Made by a program: the position numbers and the translations under genes. A DNA stretch of 64,000 nt from Limimaricola pyoseonensis (GTDB lineage Bacteria > Pseudomonadota > Alphaproteobacteria > Rhodobacterales > Rhodobacteraceae). This document shows positions 1 to 64,000 of this stretch, piece by piece; position 1 is the stretch's first letter; each line of letters begins with the position of its first letter. Under the pieces are notes generated by a model. The model searched no databases and had not been told where the DNA came from. It worked only from the letters and a program-made list of their open reading frames with translations. The DNA is taken from contig NZ_FNAT01000001.1 of NCBI RefSeq assembly GCF_900102015.1, positions 62,001-126,000 on the forward strand, in the 5' to 3' direction.

Positions 1-717
1 TTCCTCGGCGACATGCACGGCATCAACACGCTCGAGCACCAGCCCGCCAAGGTGATGGCGATGGAGGGCCATTTCGAGAGCCACGAGGCGGGCGCGCCGC
101 TGATCCTGTTCGGCATCCCCGATCAGGACGCGGGCGAGATGCGCTACTCGATCGAGATCCCCAAGCTCTCCTCGCTGATCCTCAAGCACGACCTGAACGC
201 GCCGCTCGCCGGGCTCGACACCATCCCCGATGACGAGGAGCCGCCCGTGGCGGTGGTGTTCTGGAGCTTCCGCGTGATGGTGGGTCTCGGCTTCGCGATG
301 CTCGGCATCGGGCTGTGGTCGCTCTGGGCGCGGTTTCGCGGCCGGCTCTACGACAATCGCTGGCTGCACCGTACGGCGGTGGCGATGGGGCCCTCCGGGC
401 TCGTGGCGGTGATCGCCGGCTGGATCACCACCGAGGTCGGCCGCCAGCCCTACGTGGTCTACGGCGCGCTCCGCACCGCCGAGGCGCATTCGCCGCTCGC
501 CGCCAGCGCGGTCGGGGTCTCGTTGATCGCCTTCGTGGTGATCTACTTCGTGATCTTCGGCGCGGGGGTGGCCTACATCCTCAAGCTGATGCGCCATGCG
601 CCCGCGCTGGGCGAGCGTGGCGTGCGGGTCGAGCCCGGCCCGATCCGCACCACCGGCATCACCCCGCAGCAGCAGCTGCGCGAGGACGGGCACGACATGG
701 CCAAGGAGGGCGCGTGA
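1..717 (+). CDS. cydA: Cytochrome bd-type quinol oxidase subunit I, C-terminal part (truncated by window edge)
   Basis: The reading frame is open from base 1, so the true start and the haem-binding N-terminal half lie upstream. About 238 residues remain. They include the family-typical stretch with GDMHGINTLEHQPAKV, a later GWITTEVGRQPW-like segment (here GWITTEVGRQPYVVYG) and at least three membrane helices. Subunit I oxidises ubiquinol and carries haems b558, b595 and d. The gene overlaps cydB by one base (TGATG) and is followed by a DUF2474 microprotein, a layout typical of cyanide-insensitive (CioAB) rather than E. coli CydAB oxidases. The Q-loop that would settle the subtype is outside the window, so cioA is an equally good name. 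Confidence 0.93.
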   Translation, partial: FLGDMHGINTLEHQPAKVMAMEGHFESHEAGAPLILFGIPDQDAGEMRYSIEIPKLSSLILKHDLNAPLAGLDTIPDDEEPPVAVVFWSFRVMVGLGFAMLGIGLWSLWARFRGRLYDNRWLHRTAVAMGPSGLVAVIAGWITTEVGRQPYVVYGALRTAEAHSPLAASAVGVSLIAFVVIYFVIFGAGVAYILKLMRHAPALGERGVRVEPGPIRTTGITPQQQLREDGHDMAKEGA

Positions 718-1736
718 TGTTCGCTTCGATCGACCTGACGGTCGCCTGGGCGCTGCTCCTGGCCTTCGCCGTATTCGTCTATGTCGTGCTCGACGGTTTC
801 GACCTCGGCATCGGCATCCTCTACCCCTTCTTCCGCAAGAAGGAGGACCGGGACATCATGATGAACTCGGTCGCGCCGGTCTGGGACGGCAACGAGACCT
901 GGCTGGTGCTGGGCGGCGGCGGGCTCTTCGCCGCCTTCCCGATGGCCTACGCGATCCTGATGCCGGCGGTCTATCCGCCGATCATCGCGATGCTCCTGGC
1001 GCTGATCTTCAGGGGCGTCGCCTTCGAGTATCGCTGGCGCGCCAATTCCTGGATGTCGAAGAAGTCGTGGGACGCGGCCTTCATCGGCGGGTCGGTCTCG
1101 GCCGCGCTGTGCCAAGGCATCATCCTCGGCGCCTTCCTGCAGGGGATCGAGGTCGAGGGCCGCGCCTATGCCGGTGGCTGGTGGGACTGGCTCACCCCCT
1201 TCACGCTGATCTGCGGGCTGTCGGTGGTGGCGGGCTACGGCTTCCTCGGGGCCTGCTGGCTCAACATGAAGCTCGAGGGCGAGATCCAGCACCGGGTGCG
1301 GCTGATGGCGCGGGGCTTCTTCGTGGCGACGCTGGTGGGCGTCGTCGCGGTGAGCATTGCCACCTACCTCTTGCAGGTCGGCCTCGCGGTGCGCTGGTTC
1401 GCCTGGCCGCAGGTGCTTCTGACCGGGCCGGTGCCGGTGCTCCTGGCGCTGATCGCGCTGGCGCTGTCTCGCTCGCTCTTCGTCGAGGGGCGCGACCGGA
1501 TGCCGTTCCTGCTGGGGCTCGCGCTCTTCGCGCTGTGCTTCCTGGGGCTCGGACTGTCGGTCTGGCCCTACGCGATCCCGCCCGAGGTCACAATCTGGGA
1601 CGCCGCCGCGCCGGCCAAGAGCCAGCTCTTCATGTTCGTGGGGGCGATCGTGCTGGTGCCGATCATCCTCGCCTATACCGGCTACGCCTACTGGGTGTTC
1701 CGCGGCAAGCTCGACCCGAACAAGGGGTATCACTGA
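717..1736 (+). CDS. cydB: Cytochrome bd-type quinol oxidase subunit II
   Basis: 339 residues, the usual length for this family. The start is the ATG that overlaps the cydA stop. Visible family features are the N-terminal YVVLDGFDLGIGI and the VWDGNETWLVLGGGGLF block in the first 75 residues, followed by eight or so hydrophobic helices. Subunit II supports haem insertion and pairs with subunit I in the inner membrane to reduce oxygen to water using ubiquinol. It is translationally coupled on both sides: its stop overlaps the start of the 31-codon gene downstream. CioB is the alternative name if the oxidase is cyanide-insensitive. Confidence 0.95.
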   Translation: MFASIDLTVAWALLLAFAVFVYVVLDGFDLGIGILYPFFRKKEDRDIMMNSVAPVWDGNETWLVLGGGGLFAAFPMAYAILMPAVYPPIIAMLLALIFRGVAFEYRWRANSWMSKKSWDAAFIGGSVSAALCQGIILGAFLQGIEVEGRAYAGGWWDWLTPFTLICGLSVVAGYGFLGACWLNMKLEGEIQHRVRLMARGFFVATLVGVVAVSIATYLLQVGLAVRWFAWPQVLLTGPVPVLLALIALALSRSLFVEGRDRMPFLLGLALFALCFLGLGLSVWPYAIPPEVTIWDAAAPAKSQLFMFVGAIVLVPIILAYTGYAYWVFRGKLDPNKGYH

Positions 1737-1831
1737 TGTTGAAGCGGATCGTCTGGTTCGTGGCCCTCTGGGCCATGGGCGTGGCCACGGTCGGCGCGGT
1801 GGCCTATGCCATCCGCGCCGTCATCCTGTGA
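1736..1831 (+). CDS. Small bd-oxidase accessory membrane protein (DUF2474 type, CydX-like)
   Basis: A 31-residue ORF starting MLKRIVWFVALW, with an ATG overlapping the cydB stop (TGATG). It has a short basic N-terminus and a single hydrophobic helix of about 20 residues. DUF2474 proteins of this size sit immediately after cydB in CioAB operons, and the E. coli counterpart CydX stabilises the haems of the bd oxidase. Position, coupling and the basic-plus-one-helix pattern support the call. It is short enough to be missed by automatic annotation. It is the last gene on this strand, ending 4 bp before the cvpA stop on the other strand. Confidence 0.8.
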   Translation: MLKRIVWFVALWAMGVATVGAVAYAIRAVIL

Positions 1832-1835
1832 CGGA

Positions 1836-2396
1836 TCAGGCCGGGGCGGTGCACAGGCCCACGAGCTGCTCGTACTGGGTGGTGACCCACGCGAGCAGCG
1901 CCTGCGGCTCCTCGGTGGTGAAGCCCTCGGTGATCTGGCCGAATACCGCGGCCGCGCGGCTGTTCTCGACCATCGGGATCGACTGGGCCGAGAGGATCAC
2001 CTCGTAGACGAAGAAACCGACCGCCACGAGCAGCACGCCGCGCGCCACGCCGAACAGGAAGCCCAGGCCCTGGTCGAGCCCGCCCAGCGCCGAGCGCTGC
2101 ACCGCGCCCGAGAAGAGCGGGGTGAAGATCGAGAACAGCACCAGCGCGATCGCGAAGACCACGGCGAAGGCGGCGATGATCGACAGCTCGCAGCTGTCGC
2201 CGATGAAGTCGCCCACCACCGGGATCTGCCGCACCAGCGGCCGCACCTGGTCGGCGAAGATGAAGGCGAGGATGGTCGCGCCGATCCAGCCCGCGATGGC
2301 CAGCGCCTCGCGGACCAGGCCGCGCGAGTAGGCCAAGAGCGCCGACACCACGACGATGAGCGCGACGATGCCGTCGATGATCGTGAAGCTTTCCAT
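1836..2396 (-). CDS. cvpA: CvpA family membrane protein
   Basis: 186 residues starting MESFTIIDGIVALIVV. It has about four hydrophobic helices with the early family motif SRGLVREALAIAGWIGA. CvpA proteins are inner-membrane proteins linked to colicin V export and envelope robustness; the molecular activity is not established. The start is 8 bp after the radA stop, so the two genes are probably co-transcribed from the right. The C-terminal 30 residues are soluble and poorly conserved in the family. The gene ends 4 bp from the convergent bd-oxidase operon, with no room for a separate terminator. Confidence 0.88.
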   Translation of the reverse strand: MESFTIIDGIVALIVVVSALLAYSRGLVREALAIAGWIGATILAFIFADQVRPLVRQIPVVGDFIGDSCELSIIAAFAVVFAIALVLFSIFTPLFSGAVQRSALGGLDQGLGFLFGVARGVLLVAVGFFVYEVILSAQSIPMVENSRAAAVFGQITEGFTTEEPQALLAWVTTQYEQLVGLCTAPA

Positions 2397-2404
2397 GAGA
2401 GTCC

Positions 2405-3796
2405 CTATTCCCGCGCGCCGGGCGCCAGTCCGAACACTGCCTCGCAGAAGCCGGGCAGGTCGCGCATCTCGCGCAGATCGAGCCCGGCCGCCATTTCCGC
2501 CCCCGCGCGTCGCTTGGGGCGCTGCGGCAGGATGGCCTGCGTGAAACCAAGTTTCGCCGCTTCTTTCAACCTGTTTTCGGTCTGCGCCACCGGCCGGACC
2601 GCCCCGGAGAGAGAGATTTCGCCGAAGATCGCGCAGTCGGCCGGCAATGTGGCGTCCTCGCGCGCGCTGATCAGCGCGGCGGCCACGGCGAGGTCGGCGG
2701 CAGGCTCGCCGATGCGCAGCCCGCCCGCGACGTTGAGATAGACGTCGAGCCCGGCGAAGGAGACGCCGCAGCGCGCCTCGAGCACGGCGAGGATCATCGC
2801 CAGCCGGCTGCCGTCCCAACCCACCACCGAGCGCCGGGTCTGGCCGGGCTGGGCGGGCGAGACCAGCGCCTGGATCTCGCACAGGATCGGCCGCGTGCCC
2901 TCGATCCCCGCGAAGACCACCGAGCCGGGGGCGGGGGTGTCGCGCTCGGACAGGAACAGCGCGGAGGGGTTCTTCACCTCGGCGAGGCCCTTGCCGGTCA
3001 TCTCGAACACGCCGATCTCGTCGGCCGGACCGAAGCGGTTCTTGTGGGCGCGCAGGATGCGGAACTGGTGGCCGCGCTCGCCCTCGAAATAGAGCACGCA
3101 ATCGACCATGTGCTCGACCACGCGGGGGCCGGCGAGCGTGCCCTCCTTGGTGACGTGGCCCACCATGATCACCGCGATGCCGCGGGTCTTGGCGAAGCTC
3201 GTCAGCTCGTGCGCCGCCGTCCGCACCTGGCTGACCGAGCCGGGCGCCGCCTCGACCTTGTCGGACCACATGGTCTGGATCGAGTCGATGATGACGAGAT
3301 CCGGCCGCTCGGCGTCGAGCGTCGTCAGGATGTCGCGCAGATTGGTCTCGGCCGCGAGCGTCACCGGGCTTTCGGTCAAGCCGAGGCGCTGGGCGCGCAT
3401 CTGCACCTGCGCCGCCGATTCCTCGCCGGTCACGTAGATCACCTTGAGGCCGTTGCGGGCAAAGCGCGCGGCGGCCTGCAGAAGCAGCGTCGACTTGCCG
3501 ATGCCGGGATCGCCGCCGACTAGCAGCGCGGAGGCCGCGACGAGACCGCCGCCCAGCACCCGGTCGAGCTCGGCCACGCCGGCTTCGGTGCGCGGCGGCG
3601 CCTCGGGGGTGGAGGCGAGGTCGGTCAGCGCCATCTTGCGGCCGCGCTGGGCGCCAAGGGCCTTCGGCCCGGGCCCGGCGGTCAGCGGCGCCTCTTCCTG
3701 AATGGTGTTCCATGCGCCGCAGGCGTCGCAGCGCCCCGACCATTTCGAATGGGTCGCGCCGCATTCGGTGCAGACGAAGTTCAGATCCTTGGCCAT
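2405..3796 (-). CDS. radA: DNA repair protein RadA
   Basis: 463 residues, full length for RadA. A four-cysteine zinc finger spans residues 9-26 (C9, C12, C23, C26). The RecA-like ATPase core has Walker A GGDPGIGKST near residue 85-95 and the RadA signature KNRFG in the middle. The C-terminal third is the Lon-protease-like domain. RadA (Sms) is a hexameric helicase-like motor that promotes branch migration in recombinational repair. It lies upstream of cvpA with an 8-bp gap. The start ATG (MAKDLNFVC) is the one directly before the zinc finger. Confidence 0.97.
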   Translation of the reverse strand: MAKDLNFVCTECGATHSKWSGRCDACGAWNTIQEEAPLTAGPGPKALGAQRGRKMALTDLASTPEAPPRTEAGVAELDRVLGGGLVAASALLVGGDPGIGKSTLLLQAAARFARNGLKVIYVTGEESAAQVQMRAQRLGLTESPVTLAAETNLRDILTTLDAERPDLVIIDSIQTMWSDKVEAAPGSVSQVRTAAHELTSFAKTRGIAVIMVGHVTKEGTLAGPRVVEHMVDCVLYFEGERGHQFRILRAHKNRFGPADEIGVFEMTGKGLAEVKNPSALFLSERDTPAPGSVVFAGIEGTRPILCEIQALVSPAQPGQTRRSVVGWDGSRLAMILAVLEARCGVSFAGLDVYLNVAGGLRIGEPAADLAVAAALISAREDATLPADCAIFGEISLSGAVRPVAQTENRLKEAAKLGFTQAILPQRPKRRAGAEMAAGLDLREMRDLPGFCEAVFGLAPGARE

Positions 3797-3871
3797 GCGG
3801 TCTTTTGGCTCATCGGCCGGGGGCGGGCAATGGGCCTGTGGCCGGCCCTCACGCCCCTGTCAGCCAAGCGA

Positions 3872-3895
3872 AAGGGAGGCCCGATGGCCTCCCTT
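3872..3895 (-). terminator. Hairpin terminator after the membrane coiled-coil gene
   Basis: A perfect 10-bp inverted repeat AAGGGAGGCC / GGCCTCCCTT with a 4-base loop, 20 bp past the stop of the gene ending at 3916. Read on the minus strand it ends in TTT, which fits a weak rho-independent terminator separating that gene from radA. Confidence 0.6.
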
Positions 3896-3915
3896 CGCGG
3901 GGTGTGATCCCGGCC

Positions 3916-4710
3916 TCACTCGGCGGCCGGTTTCATGTTCACGACCTTCGGGGCGGGGTCCTCGCCTGCGCTGTCGGGATGCGCGGCGTCGCGATGCAGG
4001 TCGGAGGCGTCGAAGCCCAGTTCGGGCAGGATGCTCCTGAGCTGCTCCTCGAGCTGCGCCATCTGGCTGGCCGCCACGCTTTCCTCGAGCTCGACCTGGT
4101 CGGCCCAGCGCCGCAGTTCGCGGCAGATATGCAGGGCCTCGACAATGCGCTCCTGCTGGCGCTCGGCATCCTCCTGCCGGGCGGCGAGGAATTTCTTGGC
4201 CCGCGCCACCTTCTCGTCGGAATAGATGTCGGCCAGTTCGCGGGCTTTCTCGCCCATCTGCGCGGCCACCTCCATCACGTCATGCTCGAGATGCCCCAGA
4301 TCGGGGTGATCGCGCAGGAAGGCGAGCCGCTCGCGCACGGCGTCGAACTCGGAGGACATGGTGAAGACGCCGGCGCGATCCGCGGCATGGGCCATGTGGA
4401 AGGCGCGCGCGACGTCCTCCATGTTGATGCGGAAGTCGCGGTGGCTCTTCTCGAGCGCGACGACGCGGGCGGAGGAAGGGATGTAGAAGGCCAACGTGAC
4501 CAGCAGGACGGTCACGAAGACCTGCAGCGCCATGCCCGCCCAAGGCACGGCGGTTTCACCGAAGCTGGCCGTCAGTTGCAACCAGGGCAGGTAGCCGAAG
4601 ATGGCGGCGAGGGTGGCGGCGGACGCGGCGATGGCCGCGATGCCAAGCACCAGCATGGCCAGCAGCTGCATTGCGGAAGTGGCCATATGGGCGAAGCTGG
4701 ACTGTCTCAC
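3916..4710 (-). CDS. Conserved two-helix membrane protein with long coiled coil (often labelled 'DNA repair protein')
   Basis: 264 residues if begun at the GTG at 4710, which has GGAG 9 bp upstream. An ATG at 4686 has no ribosome site, and the frame stays open to 4872. Two hydrophobic helices occupy about residues 12-36 and 48-75. A cytoplasmic charged helical region follows with runs such as SHRDFRINMEDVARAFHMAH and IYSDEKVARAKKFLAARQED. From memory, similar proteins in other Rhodobacterales carry the name 'DNA repair protein', but I see no nuclease, ATPase or DNA-binding motif. The name probably reflects the radA neighbour. Function unknown; the shape suggests a membrane-anchored scaffold. 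Confidence 0.75.
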   Translation of the reverse strand: MRQSSFAHMATSAMQLLAMLVLGIAAIAASAATLAAIFGYLPWLQLTASFGETAVPWAGMALQVFVTVLLVTLAFYIPSSARVVALEKSHRDFRINMEDVARAFHMAHAADRAGVFTMSSEFDAVRERLAFLRDHPDLGHLEHDVMEVAAQMGEKARELADIYSDEKVARAKKFLAARQEDAERQQERIVEALHICRELRRWADQVELEESVAASQMAQLEEQLRSILPELGFDASDLHRDAAHPDSAGEDPAPKVVNMKPAAE

Positions 4711-4826
4711 GAATCGGGTCTCCGGCTCTGAACGGTCGGTTTCCAGCCTAACATCGGCCGGTCTCCGCCGGTTCCGGGAACCGTAAAAGCTGCCCAAAAA
4801 GTGATCGGCTGTCGCCATGCGTGATT

Positions 4827-4848
4827 GCCGCCGCCGCGATGCGGCGGC
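4827..4848 (-). terminator. GC-rich hairpin after alr
   Basis: Perfect 8-bp inverted repeat GCCGCCGC / GCGGCGGC with a 6-base loop, 8 bp beyond the alr stop. There is no T-run, so termination is only suggested. The rest of the 145-bp gap to the next gene must hold that gene's promoter; I see no clear one. Confidence 0.4.
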
Positions 4849-4855
4849 GCGGGGC

Positions 4856-5893
4856 TCAGCTTCCGGATGCAAGCCTGAGGTAGCGATCTCCCAGGGAGGT
4901 CAGGATCTCGTAGCCGATCGTGCCCGCGCATTCGGCCAGCCGGTCGACGCCCTGATGCGGTCCGAGGATGGTGAGGTAGGGCGGGTCCTCGCCCAGATCC
5001 GTGATGTCGACCGTGATCAGGTCCATCGAGACTCGGCCCACGGCGGGGCAGGCCTGCTCGTCATGCCACAGCGGGGCCTTGCCCGACAGGGACCTGAGCA
5101 GGCCGTCGGCATAGCCGCCCGACACGGTGGCGATCCGGCTGGGCCGCTCCGCCTGCCAGGAATTGCCGTAGCCGACCACCTCGCCCGGGGCGAGGTCGCG
5201 GCACTGCACCACCGGCAGGTCGAGGCGGACCACCGGGCGCGCCTCGGAGTAGGGATGGCCGCCATAGAGGCCGATACCGGGGCGGGTCAGCTCGAAATGG
5301 TAGTCGGAGCCCAGCAGCAGACCGCCGGTGGCCGAGAAGGAGCGTGGAACGCCCAGCCCGTCGGTCATCTGCCGGAAGATGTCGAGCTGGTAGCCGTTCA
5401 TCGGGTGATCGGCCTCGTCGGCGCAGGCGAGGTGGCTCATCAGCCAGGCCGGGTTGCGCTCGAGCGCGATCGGCGCGGCCTCGGACCAGTCGGCCCATTC
5501 CATCCCCAGCCGGTTCATGCCGGTGTCGAGCTGGATGCCGAAGGGATGATCGGGCAGGGCCTCGAAATGCCGCGCGAGCTGCTCGATCGAGTTCAGCATC
5601 GGCACCAGCCGCGCCTCATCGATCAGCTTGGTGTCGCCGTCCATGTGGCCGCTGAAGACGAAGATCTCGACCGTGGCGCCCAGCGCCTTGCGCAGCGCGG
5701 CCCCCTCTTCGGCCTGCGCGACGAAGAAGCGGCGCGCCCCTTCCTTCGCCAGCCGCCGCGCCACCCGGCCCGCGCCGAGGCCGTAGCCGTTGGCCTTCAC
5801 CACCGCCCCCGTCTCGCAGGCGGTCATTGCGTCCAGCGCCCGCCAGTTGGCGGCGAGCGCGTCGAGGTCGATGGAAAGGGCGCCAGTGCTCAT
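4856..5893 (-). CDS. alr: Alanine racemase
   Basis: 345 residues. It interconverts L- and D-alanine with pyridoxal phosphate, supplying D-alanine for peptidoglycan in the cytoplasm. The PLP lysine is K33 in [10 protein letters not shown] and the second catalytic base is Y261 in SGGYADG; both are present. The N-terminal TIM barrel and the C-terminal beta domain ([12 protein letters not shown]) are complete. The length is slightly short but normal for the biosynthetic enzyme. The ATG at 5893 is preceded by the intergenic region shared with the divergent smo operon. Confidence 0.96.
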
Positions 5894-5986
5894 GCCCTGC
5901 CTTGTGACAGCCGCGGGCGCGGCGTCAAGGCCCGCCGCGCGGTGCCGGCGAAACCCGGCCTCAACCCGGGGGCCGGGAGCTTCTTC

Positions 5987-6016
5987 TTGACTCGAATCAC
6001 ATTTCGAGTGAGTAAT
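5987..6016 (+). promoter_or_regulatory. Candidate promoter of the smo polyol operon
   Basis: TTGACT at 5987-5992, an 18-base spacer and AGTAAT at 6011-6016 resemble a housekeeping promoter. The start of transcription would fall about 40 bp before smoE. A perfect 7-bp inverted repeat (ACTCGAA at 5990-5996, TTCGAGT at 6003-6009) lies inside the promoter, and the putative SmoC operator follows directly. Confidence 0.45.
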
Positions 6017-6041
6017 TGCCCATCAGCTAGGCAAATGCCCT
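6016..6041 (+). promoter_or_regulatory. Putative SmoC operator upstream of smoE
   Basis: The stretch contains TTGCCCAT (6016-6023) and AGGCAAATGCCCT (6029-6041). Its 10-bp core GGCAAATGCC at 6030-6039 recurs exactly, on the other strand, at 14397-14406 upstream of smoD-smoC. It sits just downstream of the candidate -10, where a bound regulator would block transcription. Confidence 0.55.
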
Positions 6042-6062
6042 AGCCGAGAATGGGAGGAAGAC

Positions 6063-7376
6063 ATGACGCAGACAACCCGCGCCTTGCTGGGCGCCACCGC
6101 ACTTTGCGGGCTCGCGGCCGCGGCGCAGGCCGAGACCCTGACCATCGCCACCGTCAACAACGGCGACATGATCCGCATGCAGGGGCTGGCCTCGGACTTC
6201 ACCGACCAGCATCCGGACATCGAGCTGGAATGGGTGACGCTCGAGGAGAACGTGCTGCGCCAGCGCGTCACCACCGACATCGCCACCCGCGGCGGCCAGT
6301 ACGACGTGATGACCATCGGCACCTACGAGGTTCCGATCTGGGCCCAGCAGGGCTGGCTGGTCGCGCTCGACGATCTGCCGGAGGAGTATGACGTCGACGA
6401 CCTGCTGCCCTCGATCCGCGAGGGTCTTTCGGTCGACGGCTCGCTCTACGCGGTGCCGTTCTACGGCGAGAGCTCGATGGTGATGTACCGCACCGACCTG
6501 GCCGAGGCGGCCGGGGTCGAGTTCCCCGAGGCGCCGACCTGGGACTTCATCAAGGAAGCCGCCGCGGCGATGACCGACAAGGAGAACGAGGTCTACGGCA
6601 TCTGCATGCGCGGCAAGGCCGGCTGGGGCGAGAACACCGCCTTCATTACCTCGATGGCCAACAGCTACGGCGCGCGCTGGTTCGACGAGAACTGGATGCC
6701 GCAATTCGACAGCGAGGCCTGGCAGACCGCCTTCAGCGACTACCTGATGCTGCAGAACGAGTACGGCGCGCCCGGCGCGGCCAACAACGGCTTCAACGAG
6801 AACCTCGCGCTGTTCCAGCAGGGCAAGTGCGGCATGTGGATCGACGCCACCGTCGCCGCCTCCTTCGTGACCAACCCCGACGACTCGACCGTGGCCGACA
6901 GCGTCGGCTTCGCGCTGGCGCCCGACAACGGGCTGGGCAAGCGCGGCAACTGGCTCTGGGCCTGGTCGCTCGGCATTCCCGCCGGCACCGACGCCGAGGA
7001 CGCCGCCAAGACCTTCGTGGCCTGGGCGACCTCCAAGGAATATGCCGAGCTGGTCGCCGAGAACGAGGGCTGGGCCAACGTGCCGCCGGGCACCCGCACC
7101 TCGCTCTACGAGAACCCGGCCTATCTCGACGCGGCCTCCTTCGCGGAAATGACGCTCGAGAGCATCAAGGCCGCCGACCCGAAGAACCCGACCGTCGACC
7201 CGGTGCCCTATACCGGCATCCAGTTCGTCGCGATCCCGGAGTTCCAGGGCATCGGCACCGCCGTGGGCCAGCAGTTCGCCGCCGCGCTCGCCGGGCAGAA
7301 ATCGGCCGAGGAGGCGCTGCAGGCCGCGCAGGACCTGACGATGCAGGAGATGCAGGCCGCGGGCTACATCCAGTAA
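6063..7376 (+). CDS. smoE: Sorbitol/mannitol ABC transporter, periplasmic binding protein
   Basis: 437 residues starting with a Sec signal peptide (MTQTTRALLGATALCGLAAA, cleavage likely after AQA at about residue 23). The mature part is an extracellular sugar-binding protein (family 1). It would bind polyols in the periplasm and deliver them to SmoFG. The ATG has GGAGG 5-9 bp upstream. It is the first gene of smoEFGKS-mtlK, the polyol operon known from Rhodobacter sphaeroides; gene order is the strongest evidence for substrate. A strong hairpin follows before smoF, probably leaving smoE mRNA in excess over the permease mRNA. Confidence 0.93.
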   Translation: MTQTTRALLGATALCGLAAAAQAETLTIATVNNGDMIRMQGLASDFTDQHPDIELEWVTLEENVLRQRVTTDIATRGGQYDVMTIGTYEVPIWAQQGWLVALDDLPEEYDVDDLLPSIREGLSVDGSLYAVPFYGESSMVMYRTDLAEAAGVEFPEAPTWDFIKEAAAAMTDKENEVYGICMRGKAGWGENTAFITSMANSYGARWFDENWMPQFDSEAWQTAFSDYLMLQNEYGAPGAANNGFNENLALFQQGKCGMWIDATVAASFVTNPDDSTVADSVGFALAPDNGLGKRGNWLWAWSLGIPAGTDAEDAAKTFVAWATSKEYAELVAENEGWANVPPGTRTSLYENPAYLDAASFAEMTLESIKAADPKNPTVDPVPYTGIQFVAIPEFQGIGTAVGQQFAAALAGQKSAEEALQAAQDLTMQEMQAAGYIQ

Positions 7377-7392
7377 CCGCGAACTGACGAGA

Positions 7393-7424
7393 GGCGGGGC
7401 CGGACCCTCCCGGCCGGCCCCGCC
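7393..7424 (+). terminator. Intercistronic hairpin between smoE and smoF
   Basis: Perfect 11-bp stem GGCGGGGCCGG / CCGGCCCCGCC with a 10-base loop, 16 bp after the smoE stop and no T-run. Such hairpins stabilise the upstream binding-protein message or attenuate the downstream part. Nothing else is visible in the 155-bp gap except the smoF ribosome site CAGGAGG. Confidence 0.6.
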
Positions 7425-7531
7425 GCCCGCACCCTCACCGCCACGGGCCGCCGCCCGCCGCCCCTCCGGCCGCATCCGCGACCGGGCCGGGACCGCGCGC
7501 CGCCGCCCGTCCCGAGACAGGAGGACCGACC

Positions 7532-8404
7532 ATGGCCACCCAACATTCCCGCTCCGCCGCGCGGATCATGATCTCGCCCGCCGTGCTGCTGCTGCTGGGG
7601 TGGATGATCGTGCCGCTGGCGCTGACGATCTACTTCTCGCTGCTGCGCTACAACCTGCTGATGCCCGGCACCGAGCGCTTCGTCGGCCTGCTGAACTACA
7701 GGCTGTTCTTCAACAACCCGGCCTTCATCACCGCGCTGGTCAACACGCTGGTTCTGGTGGGGGGCGTGCTGCTCATCACAGTGATCGGCGGCGTGCTGCT
7801 GGCGATCCTTCTGGACCAGCCGATCTGGGGGCAGGGGATCGTGCGCATCCTCGTCATCGCGCCCTTCTTCGTGATGCCCACCGTCTCGGCGCTGGTGTGG
7901 AAGAACATGTTCATGAACCCGGTCTCGGGGCTCTTCGCGGAGTTCTCCAAGGCCGTCGGGTTGCAACCCTTCGACTTCCTCACGCATGCGCCGCTGGCCT
8001 CGATCATCGGCATCGTCGCCTGGCAGTGGCTGCCCTTCGCGACGCTGATCCTGCTGACCGCGATCCAGTCGCTCGACAGCGAGCAGATGGAGGCGGCCGA
8101 GATGGACGGCGCGACCGCGCTGCAGCGCTTCTGGTACATCACCCTGCCGCACCTGTCGCGCGCCATCACCGTGGTGATCCTGATCCAGACCATCTTCCTG
8201 CTCTCGGTCTTCGCCGAGATCCTGGTGACCACCAATGGCGGGCCGGGCGTGGCCTCCACCAACCTGACCTACCTCGTCTATGTCCGCAGCCTGCTGAACT
8301 TCGACGTGGGCGGCGGCTCGGCCGGCGGCGTGGTCGCCATCATCCTCGCCAACATCGTCGCGATCTTCCTGATGCGGATGATCGGAAAGAACCTCGATGC
8401 CTGA
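7532..8404 (+). CDS. smoF: Sorbitol/mannitol ABC transporter permease
   Basis: 290 residues with six predicted membrane helices. The cytoplasmic EAA loop (EAAEMDGA, about residue 190) that docks with the ATPase is present, as in MalF-type permeases. The ATG has AGGAGG 9 bp upstream. It forms the membrane channel with SmoG. It is separated from smoG by 83 bp. Confidence 0.93.
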   Translation: MATQHSRSAARIMISPAVLLLLGWMIVPLALTIYFSLLRYNLLMPGTERFVGLLNYRLFFNNPAFITALVNTLVLVGGVLLITVIGGVLLAILLDQPIWGQGIVRILVIAPFFVMPTVSALVWKNMFMNPVSGLFAEFSKAVGLQPFDFLTHAPLASIIGIVAWQWLPFATLILLTAIQSLDSEQMEAAEMDGATALQRFWYITLPHLSRAITVVILIQTIFLLSVFAEILVTTNGGPGVASTNLTYLVYVRSLLNFDVGGGSAGGVVAIILANIVAIFLMRMIGKNLDA

Positions 8405-8487
8405 GCCCGTCACCTTCGCCGCGCGGGGCCCGGCCCCGCGTGCGCCCCGCCCGCCGCATGGACTGCCGAACAGAGGGAGCGCCTGAC

Positions 8488-9318
8488 ATGGCCCGCGCCG
8501 TCTCCACCCGCCGCAAGATCGGCTTCACCATCGCCGCCTGGGCCGTCGGCCTCGCGATCTTCTTCCCGATCCTCTGGACCATCCTCACCAGCTTCAAGAC
8601 CGAGGCCGAGGCGATCTCGTCGCCGCCGAGCTTCCTGTTCTTCGACTGGACGCTCGAGAACTACACCACCGTGCAGGAGCGCTCGAACTACTTCCGGCAC
8701 TTCTGGAACTCGGTCGTGATCTCGCTCGGCTCGACGCTGCTGGGCCTGCTCATCGCCATCCCTGCTGCCTGGTCGATGGCCTTCGTGCCCGGCAAGCGCA
8801 CCAAGGACGTGCTGATGTGGATGCTCTCGACCAAGATGCTGCCCCCCGTCGGCGTGCTGATCCCGATCTACCTGATCTTCCGCGACGTGGGCCTTCTCGA
8901 CACCAAGACCGGCCTGGTGATCGTGCTGACGCTGATCAACCTGCCGATCATCGTCTGGATGCTCTACACCTACTTCAAGGAGATCCCCGGCGAGATCCTC
9001 GAGGCGGCACGGATGGACGGTGCGTCCCTGCGCAACGAGATCATCCACGTGCTGACGCCGATGGCCGTGCCGGGCATCGCCTCGACCCTGCTTCTGAACG
9101 TCATCCTCGCCTGGAACGAGGCGTTCTGGACGCTCAACCTGACGGCCGCGAAATCCGCGCCGCTCACCGCCTTCATCGCCAGCTACTCGAGCCCCGAGGG
9201 CCTGTTCTACGCCAAGCTCTCGGCCGCCTCGACCATGGCCATCGCGCCGATCCTCATCCTCGGCTGGTTCAGCCAGAAGCAGCTCGTCCGCGGGCTCACC
9301 TTCGGCGCCGTGAAATAA
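8488..9318 (+). CDS. smoG: Sorbitol/mannitol ABC transporter permease
   Basis: 276 residues, MalG-type permease starting MARAVSTRRKIGFTIAA, with six helices and the EAA-loop motif EAARMDGA. The ATG has GGGAG about 9 bp upstream. Pairs with SmoF in the inner membrane. It ends 12 bp before smoK, so the two are co-transcribed. Confidence 0.93.
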   Translation: MARAVSTRRKIGFTIAAWAVGLAIFFPILWTILTSFKTEAEAISSPPSFLFFDWTLENYTTVQERSNYFRHFWNSVVISLGSTLLGLLIAIPAAWSMAFVPGKRTKDVLMWMLSTKMLPPVGVLIPIYLIFRDVGLLDTKTGLVIVLTLINLPIIVWMLYTYFKEIPGEILEAARMDGASLRNEIIHVLTPMAVPGIASTLLLNVILAWNEAFWTLNLTAAKSAPLTAFIASYSSPEGLFYAKLSAASTMAIAPILILGWFSQKQLVRGLTFGAVK

Positions 9319-9330
9319 GGGACTACTGAC

Positions 9331-10331
<1,001 letters not shown>

Positions 10332-10335
<4 letters not shown>

Positions 10336-11102
10336 GACTGCAGGGCAAGACGGCGATGATCACCGGCGCCGCCCGCGGCATCGGGCTTGCCTTCGCCGAA
10401 CGCTACGTCGCCGAAGGCGCGCGCGTGGCGATCTGCGACATCAACCTCGATGCCGCGCAGGAAGCGGCCGCGGCGATCGGCGAGGCCGCGATCGCGGTGC
10501 GGATCGACGTCACCGATCAGCAGAGCATCGAGGCCGCGGTGACCGAGGTCGACGAGCGCCTCGGCGGCATCGACATCCTGATCAACAACGCCGCCCTGTT
10601 CGACCTCGCCCCGATCACCGAGATCACCCGCGACAGCTACGACCGGCTGTTCTCGGTGAACGTCGCGGGCTGCCTGTTCACCCTGCAGGCCGTGGCCAAG
10701 GTCATGATCGCGCGCGGGCAGGGCGGCCGGATCATCAACATGGCCAGCCAGGCAGGACGCCGGGGCGAGCCGCTGGTCGGGGTCTACTGCGCCACCAAGG
10801 CGGCGGTGATCTCGCTCACCCAGTCGGCCGGTCTGAACCTGATCGAGCACGGCATCAACGTGAACGCCATCGCCCCCGGCGTGGTCGAGGGCGCCCATTG
10901 GGATCATGTCGACGCGCTCTTCGCCCGGCATGAGGGGCTGCGCCCCGGCGAGAAGAAGGCCCGGGTCGGCGCCGCCGTCCCCTATGGCCGGATGGGCACC
11001 GCCGAAGACCTGACCGGCATGGCGGTGTTCCTCGCCAGCGCCGACGCCGATTACGTCGTGGCCCAGACCTACAATGTCGACGGCGGCAACTGGATGAGCT
11101 GA
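10332..11102 (+). CDS. smoS: Sorbitol (glucitol) dehydrogenase, SDR family
   Basis: 256 residues, classical short-chain dehydrogenase. The cofactor motif TGAARGIG is at 11-18, NNA at 85-87, and the catalytic S139, Y152 and K156 are present. In R. sphaeroides SmoS oxidises D-glucitol to fructose and galactitol to tagatose with NAD+. Substrate here is inferred from gene order. It overlaps smoK by 4 bp (ATGA) and is 108 bp from mtlK. Confidence 0.92.
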
Positions 11103-11210
11103 GCCGCCGCCGCTCCGACCCGATTGCGCGGCCCTTCCCGAGGGACGCACCCGCCGCCGCTCCCCCGGCGCGCGGCCTGACCCCGAGCACCCCAAGAGAC
11201 GAGGCGCGCC

Positions 11211-12680
11211 ATGGCCCTTTCCCTCTCCAACTCCGCCCTTTCCGGACTGCCCGCGGGCGTCGACGGCCCCGGCTACGACCGCGCCGCGCTCACCCCCGGC
11301 ATCGTCCATGTCGGCGTCGGCAACTTCCACCGCGCCCACATGGCGGTCTATCTCGACCGCCTGTTCGCCCGGGGCCGCGACCATGATTGGGCGATCCGCG
11401 GCGCGGGCGTCCGCCCCGGCGACGCCAGGATGCGCGAGGCGCTCGAGAGGCAGGATTTCCTGACCACGGTGGTCGAGCTCGATCCCGCCGGGCTCTCGGC
11501 CAGGGTGACCGGTGCGATGACCGACTTCGTGGAGGTCGACCCCGAGGCGATCATCGCCGCGATGGCCGACCCGGCGATCCGGATCGTCTCGCTCACCGTC
11601 ACCGAGGGCGGCTGGTTCGTCGATGCCAAGACCGACGGCTTCGACGCGGATCACCCCGACATCCGCCACGACGCCGCGACCCCGGACGCGCCGAAGACCG
11701 CCTTCGGCATGATCCTCGCGGCGCTGAAGCGGCGGCGCGCCGCGGGCCACGCACCCTTCACGGTGCTGTCCTGCGACAACCTTCCCGAGAACGGCCATGT
11801 CGCCAAGCGCACCGTGACCGGCCTCGCCCGGCTGTCGGACACGGGCTTCGCCGACTGGGTCGCCGACAACGTCGCCTTCCCGAACTCCATGGTCGATTGC
11901 ATCACGCCGGCCACCTCGGACCGCGAGCGCGCGATGGTGCGCGACCGCTTCGGCATCGAGGATCCGGCGCCGGTGGTCTGCGAGCCGTTCCGGCAATGGG
12001 TTCTCGAGGACGACTTCCCGCAGGGACGGCCACGCCTAGAGGACGTCGGCGCCGAGTTCGTGGCCGATGTCGCGCCCTACGAGCTGATGAAGCTGCGCAT
12101 CCTCAATGGCGGACATGCCGCGATCGCCTATGCCTCGGCGCTGCTCGGGCATCATTTCGTGCATGACGCCGTGGCCGATCCGCGCATCTCGAACTGGCTC
12201 GCGGCGCTGGAGCAGCGCGAGATCATCCCGACGCTGGCGCCGATCCCGGGCGTCGATTTCGAGGCCTATCGCCTCAAGGTCGCCGAGCGCTTCGCCAATC
12301 CCGAGATCGGGGACACCATTCCGCGCATCTGCTTCGACGGCGCCAACAGGCAGCCGAAATTCATCCTGCCGGTGATCCGCGATGCCTTGGCCGCCGGCCG
12401 GCCGGTGGAGGGGCTCGCGCTCGAGGTGGCGCTGTGGGCGCGCTACTGCGCCGGCACAGACGAGGCCGGCGCCACGCTCGCGCCCAACGACGATCGCCAC
12501 GACGAACTCAAGCGCCTCGCGCTCGCCGCGAAGGACGACCCCGCGGCCTTCCTGTCCAACGGTGCCGTCTTCGGTGATCTCGACCGGCAGCCCGGCTTCG
12601 TCGACGCCTTCGCGCGGCAGCTCGGCGCGGTGTGGCGCGACGGCGTGGCGGCGACACTCGAGGACTACGCGCGCGGCTGA
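11211..12680 (+). CDS. mtlK: Mannitol 2-dehydrogenase
   Basis: 489 residues, polyol-specific long-chain dehydrogenase family. The N-terminal nucleotide motif is VGVGNFHRAH. The catalytic pattern K294-x4-N299-x2-H302 (KLRILNGGH) is present. It oxidises D-mannitol (and D-arabitol) to the ketose with NAD+. It is the last gene of the smo operon and faces smoC tail to tail, only 17 bp apart. The short repeat CTCAG/CTGAG in that gap is too small to call a terminator. Confidence 0.93.
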   Translation: MALSLSNSALSGLPAGVDGPGYDRAALTPGIVHVGVGNFHRAHMAVYLDRLFARGRDHDWAIRGAGVRPGDARMREALERQDFLTTVVELDPAGLSARVTGAMTDFVEVDPEAIIAAMADPAIRIVSLTVTEGGWFVDAKTDGFDADHPDIRHDAATPDAPKTAFGMILAALKRRRAAGHAPFTVLSCDNLPENGHVAKRTVTGLARLSDTGFADWVADNVAFPNSMVDCITPATSDRERAMVRDRFGIEDPAPVVCEPFRQWVLEDDFPQGRPRLEDVGAEFVADVAPYELMKLRILNGGHAAIAYASALLGHHFVHDAVADPRISNWLAALEQREIIPTLAPIPGVDFEAYRLKVAERFANPEIGDTIPRICFDGANRQPKFILPVIRDALAAGRPVEGLALEVALWARYCAGTDEAGATLAPNDDRHDELKRLALAAKDDPAAFLSNGAVFGDLDRQPGFVDAFARQLGAVWRDGVAATLEDYARG

Positions 12681-12697
12681 ACCTCAGCGGCTGAGCC

Positions 12698-13657
12698 TCA
12701 GCTGCGGAGCAGCTTCTCGGCGGTGGCCTCGTCGGTGATCAGCCCGTTCACCAGCCGGCCGGTCAGCGCGGCGCGGATCGCCCCGACCTTGGCCGGCCCC
12801 ACGGCGAGGCCGACCACCGGTCGCTTCGGCGGGCGCGGCAGGGGGGCCGAGGCGACGCGGCTGTTGTGGTCGCACTCCATCACCCGACCCTCGCTGTCGT
12901 AGATCCAGCTGGTGATCTCGCCCGCGGCACCCTCGGCCACCAGCCGGCTCAGGTCATCGGCCTCGATGAAGCCGTCGAGCAGCATCGGCGCGGTCGGGTC
13001 GAGCTGGCCGATGCCGACCAGCGTGAGATCGGCGCGCGCGCACAGGTCGAGCGTGTTGCGCACCGCTTCCTGCCGCAGCATCAGCTGCAGCTCGTCCGGG
13101 TCCCGCACGAGAACGGGAAGCGGGTAGGGGTAGTGCCGCGCGCCCACGCGCTCGGCCATCCGGATCACCGCGTTGTAGGGCGTGGCGGAGCCGTCCGATG
13201 TCATGTTGCCAAGCAGCGAGACGATGCGGTGATGCGGGCAGTCCATGCGCGGCAGCTGCTCGACGCAGGCTCTGAGCGCGCGGCCGGTGCCCAGCGCGAC
13301 GATCTTCTCCTCGGGGCTCTTCAGCACGCGCTCCAGCTCGGCCGCCGCGGCGATGGCCATGCCGGTCAGAAGCTCGGGCGCGGTCGGATCGGTGGGCACC
13401 ACCTCCGTCAGCGACAGGCCGAAGCGCTCGCGCAGCGCGCCCGACAGGTCCATGCAGCGGGCGATGGGGTGGTCGAGCCGCACCTTGATCAGCTTTTCAG
13501 AGACGGCGAGCGACACGAGGCGCTGCGCCGACTGGCGCGACACGCCGAGCTTTTTGGCGATCTCGTCCTGCGTGTTGCCGGCGACGTAGTACAGCCAGCC
13601 GGCCCGCGCCGCGTCGTCGAGGCGGGTGGTTTCGGGGGTGAAGCGCGACTGACTCAT
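12698..13657 (-). CDS. smoC: SorC-family sugar-responsive transcriptional regulator
   Basis: 319 residues. An N-terminal helix-turn-helix (about residues 28-48, with DEIAKKLGVSRQSAQRLV) is followed by a SorC/DeoR-type sugar-phosphate-binding domain with GTGRAL and GIGQLDP loops. It most likely controls the smo operon in response to a polyol or its phosphate. The ATG overlaps the smoD stop by 4 bp, so smoD-smoC is a two-gene operon. A shared near-palindrome before smoE and before smoD suggests it regulates both, including itself. Activator or repressor mode cannot be read from sequence. Confidence 0.87.
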   Translation of the reverse strand: MSQSRFTPETTRLDDAARAGWLYYVAGNTQDEIAKKLGVSRQSAQRLVSLAVSEKLIKVRLDHPIARCMDLSGALRERFGLSLTEVVPTDPTAPELLTGMAIAAAAELERVLKSPEEKIVALGTGRALRACVEQLPRMDCPHHRIVSLLGNMTSDGSATPYNAVIRMAERVGARHYPYPLPVLVRDPDELQLMLRQEAVRNTLDLCARADLTLVGIGQLDPTAPMLLDGFIEADDLSRLVAEGAAGEITSWIYDSEGRVMECDHNSRVASAPLPRPPKRPVVGLAVGPAKVGAIRAALTGRLVNGLITDEATAEKLLRS

Positions 13658-14334
13658 GCCACCGTTTCCGGATGCAGCCGGTCGAGCAGCGCGTCGAGGG
13701 CCGACCAGTCGGCCAGCACCGGCAGGGCCGGGTCGTGGCGCAGCGTCGCCCCGGCGAGGTGGCTGCCGCCGGTGAAGCGGACCGCCGTCATCCCCGCCGC
13801 GGCCGCCGCCTCGAGACCCGGCAGGCTGTCCTCGATCACCAGCGTGCGCCCCGGCCGCGCCCCCATCCGCGCGGCTGCGAAGAGGAACAGGTCGGGCGCG
13901 GGCTTGCCCCGCTCCACCTGGCTTGCGGTGAAGACATGCGGCAGGGCGGTCGTGAGCCCGACGATCTCGAGCGAGCGGGTGACGCGCGGCGGCGAGGACG
14001 AGGTGGCGACGCAGGCCGGCACGCCACGATCGGCCAGCGCGGCCAGCGCCGCGGCGATGCCGGGCATCGGCTCCAGCGCCGTCTCGAAGCGTTCGAGAAG
14101 CCGCGCCCTGTATCGCGCCTCGAAATCCGGCCCGAGATCGAGGCCCAGGGTTTCGCGGATGTGCCGGGCCACCACAGGGAAGCTGCGGCCCAGGAAATTG
14201 CGCCGGACGTGATCGAAGCTGATCGTCGCGCCCTCCTCGGTCAAAAGCTCGATCAGCAACTCGGCGCTCAGGACCTCGCTGTCGATCAGCACGCCGTCGC
14301 AGTCGAATATGACCAGATCCCAGTCGCTCTGCAT
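13654..14334 (-). CDS. smoD: HAD-family phosphatase of the polyol locus
   Basis: 226 residues from the ATG at 14334. An in-frame ATG at 14355 is equally possible, as both have GGAGG-like sites. HAD motif I is FDCDGVLIDSE, with the lysine of motif III in RGKPAPDLF and acidic motif IV in VIEDSLPG. The beta-phosphoglucomutase-like cap domain is present. It would dephosphorylate a small sugar or polyol phosphate in the cytoplasm; the substrate is unknown. It is co-transcribed with smoC and preceded by the second copy of the putative SmoC operator. Confidence 0.85.
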   Translation of the reverse strand: MQSDWDLVIFDCDGVLIDSEVLSAELLIELLTEEGATISFDHVRRNFLGRSFPVVARHIRETLGLDLGPDFEARYRARLLERFETALEPMPGIAAALAALADRGVPACVATSSSPPRVTRSLEIVGLTTALPHVFTASQVERGKPAPDLFLFAAARMGARPGRTLVIEDSLPGLEAAAAAGMTAVRFTGGSHLAGATLRHDPALPVLADWSALDALLDRLHPETVA

Positions 14335-14394
14335 GCGCCCCTCCGTTGCTGCCATCCGCGCCCCCTCCGGTTCCGGTTCAAGATGCCACAGTTG

Positions 14395-14408
14395 TGGGCA
14401 TTTGCCCA
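14395..14408 (-). promoter_or_regulatory. Putative SmoC operator upstream of smoD
   Basis: TGGGCATTTGCCCA is a palindrome except for its two central bases. Read on the minus strand it contains GGCAAATGCC, identical to the core before smoE. It lies 40-60 bp upstream of smoD and about 80 bp upstream of the divergent 5-oxoprolinase gene, so it could act on either. Confidence 0.55.
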
Positions 14409-14489
14409 TAGCGTGAGCGGGTGCGCCCGGCTTGACCATCCCCGATCGATCTTCCACCCCTGTGCGCGAGGAGACTGCGGGAGGCAAGG

Positions 14490-17400
14490 ATGAACGGCTG
14501 GGATTTCTGGATCGACCGGGGCGGCACCTTCACCGACGTGGTGGGACGCGACCCGGACGGCGCGCTGCATCCGCTCAAGCTGCTCTCCGACAACCTTGAG
14601 GCCTACGAGGACGCGGCGATCGAGGGCATCCGCCGGCTGCTTGGGGGGCGCATCGATCCGACCCGGATCGGCACGGTGAAGATGGGCACCACGGTCGCGA
14701 CCAATGCCCTGCTGGAGCGCAAGGGCGACCGCACCGCGCTGCTGATCACCCGGGGTTTCCGCGACGCGCTGCGCATCGCCTACCAGGCCCGGCCCGACAT
14801 CTTCGCCAAGGAGATCCTTCTGCCCGAGCAGCTGTACGAGCGGGTGATCGAGGTGGAGGAGCGACTGCGCGCCGACGGCACGGTCGAGACGCCGCTCGAT
14901 GCCGAGGCGCTGCGCCCGGAGCTGGAGCGGCTGCGCGACGACGGCATCGACGCGGTGGCGATCGTGCTGATGCACGCCTGGCGCAGCCCCGAGCACGAGG
15001 TCGCGCTGGCCGAGATGGTGCGCGGCATGGGCTTTTCACAGGTCTCGGTCAGCCACGAGGTCTCGCCGTTGATGAAGCTGGTGGGACGGGGCGACACCAC
15101 GGTGGTCGACGCCTATCTCTCGCCGATCCTGCGGCGCTACGTGGCGCGGGTGGCGGGTGCGCTGGGCGCGACGCCCTCGGGCGAGGCGGGCCCGACGCTG
15201 CAGTTCATGATGTCGTCGGGCGGCATGACGGCGGCCGAGGCCTTCGAGGGCAAGGATGCGATCCTCTCGGGCCCCGCGGGCGGCGTGGTCGGTATGGTCG
15301 AGACCGCGCGCGCGGCCGGCTGGGAGAAGGTGATCGGCTTCGACATGGGCGGCACCTCGACCGACGTGGCGCATTGCGCGGGCGAATACGAGCGCGCCTT
15401 CGACACCGAGGTCGCGGGCGTCCGCATCCGCGCGCCGATGATGCAGATCCACACCGTCGCGGCGGGCGGCGGCTCGGTGCTGCACCCCGACCCGGGCCGG
15501 TTTCGCGTCGGGCCCGACAGCGCCGGGGCCGATCCGGGGCCGCTCTGCTACCGCCGTGGCGGGCCTCTCACCGTGACCGACGCGAACGTCATGCTCGGCA
15601 AGCTGCAGCCCGGCCTTTTCCCGGCGATCTTCGGCTCCGGACAAGACCAGCCGCTCGACCGCGACGGCGTCGCCGCGGCCTTCGCCGAGATCGCGGGCGA
15701 CCGCAGCCCCGAGGAGGCGGCCGAGGGCTTCGTGCGTATCGCGGTCGAGAACATGGCCAACGCCATCAAGAAGATCTCGGTGCAGCGCGGCCACGACGTG
15801 ACGCGCTACCTGCTCAACTCCTTCGGCGGCGCGGGCGGCCAGCATGCCTGCCTCGTCGCCGACGCGCTGGGCATGGAGGCGGTGCTGGTGCACCCGCTCT
15901 CGGGCCTGCTTTCAGCCTACGGGATCGGCCTCGCCACCGTCTCGGTCGCGCGCCAGCAGGGGCTGGTCGAGCCGCTCGACGAGACGACGCGCCCGGCGCT
16001 CGACCGGGTGATCGCGGATCTGACCGCGCAGGTCGGGGCCGAGCTGGCCGGGCAGGGGGTCGCGGGCGAAAGCTACGCCACCCGCCTGCACCTGCGCTAC
16101 GAGGGCACCGACACGGCGCTGCAGGTCGGATATGTCGGCGACATGGCGGCGGCGCGCACCGCCTTCGAGGCCGCGCATGACGCGCAGTTCGGCTTCCTCA
16201 GCCCCGAGCGGGCGCTGGTGATCGAGGCGGTCGAGGTCGAGGGCACCGAGCCGCCGCATGCCGTGGCCGAGAGCGGGGGCGATGCGCCCGAGCGCGGCCA
16301 TGCGGCGGCGGAGGAGACCGCGCGCTTCTTCTCGAACGGCGCGTGGCACGATGCGCGAGTGCATCGCCGCGCCGATATCGCGCCCGGCCACGAGATGCGC
16401 GGCCCCGCGCTGATCATCGAGCCGAACCAGACCATCGTGGTCGAGCCCGGCTGGACCGCGCGGCTGACCGCCCGCGACGACATCCTGCTCGCCCGCCACG
16501 AGGCGGCGCAGCGGCAGAGGGCGGCCGGCACCGAGGCCGACCCGATCCTGCTCGAGGTGTTCAACAACCTCTTCATGAACATCGCCGAGCAGATGGGCGT
16601 GGCGCTGCAGAACACCGCGCAGTCGGTCAACATCAAGGAGCGGCTCGACTTCTCCTGCGCGGTGTTCGACCGCGACGGCGCGCTGGTCGCCAACGCACCG
16701 CACATGCCGGTGCATCTCGGCAGCATGGACCGCTCGGTCGAGGCGGTGATCCGGCAAAACGCCACGATCCGCCCCGGCGACGTCTTCGCGCTGAACGCGC
16801 CCTACAACGGCGGCACGCATCTGCCCGACATCACCGTCGTCTCGCCGGTCTTCGACGACGCGGGCCGCGAGATCCTGTTCTGGACCGCCAGCCGCGGCCA
16901 CCACGCCGATGTTGGCGGCACCGCACCCGGCTCGATGACGCCGCTCGCCACGACCGTGGACGAGGAAGGCGTGCTGATCGACAATTTCCACCTCGTGGAC
17001 CAAGGCAGCTTCCGCGAGGAGGCGCTGCACCGCCTGCTGACCGAGCACCCCTATCCCTGCCGCAACTCGGGCCAGAACATCGCCGACCTCAAGGCGCAGG
17101 TCGCGGCCAACGCCCGTGGCGCGGCGGAGCTGCGCCGGATGGTGGCCGAGTTCGGGCTCGACGTGGTGCGCGCCTATATGGGCCACGTGCAGGACAACGC
17201 CGCCGAGGAAGTGGCGCGGCTGGTCGGGCGGCTGTCGGATTGCGAGTGCGACTACGAGACCGACAGCGGGCAGGTGATCCGGGTGCGGATCACCGTCGAC
17301 CGCGAGGCGCGGCGCGCGCGCGTCGATTTCACCGGCACGTCCGAGGCGCGCGAGAACAACTTCAACGCGCCCGAGCCGGTGGCCCGCGCCGCCGTGCTCT

Positions 17401-18080
17401 ACGTGTTCCGCGTGATGTGCGAGCAGCACATCCCGATGAACGCGGGCTGCCTGCGGCCGATCGAGATCGTGATCCCCGAAGGCTCGATGCTGCGGCCCGC
17501 CTATCCGCGTGCGGTGGTGGCCGGCAATGTCGAGACCTCGCAGCACGTCACCAACGCGCTGTTCCAGGCGCTGGGCGCGCTGGCCAATGCCCAAGGAACC
17601 ATGAACAACCTCACCTTCGGCAACGACCGGCACCAGTATTACGAGACGATCTGCTCGGGCAGCCCGGCGGGGCGCATGAATGACGGGGCGGGCTTCGCCG
17701 GGACATCGGGCGTGCACACCCACATGACCAACTCGCGGCTGACCGATCCCGAGGTGCTCGAGACCCGCTTCCCGGTGCTCTTGGAGGAATTCGGCCTGCG
17801 GCCCGGCTCGGGCGGGCAGGGCGCGTTCCCGGGCGGCGACGGCACGCGCCGGGTGCTGCGCTTCCTCGAGGAGATGGACATGTCGATCCTGTCCTCGCAC
17901 CGCCACCGCCCGCCGCAGGGCATCGACGGCGGCGGGGCGGGGCAGACGGGGCGCACCGAGGTGCGGCGCCTCGACGGCACGGTCGAGACGCTCGCCAACT
18001 GCGCCCAGACGCGGCTGCAGGCGGGCGAGGCGGTGATCGTCACCACGCCGACGCCGGGCGGGGCCGGGACGACCGGCTGA
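14490..18080 (+). CDS. oplAH: 5-oxoprolinase / hydantoinase, fused A and B subunits
   Basis: 1196 residues, close to the length of single-chain ATP-dependent 5-oxoprolinases. The N-terminal hydantoinase A part begins [15 protein letters not shown] and has a second nucleotide motif [12 protein letters not shown] near residue 285. The hydantoinase B half starts near residue 680 ([11 protein letters not shown]) with [12 protein letters not shown] and a glycine-rich end. The reaction is ATP-driven opening of 5-oxoproline to glutamate; hydantoin substrates are possible. The ATG has GGGAGG about 9 bp upstream. No partner gene adjoins it. The upstream 155 bp is shared with smoD. Confidence 0.9.
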
Positions 18081-18119
18081 CGCGGTCCCGGAATTGGCCC
18101 GCGTGCCATACGCGTCGAA

Positions 18120-18155
18120 GGACAGGTGAAGGAGGCGCTGCCCCTTCACCTGTCC
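18120..18155 (+). terminator. Hairpin after the 5-oxoprolinase gene
   Basis: Perfect 13-bp stem GGACAGGTGAAGG / CCTTCACCTGTCC with a 10-base loop, 40 bp after the stop. No T-run follows. The remaining 120 bp up to pqiA1 should carry the pqi promoter; I see no convincing one. Confidence 0.55.
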
Positions 18156-18274
18156 GGAATTGCGCATGGCGCGCACGCATCGGCCCGTGCCGCCTCACGG
18201 TTTCGCGCGGCCTGCATGGTCATTCCCCCGGCGCGGCCCTATGATCGGGCCGAGGCATCCAACGGGCGAACGCC

Positions 18275-18937
18275 ATGCACGACACCGATATCGCGCGCGC
18301 CGATCCGGCCGAGCTGATCGCCTGCCCGCAATGCGACGCGCTCTACCGCGCGCGGATGCCCGAGCATGGCGCCCGCGCGGTCTGCGCGCGCTGCCACACC
18401 GTGCTGATCGCGCCCAAGCGGCGCGCCGGCATGACCATCATCATGCTCGCCGCCGCGGTGCTGGTGCTGGTGCTGGGCGCGGTCTGGTTCCCCTTCCTCA
18501 AGATCAGCCGGCAGGGCTTCGTCAACGAGGCGACCCTGCTCGACGCGGCGATGAGCTTCACCGGGGGGCCGCTCCTGGTGCTGTCGCTCGCCGTGACCGC
18601 CTTGATCGTGCTGGTGCCGCTGGCCCGCGCGGTGCTGACCATCTACGTTCTGGCCCCGGTGGTCTTCGACCGGCCGCCGCCGCCCGGCGCGTTGCGGCTC
18701 TTCGCGCTGTCCGAGGCGCTCAGGCCCTGGTCGATGGCCGAGATCTTCGCGCTGGGCTGCGCCGTGGCGCTGGTCAAGGTGGCCGACCTCGCGCAGCTCA
18801 GCTTCGGCCCGGCCTTCTGGATGTTCGCGGCGCTGGTCTTCCTCACCGTGATCCAGGACCGCTGGATGTGCCGCTGGTCGGTCTGGCACGCGCTGGAGCA
18901 GGGCCAGGCCGCGCGCCGCGAAAGGGCCCCGGCATGA
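18275..18937 (+). CDS. pqiA: Paraquat-inducible protein A, first half
   Basis: 220 residues. A zinc ribbon (C17, C20, C37, C40) precedes four hydrophobic helices, which is one of the two PqiA repeats found in E. coli PqiA (about 417 residues). PqiA is the inner-membrane part of the PqiABC lipid-transport bridge. Its stop overlaps the start of the second PqiA-type gene (ATGA). Together the two proteins total 432 residues, matching one full PqiA, so they probably assemble as two subunits. Confidence 0.87.
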   Translation: MHDTDIARADPAELIACPQCDALYRARMPEHGARAVCARCHTVLIAPKRRAGMTIIMLAAAVLVLVLGAVWFPFLKISRQGFVNEATLLDAAMSFTGGPLLVLSLAVTALIVLVPLARAVLTIYVLAPVVFDRPPPPGALRLFALSEALRPWSMAEIFALGCAVALVKVADLAQLSFGPAFWMFAALVFLTVIQDRWMCRWSVWHALEQGQAARRERAPA

Positions 18938-19572
18938 GCGGCGCGCCGCATCTGCTCACGGCCCGCGAGGCGGGGCTCGTCTCCTGCACGCGCTGCACCC
19001 GGGTCTGGCCCGCGGGAACGTCCGCCTGCGGCCGTTGCGGCAAGCCGCTGGTGTCGCGCGACGGCTACAGCCTCAGCCGGGTCTGGGCGTGGTGGATCGC
19101 CGGGCTGATGTGCTACTTCCCGGCCAATCTCTACCCGATGCTGCGCACGCAGGTGCTTTTCACCGTCTCCGAGGACACCATCGTCGGCGGCGCGATCGAA
19201 CTCGCGAAATACGGGTCCTACTTCGTGGCGCTGATCATCCTGATCGCCTCCGTGGCGATCCCGATCGGCAAGTTCGTGGCCATCGCCTGGCTGGCGGTGT
19301 CGGTCCGGCGCGGCAGCCGCGCGCGGCCGCAATCGCGCCACAGGCTCTACGAAATCGTGGAGTATATCGGCCGCTGGTCGATGATAGACGTCTTCGTGGT
19401 TGCGATCCTGACGGCGCTCGTGCAGTTGAACATTGCCGCCTCGATCAAGCCGGGCCCGGCGGCGCTCGCTTTCGCGCTATCGGTGATCTTCACGATGCTT
19501 TCCGCCCAAGCCTTCGATCCGCGCCTGATCTGGGACCGCGACACCTCCGACGACGGGACCGACCGCGCGTGA
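18934..19572 (+). CDS. pqiA: Paraquat-inducible protein A, second half
   Basis: 212 residues with its own zinc ribbon (C18, C21, C32, C35) and four helices, including the family stretch CYFPANLYPMLRTQ. The ATG at 18934 overlaps the previous stop by 4 bp. Because each half has a complete ribbon and its own coupled start, this is a split arrangement and not a frameshift. It overlaps pqiB by 4 bp (GTGA). Confidence 0.87.
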   Translation: MSGAPHLLTAREAGLVSCTRCTRVWPAGTSACGRCGKPLVSRDGYSLSRVWAWWIAGLMCYFPANLYPMLRTQVLFTVSEDTIVGGAIELAKYGSYFVALIILIASVAIPIGKFVAIAWLAVSVRRGSRARPQSRHRLYEIVEYIGRWSMIDVFVVAILTALVQLNIAASIKPGPAALAFALSVIFTMLSAQAFDPRLIWDRDTSDDGTDRA

Positions 19573-22500
19573 GCGACGGGCCGCCAGAAGTGCCGCTCGA
19601 GGCGGGGCGGCGTCCGCTGCGCGAACGGGTCTCGGTCGTCTGGCTGGTGCCGGCCGGCGCTCTGGCCGTGGCGCTGGGCATCGCTTGGCAGCAATGGTCG
19701 CAGCAGGGCCCGCTGATCGAGGTGATCTTCGACGACGCCGCGGGCGTGATGGCCAACGAGACCGAGCTGCGCTTCCGCGACGTGGCCGTGGGCATCGTCG
19801 AGGAGGTGGGCTTCACCGAGAACCTCGAACAGGTCCGCGTGTCGATCCGCGTCGACAAGGGCGTGGCCGAGTACATCGACGAGGCCGCCGATTTCTGGGT
19901 CGTGCGCCCCGAGGTCACGACGGAAGGGGTGAGCGGGCTCGAGACGGTGCTCTCGGGCGTCTACATCCGCGGCCAGTGGGACACCGAGGCCGGCGGCACC
20001 GCGCGCCGCTTCGAAGGCCTGCCGCGCGCGCCGCTGCTGGGGCCCGACCAGGACGGCATCGAGATCGTCATGCGGGCCAGCGAAGGCGTGCTCTCGGGCA
20101 ACAGCCCGATCCTCTACAAGGGCGTCGAGGCGGGGCGCATCGGCGAGGCGGGCGTGTCGACCGACGGCTTCTACGTCGAGGCGCCGGCGGTGATCTACGC
20201 GCCCTACGACACGCTGGTGACGGAGACCACGCGGTTCTGGGACACCTCTGGCTTTTCGGTCAAGATCGGCACCGGCGGCGCCGAGATCGACTTCGACTCG
20301 GTCGCGGCGCTGCTCGCGGGCGGGCTGGCCTTCGACACCTTCGTCTCGGGCGCGACGCTGGCGGAAGACGGCCAGACCTTCGAGGTCTACGATTCCGAGG
20401 AGACGGCCCGCAACTCGGTGTTCAACACGCCGGACGGACCCTCGCTCAATCTCGTCGCGGTGTTCGACGGCAACGTCTCCGGCCTCGCCGTCGGCGCGCC
20501 GGTCGAGCTTGACGGGGTGCGGATCGGCTCCGTCTCCGGCCTCAACGGTCTCGTGGACGAGCAGCGCTTCGGCGATCGCGGCGTGCGGCTGCAGACGGTT
20601 CTGACGATCCTGCCCTCGCGGCTCGGCATGGCCGAGGAGGGCGGTGTCGAGCGGGCGCTGCAATACTTCATCGACGAGGTCGAGGAGGGGCTGCGCGCAC
20701 GTCTGGTGACCGGCTCGATCCTGACCGGCGGCCTCAAGGTGCAGCTGCTCGACGTGCCCGGCGTCGAGCCGGACGTGCTCGACCCCGACGCGCTGCCCTA
20801 TCCGGCCATTCCGGTCACGCAAAGCGAGATCTCCGACGTGCAGGCCACCGCGCAGGGCACGCTCGACCGGATCAACAACCTGCCGATCGAGGAGCTTCTC
20901 GCCTCGGCCACGAGCTTTCTCGAGAACGCCGCGCGGCTGATCGGCAGCGAGGATCTGCAACAGACCCCGGCCGATGTCCGGGCGCTTCTGGGCGATATCC
21001 GCGGCATCGTCGGCTCCGACGAGGTGCAGGCGGTGCCGGGCCAGATCGGCAGCGTGATGGGCGAGATCGAGCTTGCCGTCTCGGGCATCCGCGAGATCCT
21101 CGACGACATCCGCGCGCAGGAGGCGGTGAGCCGCATCCTCGCCGCCGTCGACAGCGCCAACGCGGTCACGGCCGATCTCGACACGGCGCTCGACGGCGTC
21201 CCCGAACTGATCGGCAACCTCAACCGCGTCGCCGAAACCGCCGCCGACCTGCCCTTCGATACCCTGCTCTCCGAGGTGTCGGGGCTGGCCGAACAGGCCC
21301 GCGCGCTGGTGGGCTCGGAGGAGACGCAGGCGCTGCCGGGCCGGGTCAACGCGCTGCTCGCAGAGCTGGAAACCGGCACCGCCGAGGCGCGGCAGCTGGT
21401 CGCCTCGCTCAACGAGGGGCAGGCCGTGACCCGTCTGCTCGAGACGGTCGATGCGGCGGGCGCGGCGGTGGCGACGCTCGACCGCTCGCTTGAGGGCGTG
21501 CCGCAGCTCGTCTCGCGGCTCGACACGCTGGCCGCTACGGCGAACGAGCTGCCGCTCGACACGCTGATGACCCGGGTGAGCGGACTGGCCGACGAGGCCC
21601 GCCGCCTGATCGGCTCCGAGGATACGCAGGCCCTGCCGGGGCGGGTCAACGCGCTGCTCGCGGAGCTGGAGACCGGCACCGCCGAGGCGCGGACGCTGAT
21701 CGCCAGCCTGAACGAGGAGCAGGGCGTGACCCGGCTGCTCGACACGATCGACGCCGCCGGGCAGGCCGCCGCGACGCTGGACCGCTCGCTCGAGGGCGTG
21801 CCGCAGCTCGTCTCGCGGATCGATGCCGTCGCCGCGACCGCGCAGGAGCTGCCGCTCGAGCTGCTGTTCGACCGGGTCTCGGGGCTCGCCGACGAGGCCC
21901 GCGCGCTGATCGGCACCGAGGCCGCGCGCGAGCTGCCGGGCCGGATCGGGACGCTCGCGGGCGAACTGGAGCGCGGCGTCGCCGAGGCCCGCGAGCTTCT
22001 GGCCGAGGTCAACGAGGGCGGCGGCGGCGAGAGCCTCGTCGCGGCGATCGACAGCGCGGCGCGCGCCGCCGACTCGCTCGACCGGTCCTTCGCGGGGGTG
22101 CCGCAGCTCGTGGACAACCTCAACGCCGTCGCAGGCAAGGCCGCCGACCTGCCGCTCGAGGTGCTCGTCGCGGAGGCCACCAGCCTCGTCAACAACGCCG
22201 ACCGCATCCTCGCGCAGGACACCGCCCGCGCCCTGCCGGGCGAGCTGAACGGCGCGCTGGACGAGCTGCGCCAGATCCTCGGGCAGGTGCGCGAGGGCGG
22301 CGTGGTCGAGAACGCCAACGCCACCTTCGCCTCGGCCGCCAACGCCGCCGACCAGCTGGCCGCCGCCGCCGAGAGCCTGCCCGCGCTGGTCAGCCGGGCC
22401 GAGGCGCTGCTGCTGACGGCCGATGGCACGGTGGGGGTGATCGGGGACGAGACCACCCCGGCGCTGCGCGACCTGCGCGCCGCGTTGCGCGAGGTGACAC

Positions 22501-22574
22501 AGGCCGCCGACGCGGTGGAATCGCTCGCGCGCGCGATCGAGCGGCGCCCGAACTCGCTACTGACAGGACGCTAA
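19569..22574 (+). CDS. pqiB: PqiB-like MCE-domain protein with long repetitive C-terminal tail
   Basis: 1001 residues from a GTG that overlaps the pqiA2 stop. E. coli PqiB has 546. One N-terminal helix (about 22-40) anchors it in the inner membrane. Three MCE domains follow at roughly 43-135, 155-280 and 295-400. From residue 438 a helical tail has five related units starting at 438, 561, 661, 761 and 861; the last four begin exactly 100 residues apart. Units carry LP-(L/F/I)-(D/E), RxLIGSE, LPGRVNALLAELE and RSLEGVPQLVSR. MCE proteins form hexameric tubes for phospholipid transfer across the periplasm. The tail probably forms a long coiled-coil extension. Confidence 0.88.
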   Translation: MSDGPPEVPLEAGRRPLRERVSVVWLVPAGALAVALGIAWQQWSQQGPLIEVIFDDAAGVMANETELRFRDVAVGIVEEVGFTENLEQVRVSIRVDKGVAEYIDEAADFWVVRPEVTTEGVSGLETVLSGVYIRGQWDTEAGGTARRFEGLPRAPLLGPDQDGIEIVMRASEGVLSGNSPILYKGVEAGRIGEAGVSTDGFYVEAPAVIYAPYDTLVTETTRFWDTSGFSVKIGTGGAEIDFDSVAALLAGGLAFDTFVSGATLAEDGQTFEVYDSEETARNSVFNTPDGPSLNLVAVFDGNVSGLAVGAPVELDGVRIGSVSGLNGLVDEQRFGDRGVRLQTVLTILPSRLGMAEEGGVERALQYFIDEVEEGLRARLVTGSILTGGLKVQLLDVPGVEPDVLDPDALPYPAIPVTQSEISDVQATAQGTLDRINNLPIEELLASATSFLENAARLIGSEDLQQTPADVRALLGDIRGIVGSDEVQAVPGQIGSVMGEIELAVSGIREILDDIRAQEAVSRILAAVDSANAVTADLDTALDGVPELIGNLNRVAETAADLPFDTLLSEVSGLAEQARALVGSEETQALPGRVNALLAELETGTAEARQLVASLNEGQAVTRLLETVDAAGAAVATLDRSLEGVPQLVSRLDTLAATANELPLDTLMTRVSGLADEARRLIGSEDTQALPGRVNALLAELETGTAEARTLIASLNEEQGVTRLLDTIDAAGQAAATLDRSLEGVPQLVSRIDAVAATAQELPLELLFDRVSGLADEARALIGTEAARELPGRIGTLAGELERGVAEARELLAEVNEGGGGESLVAAIDSAARAADSLDRSFAGVPQLVDNLNAVAGKAADLPLEVLVAEATSLVNNADRILAQDTARALPGELNGALDELRQILGQVREGGVVENANATFASAANAADQLAAAAESLPALVSRAEALLLTADGTVGVIGDETTPALRDLRAALREVTQAADAVESLARAIERRPNSLLTGR
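20880..22448 (+). repeat. Five in-frame repeats in pqiB, period 300 bp for the last four
   Basis: Units begin with CTGCC codons (Leu-Pro) at 20880, 21249, 21549, 21849 and 22149. The first unit is 369 bp (23 extra codons); units two to four are exactly 300 bp each and the fifth decays. Units two and three are almost identical at protein level over LPGRVNALLAELETGTAEAR, showing recent duplication or homogenisation. Confidence 0.85.
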
Positions 22575-22576
22575 CC

Positions 22577-23143
22577 ATGATGATCCGCCTGCCTCTCGCC
22601 GCGGCCCTGCTGGGTGCGCTCGCCGCCTGTGGCGGGCCCGAGACGCGCTACGCCGTGCCGCAGATCGCGCCCGAGACCCGCGTCTCGATCGCGCATGGTT
22701 CGGTCGAACTGCGCGAGATCACCCTGCCGACCTACGCCTCGCTGGAAGAGATCTTCTACGAGACGCCCGAAGGCGTGATCACCACCGCCGACGACCTCTT
22801 GTGGGCCGACGATCCGGCCCGGGCCGCGACGCTGGAGCTGAGCCGGGCGCTGCGGCTGATCACCGGCGCGCGGGTCGCCTCCGAGCCCTGGCCCTTCGAC
22901 GATTTCGCCGAGGCGCGCGTCGAGGTGCGGATGGAGGAGTTCCTCGCCGACCGGCAGGGCCGCTTCCGCATCTCGGGCCAGTATTTCGTGGCCACGCGCG
23001 ACGCGCTGGGCCGCGATCGGGCCGAGACCTTCACCATCGCGGTGCCGATCCCGGCCGAAACCGGCGTCGCCGGTCTCGCCGCCGCCCGCGGCGCGGCCAT
23101 GACGGAGCTGGCCGAGATCATCGCGGCGGACGGGCTGCGCTGA
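22577..23143 (+). CDS. pqiC: PqiC-like outer-membrane lipoprotein (ABC-type transport auxiliary)
   Basis: 188 residues with a lipoprotein signal ending LAAC (cysteine at about 19). The rest is the DUF330/PqiC domain. PqiC sits in the outer membrane and docks the PqiB tube. It starts 2 bp after pqiB, completing a four-gene pqi operon. Two adjacent ATGs (22577 and 22580) are possible starts. Confidence 0.85.
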   Translation: MMIRLPLAAALLGALAACGGPETRYAVPQIAPETRVSIAHGSVELREITLPTYASLEEIFYETPEGVITTADDLLWADDPARAATLELSRALRLITGARVASEPWPFDDFAEARVEVRMEEFLADRQGRFRISGQYFVATRDALGRDRAETFTIAVPIPAETGVAGLAAARGAAMTELAEIIAADGLR

Positions 23144-23180
23144 CAGGCGCGGGCCTGCGGTCGGCAGCCGGCGGGTGAGT

Positions 23181-23205
23181 GGAACGAAAACCTGACATTC
23201 GTTCC
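23181..23205 (+). terminator. Hairpin after pqiC
   Basis: Perfect 8-bp stem GGAACGAA / TTCGTTCC with a 9-base loop, flanked by CGGG and CCCG that could extend it. It lies 37 bp after pqiC without a T-run. The gap to 23298 otherwise shows only the AGGGAGG ribosome site of the next gene. Confidence 0.45.
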
Positions 23206-23297
23206 GCCCGTGTCGTCAGCCCCGGGTCGTGGCCAAGACCGGCGGTCGGGCTACTCTCGTGGATGCGGGCAGGCCACCCGCGCCAGGGAGGCTCGAC

Positions 23298-24014
23298 ATG
23301 GCAGAGCAGCTGTTTCGTCCCGCCGCCGGAAGCGGGCGGGTCATCGACATCACGCCCGGCGAAGACGGGCCGGCGCGGCTGGGCTTCGCGCTGTGGCGCC
23401 TGGCCGAGGGCGAGGGAGCGTCGCTGGCCACGCGCGGGCGCGCCGCGGTGCTGGTCATCGTCGAGGGGCGGGCCGAGCTCACGGCGGGGGAGGTCCGCTT
23501 CGGCGAGATGGGCGCCCGCGACGCACCCTTCGACGGCCATCCGCCCCACGCGATCTACATCCCCGCCGGCAGCGACTGGAGCGCCCGGGCGACGAGCGGC
23601 TGTGTCATCGCGCTCTGCACCGCCCCGGCCAGCCCCGGCGGCGCGCCGCGGGCGCTGGGCCCGAAGGGCCTGCATGTCACGCGGAGCGGCGAGGATGCGC
23701 TGGCTCATGGCGTGGTGACGATCGCCGAGGAGGACCGCGACCGGATCGGGCTGCGCGAGATCCTCACACCGCCGGGGCACTGGTCGCCGGGCTGGAGCGG
23801 CGAGAGCGACGAGGCGCCGGCCCGCGGGCACGAGGCCATCTTCTACCACCGGCTCGACCCGGCCGATGAGCATCTGCTGCAGCGGCTCGATGGCGGGGTG
23901 CGCGAGATCGGCGACGGGGTGGCGGGCTTCGCGCCGCGCGGCCGCGCGCCCTTTGCCGCGCCGCCCGGCGCGCGGCTCTACACGCTCGAACTGAGCCTGA
24001 GCCGCTCGGGCTGA
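23298..24014 (+). CDS. 5-deoxy-glucuronate isomerase-like protein (IolB family)
   Basis: 238 residues from the ATG at 23298, which has GGGAGG 7 bp upstream; an earlier ATG at 23229 has none. It has a double-cupin pattern, with GHWSPGWSGESDEAP and EAIFYHRLDPADEHLLQR matching the IolB active-site half. IolB isomerises 5-deoxy-glucuronate in myo-inositol degradation. No other iol gene is nearby and the protein is about 30 residues shorter than usual IolB. Membership of the KduI/IolB superfamily is fairly safe; the exact substrate is not. Confidence 0.7.
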   Translation: MAEQLFRPAAGSGRVIDITPGEDGPARLGFALWRLAEGEGASLATRGRAAVLVIVEGRAELTAGEVRFGEMGARDAPFDGHPPHAIYIPAGSDWSARATSGCVIALCTAPASPGGAPRALGPKGLHVTRSGEDALAHGVVTIAEEDRDRIGLREILTPPGHWSPGWSGESDEAPARGHEAIFYHRLDPADEHLLQRLDGGVREIGDGVAGFAPRGRAPFAAPPGARLYTLELSLSRSG

Positions 24015-24075
24015 TCTGGACGCGCCCGGTGTCGCGCTAGGTGTCCGGTGCACGTCACCGGAAAGGAAACCGCCC

Positions 24076-25035
24076 ATGCTCAATGCCTATCGCTCCGCCG
24101 AGTCCGGTCTCACTTCGATCGACGGTGTCGGCGAACTCGACCGGGCGGTCTGGATCGACCTCTTCGCCCCGGACGAGGCGGAGGCCGCGCGAGTGGCCGG
24201 GCTGGGCGTCAAGATCCCTACGCTGGAGGAGATGGAGGAGATCGAGATCTCCAACCGGCTGCACCGCGAAGGCGACTGCCAGGTGATGACCGTGATGCTG
24301 CCGGGGGCGGATGCGGGCGGCACCCGCTATTCGGGACCGGTCACCTTCATCCTGACCTCAGAGCGGCTGGTCACGGTGCGCCACCACGCGCCGCGGCCCT
24401 TCGCGACCTTCGCCGGCCGCGCCGACCGCGCCAGCGCCGGCACCGGCAGCCCGGTGCGCGTGTTTCTCGGGCTGGTCGAGGAGATCATCGCCCGGCAGGC
24501 CGACCTGCTCGAAGGCTCGGGCCGGGTGCTCGACCGGGTGGCGGCCGAGGTCTTCGGCGAGGAGGCGAGCGAGGTGGAGGCGCTGCGGCTGGCGCTGCGC
24601 GACATCGGCCGGCAGGGCGAGCTGACCGCGATGGTGCGACTGGCGCTCTTCACCATGGAGCGGATGCTCTCGACCTTCCTGGTCTGGAACAACACGATGA
24701 AGCACCGCGACCCCGTGATCGCCACCTTCACGAAGGCGCAGCTGCGCGACATCAACGCGCTCGAGGTGCATCTCGACTTCCTCAACAGCCGGGTCGGTCT
24801 GGCCACCGACGCGACGCTGGGCATGATCAACCTCGACGAGAACGCCGTTGTGCGTACGCTGTCGGTCGTCGCCGCGCTGTTCCTGCCGCCGACGCTGATC
24901 GCCTCGATCTACGGCATGAACTTCGCGCATATGCCGGAGCTGGACGAGCCCTACGCCTATTTCATCGCGCTGGCGGCGATGGTCGCGTCGGCCATCGCGA
25001 CTTGGGTATGGTTCAAGGCCAAGGGCTGGCTGTGA
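24076..25035 (+). CDS. corA: CorA-family magnesium/divalent cation channel
   Basis: 319 residues. The long cytoplasmic N-terminal domain is followed by two C-terminal helices with the signature YGMNF between them, and a short basic C-terminus. CorA forms a pentameric inner-membrane channel for Mg2+, Co2+ or Ni2+. The GMN loop is followed by HMPE, close to the classical MPEL. The ATG has AAAGGA about 9 bp upstream. It ends convergently with pgm. Confidence 0.94.
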   Translation: MLNAYRSAESGLTSIDGVGELDRAVWIDLFAPDEAEAARVAGLGVKIPTLEEMEEIEISNRLHREGDCQVMTVMLPGADAGGTRYSGPVTFILTSERLVTVRHHAPRPFATFAGRADRASAGTGSPVRVFLGLVEEIIARQADLLEGSGRVLDRVAAEVFGEEASEVEALRLALRDIGRQGELTAMVRLALFTMERMLSTFLVWNNTMKHRDPVIATFTKAQLRDINALEVHLDFLNSRVGLATDATLGMINLDENAVVRTLSVVAALFLPPTLIASIYGMNFAHMPELDEPYAYFIALAAMVASAIATWVWFKAKGWL

Positions 25036-25058
25036 CGCCCCGCCGGACGGGCGGGGCG
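25036..25058. terminator. Hairpin between convergent corA and pgm
   Basis: Stem CGCCCCGCC / GGCGGGGCG (9 bp) with a 5-base loop fills the 30-bp gap between the two stop codons, so it can serve both strands. No clear T-run on either side. Confidence 0.55.
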
Positions 25059-25065
25059 CCATGGC

Positions 25066-28806
<3,741 letters not shown>

Positions 28807-28810
<4 letters not shown>

Positions 28811-30255
28811 GCCTCGGCAGTAGCATCCCGGTAGAGGGCGGCATAGGCCTTTGCCGAGACCGACCAGCCCACCGGCTGCTTCATCGCGTTGCGCTGCATC
28901 TGCGCCCAGATGTCGGGCCGGGCGTAGAGGTCGCAAAGCCGGTCGAGGGCCACCGCGAGCGGGGCGGCATCGACCGGGTGGAACTGCACGCCGGTCGCGA
29001 CGCCGCGGTCGATGGCGGCGGGCGAGGCGTGGATCACCGTGTCGGCCAGGCCGCCGGTCAGCGCCACCAGCGGCACCGTACCGTAGCGCAGCCCGTAGAG
29101 CTGCGTGAGCCCGCAGGGCTCGAAGCGCGAGGGCACGAGGATCGCGTCGGCCCCGGCGATCAGCCGGTGCGAGAGCGCCTCGTCGTAGCCGATCCGGACC
29201 GAGACGTTCGGGTCATGCGCGGCCTCGCGCAGCGCGCGCTCGAGGGCGGGATCGCCCGAGCCCAGAAGCGCCAGCTGCCCGCCGCGATCGAGCAGGGCCG
29301 GCAGCGCCTCGAGCAGCAGGTCGATCCCCTTCTGGTCGGTCAGCCGCGACACCACGCAGCACAGCGGGCCCGGCGCGTCCGGCAGGCCCATCTCGGCCTG
29401 CAGCGCGGCCTTGTTGGGGCGCTTGCGGGCGGGCAGGCGGTAGGTCCGGGCGATGTGCGGGTCGGACGCGGGGGACCATGCGGTCTCGTCGATCCCGTTG
29501 AGAATGCCGGTGAGCGCCCGCCGGCGCGCACGCAGCACCCCGTCGAGCCCCATGCCGAAATCCGGGCGCAGGAGCTCGGCGGCATAGGTGGGCGACACCG
29601 TGGTCAGCCGGTCGGCGGCGACCAGACCCGCCTTCAGCGCCGAGACGCGCCCGTAATATTCGAAACCCTCGGTGGTGAAGCGGTGCCGGGGCAGCCGCAG
29701 CGCCTCGATCAGGTGCGGCTCGAACAGGCCCTGGAACGCGATGTTGTGGACCGTCATCACCGTGCGCACATTGGCGCCGCCGCTCATCTGCGCGAGGTAG
29801 TCCGGCGCGAGGCCCGCCTGCCAGTCATGGCAGTGCAGGGTGTCGGGGCGCCAGCTCTCGCCGCCCGGCGCGATGCCCTCGGCCGCGATCCGGGCCGCGA
29901 TCCAGCTCAGCGCCGCGAAGCGCTGGGGGTTGTCCGGCCAGTCCCGCCCGTCCGGCCCGAGATAGATCGAGCCGGCCCGCTCGTAGAGATGCGGCGCGTC
30001 GAGCACCAGCAGGTCGAGTTCGGCGGCGCGGCCGGCGAGAACGCGCGCCGGGCCGCCGAACAGGTCGTTCTCGGTCATCACCGCCGTCGCGCCGGTCTCC
30101 AGCGCCTCGAGCACCGCCGGGTAGCCCGGCAGAAGCACCCGCATCGAGACGCCCTCGGGGCGCAGCGCCTCGGGCAGCGCCCCCACCACGTCGGCGAGGC
30201 CGCCGGTCTTGACCAGAGGCGCGCATTCGGAGGCGACCGAGAGAACCGCCGTCAC
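28807..30255 (-). CDS. glgA: Glycogen synthase (ADP-glucose)
   Basis: 482 residues from a GTG that overlaps the glgC stop (GTGA). GT5 family, with the ADP-glucose loop KTGGLADV starting at residue 16 and the C-terminal [18 protein letters not shown] motif. It extends alpha-1,4 glucan from ADP-glucose in the cytoplasm. Confidence 0.96.
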
Positions 30256-31514
30256 GCTTCGGCCGCGCGCTTGTCGAGCATCGATTGGGTGATCAGCGTG
30301 ATACCGCCGTCGGAGACGCGGAACCACTTGGCGTCCTCCTCCGGATCCTCGCCGACGACGAGGCCTTCGGGGATGTGCACGTTCGCGTCGATCACGGCGT
30401 TCTTCAGCCGGGCGTGGCGGGCGACGGTCACGTAGGGCAGCACCACGGTGTGATCGAGCACCGAGTAGGAGTTGGTGTGGACCTGCGTGTGCAGCAGCGA
30501 ATTGCGCACCTCGGTGCCCGAGATGATGCAGCCGCCCGACACCATCGAGGAGACCGCCGTACCGCGGCGGGTCTTCTCGTCATGGATGAACTTGGCCGGC
30601 GGCACGCTCTCGGAGTAGGTCCAGATCGGCCAGTCGCGGTCCCACAGGTTCAGCTCGGGGTCGAAGTTGGTCAGGTCGATATTGGCCTGCCAGAAGGCGT
30701 CGACCGTGCCGACGTCGCGCCAATAGGCCTCGCGCCCCTCGGCGCGCACGCAGCTGTCGTCGAAGCGATGCGCCATCGCCTTGCCGTTCTTGACGATCTC
30801 CGGGATCAGGTCGGTGCCGAAATCGTGGCTCGAGGATTCGTCGTCGGCGTCCTTGAGCAGCAGCTCGCGCAGGTATTTCCACGAGAAGACGTAGATCCCC
30901 ATCGAGGCCAGCGCCTTGTCGGGCTGGCCGGGGATGGCCGGCGGGTCCTTGGGCTTCTCGAGGAAGGACGTGATGCGGCTGTTCTCGTCGACATGCATCA
31001 CGCCGAAGGCGGTCGCCTCCATGCGCGGCACGGTGAGGCAGCCCACGGTGACGTCGGCGCCGCTCTCGACATGCTGCTCGAGCATCACCTCGTAGTCCAT
31101 CTTGTAGATGTGGTCGCCCGCGAGGATGACGATGTAGTCGACGTCGTAGCCGTCGACGATGTCGATGTTCTGGGTCACCGCGTCGGCGGTGCCGCGATAC
31201 CACCAGCTCTCGCTCATGCGCTGCGAGGCGGGCAGGATGTCGAGGAACTCGTTGCGCTCGGCGCGGAAGAAGTTCCAGCCGCGCTGGCAGTGCCGGATCA
31301 GGCTGTGGGCCTTGTACTGCGTGGCGACCGCGATCTTGCGGATGCCGGAGTTCAGCGCGTTCGACAGGGCGAAGTCGATGATCCGGGCCTTGCCGCCGAA
31401 ATAGACCGCCGGCTTCACGCGGCGGTCGGTCAGTTCCTTCAATCGCGAGCCGCGTCCGCCGGCGAGCACGAAGGCCATGGAGCGCTGTGAAAGTCTGCGG
31501 GTGGTCTGTGGCAT
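30252..31514 (-). CDS. glgC: Glucose-1-phosphate adenylyltransferase
   Basis: 420 residues. It makes ADP-glucose from ATP and glucose 1-phosphate, the committed step of glycogen synthesis. The nucleotide motif GGRGSRL is at about residues 19-25; a left-handed beta-helix C-terminal domain follows. First gene of glgC-glgA-glgX-pgm. Neither branching enzyme glgB nor phosphorylase glgP is in the window; in many relatives they adjoin glgC. Confidence 0.96.
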
Positions 31515-31608
31515 GGCGGCGGGCCTCCCTGTCCCGGCGGGTCACGATGCACTGGTCACGCCGCGCCGCGCGCGGCCGGGCGCCGGCCGAGAGCCGCGCC
31601 CTTTACCC

Positions 31609-31636
31609 AGCATAAGTCACCGCGCCCTGGCGGCAA
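31609..31636 (-). promoter_or_regulatory. Candidate glgC promoter
   Basis: On the minus strand TTGCCG, a 16-base spacer and TATGCT lie about 95 bp upstream of glgC. This is the best sigma-70-like match in the 180-bp gap but is unsupported by anything else. Confidence 0.35.
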
Positions 31637-31694
31637 TAGGCAGTTCCCACGTGAATCCGCAGAAAACTATTGACTTTCAAGGGGACGTGCAGGC

Positions 31695-32372
31695 TCAGAC
31701 CGATTTCGGGCCGGCGGCGGCCGGCCGGGCCTCGTAGGCCGGGCCAAAGACCAGATCGGCCGGGAGTGCCCGGTCGATCACGCGCTGGGCGTTTGGCACG
31801 TCGTTGTGCATCGCCCGCTGCGTCGCGGCGGCGCGGCTCAGGTTGTGGCCGAGCCAGCGGGCGATCAGCCGGGCGCGCAGGTCGGCGATCGGCACGTCGA
31901 GATAGGCCGAGAGGTCCCACAGCCCCGCAAGCTCCGACCACGGCGCCTCGTCGAAGAGCAGGTAGTTGCCTTCGACGATCACGACCCGGGTGTCGGTCTC
32001 GACCAGCTGCGCGCCGGCGATCGCGATGTCGCGGGTGCGCTCGAACACCGGGGCGACCACCTCCTCGCCGCGCGCAAGGCGCCGCATCAGCACGATGAAG
32101 CCCCGCGCGTCGAAGGTCTCCGGCGCGCCCTTGCGCGTGCGCAGGCCGCGCGCATCGAGCAGCCGGTTGTCGAGGTGGAAGCCGTCCATCGGCACGACGC
32201 GCGAGGACAGCTTCTGGCGTTCGAGCCTGCGGCCCAGCTCCTCGGCGAGGGTGGATTTCCCGCTGCCCGGCGCGCCGGCGATGCCGACGATCACACGGGG
32301 CTTGCGGCCGGCCAGATCATGGACCCGGTCGGCCATGGCGTTGATCTGCGATGTCAGGTCGGGCAAAGCCAT
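31695..32372 (-). CDS. frcK: P-loop kinase-like protein of the fructose ABC locus
   Basis: 225 residues. Walker A GAPGSGKST is at 33-41 and the protein resembles the uridine kinase/phosphoribulokinase-like family seen as FrcK after frcBCA in Sinorhizobium meliloti. It may phosphorylate the imported sugar; direct biochemical proof is limited. The start is 19 bp after frcA. Last gene of the frc operon. Confidence 0.84.
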   Translation of the reverse strand: MALPDLTSQINAMADRVHDLAGRKPRVIVGIAGAPGSGKSTLAEELGRRLERQKLSSRVVPMDGFHLDNRLLDARGLRTRKGAPETFDARGFIVLMRRLARGEEVVAPVFERTRDIAIAGAQLVETDTRVVIVEGNYLLFDEAPWSELAGLWDLSAYLDVPIADLRARLIARWLGHNLSRAAATQRAMHNDVPNAQRVIDRALPADLVFGPAYEARPAAAGPKSV

Positions 32373-32391
32373 CCCTTCCGCGTGGTGGACG

Positions 32392-33186
32392 TCATGCGGG
32401 TTCGAGTTCGGTCTCGGGGACCTTCGCTCCCGTCATATAGGCCACCGCGTCGGACATCGAATGATTCTTCGGGTCGATGACGCAAAGGCGCTGGCCGAGC
32501 CGATGGACGTGGATCCGGTCGGCCAGTTCGAAGACATGCGGCATGTTGTGGCTGATCAGGATGATCGGGATGCCGCGCGACCTCACGTCGAGGATCAGCT
32601 CGAGCACGCGGCGGCTTTCCTTCACGCCCAGCGCCGCGGTCGGCTCGTCGAGGATGATCACCTTGGAGCCGAAGGCCGCGGCGCGGGCCACGGCGACGCC
32701 CTGCCGCTGCCCGCCCGAGAGCGTCTCGACCGCCTGGTTGATGTTCTGGATCGTCATCAGGCCGAGGTCGTTGAGCTTGTCGCGGGCGAACTTCTCCATC
32801 GCCGGGCGGTCGAGCTGGCGCAGCCACTTGCCGCGAAAGCCCGGTTTGCGCAGTTCGCGCCCCATGAACATGTTGTCGGTGATCGACAGGGCGGGCGACA
32901 TGGCCAGCGTCTGGTAGACCGTCTCGATCCCGGCCTCGCGGGCGTCGTTGGGCGACTGGAAATGCACCGTCTTGCCGTCCAGCGTCACCTCGCCCTCGTC
33001 GGGGATCACCGCGCCCGAGAGCGCCTTGATCAGGGTCGACTTGCCGGCGCCGTTGTCGCCGATCACCGCGAGGATCTCGCCGGGATACAGCTCGAAGTCG
33101 CAGTGGTCGAGGGCGGTGACGCGGCCGTAGCGCTTGACCAGGTTGCGTCCGGTGAGAAGGGGCTTTCGCTGGGTTTCCTGGGTCAT
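32392..33186 (-). CDS. frcA: Fructose-type ABC transporter ATPase
   Basis: 264 residues, a single ATPase domain (not the doubled RbsA type). Walker A GDNGAGKST, signature LSGGQRQG and Walker B ILDEPTAAL are present. The ATG at 33186 overlaps the frcC stop; an in-frame ATG at 33207 is less likely. Single-domain ATPase, single permease, binding protein and kinase match frcBCAK. Confidence 0.9.
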   Translation of the reverse strand: MTQETQRKPLLTGRNLVKRYGRVTALDHCDFELYPGEILAVIGDNGAGKSTLIKALSGAVIPDEGEVTLDGKTVHFQSPNDAREAGIETVYQTLAMSPALSITDNMFMGRELRKPGFRGKWLRQLDRPAMEKFARDKLNDLGLMTIQNINQAVETLSGGQRQGVAVARAAAFGSKVIILDEPTAALGVKESRRVLELILDVRSRGIPIILISHNMPHVFELADRIHVHRLGQRLCVIDPKNHSMSDAVAYMTGAKVPETELEPA

Positions 33187-34250
33187 GCCGACACCTTTCT
33201 GATCCATTGATCGACCGCCACGGCGGCGATGATCAGCACGCCGATGAGCAGGAAGGTCCATTGCGCATCGGCCCCCGCAAGCCGCAGACCAAGGGTGAAG
33301 ACGCCGACGATGAGGGCGCCGAAGAAGGTCCCGAGGATCGAGCCGCGCCCGCCGAAGAGCGAGATGCCCCCGATCACGACGGCGGTGATGCTCTCGATGT
33401 TCAGAAGCTGCCCCGAGGTCGGCGACACCGACCCGATGCGTCCGATCAGCGCCCAGCCGGCGAAGGCACAGATGAGACCCGCGAGGGCGTAGACCGAGAT
33501 CAGCGTCATCTTGACGTTCACGCCGGACAGCTCGGCGGCCTCGGGATCGTCGCCCACGGCGTAGACATGCCGGCCCCAGGCGGTGTGTTTCAGCGCGTAG
33601 GCGAGGACCATGACGAGACACACCATGAACACCACCCCGACGGTGAAGACCGCGCCGGCGACTTCGAACTTGGCGCCCATGGCCTGCAATATCGGCGCCT
33701 CGGCCGCGATGTCCTGGCTGCGGATCGTCTCGTTGGCCGAGTAGAGGAAGTTCGCGGCCAGCACGATCTGCCACATGCCGAGCGTCACGATGAAGGGCGG
33801 CAGCTTCATGCGCGCGACCAGCCAACCGTTGAGCGCGCCGACCGCGGTCCCGAACGCGAGCCCGCACACGACGGCCACGGCCGGCGGGATGCCATAGCGG
33901 AAGGAGAACTGCCCCATGACCACCGACGACATCACCGCGATGGCGCCGACGCTGAGGTCGATGCCGGCCGTCAGGATCACCAGCGATTGTGCCGCCGCCA
34001 CGATACCCACGATCTGCACCTGCTGCAGGATCAGCGTCAGGGCGAAGGGCGAAAAGAACCGCGATCCCAGCAGCACGCCGAACAGGATCAGCGACGCCAC
34101 GAGCACGATCAACGGCACCAGCGACGGGGTCACATGCAGCGCGTGCTGGACGTTGCCCATGAAGCCGCGGTGGTGTTCCTCGAATTCGGCGACCTTTTCG
34201 GCGCGCCTTTCGCGCACCACGGTTTCATAGTTGTCGGTATCTGATGGCAT
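33183..34250 (-). CDS. frcC: Fructose-type ABC transporter permease
   Basis: 355 residues, RbsC-like permease with eight to ten helices and the LTAGIDLSVGAI and GGISLFGGRGSILGT motifs. A soluble, charged 45-residue N-terminal extension precedes the first helix. Imports the sugar delivered by FrcB. It is 101 bp downstream of frcB with a hairpin in the gap. Confidence 0.9.
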   Translation of the reverse strand: MPSDTDNYETVVRERRAEKVAEFEEHHRGFMGNVQHALHVTPSLVPLIVLVASLILFGVLLGSRFFSPFALTLILQQVQIVGIVAAAQSLVILTAGIDLSVGAIAVMSSVVMGQFSFRYGIPPAVAVVCGLAFGTAVGALNGWLVARMKLPPFIVTLGMWQIVLAANFLYSANETIRSQDIAAEAPILQAMGAKFEVAGAVFTVGVVFMVCLVMVLAYALKHTAWGRHVYAVGDDPEAAELSGVNVKMTLISVYALAGLICAFAGWALIGRIGSVSPTSGQLLNIESITAVVIGGISLFGGRGSILGTFFGALIVGVFTLGLRLAGADAQWTFLLIGVLIIAAVAVDQWIRKVSA

Positions 34251-34310
34251 GACACGCGCACTCCCGTTGCGTGTGAGCGGGCCCGCGGGGTCGGCGGCCC
34301 GGATTTGCCC

Positions 34311-34331
34311 GGGGCGGCTCAGCGCCGCCCC
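34311..34331 (-). terminator. Intercistronic hairpin between frcB and frcC
   Basis: Stem GGGGCGGC / GCCGCCCC, 8 bp with a 5-base loop, 21 bp after the frcB stop on the minus strand. No T-run, so it more likely sets the ratio of frcB to frcCAK message than ends transcription. Confidence 0.55.
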
Positions 34332-34351
34332 GAAGCGTCAGAGCGCGGGGC

Positions 34352-35377
34352 TCAGCCCCAGCAGAGATCCTGGCCTTCCTCGACCGAGATCGAGGACACG
34401 CCGTCGACCGGCTTGTCGGTCACGAGGCCCACGCCGGTGTCGAAGAAGGCCTTGCCTTCGGTCGGCTCGGGCTTGGTGCCGTCCTCGGCCCAGGCCTTGA
34501 TCGCCTCGACACCCAGCGAGGCCATGCGCAGCGGATACTGCTGCGAGGTGGCGCCGATGATGCCGTCGGCCACGTTCTGGACACCCGGGCAGCCGCCGTC
34601 GACCGACACGATCAGCACGTCGTTCTCGCGACCGATGGCGCGCAGCGCCTCGTAGGCGCCCGCCGCGGCCGGCTCGTTGATCGTGTAGACGACATTGACC
34701 ATCGGGTCGGCGGCGAGGATGTTCTCCATCGCGGTCCGGCCGCCTTCCTCGGAGCCCTGCGTCACGTCCTGGCCGACGATCCGCGGGTCCTCCTCGTCGC
34801 CCCAGCGGTTGGGATCGCCAAGCTCGATGCCGAAGCCGTCAAGGAAGCCCTGGTTGCGCAGGACGCCGACCGTGGGCTGCGAGACCTGGATGTTCAGCAT
34901 GGCGATCTTCGCGTCGGCGGCGGCGTCACCCATCTGCGCCCGCGCCCACTGGCCGATCAGCTGTCCGGCGAGGTAGTTGTCCGTCGCGAAGGTCGCATCG
35001 GCGGCATCGGCCGGCGTCAGCGGCGTGTCGAGCGCGATCACGAGGAGGCCGGCGTCGCGCGCCTGCTGCACGGCACCGGTGATCGAGGACGTATCCGAGG
35101 CTGTGATCAGGATCCCCTTGGCGCCGTCGAGGATGCAGGTCTCGATGGCCTGCACCTGGGTTTCGTGGTCGCCGTCGAACTTGCCGGCGAAGGTCTTGAG
35201 GTCGACACCGATCTCTTCCGCCTTGGCCGTGGCGCCTTCGCGCATCTTGACGAAGAACGGGTTGGTGTCGGTCTTTGTAATCAGGCAGGCGGATACGTCC
35301 TGCGAGTGGCTTCCGGCCTGAGCCGCTCCAGCGATGGAGACCAGCGCGAGCGCGGTGGTGGCGAAAAGTCGTGTCAT
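34352..35377 (-). CDS. frcB: Fructose-type ABC transporter, periplasmic binding protein
   Basis: 341 residues starting [14 protein letters not shown], a Sec signal peptide likely cut after AAQA at about residue 21. The rest is a ribose/fructose-type (peripla BP 4) fold. The ATG at 35377 has GGGAGG 9 bp upstream. First gene of frcBCAK. Substrate is inferred from synteny with the S. meliloti frc locus; ribose or mannose remain possible. Confidence 0.9.
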
Positions 35378-35450
35378 CGGCAAATCCTCCCTTGTCCCGG
35401 GGCCTCCTCGCACCGGGATTGACCATAGGTAATCTCGATTCGCATCGCAT

Positions 35451-35486
35451 CGTCAATAAATAACTCATGTTGATTTATTAATGACG
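35451..35486. promoter_or_regulatory. AT-rich inverted repeat: putative operator between frcB and the ROK regulator
   Basis: AATAAAT (35455-35461) and ATTTATT (35473-35479) form a perfect inverted repeat with an 11-base spacer, flanked by CGTCA and TGACG. It is strikingly AT-rich for this genome. On the minus strand the flank supplies TTGACG, a good -35 for frcB, so a bound repressor would cover the frc promoter. It also lies just before the regulator gene, implying autoregulation. Confidence 0.6.
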
Positions 35487-35519
35487 TTGCGCTCTATTCG
35501 GGGGCAGGGAGGATCCGGA

Positions 35520-36719
35520 ATGCAGCGGTCCGAGGTGCGCAGCCTGTCGGGTGGCGCGAACCAGAGGGGGTTGCGCGACCACAACGCGCGGCTGTTGCTG
35601 ACCCTGATGCAGCGTCACGGGCCGCTGCCGGGCAGCGATCTGGCGCGGCTGGCGGGGCTGTCGGCCCAGACCGTCTCGGTGATCCTGCGCGAGCTCGACG
35701 AGGCCGGCATGTTGACCCGCGGCGCGCCGCAGCGCGGCCGCGTCGGCAAGCCGCGCGTGCCGGTCGGGCTGAACCCGGACGGGGCCTTCTCGGTCGGGCT
35801 GAAGGTGGGGCGGCGCAGCGCGGATCTGCTGATCGTCGATCTGCACGGCCGGGTGCGCGGGCAGCTGCACGACACCTACCGCTACCCCGACCCGGCCGAC
35901 ATCATGCGGTTTCTCGAATCGGGGCTGGCCGAGCTCGTGGCGGGTCTGCCGGCGCGGCTGCGCGACCGGATCGTTGGCATCGGCGTCGCCCGGCCGGGCG
36001 AGCTGTGGGTCTGGCACGAGACGGTCGGCGCGCCGCCCGCGGCGCTCGACGGCTGGCGCGGCTTCGATTTCGCGGCGGAGGTCGCGCGCTTTTCGGCCCT
36101 GCCGGTCCATGTCGACAACGACGCCACCGCCGCCTGCCGGGCCGAGCACGTGTTCGGCCGGGGCCGCGAGTTCCGCGACTACGCCTATTTCTTCGTCGGC
36201 TCCTTCATCGGCGGCGGCATCGTGCTCAACCATTCCGTGTTTGGCGGCGCGCAGAACAATGCCGGCGCCATGGGTCCGATCCCGACGCGCGACGCCGCCG
36301 GCCGCCCGGCGCAGCTGCTCGACACCGCCTCGCTGCATCTGCTCGAACGCCGCCTCGTCGAGGCCGGGCACGACCCGGCGCGGCTGTGGAGCCTGCCGCA
36401 GGACTGGTCGGGCCTCGAGCCGATGGTCGAGCCCTGGCTCGATTCGGTGGCCGAGGAGCTGGCGCGCGCGGTGGTCGCGGTCTGCGCGGTGATCGATTTC
36501 GAGGCGGTATTGTTCGACGGCGGCTTTCCCGAGCCTGTGCGGGCCGCCCTGGTCGAACGCGTGCGCGACGCGATGGGCCGGATCGACCTGCGCGGCCTCA
36601 TTCCGCCGCGGATCGAGGCGGGCACGGTCGGGGGCAACGCCCGCGGTCTCGGCGCCGCCAGCGCGCCGATCTTCGCGCAGTTCCTGCTCGACACCCATGC
36701 CGGCTTCGCCGCCACCTGA
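35520..36719 (+). CDS. frcR: ROK-family transcriptional regulator of the frc operon
   Basis: 399 residues from the ATG with GGGAGG 8 bp upstream; an ATG at 35481 falls inside the palindrome and has no ribosome site. A winged helix at about residues 25-75 (LAGLSAQTVSVILRELDEAG) precedes the ROK sugar-kinase-like domain, with GVARPGEL and a VDNDATAACRAE region. Divergent position argues that it represses frcBCAK in the absence of sugar. Confidence 0.87.
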   Translation: MQRSEVRSLSGGANQRGLRDHNARLLLTLMQRHGPLPGSDLARLAGLSAQTVSVILRELDEAGMLTRGAPQRGRVGKPRVPVGLNPDGAFSVGLKVGRRSADLLIVDLHGRVRGQLHDTYRYPDPADIMRFLESGLAELVAGLPARLRDRIVGIGVARPGELWVWHETVGAPPAALDGWRGFDFAAEVARFSALPVHVDNDATAACRAEHVFGRGREFRDYAYFFVGSFIGGGIVLNHSVFGGAQNNAGAMGPIPTRDAAGRPAQLLDTASLHLLERRLVEAGHDPARLWSLPQDWSGLEPMVEPWLDSVAEELARAVVAVCAVIDFEAVLFDGGFPEPVRAALVERVRDAMGRIDLRGLIPPRIEAGTVGGNARGLGAASAPIFAQFLLDTHAGFAAT

Positions 36720-36803
36720 CGCCGCGCTTGTCTTCCCCCCGGCGATACCCGAGATTGGTGTCGGGGGTGCTCCGGCGTCACCCGGCCGCATTCCCCAAAT
36801 ACG

Positions 36804-36828
36804 GGAACCCGCGCTGCGGCGGCGGGTT
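36804..36828 (+). promoter_or_regulatory. Candidate EcfG (general stress sigma) promoter for otsBA
   Basis: GGAAC at 36804-36808, a 16-base spacer and GGTT at 36825-36828 match the EcfG/SigT pattern GGAAC-N16/17-CGTT except for one -10 base. It lies about 80 bp before otsB. Trehalose genes are known members of this regulon in other alphaproteobacteria. Confidence 0.55.
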
Positions 36829-36910
36829 GAACCTTGCAGATCGTTGCGACCGGCGCGCACCGGGTCCGGTGCTGCGGGGCTTGGGACAAGCCGCGAATTG
36901 GAGACAGGGA

Positions 36911-37693
36911 ATGTATTACGAAATGATCGGATTTCACGGCGAGCACCAGGGCGAGCACACCGCGGACGGCGTGCCCGAGCCGCAGCTGGACCGGTCGACC
37001 CTGTTCCTCGACTTCGACGGCACGCTGGTCGATCTGGCCGAGCGACCCGACGCGATCGAGGTGGCGCCCGATCTGGGCGACCTTCTCGCCGCGCTCAGCG
37101 AGCGCACCGGCGGCCGGGTGGTGATCATCACCGGCCGCGCCATCGAGGACATCACCAATTACCTGCAGGGCTTCGACGGGCCGATCATCGGCGGCCACGG
37201 CGCGCAGGAGCGCATCTCGGGCGAGATCCGCAACCACGAGTTCGCCGACCCCGAAACCGTGCGCCATCTGGGCGAGATGGCCACCGCCTTCGCGGCCACC
37301 CATCCGGGCCTGATCTGCGAACGCAAGCCCACCGGCGTGGTGCTGCATTTCCGGCAGGACGAGGATCTCGCCGCCCCGGCCTATGCCTTCCTGCGGGCGC
37401 TGTCGGAGACGCATGAGGGGTTCGATCTGCACCATTCGAAGATGGCCTACGAGCTGCGGCCGGCCGGCATCGGCAAGGACGTCTCGATGCGCCGACTGAT
37501 GGAGCAGGAGCCCTTCGCCGGCACCATGCCGATCTTCTTCGGCGACGACGTCACCGACGAGCCGGCGCTGCACTGGGTGAGCGAGCAGGGCGGGCTGGCC
37601 GTCAAGGTGGGCGAGGGGGAAACCGCCGCCGGCTGCCGGCTCGGCAACCCCCAGGCCGCACGGAGGACGCTGCGCCGCTGGATCGAGGCCTGA
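36911..37693 (+). CDS. otsB: Trehalose-6-phosphate phosphatase
   Basis: 260 residues. HAD motif I is LFLDFDGTLVDL (about residues 31-42) and motif IV is FFGDDVTDEPA. It removes phosphate from trehalose 6-phosphate made by OtsA. The ATG at 36911 has AGGGA very close; an ATG at 36923 is an alternative. It is followed by otsA after 3 bp, so the operon runs otsB-otsA. Confidence 0.93.
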   Translation: MYYEMIGFHGEHQGEHTADGVPEPQLDRSTLFLDFDGTLVDLAERPDAIEVAPDLGDLLAALSERTGGRVVIITGRAIEDITNYLQGFDGPIIGGHGAQERISGEIRNHEFADPETVRHLGEMATAFAATHPGLICERKPTGVVLHFRQDEDLAAPAYAFLRALSETHEGFDLHHSKMAYELRPAGIGKDVSMRRLMEQEPFAGTMPIFFGDDVTDEPALHWVSEQGGLAVKVGEGETAAGCRLGNPQAARRTLRRWIEA

Positions 37694-37696
37694 GCC

Positions 37697-39076
37697 ATGT
37701 CTGAAGGCCGTTTGATCGTCGTCTCGAACCGCATCCCGACGGAGGAGGCGCCCTCGGGCGGCCTCGTCGTGGCGCTGCACGAGGCGTTGCAGGCCCGCGG
37801 CGGCGTCTGGATCGGCAACTCGGGCGCCCGGGTGTCCGCCGAGGAGGCCGAGCGCGGCCTCACAAGGATCGCCAGCCAGCCCTATGAGCGCTACAGCTTC
37901 GACCTGACCGAGCAGGAGCATCAGGGCTTCTACCTGGGCTATGCCAACGCCACGCTCTGGCCGCTCTTCCATCACCGCACCGACCTTCTCGAGGTCGATT
38001 CGGAAGATGCCCGCATCTACCAGGAGGTGAACCGCCGGGTCGCGCGTCTGGTCGCCGGGGTGGTCCGGCCCGGCGACGTGATCTGGATCCACGACTACCA
38101 CTTCCTGCCGCTCGCCAAGGAGCTGCGGGATCTGGGGCTGGGCAACCGGATCGGCTTCTTCCTGCACATTCCCTTCCCGAACTCCTCCGACCTGCCGGCG
38201 CTGAGCGAGCGCAAGCTGCTGCCGAGCTGGCTCGCCGCCTTCGACCTCGTGGGGCTGCAGACCCGGCGCGACGTGTCGAACGCGCTCGACTTCCTGCGAG
38301 CCAACGATGCGGAGCTGCTGCTGGAGGGGCGCATCAAGATGGGGGACCGCCGCTTCGAGGTGGCGAGCTTCCCGATCGGCATCGATGTCGAGGGGTTCAT
38401 GAAGGCGGCCGAGACCCATGCCGATGCGGGCGAGCATCTGCGGCTGTCGCCGGGCGAGCGGCTGGTGCTCGGGGTCGACCGGCTCGACTACTCCAAGGGC
38501 CTGCCGCAGCGCTTCGCGGCCTTCGGCGAGTACCTGTCGCAGCGGCCCGACCCGCAGGTGCGCGCCACCCTGCTGCAGATCGCACCGCCCTCGCGCGAGG
38601 ATGTCGAGGCCTACAAGGAGATCCGCCAGGAACTCGAGAGCATCACCGGCCGGGTCAATGGCGAGATGGGCGAGCTCGACTGGACGCCGATCCGCTACAT
38701 CCGCCGCAACATCCCGCGCGAGACGCTGGCCGGGCTCTACCGGCGCGGCGACGTCTGCCTCGTCACGCCGCTTGCCGACGGGATGAACCTCGTCGCCAAG
38801 GAGTTCGTGGCCGCCCAGGACCCGGCCGATCCCGGCGTGTTGATCCTGTCGCATTTCGCCGGCGCGGCCGAGCAGCTCGAGGCCGCGCTGATGGTCAACC
38901 CCTACGACCCGAGCGACACCGCCAAGGCGATCGAGGTGGCGCTCGCCATGTCCCTGGCCGAGCGGCAGGACCGGCACGGCGCGCTGATGAAGGCCATCCG
39001 CGAGACCGACATCGGCTGGTGGACGGATTCCTACCTGAAAGCACTTCAGAAGCCGTTGGAAAACGGGGGAAAATAG
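37697..39076 (+). CDS. otsA: Trehalose-6-phosphate synthase
   Basis: 459 residues, GT20 family. VVSNRIP near the N-terminus, WIHDYHF near residue 133 and VDRLDYSKGLPQR near 260 are diagnostic. It joins UDP-glucose and glucose 6-phosphate. It is slightly shorter than E. coli OtsA but all motifs are present. Gives osmotic and desiccation protection with otsB. Confidence 0.95.
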   Translation: MSEGRLIVVSNRIPTEEAPSGGLVVALHEALQARGGVWIGNSGARVSAEEAERGLTRIASQPYERYSFDLTEQEHQGFYLGYANATLWPLFHHRTDLLEVDSEDARIYQEVNRRVARLVAGVVRPGDVIWIHDYHFLPLAKELRDLGLGNRIGFFLHIPFPNSSDLPALSERKLLPSWLAAFDLVGLQTRRDVSNALDFLRANDAELLLEGRIKMGDRRFEVASFPIGIDVEGFMKAAETHADAGEHLRLSPGERLVLGVDRLDYSKGLPQRFAAFGEYLSQRPDPQVRATLLQIAPPSREDVEAYKEIRQELESITGRVNGEMGELDWTPIRYIRRNIPRETLAGLYRRGDVCLVTPLADGMNLVAKEFVAAQDPADPGVLILSHFAGAAEQLEAALMVNPYDPSDTAKAIEVALAMSLAERQDRHGALMKAIRETDIGWWTDSYLKALQKPLENGGK

Positions 39077-39092
39077 CGCGACCTTTTTTTAA

Positions 39093-39117
39093 GGAACCTT
39101 TCCCGCGGCGGCGGGTT
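39093..39117 (+). promoter_or_regulatory. Candidate EcfG promoter upstream of the BrkB/YihY gene
   Basis: GGAAC at 39093-39097, a 16-base spacer and GGTT at 39114-39117, the same form as the site before otsB. It lies 17 bp after otsA and about 195 bp before the chosen start of the next gene. The 235-bp gap also has a seven-T run at 39084-39090 but no clear hairpin. Confidence 0.5.
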
Positions 39118-39311
39118 TGGCCGGTGAAGAGGCGCCGTTCCCTCGCCTCTCTCATTCCCCAACGGCCGGTGGCTGGCCTTCCTGATTTCCCTCGGGGAAG
39201 TCCAGCCGCCGGCCACCCTTTCCGTGTCCGACTTCACATCTGCCGCCCGCCATGCGAGCAATGGATCGGCGGCATTTTGCCGAAGATCGGGTGCGGGGGG
39301 TGTGCAGGCAG

Positions 39312-40214
39312 ATGGATCATCGAGACAGCGCCGCTTCGCTGCCGCGCCGGATCTGGCGCACGCTGGTCGGGGTCTGGCACCTGTCCACCGATGTGCAGCT
39401 CGGCCTGATCGCGGCCGGGATCGCCTTCTACTCGGTCTTCGCCATCTTCCCCGCCATCGCCGCGCTGATCGCCATCTTCGGGCTGATGGCCGACCCGGTC
39501 GTGATCGAGACGCAGCTTCAGGTCATGCGGGACGTCATGCCCGTCGAGGTCTACGAGATCCTCGAGGCGCAGCTGAACAGCATGCTGGCCACGCGCCCCG
39601 AGACGCTGGGCTTTGCCACGCTCGCCTCGACGGCGATCGCGCTGTTCTCGGCCCGCAACGGCGTCGCCTCGCTGATCCTCGGCCTGAACCAGATCTACGG
39701 GCGCCCGAACCGCAACGGGCTGCGTCAGCTGCTCGTCGCGCTAACGCTCACGCTGTCGCTCATCGCCATCGCGATCCTGGCGCTGATGGTGGTCGTGATC
39801 GCCCCGATCCTGCTGGCGGTGCTGCCGCTCGGGCCGGCCGCCGGCTGGGCGCTCGAGGCGGTGCGCTGGCTCGCGGCCTTCGGGATCGTGCTGGCCGGGC
39901 TGGGGCTTCTGTACCGCTTCGGACCCAACATGCGCGGCGCGCGGGGGCGCTGGGTCACGCCCGGTGCGTTCCTGGTGATCGCGCTTTGGCTGATCGCCTC
40001 GGCCGGCTTCTCCTATTACCTTTCGAATTTCGGCAACTACAACGAGGTCTACGGCTCGATCGGCGCGGTGGCGGCGCTGTTGATGTGGTTCTTCATCTCG
40101 GCCTGGCTGGTGCTGCTGGGCGCGGCCGTCAACGTCGTCTGGACCCGCGTGAACCGCTCAGATGAGCGGCCGGACGATCTCGCTCTCGAACTCCGCCCCG
40201 GCCAGATCGGTTAG
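39312..40214 (+). CDS. YihY/BrkB family membrane protein
   Basis: 300 residues from the ATG at 39312; in-frame ATGs at 39252 and 39261 are alternatives and none has a strong ribosome site. Six hydrophobic helices are seen, with AAGIAFYSVFAIFPAIAALI first and a central SARNGVASLILGLNQIYG. The family was once mis-called ribonuclease BN; its function is unresolved, with virulence or transport roles proposed. Its last 57 bp overlap the convergent Crp-family gene. Position beside the stress-response genes and a candidate EcfG promoter suggest a stress function. Confidence 0.82.
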   Translation: MDHRDSAASLPRRIWRTLVGVWHLSTDVQLGLIAAGIAFYSVFAIFPAIAALIAIFGLMADPVVIETQLQVMRDVMPVEVYEILEAQLNSMLATRPETLGFATLASTAIALFSARNGVASLILGLNQIYGRPNRNGLRQLLVALTLTLSLIAIAILALMVVVIAPILLAVLPLGPAAGWALEAVRWLAAFGIVLAGLGLLYRFGPNMRGARGRWVTPGAFLVIALWLIASAGFSYYLSNFGNYNEVYGSIGAVAALLMWFFISAWLVLLGAAVNVVWTRVNRSDERPDDLALELRPGQIG

Positions 40215-40889
40215 CGCGCGCAGGTCGGTCAGCCGCAGCATGCCGCCCGACCAGCTGACCAGCTGCCTCTCGCGCAGCTTGGCCAGCGTCTTGTTGGTGT
40301 GCACGAGGCTGAGACCCAACGCATCCGCGAGATCCTGCTGCCTGTAGGGCAGGGGGCAGCGCCCCGAGGCGTCGCACAGGCCCAGCCCGTTCATGCGGTG
40401 CCAGATCTTCAGGAGCGCCCAGGCCATCCGGCTCGTCGCGCTGCGCTGGCCCAGGCTGGCCAGCGCTTCGCCCAGGAAATGCTCTTCCACGGCGGCCAGC
40501 CAGGTGATGTCGAAGGCGCGTTCCGTGTGGCTGCGGAAGAAGCGGAAGAACTCGGCCCGGTCGAAGACGCACAGCGTCATCGCGGTGGTGGCCTCGACGG
40601 AATGCCGCATCTTGCCCATGAGCCCGGCCTGAAGCCCGAGGAAGTCGCCGGGAAAGACGAGGTTGATCACCTGCCGCCGCCCGTCGGGGAGGGTCTTGTA
40701 GCGCAGCCCGAGGCCGGAGAGCGCGGTGTAGAGCTGCGGGCTGTTCGAGCCCTCCAGAAGTATCGCGGTGCCCGGCTCGATCTGCATTTCGCCGGCCTTG
40801 AACCGCTGGATCGCCTCGACGTCTTCCCGGCCGAGCTTCGCGAACATGTCCTTCTTGCGCAGCGGGCAGGCGAGGCATCGGGTGGGCAT
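40158..40889 (-). CDS. Crp/Fnr-family transcriptional regulator
   Basis: 243 residues from the ATG at 40889 (MPTRCLACPLRKK). It has an N-terminal cyclic-nucleotide-binding-type barrel with PGDFLGLQAGL and a C-terminal winged helix (LADALGLSLVHTNKTLAKLR). Only two N-terminal cysteines (C5, C8) are present, so the four-cysteine iron-sulphur site of FNR is not complete. The effector is unknown. It is read toward the BrkB gene and lies just beyond the phyR terminator. Confidence 0.85.
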   Translation of the reverse strand: MPTRCLACPLRKKDMFAKLGREDVEAIQRFKAGEMQIEPGTAILLEGSNSPQLYTALSGLGLRYKTLPDGRRQVINLVFPGDFLGLQAGLMGKMRHSVEATTAMTLCVFDRAEFFRFFRSHTERAFDITWLAAVEEHFLGEALASLGQRSATSRMAWALLKIWHRMNGLGLCDASGRCPLPYRQQDLADALGLSLVHTNKTLAKLRERQLVSWSGGMLRLTDLRALTDLAGAEFESEIVRPLI

Positions 40890-41031
40890 GGAGACCTTCG
40901 GGCGGCTATGTCGAAGCTGAATGCCGCAGCCGCGCGATTGTTCCTCGTTCGGCCGCCCCGGCGTACCGGCCCCGTCCGGATACACGTTAGGAGGGCGGCG
41001 CAGGGCTCTGTCCGCTTTCGCCCCCGCGCAC

Positions 41032-41065
41032 AAAAACGCCCCCGGCCCATGCGGGACGGGGGCGT
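41032..41065 (-). terminator. Rho-independent terminator of phyR
   Basis: On the minus strand a stem ACGCCCCC / GGGGGCGT is followed at once by TTTTT, 24 bp after the phyR stop. This is the clearest classical terminator in the window and separates phyR from the Crp-family gene. The remaining 140 bp before that gene show no clear promoter. Confidence 0.8.
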
Positions 41066-41088
41066 CGTGATGGTCGTAGGGTGCTGTC

Positions 41089-41901
41089 TCAGCCGTGCAG
41101 CGGGCCGGTCGAGGAGAAGAACATCGCCTGGCTCACCGCCGAGCGCACCTGCTCCTCGCCATAGGGCTTGGAGATCAGGAAGGCCGGCTCGGGCCGCTCG
41201 CCGGTCAGGAGCCGCTCGGGGAAGGCGGTGATGAAGATCACCGGCAGGTTGCCATGCGTCTCAAGGATGTCGCGCACCGCATCGATGCCCGAGGAGTTGT
41301 CGGCAAGCTGGATGTCGGCCAGCACGAGGTCGGGCTTTTCCTGCTGCGCGAGCTTGACCGCGTCGTCGCGGGTGCGCGCCACGCCGGTGATCGCGTGGCC
41401 CATGTCCGAGACGATCGACTGCAGGTCCATGGCGATGATCGCCTCGTCCTCGATCACCAGGATGCGGCCGGCGATGCTGTCTTCCATCTCCTGGCGGGCG
41501 ATCTTCACCAGATGCTCGACCTCGTCCTCGTCGAGTTGCATGATCGCCGCGATCTCGGAGATCGCGAAATCCTCGATCGTGTAGAGCAGCAGCGCTTCGC
41601 GCGTGTTGGGGGTCAGCTTCGACAGATGCGCCTGCGCCGCGGCGGCAAGCCCGCTCTCTTCGCCCGAGACCGGTGCGCCGGAGCTCACCCAGATGGTGTG
41701 GAACACCTTGAACAGGGCGATGCGGGGCGAGGCGGAGGTGTCGAAGACGGACCGATCTTCGAGGATCGCCTCGAGCGTGGCCGCGGCGTAGGTGTCACCG
41801 CTGTTCTGGCTGCCGGTCAGCGCCCGCGCATAGCGGCGCAAATAGGGCAGCTCGTGCCCGATCACCGTGGCGAGGTCGGGTGCGGTGGTTGTCGTCGTCA
41901 T
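41089..41901 (-). CDS. phyR: General stress response anti-anti-sigma factor PhyR
   Basis: 270 residues. The N-terminal half is sigma-like (residues about 10-140, with LPYLRRYARALTGS and LTPNTREALLLYTIEDF) and the C-terminal half is a receiver with E151/D152, phospho-acceptor D196, T225 and K245. When phosphorylated, PhyR binds NepR and frees EcfG. It is divergent from nepR-ecfG, the standard alphaproteobacterial layout. A perfect EcfG promoter lies 38 bp upstream, giving positive feedback. The ATG at 41901 is the one matching family length. Confidence 0.96.
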   Translation of the reverse strand: MTTTTTAPDLATVIGHELPYLRRYARALTGSQNSGDTYAAATLEAILEDRSVFDTSASPRIALFKVFHTIWVSSGAPVSGEESGLAAAAQAHLSKLTPNTREALLLYTIEDFAISEIAAIMQLDEDEVEHLVKIARQEMEDSIAGRILVIEDEAIIAMDLQSIVSDMGHAITGVARTRDDAVKLAQQEKPDLVLADIQLADNSSGIDAVRDILETHGNLPVIFITAFPERLLTGERPEPAFLISKPYGEEQVRSAVSQAMFFSSTGPLHG

Positions 41902-41938
41902 CGGCTGGAAGTCCCCAATTTCATTTTTTCTGGAACCG

Positions 41939-41964
41939 AACGTGGCTGCCGGCATTGTGGTTCC
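41939..41964 (-). promoter_or_regulatory. EcfG-dependent promoter of phyR
   Basis: On the minus strand GGAAC (41960-41964), a 17-base spacer and CGTT (41939-41942) match the EcfG consensus exactly. The plus strand also has GGAAC at 41932-41936, making an inverted GGAACC/GGTTCC pair, but no CGTT at proper spacing follows it toward nepR. Confidence 0.8.
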
Positions 41965-42018
41965 ATGATGCGGCCATGCTATGCACGGCCGTCGATAAAT
42001 ACGAGGGTATAAGCGGGA

Positions 42019-42231
42019 ATGACACAACGGGACCAGCGGGGCGCGCGCGGTGACGACATCGACGCCCATCTCAGGCGCGCGTTCCAACAGCTCACCGATG
42101 AGACGCTGCCGGATCGATTCACCGATCTGCTCGAGCGGCTGCGGGCGGGTGAGGGCGCGGAGGCGTCGTCCGATACGGATCAGCCGGACCGGGAAACCGT
42201 GGAAGCGGTCAGAGCTGACAGGAATCAATAA
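42019..42231 (+). CDS. nepR: Anti-sigma factor NepR
   Basis: 70 residues. The two short helices of NepR are recognisable in LRRAFQQLTDETLPDRFTDL (about residues 18-37), flanked by disordered, charged ends. It holds EcfG inactive until phospho-PhyR takes over. The stop overlaps the ecfG start by one base (TAATG). The ribosome site (GCGGG) is weak. The 117-bp gap to phyR holds the phyR promoter. Confidence 0.93.
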   Translation: MTQRDQRGARGDDIDAHLRRAFQQLTDETLPDRFTDLLERLRAGEGAEASSDTDQPDRETVEAVRADRNQ

Positions 42232-42788
42232 TGCCAGAGCAGGATCCGAGAGAAGAACTGGTCGGACATCTTCCGGCCATGCGGGCCTTTGCGCTCTCGC
42301 TGACGCGCAACGGGGCGCAGGCCGACGACCTGGTGCAGGACACCGTGGTCAAGGCCTGGACCAATTTCGACAAGTTCAAGCCCGGCACCAATCTGCGCGC
42401 CTGGCTGTTCACCATTCTGCGCAACACCTTCTACTCGGGCCGGCGCAAGGCGCAGCGCGAGGTCGCCGATGTCGATGGCGTGTTCACCGCCTCGCTGGCC
42501 GAGAAGCCCGCCCATGACGGGCGCCTGCAGATGAACGATTTCCTCGCCGCCTTCGCCAAGCTGCCCGACGAGCAGCGCGAGGCGCTGGCGCTGGTCGGGG
42601 CGTCCGGCTTCTCCTACGAGGAGGCCGCCGACATGTGCGGCGTGGCGATCGGCACCATCAAGAGCCGCGCGAACCGGGCGCGGGTGCGGTTGGCGGAACT
42701 GCTCGAACTCGAAGGCGAGGACGGGCTGGGGATGACCGACGAGGCGACGATGGCGGTCCTCGCGGCGCAAGGTGGACAGCACTTGTGA
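42231..42788 (+). CDS. ecfG: General stress response ECF sigma factor EcfG
   Basis: 185 residues, ECF sigma of the EcfG (ECF15) group. Region 2 has DDLVQDTVVKAW and FKPGTNLRAWLFTILRN; region 4 has LPDEQREALALVGASGFSYE and GTIKSRANRAR. It directs RNA polymerase to GGAAC...CGTT promoters. Between nepR and the kinase gene, with overlapping ends on both sides. Confidence 0.95.
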   Translation: MPEQDPREELVGHLPAMRAFALSLTRNGAQADDLVQDTVVKAWTNFDKFKPGTNLRAWLFTILRNTFYSGRRKAQREVADVDGVFTASLAEKPAHDGRLQMNDFLAAFAKLPDEQREALALVGASGFSYEEAADMCGVAIGTIKSRANRARVRLAELLELEGEDGLGMTDEATMAVLAAQGGQHL

Positions 42789-44539
42789 CATCCGAGGAGG
42801 GCGCGCGGAACCGGACGGCGCGGGCCGGCGGCTGGTTCAGCACGCATGGGCTCGTGCTGCGCGTCGTCGCGTTTTTGACGATCGCGCTGATGCCGATCGG
42901 GCTGATCGCGATCTATCAGACCGCGGAGTTTCAGCGCGAGGCCCTGCGCCGCTCCGAGCTGTCGCTCCTGGCCCTGACCGGCCAGGCGGCGGCGCCGGTC
43001 GAGCAGACCATCGAGCGCGCGCTCGGCGTGGCCGAGGCGCTGGGCGCGGTGATCGACCAGATCGATGACACCGGCGCCTGCTCCTCCTTTCTCGACCGCT
43101 ACAACGAGGGCCGCAGGCTCTACGCGCTGATCGGCCTCGTCAGCCCGGACGGAATCATGCGCTGCTCCTCCATGGGGCGGTCCTTCGACATGCGCGGCGG
43201 CGGCATCTGGGAACAGATGTCGCGCCGGCCCGCGGCGATCGTCACGCAAGGCCGGCGCGAGGCGGTGGCCGACGAGCCGCTGATCAACGTCGCCACCCCG
43301 ATCCTGGAGGATGGCGAGTTCCTGGGCTACGTGCAGATCGCCATCCCCCAGCGCCGGATCGCCGCGCCGGCCGCCATCGTCGACACCGACCAGGCGCCGC
43401 TGCAGCTTGCCACCTTCAACGAGCTGGGCGAGGTGCTGACCGAACAGAACCCCGACCGGCCGCTGGGCACGCTTCTGCCGCAGGGCTTCGACCTGGCCGA
43501 CAAGGCGGGCCTGCGGGCCACGGCCACGGTCGGCACGGCACCTGACGGGACGGCGCTGGTCTATGCCGTGACGCCGCTGGTGACCGGCGCGGTCTACGCC
43601 GTCGGCGTCTGGCCCCCGATCGAGGGCTTCGGCCCGACCGTTCTGCCCAGCCTGTTTCCGGTGCTGATGTGGGGCGCGAGCCTGCTGGTGGCTTATTACG
43701 CGATCCACCGGCTGGTGATCCGTCACGTGCGGCGGCTGGGCCGCAATATGCGCCGCTTCGGGGCCGACCGGCAGCTGCCGCCGCGCGCCGCGACCGCCGA
43801 CATGTCGCGCGAGCTGCGCGAGATCGAGGGCGAGTTCGTGCAGATGGCCGGCAACATTTTGCAGGACGAGGCCCGGCTTGAGGACCAGCTGCGCGAACGC
43901 GGCATCCTGCTGAAGGAGGTCCACCACCGGGTGAAGAACAACCTGCAGCTCATCTCGTCGATCATGTCGATGCAGATGCGGCGCACCCGGGACCAGAGCA
44001 CGCGCGACATCCTGAGCCGACTGCAGGACCGGGTGCTGGGCCTCGCCACGATCCACCGCACCCTTTACGAAAGCCAGGATGTGGGCCGGGTCGACGCCGC
44101 GCGGCTGATGCGCGAGATCGTCGGCCAGCAGACCTCCGGCGCCGGGGGCGGGGTCGATCTCAGGTTCGATCTCGAGGAGCTCGAGCTGCTGCCCGACCAA
44201 GCGGTGCCACTGTCGCTTCTGACCTCGGAGGCGCTGGCCAACGCCCTGGCCAACATGAAGCCGGCGCAGGGCGAGACCGGCTGGATCGCCGTGGGGCTGC
44301 GCCGCGACGGCGACGGCATGGCCGCCGTCGAGATCGCCAACGCCGCCGCCGGGGCGGAGACCGAGGCCGACGCCGCGGCACCGGCCGGCGCGCGCTCGGG
44401 CGGGTTGGGCATGAACCTGATCCAGGCCTTTTCCGCGCAGCTGGGCGGGCCGTGCGAAATTTCTCACCGCGACGGGACCTACAGGCTCTCCACGCGTTTC
44501 CCGATCAGAGAAACCCAATACGATCCTCAGGACTACTGA
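42785..44539 (+). CDS. Membrane sensor histidine kinase of the general stress response (HWE/HisKA_2 type)
   Basis: 584 residues from a GTG overlapping the ecfG stop. One helix at about 24-44, a periplasmic sensor of about 250 residues with C99 and C127 in a Cache-like arrangement, and a second helix near 285-305. A linker follows and then the HisKA_2 H-box EVHHRVKNNLQL, with H381 the likely phospho-acceptor, and an ATPase domain ending in GGLGMNLIQAFSAQLGG. This kinase type phosphorylates PhyR. Its place in the sigma operon argues that it is a direct input, though a phosphatase role is possible. Confidence 0.9.
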   Translation: MTSEEGARNRTARAGGWFSTHGLVLRVVAFLTIALMPIGLIAIYQTAEFQREALRRSELSLLALTGQAAAPVEQTIERALGVAEALGAVIDQIDDTGACSSFLDRYNEGRRLYALIGLVSPDGIMRCSSMGRSFDMRGGGIWEQMSRRPAAIVTQGRREAVADEPLINVATPILEDGEFLGYVQIAIPQRRIAAPAAIVDTDQAPLQLATFNELGEVLTEQNPDRPLGTLLPQGFDLADKAGLRATATVGTAPDGTALVYAVTPLVTGAVYAVGVWPPIEGFGPTVLPSLFPVLMWGASLLVAYYAIHRLVIRHVRRLGRNMRRFGADRQLPPRAATADMSRELREIEGEFVQMAGNILQDEARLEDQLRERGILLKEVHHRVKNNLQLISSIMSMQMRRTRDQSTRDILSRLQDRVLGLATIHRTLYESQDVGRVDAARLMREIVGQQTSGAGGGVDLRFDLEELELLPDQAVPLSLLTSEALANALANMKPAQGETGWIAVGLRRDGDGMAAVEIANAAAGAETEADAAAPAGARSGGLGMNLIQAFSAQLGGPCEISHRDGTYRLSTRFPIRETQYDPQDY

Positions 44540-46221
44540 TGCCCGACGACGAGAAGAGCGGCGCCGCCCTGCCGCTGCGCGAGCGCCGCGGCACCCGGTT
44601 GACGGACACCGAGAGGGGCGAGAACGACCCGGCCCATGCGGACTGGGCCGACGATCCGCTGCCCGATCCCGAGCTGCCGCATGACGACCCCGAGACCCCG
44701 CTGCCGCTGATCACGGCCGAGCAGGCGTACCCGGTGCTCGAGCGCTGCTTTCTCGAGGCCGAGCGGCAGGTGCGGATGTCGTTCCGGGTCTTCGACCCCT
44801 TCGCGCGGGTGCATTCCAAGAGCGCACGCGAGATCGGGGATGTCTGGTTCGACCTGATCGCCCACAAGCTCGGCCAGGGCGTGCGTGTCGAGCTGGTGCT
44901 GACCGATTTCGACCCGGTCGCGGTGCCGGCGATGCACGCCATGACCTGGGACGCCGTGCGCGGCCTGCTGGCGGCGGGGGAGGCCTCGGGCCGGCCCGAG
45001 CTGCTCAGCGTCGAGGCCTCGCTGCACCCCGCGCGGGTCGGCGTCGTGCCGCGCGCGCTGCTGTGGTACCGCAGCTGGAGCGAGATCCGCCGTGTCACGC
45101 GCCGGCTCGCCAGCCTGCCCAAGGCGGAGCGCGCCGAGATGCTGCGCCTGCGGCCCGGCTTACGGCGCTACGTGACCGAGCGCAAGGGCCGGCTGGTGCC
45201 GCGCATCTGGCCGATCCCCGAGCTGACGCTCGCCACGCATCACCAGAAGATCGCGGTGTTCGACGACCGCTGGCTCTATATCGGCGGGCTCGATCTCGAC
45301 GACCGGCGCTACGACACGCTGCGCCACGACCGCCCGGCGCAGGAGACCTGGCACGACGTGCAGCTTCTGCTCGGCGGGCCGGCGGTGCGCGACGCGCATC
45401 GCCACCTCGATAGCTTTCGCAACGTCACGCACGGTGCGGCCCCGCCCGACACCGGCCAGGTGCTGCGCACCATTTCGGCCCGCCGCAGCCCGGCGATCTT
45501 CAGGATGTCGCCCGACCGCAAGGTGTCTGAGCTCTACGAGGCGCATCGCGCGCTGATCGGCGGCGCCCGCGACCTGCTCTATGTGGAGACGCAGTTCATG
45601 CGCGACCGCAATCTCGCGCGCCGGATCGTGCGGGCCGGCCGGGCCAATCCCGGGCTCGGCCTGGTCATGGTGATCCCGGCGGCGCCGGAGGATGCGGCCT
45701 TTTCCGAGGCGCGGGTCGATGCCCGCTATGGCGACTATCTGCAGGCGCGCTGCATCTCGAAGATCCGGCGCCAGTTCGGCGAGCGGGCGCTGATCCTGTC
45801 GCCGGCCGAGAAGCGCCGCGCCGACGACCGCGACAAGGGGCCGCGGGCCCGGCTGTGGCGCGCGCCGATCGTCTATGTCCACGCCAAGGTGGCGATCGCC
45901 GACGGGCGCGAGGCGATTGTGTCCTCGGCCAACATGAACGGCCGCAGCATGCACTGGGACACCGAGGCGGGCGTCGTGCTCGACCGCGCCGGCACCGCGC
46001 GCCGGCTGCGCGACGCCTGCATGGCGCACTGGATGGGCGAGGAGGGGCCGCAGCGCGAGGACGAGACCGGGCCCGAGCTGGTGGCCCGCTGGCGCGGCAT
46101 GATCGAGGCCGACCGCGGCCGCGTGCCCGAGCTGCGGCGCGGGCTGCTGCTGCCCTATCCGCTGCGGCCGGCCTGGCGGCTCGGCCGCAACGTGCCGGGC
46201 GTGCCCGAGGCGATGGTCTAG
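44539..46221 (+). CDS. Phospholipase D-like protein
   Basis: 560 residues; the ATG overlaps the kinase stop (TGATG). Two HKD motifs are visible: HHQKIAVFDDRWLYIGGLD (about residue 233) and VHAKVAIADGREAIVSSANM (about residue 450). The pair defines a phospholipase D/cardiolipin synthase-like active site. No N-terminal helices are seen, unlike typical cardiolipin synthases, so it may be soluble or peripheral. It is the fourth gene of nepR-ecfG-kinase-PLD, suggesting membrane lipid remodelling under stress. Confidence 0.9.
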   Translation: MPDDEKSGAALPLRERRGTRLTDTERGENDPAHADWADDPLPDPELPHDDPETPLPLITAEQAYPVLERCFLEAERQVRMSFRVFDPFARVHSKSAREIGDVWFDLIAHKLGQGVRVELVLTDFDPVAVPAMHAMTWDAVRGLLAAGEASGRPELLSVEASLHPARVGVVPRALLWYRSWSEIRRVTRRLASLPKAERAEMLRLRPGLRRYVTERKGRLVPRIWPIPELTLATHHQKIAVFDDRWLYIGGLDLDDRRYDTLRHDRPAQETWHDVQLLLGGPAVRDAHRHLDSFRNVTHGAAPPDTGQVLRTISARRSPAIFRMSPDRKVSELYEAHRALIGGARDLLYVETQFMRDRNLARRIVRAGRANPGLGLVMVIPAAPEDAAFSEARVDARYGDYLQARCISKIRRQFGERALILSPAEKRRADDRDKGPRARLWRAPIVYVHAKVAIADGREAIVSSANMNGRSMHWDTEAGVVLDRAGTARRLRDACMAHWMGEEGPQREDETGPELVARWRGMIEADRGRVPELRRGLLLPYPLRPAWRLGRNVPGVPEAMV

Positions 46222-46235
46222 GCCGTCCGGCCCGC

Positions 46236-46261
46236 GGAACATCACGCCTTCCCGCGACGTT
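46236..46261 (+). promoter_or_regulatory. EcfG promoter upstream of a 28-codon ORF
   Basis: GGAAC (46236-46240), a 17-base spacer and CGTT (46258-46261) match the consensus exactly, with the same spacing as the phyR promoter. Transcription would begin near 46268, about 30 bp before a well-formed small ORF. Confidence 0.75.
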
Positions 46262-46296
46262 GGCCCGCCACACGGCATGACCCCCAGGAGGACGAA

Positions 46297-46383
46297 ATGT
46301 CCATCGGCGCCATGGCGGCCGGCCTGGCAGGTCTGGTCGTGGTGGCGTTCCTGATTTTCCTGCTGACGGGGGGAGACGGGTAG
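46297..46383 (+). CDS. 28-residue single-helix membrane peptide, probable stress-response member
   Basis: The ORF reads MSIGAMAAGLAG, then a hydrophobic stretch LVVVAFLIFLL, ending TGGDG. The ATG has AGGAGG 6 bp upstream, a near-ideal ribosome site. It is one transmembrane helix with a glycine/alanine face that could pack against another helix. The exact EcfG promoter upstream and the strong ribosome site support a real gene. I do not recognise a family. It may modulate a membrane protein during stress. Confidence 0.65.
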   Translation: MSIGAMAAGLAGLVVVAFLIFLLTGGDG

Positions 46384-46489
46384 CGCAAGCCATGACCGTC
46401 CAGCTGCCGAGACGGTCGCGGCCGGTCGCTCTTTGCCTCCGACGGGTGCGAAGGTGCGGCCGGCCGATCCGCTGGCCGGGACCGGCCAG

Positions 46490-46518
46490 TTGAAACCCCT
46501 CCGGCGGACCACTAAGAC
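46490..46518 (+). promoter_or_regulatory. Candidate clpP promoter
   Basis: TTGAAA (46490-46495), a 17-base spacer and TAAGAC (46513-46518), about 50 bp before clpP. TTGAAA also resembles the -35 of heat-shock (RpoH) promoters, which often drive clpP. The rest of the 188-bp gap shows only a weak 7-bp hairpin at 46394-46417. Confidence 0.4.
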
Positions 46519-46571
46519 TCGCAAAGCCCCAGAGGCTGGAAGACGCAAGCGTTCCCGAGAAGGCAGAGCAG

Positions 46572-47213
46572 ATGCACGATCCCATTGAGACCTACATGAA
46601 CCTCGTCCCGATGGTGGTCGAGCAGACCAGCCGCGGCGAGCGCGCCTACGACATCTTCTCGCGCCTGCTGAAGGAACGCGTGATCTTCGTGAACGGCCCG
46701 GTGCATGACGGCATGAGCCAGCTCATCGTCGCGCAGCTGCTGCACCTCGAGGCCGAGAATCCGAAGAAGGAAATCTCAATGTACATCAACAGCCCCGGCG
46801 GTGTCGTCACCTCGGGCCTGTCGATCTACGACACCATGCAGTACATCCGGCCCAAGGTCTCGACCCTGGTGATCGGCCAGGCGGCCTCGATGGGTTCGCT
46901 CTTGCTGACCGCCGGCGAGAAGGGCATGCGCTTCTCGCTGCCGAACTCCCGCGTCATGGTGCACCAGCCCTCGGGCGGCTACCAGGGCCAGGCGACCGAC
47001 ATCATGATCCACGCCGCCGAGACCCAGAAGCTGAAAAACCGGCTGAACGAGATCTACGTCCACCACACCGGCCAGCCGCTGGAAAAGGTCGAGGCGGCGC
47101 TCGAGCGCGACAACTTCATGTCGCCCGAGGAAGCCCGCGACTGGGGCCTGATCGACGAGATCCTGACCAGCCGCGATCAGGGCGAGGACAAGACGCCCAA
47201 CACCGCCGGCTGA
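46572..47213 (+). CDS. clpP: ATP-dependent Clp protease proteolytic subunit
   Basis: 213 residues. The serine protease triad is S106 (GQAASMGS), H131 (MVHQPSGG) and D180 (RDNFMS). It forms two stacked heptamers and degrades proteins fed by ClpX. clpX follows after 149 bp, the standard pair. Confidence 0.97.
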
Positions 47214-47226
47214 GGCCGACGCCGGG

Positions 47227-47248
47227 TCACCCCGTCACCACGGGGTGA
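47227..47248 (+). terminator. Hairpin between clpP and clpX
   Basis: Perfect 9-bp stem TCACCCCGT / ACGGGGTGA with a 4-base loop, 13 bp after clpP and without an adjacent T-run. It probably reduces read-through into clpX, which may have its own promoter in the remaining 110 bp; I could not identify one. Confidence 0.5.
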
Positions 47249-47362
47249 TCCGCCCGCAGGGCCGGGATTTTGGCGTTGTGGCCGCGAAATGGCTGCCCTA
47301 TCGTTGAGACAAGGGCAGTCCGAGAGAGATGACAGCAGGGCCGAAGGCCCGGGGGTTCCGAT

Positions 47363-48631
47363 ATGGCAAGCACGTCCGGCGGCGACAGCAAGAACACGCT
47401 CTACTGCAGCTTCTGCGGCAAGAGCCAGCACGAGGTGCGCAAGCTGATCGCGGGGCCGACCGTGTTCATCTGCGACGAATGCGTCGAGCTGTGCATGGAC
47501 ATCATCCGCGAGGAGACCAAGGGCTCGGGCCTGAAATCCTCCGAAGGGGTGCCGACCCCGCGCGAGATCTGCGACGTGCTCGACGACTACGTGATCGGCC
47601 AGCTCCATGCGAAGCGGGTGCTCTCGGTCGCGGTGCACAACCACTACAAACGGCTGAACCACGCGGCGAAATCCTCCGAGATCGAGCTGTCGAAGTCGAA
47701 CATCCTGCTGATCGGTCCGACGGGCTGCGGCAAGACGCTGCTGGCGCAGACGCTGGCGCGCATCCTCGACGTGCCCTTCACCATGGCCGACGCCACCACG
47801 CTGACCGAAGCCGGCTACGTTGGCGAGGATGTCGAGAACATCATCCTCAAGCTCTTGCAGGCCTCCGAGTACAACGTCGAGCGGGCACAGCGCGGCATCG
47901 TCTACATCGACGAGGTCGACAAGATCACCCGCAAGTCCGACAACCCCTCGATCACCCGCGACGTCTCGGGCGAGGGGGTGCAGCAGGCGCTGCTGAAGAT
48001 CATGGAGGGCACCGTCGCCTCCGTGCCGCCGCAGGGCGGGCGCAAGCATCCGCAGCAGGAGTTCCTGCAGGTCGACACCACCAACATCCTGTTCATCTGC
48101 GGCGGCGCCTTCGCCGGCCTCGACAAGATCATCGCGCAGCGCGGCAAGGGCTCGGCGATGGGCTTCGGCGCCGACGTGCGCGCCGATGACGATCGCGGCA
48201 TCGGCGAGATCTTCGGCGATCTCGAGCCGGAGGACCTGCTGAAGTTCGGCTTGATCCCCGAATTCGTCGGCCGTCTGCCGGTGATCGCGACGCTGACCGA
48301 TCTCGACGAGGACGCGCTGGTCACCATCCTGACCGAGCCGAAGAACGCGCTCGTGAAGCAGTACCAGCGCCTGTTCGACATCGAGAGCACCAAGCTCACC
48401 TTCACCGATGACGCGCTCAAGGCGATCGCCCGCAAGGCGATCGAGCGCAAGACCGGCGCGCGCGGCCTGCGCTCGATCATGGAGGACATCCTGCTCGACA
48501 CCATGTTCGAGCTGCCCAGCCTCGAGAACGTCACCGAGGTGGTCGTCAACGAAGAGGCGGTCGGTCCCGAGGCCAAGCCGCTGCTGATCTACGCCGACGG
48601 CGCCAAGAAGGAGACCGCCTCGGCGGGCTGA
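47363..48631 (+). CDS. clpX: ATP-dependent Clp protease ATPase subunit ClpX
   Basis: 422 residues. The N-terminal C4 zinc finger (C15, C18 and a later CDEC pair) binds adaptors. The AAA+ core has Walker A GPTGCGKT and the arginine-rich sensor region [11 protein letters not shown]. It unfolds substrates and feeds ClpP. A GGGGG run, not a canonical site, precedes the ATG. Followed after 3 bp by a RidA-like gene. Confidence 0.97.
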
Positions 48632-48634
48632 GCC

Positions 48635-49009
48635 ATGCGCCGCCTCACCAGCGGATCGGAGTTCGAGGAACGGATCGGCTACAGCCGGTCCGTTCTTTGC
48701 GATGGATGGGTCTTCGTTTCGGGTACCACCGGCTACGACTACTCCGACATGACGCTGCCCGACGGGGTGGAGGCGCAATGCGCGCAGGCGCTGCGCAACC
48801 TCGAGGCCGCCCTCAAGGCGGCCGGCAGCGCCATGGACCGGGTGGTGCGTGTCACCTACATGCTGCCCGACCGGGCCGAGTTCGAACCCTGCTGGCCGCT
48901 CCTGCGGGCCGCCTGGGGCGCGGCGCGGCCGGCGGCGACGATGATCGAATGCGGCCTCATGCAACCGCAGATGCGGATCGAGATCGAGGCTACGGCGCGC
49001 GCGCTCTGA
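48635..49009 (+). CDS. RidA (YjgF/YER057c) family protein
   Basis: 124 residues, full length for the family. The core VFVSGTTGYD and the C-terminal MRIEIEATARA are typical. The catalytic-type arginine position near the C-terminus of true RidA (R105) is not clearly present: the region reads AATMIECGLM instead of R-containing RSxVxV, so enamine/imine deaminase activity is uncertain and another Rid subfamily is likely. Co-transcribed with clpX by position. Confidence 0.82.
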   Translation: MRRLTSGSEFEERIGYSRSVLCDGWVFVSGTTGYDYSDMTLPDGVEAQCAQALRNLEAALKAAGSAMDRVVRVTYMLPDRAEFEPCWPLLRAAWGAARPAATMIECGLMQPQMRIEIEATARAL

Positions 49010-49075
49010 GGGCGCGATCCACTGGACCTCGGGCCCGCTTTGCGGCATGAGAGGCCGCAGGACAGGAGACGGATC

Positions 49076-49459
49076 ATGAGCCTCGGCGACTTCCTCAAGC
49101 GCATCTTCACCTGGTGGAACGGCCAGACCGTGGCCACCCAGTTCTTCACCTGGCGGTTCGGCCAGAAAGTGGGCGAAGACGCTCAGGGCAACATCTTCTA
49201 CCGCAATGCCGACGACAGCCGGCGCTGGGTGGTCTACAACGGCGAGGCCGAGGCCAGCCGGATCGAGCCCGACTGGCATGGCTGGCTGCACCGTATCTGG
49301 GACACCCCGCCGACCGAGCGCCCGCTGCCGCGCCAGAGCTGGGAGCAGCCGCATCAGGCGAACCTGACCGGCACCATGATGGCCTACGCCCCCTCCGGCT
49401 CGATCCGCCGCAGCGCGCCGGCCGATCACAAGGATTACGAAGCGTGGTCGCCCGAGTGA
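49076..49459 (+). CDS. NADH:ubiquinone oxidoreductase accessory subunit, NDUFA12 family
   Basis: 127 residues from the ATG at 49076, with AGGAG 8 bp upstream. The N-terminal helix IFTWWNGQTVATQFFTWRFG and the RRWVVYNGEAEASRI core are characteristic of the NDUFA12/B17.2 family, kept as a Complex I supernumerary subunit in alphaproteobacteria. It lies on the matrix-side arm of Complex I in mitochondria. The stop overlaps the next gene by 4 bp. Confidence 0.9.
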   Translation: MSLGDFLKRIFTWWNGQTVATQFFTWRFGQKVGEDAQGNIFYRNADDSRRWVVYNGEAEASRIEPDWHGWLHRIWDTPPTERPLPRQSWEQPHQANLTGTMMAYAPSGSIRRSAPADHKDYEAWSPE

Positions 49460-49824
49460 TCCGCCGCGCGCTTGCCGCCGCGCTGGCCGTGGGGCTGGCG
49501 CTGCCGGCCGCAGCCCAGCAGCAGGGCGCCGCGCAGGCGCCGGGCGGCGTGCTGCGGGTGCTCGACAAGATCACCGGCCAGGTCACCGATCTCGACCTCG
49601 CCACCGGCGAGAGCGGCGAGGTGGGCCACCTGCAGGTCACGCTGCAGGAATGTCGCTACCCGGCCGACAACCCGGCCGGCGACGCCTTCGAGCGGCTGGA
49701 GATCCGCTATGGCAGCCTTGAAGACCCGGTGTTTCGCGGCTGGATGATCGCCTCGGCCCCGGCGCTGAACGCGTTGGACCATCCGCGCTACGACGTCTGG
49801 GCGCTGCGCTGCAGGACGTCCTGA
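49456..49824 (+). CDS. Exported DUF2155 protein
   Basis: 122 residues from a GTG overlapping the previous stop; a GTG at 49444 is an alternative. A signal peptide (IRRALAAALAVGLALPAAAQ) is clear. The mature part has KITGQVTDLDL and two cysteines (in LQECRYP and ALRCRTS), as in the DUF2155 family of Rhodobacterales, often found beside NDUFA12. Function unknown. The last 37 bp overlap the convergent aat gene. Confidence 0.83.
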   Translation: MIRRALAAALAVGLALPAAAQQQGAAQAPGGVLRVLDKITGQVTDLDLATGESGEVGHLQVTLQECRYPADNPAGDAFERLEIRYGSLEDPVFRGWMIASAPALNALDHPRYDVWALRCRTS

Positions 49825-50441
49825 GCGGGCGCCGGGGGGCCGGCGAGGTGAAAGTCGCCACCGCTCCCGAGGGCACGCGCCAGAAGCTTGCGATAGCCGG
49901 CGCGCGGCACCTCCTTGAAGCCGAGGCTGGCCAGATGCGGTGTCAGGAACTGCGCGTCGAGCAGGCTGAACCCGCCCAGCCTTAGCCGGTCGACCAGCCA
50001 GGCGAGGGCCAGCTTCGAGGCGTCCCGCGTCCGCGAGAACATGCTTTCCCCGAAGAAGGCGCCGCCGAGCGCGACGCCGTAGACGCCGCCCACCAGCCGG
50101 CCGTCCTGACGGATCTCGACCGAATGGGCGAAGCCGCGCCGATGCAGCTCGAGATAGAGGTCGAAGATCGTGGCGTTGATCCAGGTCTCCGGCCGGTCGG
50201 CGCAGCCCTTCAGCACGCCCTCGAAATCGCTGTCGGCACCGACCTCGAAGCCGCCGCGCCGCATGCGCCGGGCGAGGCTGCGGGAGATGTGGAATTCGTC
50301 GGGTGCGAGGATGCCGCGCCGGCGCGGATCGACCCAGAAGATCTCGGGGTCGTCGCGCGCTTCGGCCATCGGGAACACGCCCTGCGCATAGGCATGCAGC
50401 AGAAGCTCGGGCGTGAGCTGCGGGTTGGGCCGCGGGTGCAT
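49788..50441 (-). CDS. aat: Leucyl/phenylalanyl-tRNA--protein transferase
   Basis: 217 residues. It adds Leu or Phe to N-terminal Lys or Arg of proteins, marking them for the ClpS-ClpAP N-degron route. GVFPMAE at the N-terminus, FWVDPRRRGIL and GGVYGVALGGAFFGESMFS are diagnostic. The gene starts 15 bp after accC ends, so it may be co-transcribed with accB-accC. Confidence 0.95.
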   Translation of the reverse strand: MHPRPNPQLTPELLLHAYAQGVFPMAEARDDPEIFWVDPRRRGILAPDEFHISRSLARRMRRGGFEVGADSDFEGVLKGCADRPETWINATIFDLYLELHRRGFAHSVEIRQDGRLVGGVYGVALGGAFFGESMFSRTRDASKLALAWLVDRLRLGGFSLLDAQFLTPHLASLGFKEVPRAGYRKLLARALGSGGDFHLAGPPAPAQDVLQRSAQTS

Positions 50442-50455
50442 GCGCGGCCCTCCGT

Positions 50456-51817
50456 CTACTTCTGCAGCGCCTGCTCGAGCCAGCGCTCGAGCCAGTGGAT
50501 GTTGTAGTTGCCCGACAGGATGTCCGGCTCGGACAGCAGCGCGTTGTGCAGCGGCACGGTGGTGTCGACCCCGTCCACGATCAATTCGCCCAGCGCGCGG
50601 TTCAGCCGCGCCAGCGCCTCGGCCCGGTCCTGGCCATGCACGATCAGCTTGGCGATCAGGCTGTCGTAATAGGGCGGGATGCGGTAGCCGTCATAAAGCG
50701 CGCTGTCCATCCGCACGCCCAGGCCCCCCGGCGCGTGGTACTGCGTGATCCGGCCCGGGCAGGGCGCGAAGTTCGGCAGCTTCTCGGCGTTGATGCGCAC
50801 CTCGATCGCGTGGCCGCGGATGTGCAGGTCGTCCTGCTGGAACGACATCGGCAGCCCGGCCGCGACGCGGATCTGCTCGCGCACGAGATCGACGCCGAAG
50901 ATCGCCTCGGTCACCGGATGCTCCACCTGCAGGCGGGTGTTCATCTCAATGAAGTAGAACTCGTCATCCTCGAACAGGAACTCGATCGTGCCGGCGCCGG
51001 CGTAGTTGATCTTGGCGACCGCCTCGGCGCAGGTCTTGCCGATCCGGGCGCGCAGCTCCTCGGTGATCGCCGGTCCCGGCGCCTCTTCGAAGACCTTCTG
51101 GTGGCGGCGCTGCAGCGAGCAGTCGCGCTCGCCCAGATGCACGGCGCGGCCCTTGCCGTCGCCGAAGACCTGGATCTCGATGTGGCGCGGCTTCTGCAGG
51201 TACTTCTCGATGTAGACCTCGTCATTGCCGAAGGCCGCCTTGGCCTCGGAGCGCGCGGTCTGGAAGGCGCGTTCGATCTCGGCCTCGGACTTCGCGACCT
51301 TCATGCCGCGCCCGCCGCCGCCGGCGGTGGCCTTGATGATGACCGGGTAGCCGATCTCGGCCGCGATCGAGCGGGCCGCCTCGACATTCGGCACGCCGCC
51401 GTCCGAGCCCGGGACGCAGGGCACGCCCAGCGCCTTCATCGTGTCCTTGGCGGCGATCTTGTCGCCCATGACGCGGATGTGCTCGGCGGTCGGGCCGATG
51501 AAGGTCAGCCCGTGATCCTCGACCGCCTGCACGAAGGCGGCGTTCTCGGACAGGAAGCCGTAGCCCGGGTGGATCGCCTGGGCGCCGGTGATCTCGCAGG
51601 CCGAGAGGATCGCCGGGAAGGACAGGTAGGACTGCCCCGACGGCGGGGGGCCGATGCAGATCGCCTCGTCGGCCATCCGCACATGCATCGCGTCCGAATC
51701 CGCGGTGGAGTGCACGGCGACGGACTTGATGCCCATCTCCCGCGCGGCACGCACGACCCGGAGCGCGATCTCGCCCCGGTTCGCGATCAGGATCTTGTCG
51801 AACATCGGTGTGCTCAT
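50456..51817 (-). CDS. accC: Biotin carboxylase subunit of acetyl-CoA carboxylase
   Basis: 453 residues. Starts [20 protein letters not shown]; an ATG 12 bp inside is an alternative. ATP-grasp core with GGGGRGMK and the [14 protein letters not shown] site. It carboxylates biotin on AccB in fatty-acid synthesis. The ATG overlaps the accB stop by 4 bp. Confidence 0.97.
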
Positions 51818-52329
51818 TCGATGATCATCAGCGGCGCGCCGAACTCGACCGGGCTGCCGTCCTCGATGAGGATGCGCTTGACCGTCCCGGCGCGCGGGGC
51901 GGGGATCTGGTTCATGGTCTTCATCGCCTCGATGATCAGGAGGGTGTCGCCTTCCTTGACCTGGGAGCCGACGCTGACGAAGGGCGGCGTGCCGGGCTCG
52001 GCCTGCATGTAGGCGGTGCCGACCATCGGCGAGGTGACGGCGCCGGGATGGCTGGCCGGATCCTCGCTGGCCGCGGCGGGCGCGGACGGGGCCGCCGGGG
52101 CGGGGTTGGCGGCGGCCGGCTGCGGCGCGGGCGCGGCGTTGTAATGCGGCTGCTGCGGCATCGACATCTGCTGCACCACCTCGCGGGCGCGGCTGACCCG
52201 GACGTTGAGGCTGTCGTTCTCGCCGTAGTCCCGCTTGACCTGAAGCTCGGTCAGGTCGTTCTGGTTCAGAAGCTCCGCAAGTGCGCGGATAAAGCTGACA
52301 TCGCTGTCGTGGCTGGTCTTGTCGCTCAT
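51814..52329 (-). CDS. accB: Biotin carboxyl carrier protein of acetyl-CoA carboxylase
   Basis: 171 residues. N-terminal oligomerisation region, a Pro/Ala-rich linker (about 60-92) and a C-terminal biotinyl domain with K137 in EAMKTMN. First gene of accB-accC. No clear promoter in the 108-bp upstream gap, which contains the terminator of the previous gene. Confidence 0.96.
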
Positions 52330-52409
52330 AACTCTCGGCCCCTTGCCCCTCGTATCGCGCCCCTACGGGCGTTCATTCCGGGGGCTTATACGCCACTCTG
52401 GCGGGCGAG

Positions 52410-52432
52410 AAAAGCAGCGGGGCGCCTGCTTT
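52410..52432 (-). terminator. Rho-independent terminator upstream of accB
   Basis: On the minus strand AAAGCAG / CTGCTTT with an 8-base loop and a run of four T, directly after the gene ending at 52438. It insulates accB from that gene. Confidence 0.65.
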
Positions 52433-52437
52433 GAACG

Positions 52438-52935
52438 TCAATCGGGTCGCGGGGCGGGCGGTTGGGCCGGGGGCGGGGCGTCCGGGGCCTGCGGATTCGC
52501 CGTGGCGAACGGGTCCTGCGGCACGGCCCGCGGGTCCTCCGCCACGACCGTTGGGGGTGCCTCCGCGGTCTCGGCGGCGTCAGCGGCGCGGTCGGCCTCC
52601 TGCTGTTTCGCGTCCGCTTCGTGCTGCAGCGCCTCGGCCTGTTCGCGCCGCTCCTGCGCCTTCTGCGCATCCGGCAGGATCGCCACGCCCCAGGGCTTGA
52701 GCGCCTGCTGCGGCCGCTCGACCGGCGGGATGTCCTGCAGCAGCAACCCGGCCCGAATCCGGCCGAGGTCGCGCAGATCGGGCGGGCGGGGTGCGGCGGC
52801 ATCGGTGGCCGTGCCGCGCGAGACGGGCGGCAGGTCCGGCCGCGGCGCGGCGGCGCTCTCGGGTTCCGGCCTCAGGCGCGGATCGACCGGCAGGGCCGAG
52901 CCGATCGGAAGTCGCGACGATCTGACGATATCCAT
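52438..52935 (-). CDS. Hypothetical proline/alanine-rich hydrophilic protein
   Basis: 165 residues from the ATG at 52935, which has GGAG about 6 bp upstream; the frame extends to a TTG at 52983. A central LRDLGRIRAGLLLQDIPPVE is followed by a charged, probably helical stretch (QKAQERREQAEALQHEADAK) and a Pro-rich tail. No signal peptide or membrane helix. A terminator directly follows. I do not recognise a family; low complexity makes it likely to be disordered. Confidence 0.55.
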   Translation of the reverse strand: MDIVRSSRLPIGSALPVDPRLRPEPESAAAPRPDLPPVSRGTATDAAAPRPPDLRDLGRIRAGLLLQDIPPVERPQQALKPWGVAILPDAQKAQERREQAEALQHEADAKQQEADRAADAAETAEAPPTVVAEDPRAVPQDPFATANPQAPDAPPPAQPPAPRPD

Positions 52936-53042
52936 CCAAAGCTCCGAATCAGGAGCCCCCACCGGCACCAGCCTACATGCCAACTCCTAACCGGAGGTTG
53001 CCGGTGCGGCGACAGCTTTTCGAGAAACGGTCTTGTCACGGT

Positions 53043-53073
53043 CTGCCGGGCCGGCATGGCGCCGGCCCGGCAG
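53043..53073 (-). terminator. Strong hairpin after acs
   Basis: Perfect 13-bp stem CTGCCGGGCCGGC / GCCGGCCCGGCAG with a 5-base loop, 10 bp past the acs stop. No T-run. The rest of the 147-bp gap has only a small ACCGG/CCGGT repeat near 52989-53004. Confidence 0.6.
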
Positions 53074-53082
53074 GCCAAGGTC

Positions 53083-55041
<1,959 letters not shown>

Positions 55042-55072
55042 GGGCTGGTCCTTCAATTGTTCCTCCCGGTGC

Positions 55073-55828
<756 letters not shown>

Positions 55829-55845
55829 GTCGTTCTCCCGCAAAA

Positions 55846-55885
55846 CTCTTCGAAGAGCTGTGCAAATTCCTTCTAAGGAACTTGC
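55846..55885. repeat. Two adjacent palindromes between livG and livF
   Basis: CTCTTCGAAGAG (55846-55857) is a perfect 12-bp palindrome. GCAAATTCCTT / AAGGAACTTGC (55862-55885) is a near-perfect 24-bp palindrome with one mismatch. They fill the 59-bp gap and could be an mRNA processing or protein-binding site. Confidence 0.6.
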
Positions 55886-55887
55886 GG

Positions 55888-56646
55888 TTACACCTGCGCC
55901 TCGCCGAGATAGGCCTCGCGCACCTTGGGGTGGCCCTTGATGTTCTCGGGCGTCTCCTCGACCAGCGGCGTGCCCTGCGCCAGCACGGTGATCCGCTCGG
56001 CGAGCGAGAACACCACGTGCATGTCGTGCTCGATGATGCACATGGTGATGTCGCGCTTGGCCTTGATCTCCTTCAGCAGGTCGATGGTGTTGTTGGTGTC
56101 GGCCCGCGCCATGCCGGCGGTCGGCTCGTCGAGCAGCAGGAGCTTCGGCTCCTGCACCAGGCACATCGCCATCTCGAGGCGCCGCTTGTCGCCGCGCGAG
56201 AGCGAGCCCGCATGCATGTGCCGCTTGTCGGCCATGTTGACGTCCTCGAGCATGTGCTCGGCCTGGCCGCGGATGTCGCGCTCGCTGCCGACGGTCTCGT
56301 AGGCGTGCAGCCGGAACGCGCCGTCGCGCCGCGCGAAGCAGGGGATCATCACGTTCTCCAGCACCGAGAGATCGGCGAAGATCTCGGGCGTCTGGAACAC
56401 GCGGGAGATGCCCATCTGGTTGATCTCGTGCGGCTTGCGCCCGAGCACCGACTGGCCGTCGAACATCACGCTGCCCGAGTCCGGCATCAGCTTGCCGACG
56501 AGGCAGTTGAGCAGGGTCGACTTGCCGGCGCCGTTCGGCCCGATGATGGCGTGGACGGTGTTCTGCTTGACCGAGAGGTTGACGTCGCCCAGCGCCTGCA
56601 GGCCGCCGAAGCGCTTGTTGACGCCCTTGACTTCGAGAATGCCCAT
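55888..56646 (-). CDS. livG: Branched-chain-type ABC transporter ATPase (LivG-like)
   Basis: 252 residues. Walker A GPNGAGKST, Walker B LLLDEPTAGM. The signature reads LSRGDKRR in place of LSGGEQQ; the SRG form is common in urea/short-chain-amide-type (UrtD) members. It starts 12 bp after livM and pairs with LivF. Confidence 0.88.
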   Translation of the reverse strand: MGILEVKGVNKRFGGLQALGDVNLSVKQNTVHAIIGPNGAGKSTLLNCLVGKLMPDSGSVMFDGQSVLGRKPHEINQMGISRVFQTPEIFADLSVLENVMIPCFARRDGAFRLHAYETVGSERDIRGQAEHMLEDVNMADKRHMHAGSLSRGDKRRLEMAMCLVQEPKLLLLDEPTAGMARADTNNTIDLLKEIKAKRDITMCIIEHDMHVVFSLAERITVLAQGTPLVEETPENIKGHPKVREAYLGEAQV

Positions 56647-56658
56647 GGCGGGTCCTCC

Positions 56659-57864
56659 TTATTCGGCGGCGGCGCGCTGGCGCGCGGCGTCGGATTCGAC
56701 ATGGTCGGCCTTGCGGTCGCGGCGGCGGAACACCCGGCCCACCCGGCTCGCACCCTCGACGAGGCCGCCCGGCAGGAAGATCACGACCAGCATGAACATG
56801 ATGCCCAGCGTCAGGTGCCAGCCCTTGCCGATGAAGGGGTGGATGACGGCGACCACGAAGTTCTCCAGCCCGTCGGGCATGAAGGCGAACCACTGGTGCA
56901 GGATGCCGTCGTTGATCTTCGAGAAGATGTTCTCGAAGTACTTGATGAAGCCCGCGCCGAGCACCGGCCCGATCAGCGTGCCGGCACCGCCGAGGATGGT
57001 CATCAGCACCACCTCTCCGCTCGCCGTCCACTGCATCCGGTCGGCGCCCGCCAGCGGGTCCATCGCCGCCAGAAGGCCGCCGGCGAGACCGGCATACATG
57101 CCGGAGATCACGAAGGCCGCCAGCGTGTAGGGCCGCGAGTTCAGGCCGGTGTAGTTCATCCGCTGCTGGTTCGACTTCACCGCCCTGAGCATCATGCCGA
57201 AGGGCGAGCGGAAGATCCGCACCGAGATGTAGAAGGCGACGAGCATCAGCGCCGCGCAGAAGTAGTAGCCGACCGAGAAGTCCCAGGACCACGGCCCCAC
57301 GAACAGCGTGGTGGTGTCGCGCATCTCGGCGCCGAACAGCGATGTGACCGGCAGGCCGCTGCTCTCGCCGTCGAGGATGCGCGGGTCCGACAGGGTGATC
57401 TGCAGCCCGGTCTCGCCGTTGGTCACGGGCGTCAGCACCGAGTAGGCGAGGTTGTAGCTCATCTGCGCGAAGGCCAGCGTCAGGATCGAGAAGTAGATGC
57501 CCGAGCGGCGCAGGCTGACGAAGCCGATCACCAGCGCGAAGAGCCCGGCCATGACGATCGACAGCAGGATCGCCGGGATCACGTTCATGCTCAGCAGCTT
57601 GAACATCCAGACCGCCGAGTAGGAGCCGATCCCGAGGAAGGCGGCATGGCCGAAGGAGAGGTAGCCCGTCAGCCCGAACAGGATGTTGAAGCCGATCGCG
57701 AAGATCCCGAAGATCACGAAGCGCTGCATCAGGTCGGGATAGCCCGCGTTGAACTGCGCCAGCGCCGAGCCGGTGGGGAAGGGGTTGAGGATGATCGGGG
57801 CGAACAGGGTGATCACCGCCACCGCGATCAGGATGGTGAGGTCTCTGCGCTCAAGTCCGAGCAT
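56659..57864 (-). CDS. livM: Branched-chain-type ABC transporter permease (LivM-like)
   Basis: 401 residues, eight to ten helices with [20 protein letters not shown] and [14 protein letters not shown] charged C-terminal tail of about 25 residues is unusual. It begins 3 bp after livH. Confidence 0.88.
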
Positions 57865-57867
57865 GGC

Positions 57868-58899
57868 TTATTCCTCCATCACGCCGCGACGGCCCATCAG
57901 GCCGCGGGGGCGGGTCAGCAGAATGACGATGGCGACGAGGTAGATGATGATCTGGTCGATGCCGGGCAGCAACGACTTGACCTCGTTCATTGAGGCGAAG
58001 CTCTGCAGGATGCCCAGAAGGAAGCCCGCCAGCACCGCGCCGGGCAGGCTGCCCATGCCGCCGACCACGACCACCACGAAGCTCAGCACCAGGAAATCCA
58101 TGCCCATGTGGTAGTTGGGCGAAAGGATCGGCGTGTACATCACGCCCGCGAGGCCCGCGACCACGGCCGCGAGGCCGAACATCAGCGTGAAGCGGCGGTC
58201 GATGTCGATGCCCAGCAGGCCCACCGTCTCGCGGTCGGCCATGCCGGCGCGAACCACCATGCCGAAGGTGGTGAACTGCAGGAAGGCGAAGACCGCGGCG
58301 ATGATCACGCCGGCGAAGAAGAAATAGACCAGCCGCCAGTAGGGGTAGATGATCGCGTAAGGGTCGAAGCCGAGCCAGACGCCGATGTCGAGGCTGCCGC
58401 GGAAGGCGTCGGGCGCCGGGGTCGGGATCGGGTTGGCGCCGTAGAAATACTTGACGATCTCCTGCAGCACGATGGCAAGGCCGAAGGTCACCAGGATCTG
58501 GTCGGCATGCGGGCGCTTGTAGAAGTGCTTGATCAGCCCGCGCTCCATCACGAAGCCCACCAGCAGCATCACCGGGATCGCCAGCAGGATCGCCAGCGGC
58601 ACCGCCCAGTCGACGATCGTGCCGCCGACCTCCGGGCCGAACCAGTTCTCGACATAGGGCGTCTGGACCTTGAGCGGGTTGCCGAGGAAGTCGGTGCGCT
58701 CGGGGTCGATGGTGGTGACGCTGAGCGTCAGGAGCTTCTGCAGCGTCACGGCGCAGAAGGCGCCGATCATGAACAGCGCGCCATGGGCGAAGTTCACCAC
58801 GCCGAGCGTGCCGAAGATGAGGGTGAGCCCGAGCGCGATCAGCGCGTAGGCCGACCCCTTGTCGAGCCCGTTCAGGATCTGGATGAGTATGGCGTCCAT
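57868..58899 (-). CDS. livH: Branched-chain-type ABC transporter permease (LivH-like)
   Basis: 343 residues with GLTLIFGTLGVVNFAHGALF and GMGSLPGAVLAGFLLG motifs. A long loop of about 45 residues (around 60-105) between early helices is longer than in E. coli LivH and resembles UrtB/amide-type permeases. It follows the binding-protein gene after 116 bp with a hairpin. Confidence 0.88.
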   Translation of the reverse strand: MDAILIQILNGLDKGSAYALIALGLTLIFGTLGVVNFAHGALFMIGAFCAVTLQKLLTLSVTTIDPERTDFLGNPLKVQTPYVENWFGPEVGGTIVDWAVPLAILLAIPVMLLVGFVMERGLIKHFYKRPHADQILVTFGLAIVLQEIVKYFYGANPIPTPAPDAFRGSLDIGVWLGFDPYAIIYPYWRLVYFFFAGVIIAAVFAFLQFTTFGMVVRAGMADRETVGLLGIDIDRRFTLMFGLAAVVAGLAGVMYTPILSPNYHMGMDFLVLSFVVVVVGGMGSLPGAVLAGFLLGILQSFASMNEVKSLLPGIDQIIIYLVAIVILLTRPRGLMGRRGVMEE

Positions 58900-58972
58900 G
58901 GTCCCCGTCCTTGCTGAGGATGGTCAAGCCGCCCCGGGCCGCGCGCGCCTGGGGCGCGCGCGTCGGGAGGGG

Positions 58973-58999
58973 GCCGGCCGCGAAGCTTGCGCGGCCGGC
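58973..58999 (-). terminator. Intercistronic hairpin between the binding-protein gene and livH
   Basis: Perfect 10-bp stem GCCGGCCGCG / CGCGGCCGGC around AAGCTTG, 16 bp after the binding-protein stop. No T-run. Third case in the window of a hairpin at this position of an ABC operon. Confidence 0.6.
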
Positions 59000-59015
59000 G
59001 GGTTCGGGATCGGGC

Positions 59016-60362
59016 TCAGGCGCCCGGGTTGCACTCGCCCAGCGACCCGCCCGCGAACATCGGGTGGTCGTGCGCGTAGGTGACCTGCTCGGTCGGCGTG
59101 ACCTCGACGATCTCCACGAGGTGGAACTCGTCCTGCGGGTTCTCAGCGCCCTTCACCACCACCACGTCCTTGAAGCACTGGTGGTCCTCGGCGCGGTAGA
59201 GGGTCGGGCCGTTGCCGAGTCCGTCGAACTCGTAGCCCTCGAGCGCCTCGACCACGGCGCAGGGGTTGAAGTCGCCCGCCCGGGTGACGGCGTCGGCATA
59301 GAGCAGCGTCTGCACGTAGCAGGTGTGCGCGGCCTGGCTCGGCGGGAAGCCGTACTTCTCGCCGAAGCTCTTCACGAAGGCCTTGGTGCCGGCGTCCTCG
59401 AGCTTCCAGTCCCAGTTCTGCGAGCCGGGGATGCCCTTGATCGCCTGGCCCGCGCCGCGTGCCATCAGCTCGGAGTAGAGCGGCACGACGATCTGGAAGT
59501 CCTTGCCGTTGGCTTGCCGCTCGCGCAGGCCGAACTGCACTGCCTGGGTCAGCGAGTTCACCATGTCGCCGCCGTAGTGGTTGAGCACCAGCACGTCGGC
59601 GCCCGAGTTCAGCACCGGCGCGATGTAGGACGAGAAATCGCCCGCGCCGAGCGGCGTGCGCACCTTCTCGGCGGTCTGCCAGCCCATCGCCTCGGTCGCC
59701 GCGGCGATCGATTCCTCCTGGGTCCAGCCCCAGGTGTAGTCGGCGGTCAGGTGATAGGCGCGCCGGTCGGTGCCGTAGAGGTTCTGCAGCACCGGGGCGA
59801 GCGCCGCGGCCGACATGTAGGCGTTGAAGAAATGCCTAAAGCCGTTGGCCTTGCGGTCCTTGCCGGTGGTGTCGTTGGAATGGGTGAGGCCGGCCATGAA
59901 GATCACGCCGGCTTCCTGGCACAGGCCCTGCACCGCCACCGCGACGCCCGAGGAGGAGCCCCCGGAGATCATGATCGCGCCGTCCTTCTGGATCATCGAC
60001 TGCGCCGAAGCGCGGGCGGCGTCGGACTTGGTCTGGGTGTCGCCGGTGACGAACTCGACCTTCTTGCCGAGGATGCCGGTGCCGTCGAGCGCCTGGCTCG
60101 AGAAGGTCTGCAGCATGCCGCCGTCGCCGCCGCCGTTGAGGTGCTCGACCGCCAGTTCGAAGGCGCGCAGTTCGTCGGCGCCCTCGTCGGCATAGGCGCC
60201 GGTCTGCGGCACGTTGAAGCCGAGCGTCACGCTCGACCCGGTCGGCGCGTTGGTGAAGGCCGCGGCCGAGGACGCGGTGAAGATGGTCGGCAGCGCGAGG
60301 CCCGCGCCGGTCGCCGCCCCGCTCTTCAGCACGCCCCTGCGCGAGAAGGTCTGTCGTGTCAT
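59016..60362 (-). CDS. Tat-exported ABC transporter substrate-binding protein (urea/amide/branched-chain type)
   Basis: 448 residues. A twin-arginine signal (SRRGVLK at 7-13, then a hydrophobic stretch ending ASSAAA at about 34). The mature part is a peripla-BP type I (HAAT) fold beginning VTLGFNVPQTGAYADEG. It is longer than LivJ (about 367) and near UrtA-like lengths. Tat export suggests folding before export, perhaps with a bound cofactor or ion. Substrate unknown; context with acs points to a small carboxylate or a precursor. Confidence 0.85.
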   Translation of the reverse strand: MTRQTFSRRGVLKSGAATGAGLALPTIFTASSAAAFTNAPTGSSVTLGFNVPQTGAYADEGADELRAFELAVEHLNGGGDGGMLQTFSSQALDGTGILGKKVEFVTGDTQTKSDAARASAQSMIQKDGAIMISGGSSSGVAVAVQGLCQEAGVIFMAGLTHSNDTTGKDRKANGFRHFFNAYMSAAALAPVLQNLYGTDRRAYHLTADYTWGWTQEESIAAATEAMGWQTAEKVRTPLGAGDFSSYIAPVLNSGADVLVLNHYGGDMVNSLTQAVQFGLRERQANGKDFQIVVPLYSELMARGAGQAIKGIPGSQNWDWKLEDAGTKAFVKSFGEKYGFPPSQAAHTCYVQTLLYADAVTRAGDFNPCAVVEALEGYEFDGLGNGPTLYRAEDHQCFKDVVVVKGAENPQDEFHLVEIVEVTPTEQVTYAHDHPMFAGGSLGECNPGA

Positions 60363-60442
60363 GTGGTCTCCTCCCTTGTCTGGGTCGGCCGCGCCGGACC
60401 TCCTCCGCCCCGCGCGACCGCCACACCTTCCGGTGCGCCGCC

Positions 60443-60472
60443 AGTATCGCGCCTGATCTGAAAACGGCTCAA
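60443..60472 (-). promoter_or_regulatory. Candidate promoter of the ABC-acs operon
   Basis: On the minus strand TTGAGC (60467-60472), an 18-base spacer and GATACT (60443-60448), about 80 bp before the binding-protein gene. The repeat GATCTGAAAA lies inside the spacer. Confidence 0.45.
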
Positions 60473-60529
60473 CAAGTCATTGGCGTGGCGCCGTCTTTCT
60501 GTAAATTGTTCGACAGGAGGATCTGAAAA
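60455..60529. repeat. Direct repeat GATCTGAAAA in the divergent control region
   Basis: Exact 10-bp copies at 60455-60464 and 60520-60529. The first is within the leftward promoter spacer, the second between the AGGAGG ribosome site and the ATG of the leader ORF. Both are likely sites for the adjacent regulator. Confidence 0.5.
60480..60507 (+). promoter_or_regulatory. Candidate promoter of the ScfR-type regulator
   Basis: TTGGCG (60480-60485), a 16-base spacer and TAAATT (60502-60507). Transcription would start near 60514, just before the AGGAGG at 60515. Confidence 0.4.
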
Positions 60530-60606
60530 TGTGTCAATTCGTTTTCGCGGCACCGCAGAATGCGGTTGAATCGGAACGACAAAACCGGGCCGTCCCGCAT
60601 GGCTGA
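60529..60606 (+). CDS. 25-residue upstream leader ORF overlapping the regulator start
   Basis: MCQFVFAAPQNAVESERQ... with AGGAGG 8 bp before the ATG, the best ribosome site in this region. Its stop codon (60604-60606) lies just inside the regulator gene, whose own ATG at 60599 has no ribosome site. This suggests translational coupling through a short leader. The peptide itself resembles nothing known to me. Confidence 0.45.
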   Translation: MCQFVFAAPQNAVESERQNRAVPHG

Positions 60607-61888
60607 GCGCTCGCTCGCCGGGTCGCGGATCCGGGCGCGGCGGCTCGATGCCGGGATGCGGCAGGCCGATCTGGCCCGCGAGGCCGGCATCTCGCCCTCC
60701 TATCTCAACCTGATCGAGCACAATCGCCGCCGGATCGGCGGCCGGCTGCTGCAGCGCATCGCCCGCGCGCTGGGCGTCGAGCCGGCGAGCCTGTCCGAAG
60801 GCGCCGGCGGGGCGGTTCTGGCGCGGCTGCGCGCCGCGGCCGCCGCGGCCGGGCAGGAGGCCGATCTGGCCGAGGAGTTCGCCGGCCGCTTCCCCGGCTG
60901 GGCGGAGCTGGTCGCCGGCCAGTCCCGGCGGATCGAACGGCTCGAGGCGCAGGTCTCGGCGCTGGGCGACCGGCTGGCGCACGACCCGGAACTGTCGGCC
61001 TCGCTGCACCAGGTGATCGACGCGGCCACCGCGATCCGCTCCACCGCCTCGATCCTGGTCGGCGGCGAGGATCTCGACCGGGACTGGCAGGACCGGTTCC
61101 ACCGCAACATCCACGCCGAGAGCCTGCGACTGGCCGAGAACAGCCGGCAGCTCGCCCGCTTCCTCAAGACGCCCGATGCCGGCGACGCGCCTCTCTCGCC
61201 GCAGGACGAGGCGGAGCGCGCGTTCGAGACGCTCGGCCCCAAGCTGCCGCTGCTCGAGACCTCGCGCCCCGGCGCGACGCCGGCCGAGCTGCTGCGCGAG
61301 GTCGAGGGGCTGAGCGAGGCGGGCGCCGCGCTCCTGTCACGCTGGCTCGGCCGTCATGCGGCCGATGCCGCCCTGCTGCCCGCAGAGGTGATCGGCGGGG
61401 CCTGGCGCCGCACGCCCGACCCGATGGCGGTGGCCCGCGACACCGGCGCGCCGCTCGCCGCCGTGCTGCGGCGGCTCGCCGCCCTGCCGCCGGGGGCGGG
61501 GCCGGCGCGGGCCGGGCTGGCGATCTGCGATGCCGGCGGCGCGATCGGCCAGCGCCGCGGGATCGAGGGGGTGGCGCTGCCGCGGGGCGGCACCGCCTGT
61601 CCGCTCTGGCCGCTGTTCGAGGCGCTGCTGCAGCCGGGCCGGCCGCTGCGCTGCCGGGTCGAGCTGCCAGGACTGGGCGAGCCCACCCGCCTGACCGCCT
61701 ACGCTGTGGCCGAAATCGCCGCGGCGCCGGGCTGGGACCGGCCCGCCCGGGCGGAGGCGGTGATGCTGCTCCTGCCCGATGCGCCGGACCTCGGGGCGCT
61801 GGCGCCGCGCCCGGTCGGCCCCGGCTGCCGGCTCTGCCCGCGCGGCGACTGCGCGGCGCGGCGCGAACCCTCGATCCTGCCGGCCTGA
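60599..61888 (+). CDS. ScfR/RamB/PccR-type XRE regulator with DUF2083-like domain
   Basis: 429 residues from the ATG at 60599 (MAERSLAGSRIRARR); an ATG at 60560 is in frame. N-terminal XRE helix-turn-helix at about 10-62 (QADLAREAGISPSYLNLIEH). The C-terminal CPLWPLFEALLQPGRPLR and cysteine-rich GCRLCPRGDCAARR are typical of short-chain fatty acyl regulators. Relatives control acetate, propionyl-CoA or glyoxylate-cycle genes. It is divergent from the ABC-acs operon and probably controls it. Confidence 0.86.
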   Translation: MAERSLAGSRIRARRLDAGMRQADLAREAGISPSYLNLIEHNRRRIGGRLLQRIARALGVEPASLSEGAGGAVLARLRAAAAAAGQEADLAEEFAGRFPGWAELVAGQSRRIERLEAQVSALGDRLAHDPELSASLHQVIDAATAIRSTASILVGGEDLDRDWQDRFHRNIHAESLRLAENSRQLARFLKTPDAGDAPLSPQDEAERAFETLGPKLPLLETSRPGATPAELLREVEGLSEAGAALLSRWLGRHAADAALLPAEVIGGAWRRTPDPMAVARDTGAPLAAVLRRLAALPPGAGPARAGLAICDAGGAIGQRRGIEGVALPRGGTACPLWPLFEALLQPGRPLRCRVELPGLGEPTRLTAYAVAEIAAAPGWDRPARAEAVMLLLPDAPDLGALAPRPVGPGCRLCPRGDCAARREPSILPA

Positions 61889-61989
61889 GACGCGGGCCCC
61901 GTGCGAGGTGTTTTGACAGCTCGACCGGCCGGGGCGATAGTGTGGTGTCGGCGCGCCGGGGGAGGGTGCGTCGCGCGACGGGGGAGCCC

Positions 61990-62358
61990 ATGGCGAGACG
62001 TGTCCTGCTGATCGAGGACGAGCCCAACATCATCGAGGCGATCAGCTTCATCCTGTCGCGAGACGGCTGGACGGTGCACACCCATTCCGACGGGGCGACC
62101 GCGCTCGACCGGGTGCGCGCGCATCCACCGGACCTCGTGATCCTCGACGCGATGCTGCCGGGCCTTTCGGGCTTCGACATCCTGGGCGAGCTGCGCGCCG
62201 ATGCGGGCCTGGGCGACCTGCCGGTGATGATGCTCACCGCGCGCGGCCAAGATCGCGACCGGGCGTTGGCGATGCGGCTCGGCGCCACGCATTTCATGAC
62301 CAAGCCCTTCTCGAACGCCGAGATCCTCGACCGGGTGCGGGCCCTTGCGCGGGCCTGA
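61990..62358 (+). CDS. Single-domain response regulator
   Basis: 122 residues, receiver domain only. Acidic pair E9/D10, phospho-acceptor D53, T83 and K105 are all present. The ATG has GGGGAG about 8 bp upstream. With no output domain it likely relays phosphate, probably from the kinase at 62643. The 101-bp gap before it shows no clear promoter. Confidence 0.9.
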   Translation: MARRVLLIEDEPNIIEAISFILSRDGWTVHTHSDGATALDRVRAHPPDLVILDAMLPGLSGFDILGELRADAGLGDLPVMMLTARGQDRDRALAMRLGATHFMTKPFSNAEILDRVRALARA

Positions 62359-62632
62359 GCCGCGCCCGCTCTTCCTGGTGCGCGCCTCCTACCGCCGGCG
62401 GAGGCTGCGCGACGCCGCGCGGCTCGCCCCGGCGGCCGCGGCGCTGCTTTGGACGTTGCCGCTGATCTGGCCGCGCGGCGAGACGCGGATCTCGGTCGTG
62501 CTGGTCTATCTTTTCGTCGTCTGGGGGCTGAGCGTGGCGGTGGCGGCGCTGATGGCCCGGGCCCTGCTGCGCGCCGATGCCGCCGAGCCGGGCCCGCGGG
62601 ACGCCCCCGACGAGCGGGAGCCCCCGGAATGA
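62345..62632 (+). CDS. Small two-helix membrane protein
   Basis: 95 residues from a TTG at 62345 that overlaps the response regulator end; a GTG at 62378 is an alternative. Two hydrophobic helices at about 30-45 and 50-72 and a Pro/Glu-rich tail. It sits between the response regulator and the symporter-kinase, as DUF4212-like small proteins sit beside solute:sodium symporters. I cannot confirm that family, but it could be the small subunit of the symporter domain. Confidence 0.6.
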   Translation: MRGPEPRPLFLVRASYRRRRLRDAARLAPAAAALLWTLPLIWPRGETRISVVLVYLFVVWGLSVAVAALMARALLRADAAEPGPRDAPDEREPPE

Positions 62633-62642
62633 GGCGGCGCCG

Positions 62643-64000
62643 ATGCTGAGCTTCAACGGGCTGGTCGCGATCTCGGCGACCTATGTGGCGTTTCTCTTCG
62701 CGGTGGCCTTCGCGGCCGACCGGCGGGCGGCGCGCGGGCATGACGGCTGGCTGCGCAGCCCGTGGATCTACACGCTGTCGCTGTCGATCTACTGCACCGC
62801 CTGGACATTCTACGGCGCGGTCGGCTACGCGGCGCGGTCGGGGCTCGAATATCTCACGATCTATCTCGGCCCGAGCCTCGTCATGCTCGGCTGGTGGTGG
62901 CTCCTGCGCAAGCTGGTCCGGATCGGCCGGGCCCAGCGCATCACCTCGATCGCCGACCTCGTTTCCTCGCGCTTCGGCAAGTCGACCTCGCTCGGGGTCA
63001 TCGTCACCCTGCTCGCGGTGGTCGGCGTCACCCCCTACATCGCGCTGCAGCTGCAATCGATCAGCCAGAGCTTCGCGGTGTTCGGCGCCGCCGGCGGCGC
63101 GCGCTGGCACGGGCTCGATGCCGGGTCGGTCGCGCTGTGGTCGGCGGCCGGTCTCGCGCTCTTCACCATCCTCTTCGGCACCCGCAACCTCGACGCCAAC
63201 GAGCGCCACCACGGCATCGTCATGGCCGTCGCGGTCGAGGCCGTGGTCAAGCTCGGCGCGCTGGTCGCGGTCGGCGTCTTCGTGGTCTGGGGCCTGGGCG
63301 GCGGTCCGGCCGGGATGCTGGCGCGGATCGACGCCTCGCCGATCGCCGCGTGGGAGCAGTCGGGCGGGCGCTGGGTCGCCTACACCGCGCTCTCGGCCGC
63401 GGCGCTTCTGTGCCTGCCGCGTATGTTCCAGGTGCTGGTGGTCGAGAATGCCGACGAGAGCCACCTCGCCACGGCGAGCTGGGCCTTCCCGCTCTATCTT
63501 CTGGTGATGAGCCTCTTCGTGGTGCCGATCGCGGTGATGGGGCTCGAGCTGCTGCCCGGCACCAACCCCGACATGTTCGTGCTCACCCTGCCGCTCAGCC
63601 AGGGCCGCGAGGGGCTGGCGGTCTGGGCGTTCCTCGGCGGCTTTTCCTCGGCCACCTCGATGGTGCTGGTGGCGACCATCGCGCTCGCGACCATGGTGTC
63701 GAACCACATCGTGGTGCCGCTGTGGCTGCGGGCGCGCTCGGGCGGCGCGATGATGTCGGGCGACGTGCGCTCGGTGGTGCTGACGGCGCGGCGGCTGTCG
63801 ATCGTCGCGGTGCTGGGGCTCGGCTACCTCTATTTCCGGCTGTCGGGCGGCGGCGCGGCGCTGGCCTCGATCGGCCTCGTCGCCTTCGTCGGCGTGGTGC
63901 AGGTGCTGCCGGCCATGATCGGCGGGCTGTTCTGGCGCGGCGCCACCCGCGGCGGCGCGGCGGCGGGGCTGCTGGCGGGCTTCGGGCTCTGGCTCTGGAC
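62643..64000 (+). CDS. Sodium:solute symporter-domain sensor histidine kinase, N-terminal part (truncated by window edge)
   Basis: The frame is open from the ATG at 62643 to the window end (452 codons). The visible part is a solute:sodium symporter-like domain with about twelve helices. Family features include the early IYCTAWTFYGAVGYAARSG and the RITSIADLVSSRFGKS loop near residue 100. This form at the start of a protein next to a response regulator is characteristic of CbrA/CrbS-type sensor kinases; the kinase core would lie beyond 64000. A plain PutP-like transporter cannot be excluded from what is visible. Confidence 0.82.
   Translation, partial: MLSFNGLVAISATYVAFLFAVAFAADRRAARGHDGWLRSPWIYTLSLSIYCTAWTFYGAVGYAARSGLEYLTIYLGPSLVMLGWWWLLRKLVRIGRAQRITSIADLVSSRFGKSTSLGVIVTLLAVVGVTPYIALQLQSISQSFAVFGAAGGARWHGLDAGSVALWSAAGLALFTILFGTRNLDANERHHGIVMAVAVEAVVKLGALVAVGVFVVWGLGGGPAGMLARIDASPIAAWEQSGGRWVAYTALSAAALLCLPRMFQVLVVENADESHLATASWAFPLYLLVMSLFVVPIAVMGLELLPGTNPDMFVLTLPLSQGREGLAVWAFLGGFSSATSMVLVATIALATMVSNHIVVPLWLRARSGGAMMSGDVRSVVLTARRLSIVAVLGLGYLYFRLSGGGAALASIGLVAFVGVVQVLPAMIGGLFWRGATRGGAAAGLLAGFGLWLW

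Follow-up and report, generated by a model that had tools for sequence, protein, structure and literature searches.

A putative single-helix membrane protein gene behind an EcfG-type promoter at the general stress response locus of Limimaricola pyoseonensis

In the general stress response (GSR) of alphaproteobacteria, phosphorylated PhyR draws NepR away from EcfG (see the summary in PMC5830050); in Rhodobacter sphaeroides, PhyR is reported to be important in membrane stress, not in general stress (PMC5830050). The closest described counterparts of the gene reported here are themselves small membrane proteins. MgrB, a 47-aa protein of the PhoQ/PhoP regulon, inhibits PhoQ (PMC8404706, PMC10576120). 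The predicted peptide from Limimaricola pyoseonensis resembles MgrB as a small single-pass membrane protein with a promoter under the output of the pathway, and it is encoded beside a membrane kinase; MgrB, however, is enterobacterial and acts on PhoQ, and the likeness drawn here is a functional analogy only. Proteins of the DUF1328 (PF07043), Pmp3 (PF01679) and PLDc_N (PF13396) families are likewise small, have EcfG-type promoters and are encoded at the same Rhodobacteraceae GSR loci, but they belong to other sequence families and are longer or contain two hydrophobic stretches; in a Pfam search, neither our peptide nor its relatives matched these models. Finally, DSHI_RS22650 (WP_012187309, Dinoroseobacter shibae plasmid pDSHI02) and ROLI_RS23285 of Roseobacter litoralis are relatives of the tail-bearing members of the family described below, sharing a GGAAC-N16-CGTT motif upstream of their unit but differing in length (54-56 aa), in a basic tail, SK[YR][RK]TE.RMDDP...KS[ST]LAAD, and in being plasmid-borne; we know of no experiment on either. 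On pDSHI02 (locus L226, 3720-4165), the motif stands before a two-gene unit for small membrane proteins of 64 and 54 aa, itself located behind amidoligase and GATase genes. The longer plasmid-borne relatives in Dinoroseobacter, Roseobacter and Roseinatronobacter are annotated "hypothetical protein", and the literature searched yielded no paper on this family.

The window—the whole 64,000-nucleotide stretch of L. pyoseonensis DNA that we analysed—contains a GSR locus in which an earlier note had proposed a small membrane-protein gene that follows an EcfG-type promoter and adjoins the stress sigma operon. The elements on which that proposal drew, a GGAAC-N17-CGTT motif of the same form as the phyR promoter followed by AGGAGG and a 28-codon open reading frame (ORF), were all found:

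41089-41901, minus strand: phyR (PhyR_sigma2 and Response_reg), with its own EcfG-type promoter
41939-41964, minus strand: EcfG-type promoter of phyR, GGAAC-N17-CGTT (motif scan)
42019-42231, plus strand: nepR (PF18557, 47.6 bits)
42231-42788, plus strand: ecfG (Sigma70_r2 and r4_2), adjoining nepR and phyR
42785-44539, plus strand: gene for a membrane HisKA_2/HWE sensor histidine kinase (PF07568, 80.5 bits) with a hydrophobic helix near the N-terminus
44539-46221, plus strand: PLD-like phospholipase-family gene (PF00614, PF13091), its ATG overlapping the kinase stop codon
46236-46261, plus strand: EcfG-type promoter GGAAC-N17-CGTT, GGAACATCACGCCTTCCCGCGACGTT (motif scan; boxes kept in 8 Limimaricola genomes)
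46286-46291, plus strand: AGGAGG ribosome-binding site (GAGGACG kept in all relatives)
46297-46383, plus strand: 28-codon ORF, ATG...TAG, MSIGAMAAGLAGLVVVAFLIFLLTGGDG, predicted single-helix membrane protein (conserved in 7 congeners and Pseudoroseicyclus; HMM decoy test)
46394-46417, plus strand: inverted repeat GACCGTC-N10-GACGGTC, candidate terminator, conserved in congeners
46572-47213, plus strand: clpP, downstream neighbour of the small ORF

The order of PLD gene, promoter, ribosome-binding site, 28-codon ORF and clpP is kept in 7/7 other Limimaricola genomes, and the Limimaricola peptides share the consensus MTIAxMVAALAGLVVVAFLIF(L/V)LTGGDD. Across codon positions 1/2/3, variable columns number 3/5/16, and pairwise dN/dS within the genus runs from 0 to 0.36, mostly <0.3; on this pattern we consider the 28-codon gene to be real, and 46297-46383 is almost certainly translated. 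In Pseudoroseicyclus aestuarii, MTIGAMVLALAAVVVIAFLIFLLTGGGQ is encoded between PLD and clpP, downstream of GGAAC-N16-GGTT, and a scan of genome contigs gave matches in Limimaricola and Pseudoroseicyclus only. Conservation of the reading frame in relatives was one of two points on which the earlier note had staked its proposal; the frame is kept in the seven congeners and Pseudoroseicyclus, and together with the conserved promoter this lends strong support to the gene proposed. The single membrane helix of that note also stands, though its richness is in alanine and glycine, concentrated in the first half, and not in glycine alone. We dismissed the 33-aa ORF at 46392, the frame of which is shifted by an indel in relatives. 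A 24-aa membrane peptide, MRNIIYIIGLVVVVVAVLSLAGII, also very short, follows a GGAAC-N16-CGTT motif (L064 1501-1632; G000 C8, ~36293-36423), and both peptide and promoter are conserved in all 8 Limimaricola genomes.

Downstream of the ORF, the segment CCATGRCCGT...GACGGTC (46390-46417) is nearly invariant in Limimaricola and non-coding; it is perhaps a terminator hairpin, one that is weak in fold statistics (z -1.67) and differs from the predicted fold. Further on, a conserved TTGAAA...CTAAGAC at 46491-46525 suggests a stress promoter belonging to clpP itself, possibly of RpoH type; given this conserved upstream segment of its own, clpP is probably a unit separate from the small ORF.

Within the 64-kb window, the number of EcfG motifs did not exceed chance (2 seen vs 0.49 expected, equalled in 12 of 100 shuffles), and we therefore drew our evidence for the promoter from conservation instead. 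In the 8 Limimaricola genomes, the two boxes (GGAAC and CGTT) show 100% identity, and identity is 45-46% in the two spacer halves, 47% in the 12 nt 3' of CGTT and 75% in the 12 nt 5' of GGAAC; the spacer itself is N17 in the window and N16 in the other seven genomes. Over the whole genome the motif occurs at 61 sites vs 20 with a reversed control, many of them upstream of recognisable stress genes with the start codon 27-60 nt further on. The motif goes beyond chance: the genome-wide excess speaks for this and the conservation of the boxes settles the matter. Its form agrees with the EcfG motif of Sphingomonas melonis, GGAAC-N17-20-GTT (PMC6599016). With 35 nt between CGTT and its ATG, the 28-codon ORF has the GGAAC-N16/17-CGTT promoter shortly upstream that marks the EcfG regulon, and the gene is very probably EcfG-driven.

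PLD homologues are present in 79/297 genera, and behind one of them, in genome G282, an EcfG-type site is followed by MSTDLFVGGLSILSVVALLVLALTSKKRVERRKDDDDWNGPGVV, which resembles a weak match in G120, MTADIFVAAMAGLTVIAVLIYALTSTRDRDRDTR. A profile of these peptides and the G282 protein were used as queries to gather the family, yielding short ORFs of one plan (28-70 residues, a single helix) in ~30 Rhodobacteraceae genera, a count that takes in members encoded elsewhere than at the GSR locus, some of which have no motif close by. The plan begins with four or five residues, continues with a helix that ends in AL(T/S)SK and usually closes with a basic or polar tail, and the window peptide, at 28 aa, is its shortest representative. 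Sequence alone identified 30 members, and in 20 of these GGAAC-N16/17-(C/G)GTT stands 20-60 nt upstream of the ATG, compared with a background of 6.6% of SD-preceded ATGs in GSR loci that itself includes true EcfG genes; the 30 reflect searches cut at E ~0.1, a cut at which tail-less forms elsewhere may be missed. The basic C-terminal tail (SKKR...KSSLAKDG) is short in G171 and G120 and absent in Limimaricola and Pseudoroseicyclus, which we accordingly file as a tail-less short form that keeps the helix. Since basic segments lie on the cytoplasmic side under the positive-inside rule, the tail suggests a cytoplasmic C-terminus in the members that bear it; the Limimaricola peptide is without K or R.

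An HMM built from 15 non-Limimaricola members gave the window peptide 21.3 bits vs 10.2 for the best decoy, with 0/1157 transmembrane-helix windows scoring as high, a profile similarity that goes beyond hydrophobicity. We judge it probable that the Limimaricola peptide belongs to this wider family, the placement of the 28-aa form resting on a short hydrophobic stretch together with synteny. When 397 Rhodobacteraceae genomes were searched with the one peptide, most matches were transmembrane segments within larger proteins, at E >0.1, and real members are separable only by profile, ORF size, promoter and synteny combined. No Pfam or NCBIfam model scored above cut-off for the window peptide or the family; the best Pfam match of the former, DUF3309 (PF11752), reached a sub-threshold 13.4 bits vs a gathering score of 22.3, and membership was rejected. 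A class-wide search of 190 genomes gave no convincing member outside Rhodobacteraceae. AlphaFold, run on the family alignment, predicts one helix at residues 3-36 (mean pLDDT 83) and adds little.

Reading up to 16 kb around each of 20 family members, we found close homologues of the window PhyR and/or kinase 0.1-6 kb away in 15. The window peptide has the same position by phyR, nepR-ecfG and the kinase gene, 1.76 kb behind the last, whereas in five other genera (G098, G414, G086, G243 and G013) the peptide gene follows the kinase gene by 80-140 bp. What lies between varies—PLD, or amidoligase and GATase, or nothing—and a PRC-barrel gene sometimes comes next; CsbD was also found behind PLD. As clpP adjoins the peptide gene only in Limimaricola and Pseudoroseicyclus, synteny across genera led us to dismiss a link to clpP, or one uniquely to PLD; the association of the predicted peptide is with the phyR-nepR-ecfG-kinase locus. 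Reading 80 further loci added G013, G208, G097, G171 and, doubtfully, G089. PhyR is present in 111/249 Rhodobacteraceae genomes, and in this sample, not selected for the peptide, ~15/111 phyR genomes (~14%) carry the peptide gene there; it therefore does not belong to the core functions of the GSR. On the PhyR tree its presence needs 7 changes vs 18.3 for shuffled labels; by this measure, the putative gene has passed down in blocks and been gained or lost repeatedly. Small transmembrane ORFs driven by an EcfG motif, one or more per locus, occur in 51/96 Rhodobacteraceae GSR loci (L249-L328 among the loci read), DUF1328, PLDc_N and Pmp3 being among them. DUF1328 beside phyR is the commonest such ORF.

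These observations identify 46297-46383 as a genuine gene for a predicted small single-pass inner-membrane protein. Under stress, PhyR would be phosphorylated and EcfG freed from NepR; EcfG would then transcribe the peptide gene as a separate short unit, and the strong ribosome-binding site would allow the peptide to be made and inserted in the inner membrane, where it would be a direct membrane-protective or membrane-tuning effector and not an enzyme subunit. By analogy with DUF1328, Pmp3 and PLDc_N at the same loci, we give such a stress-induced effector role about an even chance. Three points place it first: the companions at the locus are small membrane proteins of this type, most GSR loci do without the peptide, and in Rhodobacter sphaeroides PhyR acts in membrane stress.

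Ranked second, since the gene keeps its place close to the kinase as other neighbours change, is the tentative possibility that the EcfG-made peptide feeds back on the pathway: it would bind the adjacent HisKA_2/HWE kinase at its membrane part, damping or sharpening PhyR phosphorylation, much as MgrB, made under PhoQ/PhoP, inhibits PhoQ. An EcfG-type promoter of its own at the very locus that controls EcfG, and the close spacing behind the kinase gene in the five genera named above, are consistent with this; on the other hand, ~86% of GSR loci have the kinase without such a peptide, some family members are encoded outside the GSR locus, and this locus also gathers many plain effector genes. 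Of the partners that the earlier note suggested the peptide might tune, a transporter, kinase or protease, the kinase is thus a candidate, and the likelihood of a direct membrane effector is no lower.

The earlier note had also proposed searching related genomes for the peptide downstream of PLD genes. It lies directly behind PLD in Limimaricola, Pseudoroseicyclus and G282, and G137, G113 and Roseinatronobacter have a PLD close by, as would fit an accessory role of the peptide with an envelope enzyme encoded beside it (PLD-like here, amidoligase/GATase elsewhere); we consider this unlikely, given that most PLD loci examined are without the peptide, many peptides are without PLD and the intervening gene is interchangeable. 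More improbable still is a stress-induced type I hydrophobic toxin that, like TisB, would lower the membrane potential: size, single helix and stress promoter would suit one, but the leader appears short (~28 nt) with an open, strong ribosome-binding site, purifying selection is strong, the gene recurs at one locus and the helix has no charged amphipathic face. That the ORF is a chance frame, or a leader controlling clpP, which in Limimaricola and Pseudoroseicyclus follows 189 nt later, is scarcely credible against its frame conservation and codon-position pattern, the conserved upstream segment of clpP itself and the retention of gene and promoter in relatives without nearby clpP.

Small membrane proteins induced by stress are familiar; the family described here is one that Pfam and NCBIfam have not catalogued. 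A practical rule follows: an EcfG motif, 25-40 nt, a strong ribosome-binding site and a short hydrophobic ORF would point to real genes that annotation misses or calls hypothetical. Were the less probable feedback on the kinase to hold, the family would be a pathway-encoded regulator of the alphaproteobacterial GSR that sets the activity of its HWE/HisKA_2 sensor kinase. Its recurrence beside phyR/nepR-ecfG-kinase provides a defined, testable gene set for how the GSR may act at the membrane in Rhodobacteraceae.
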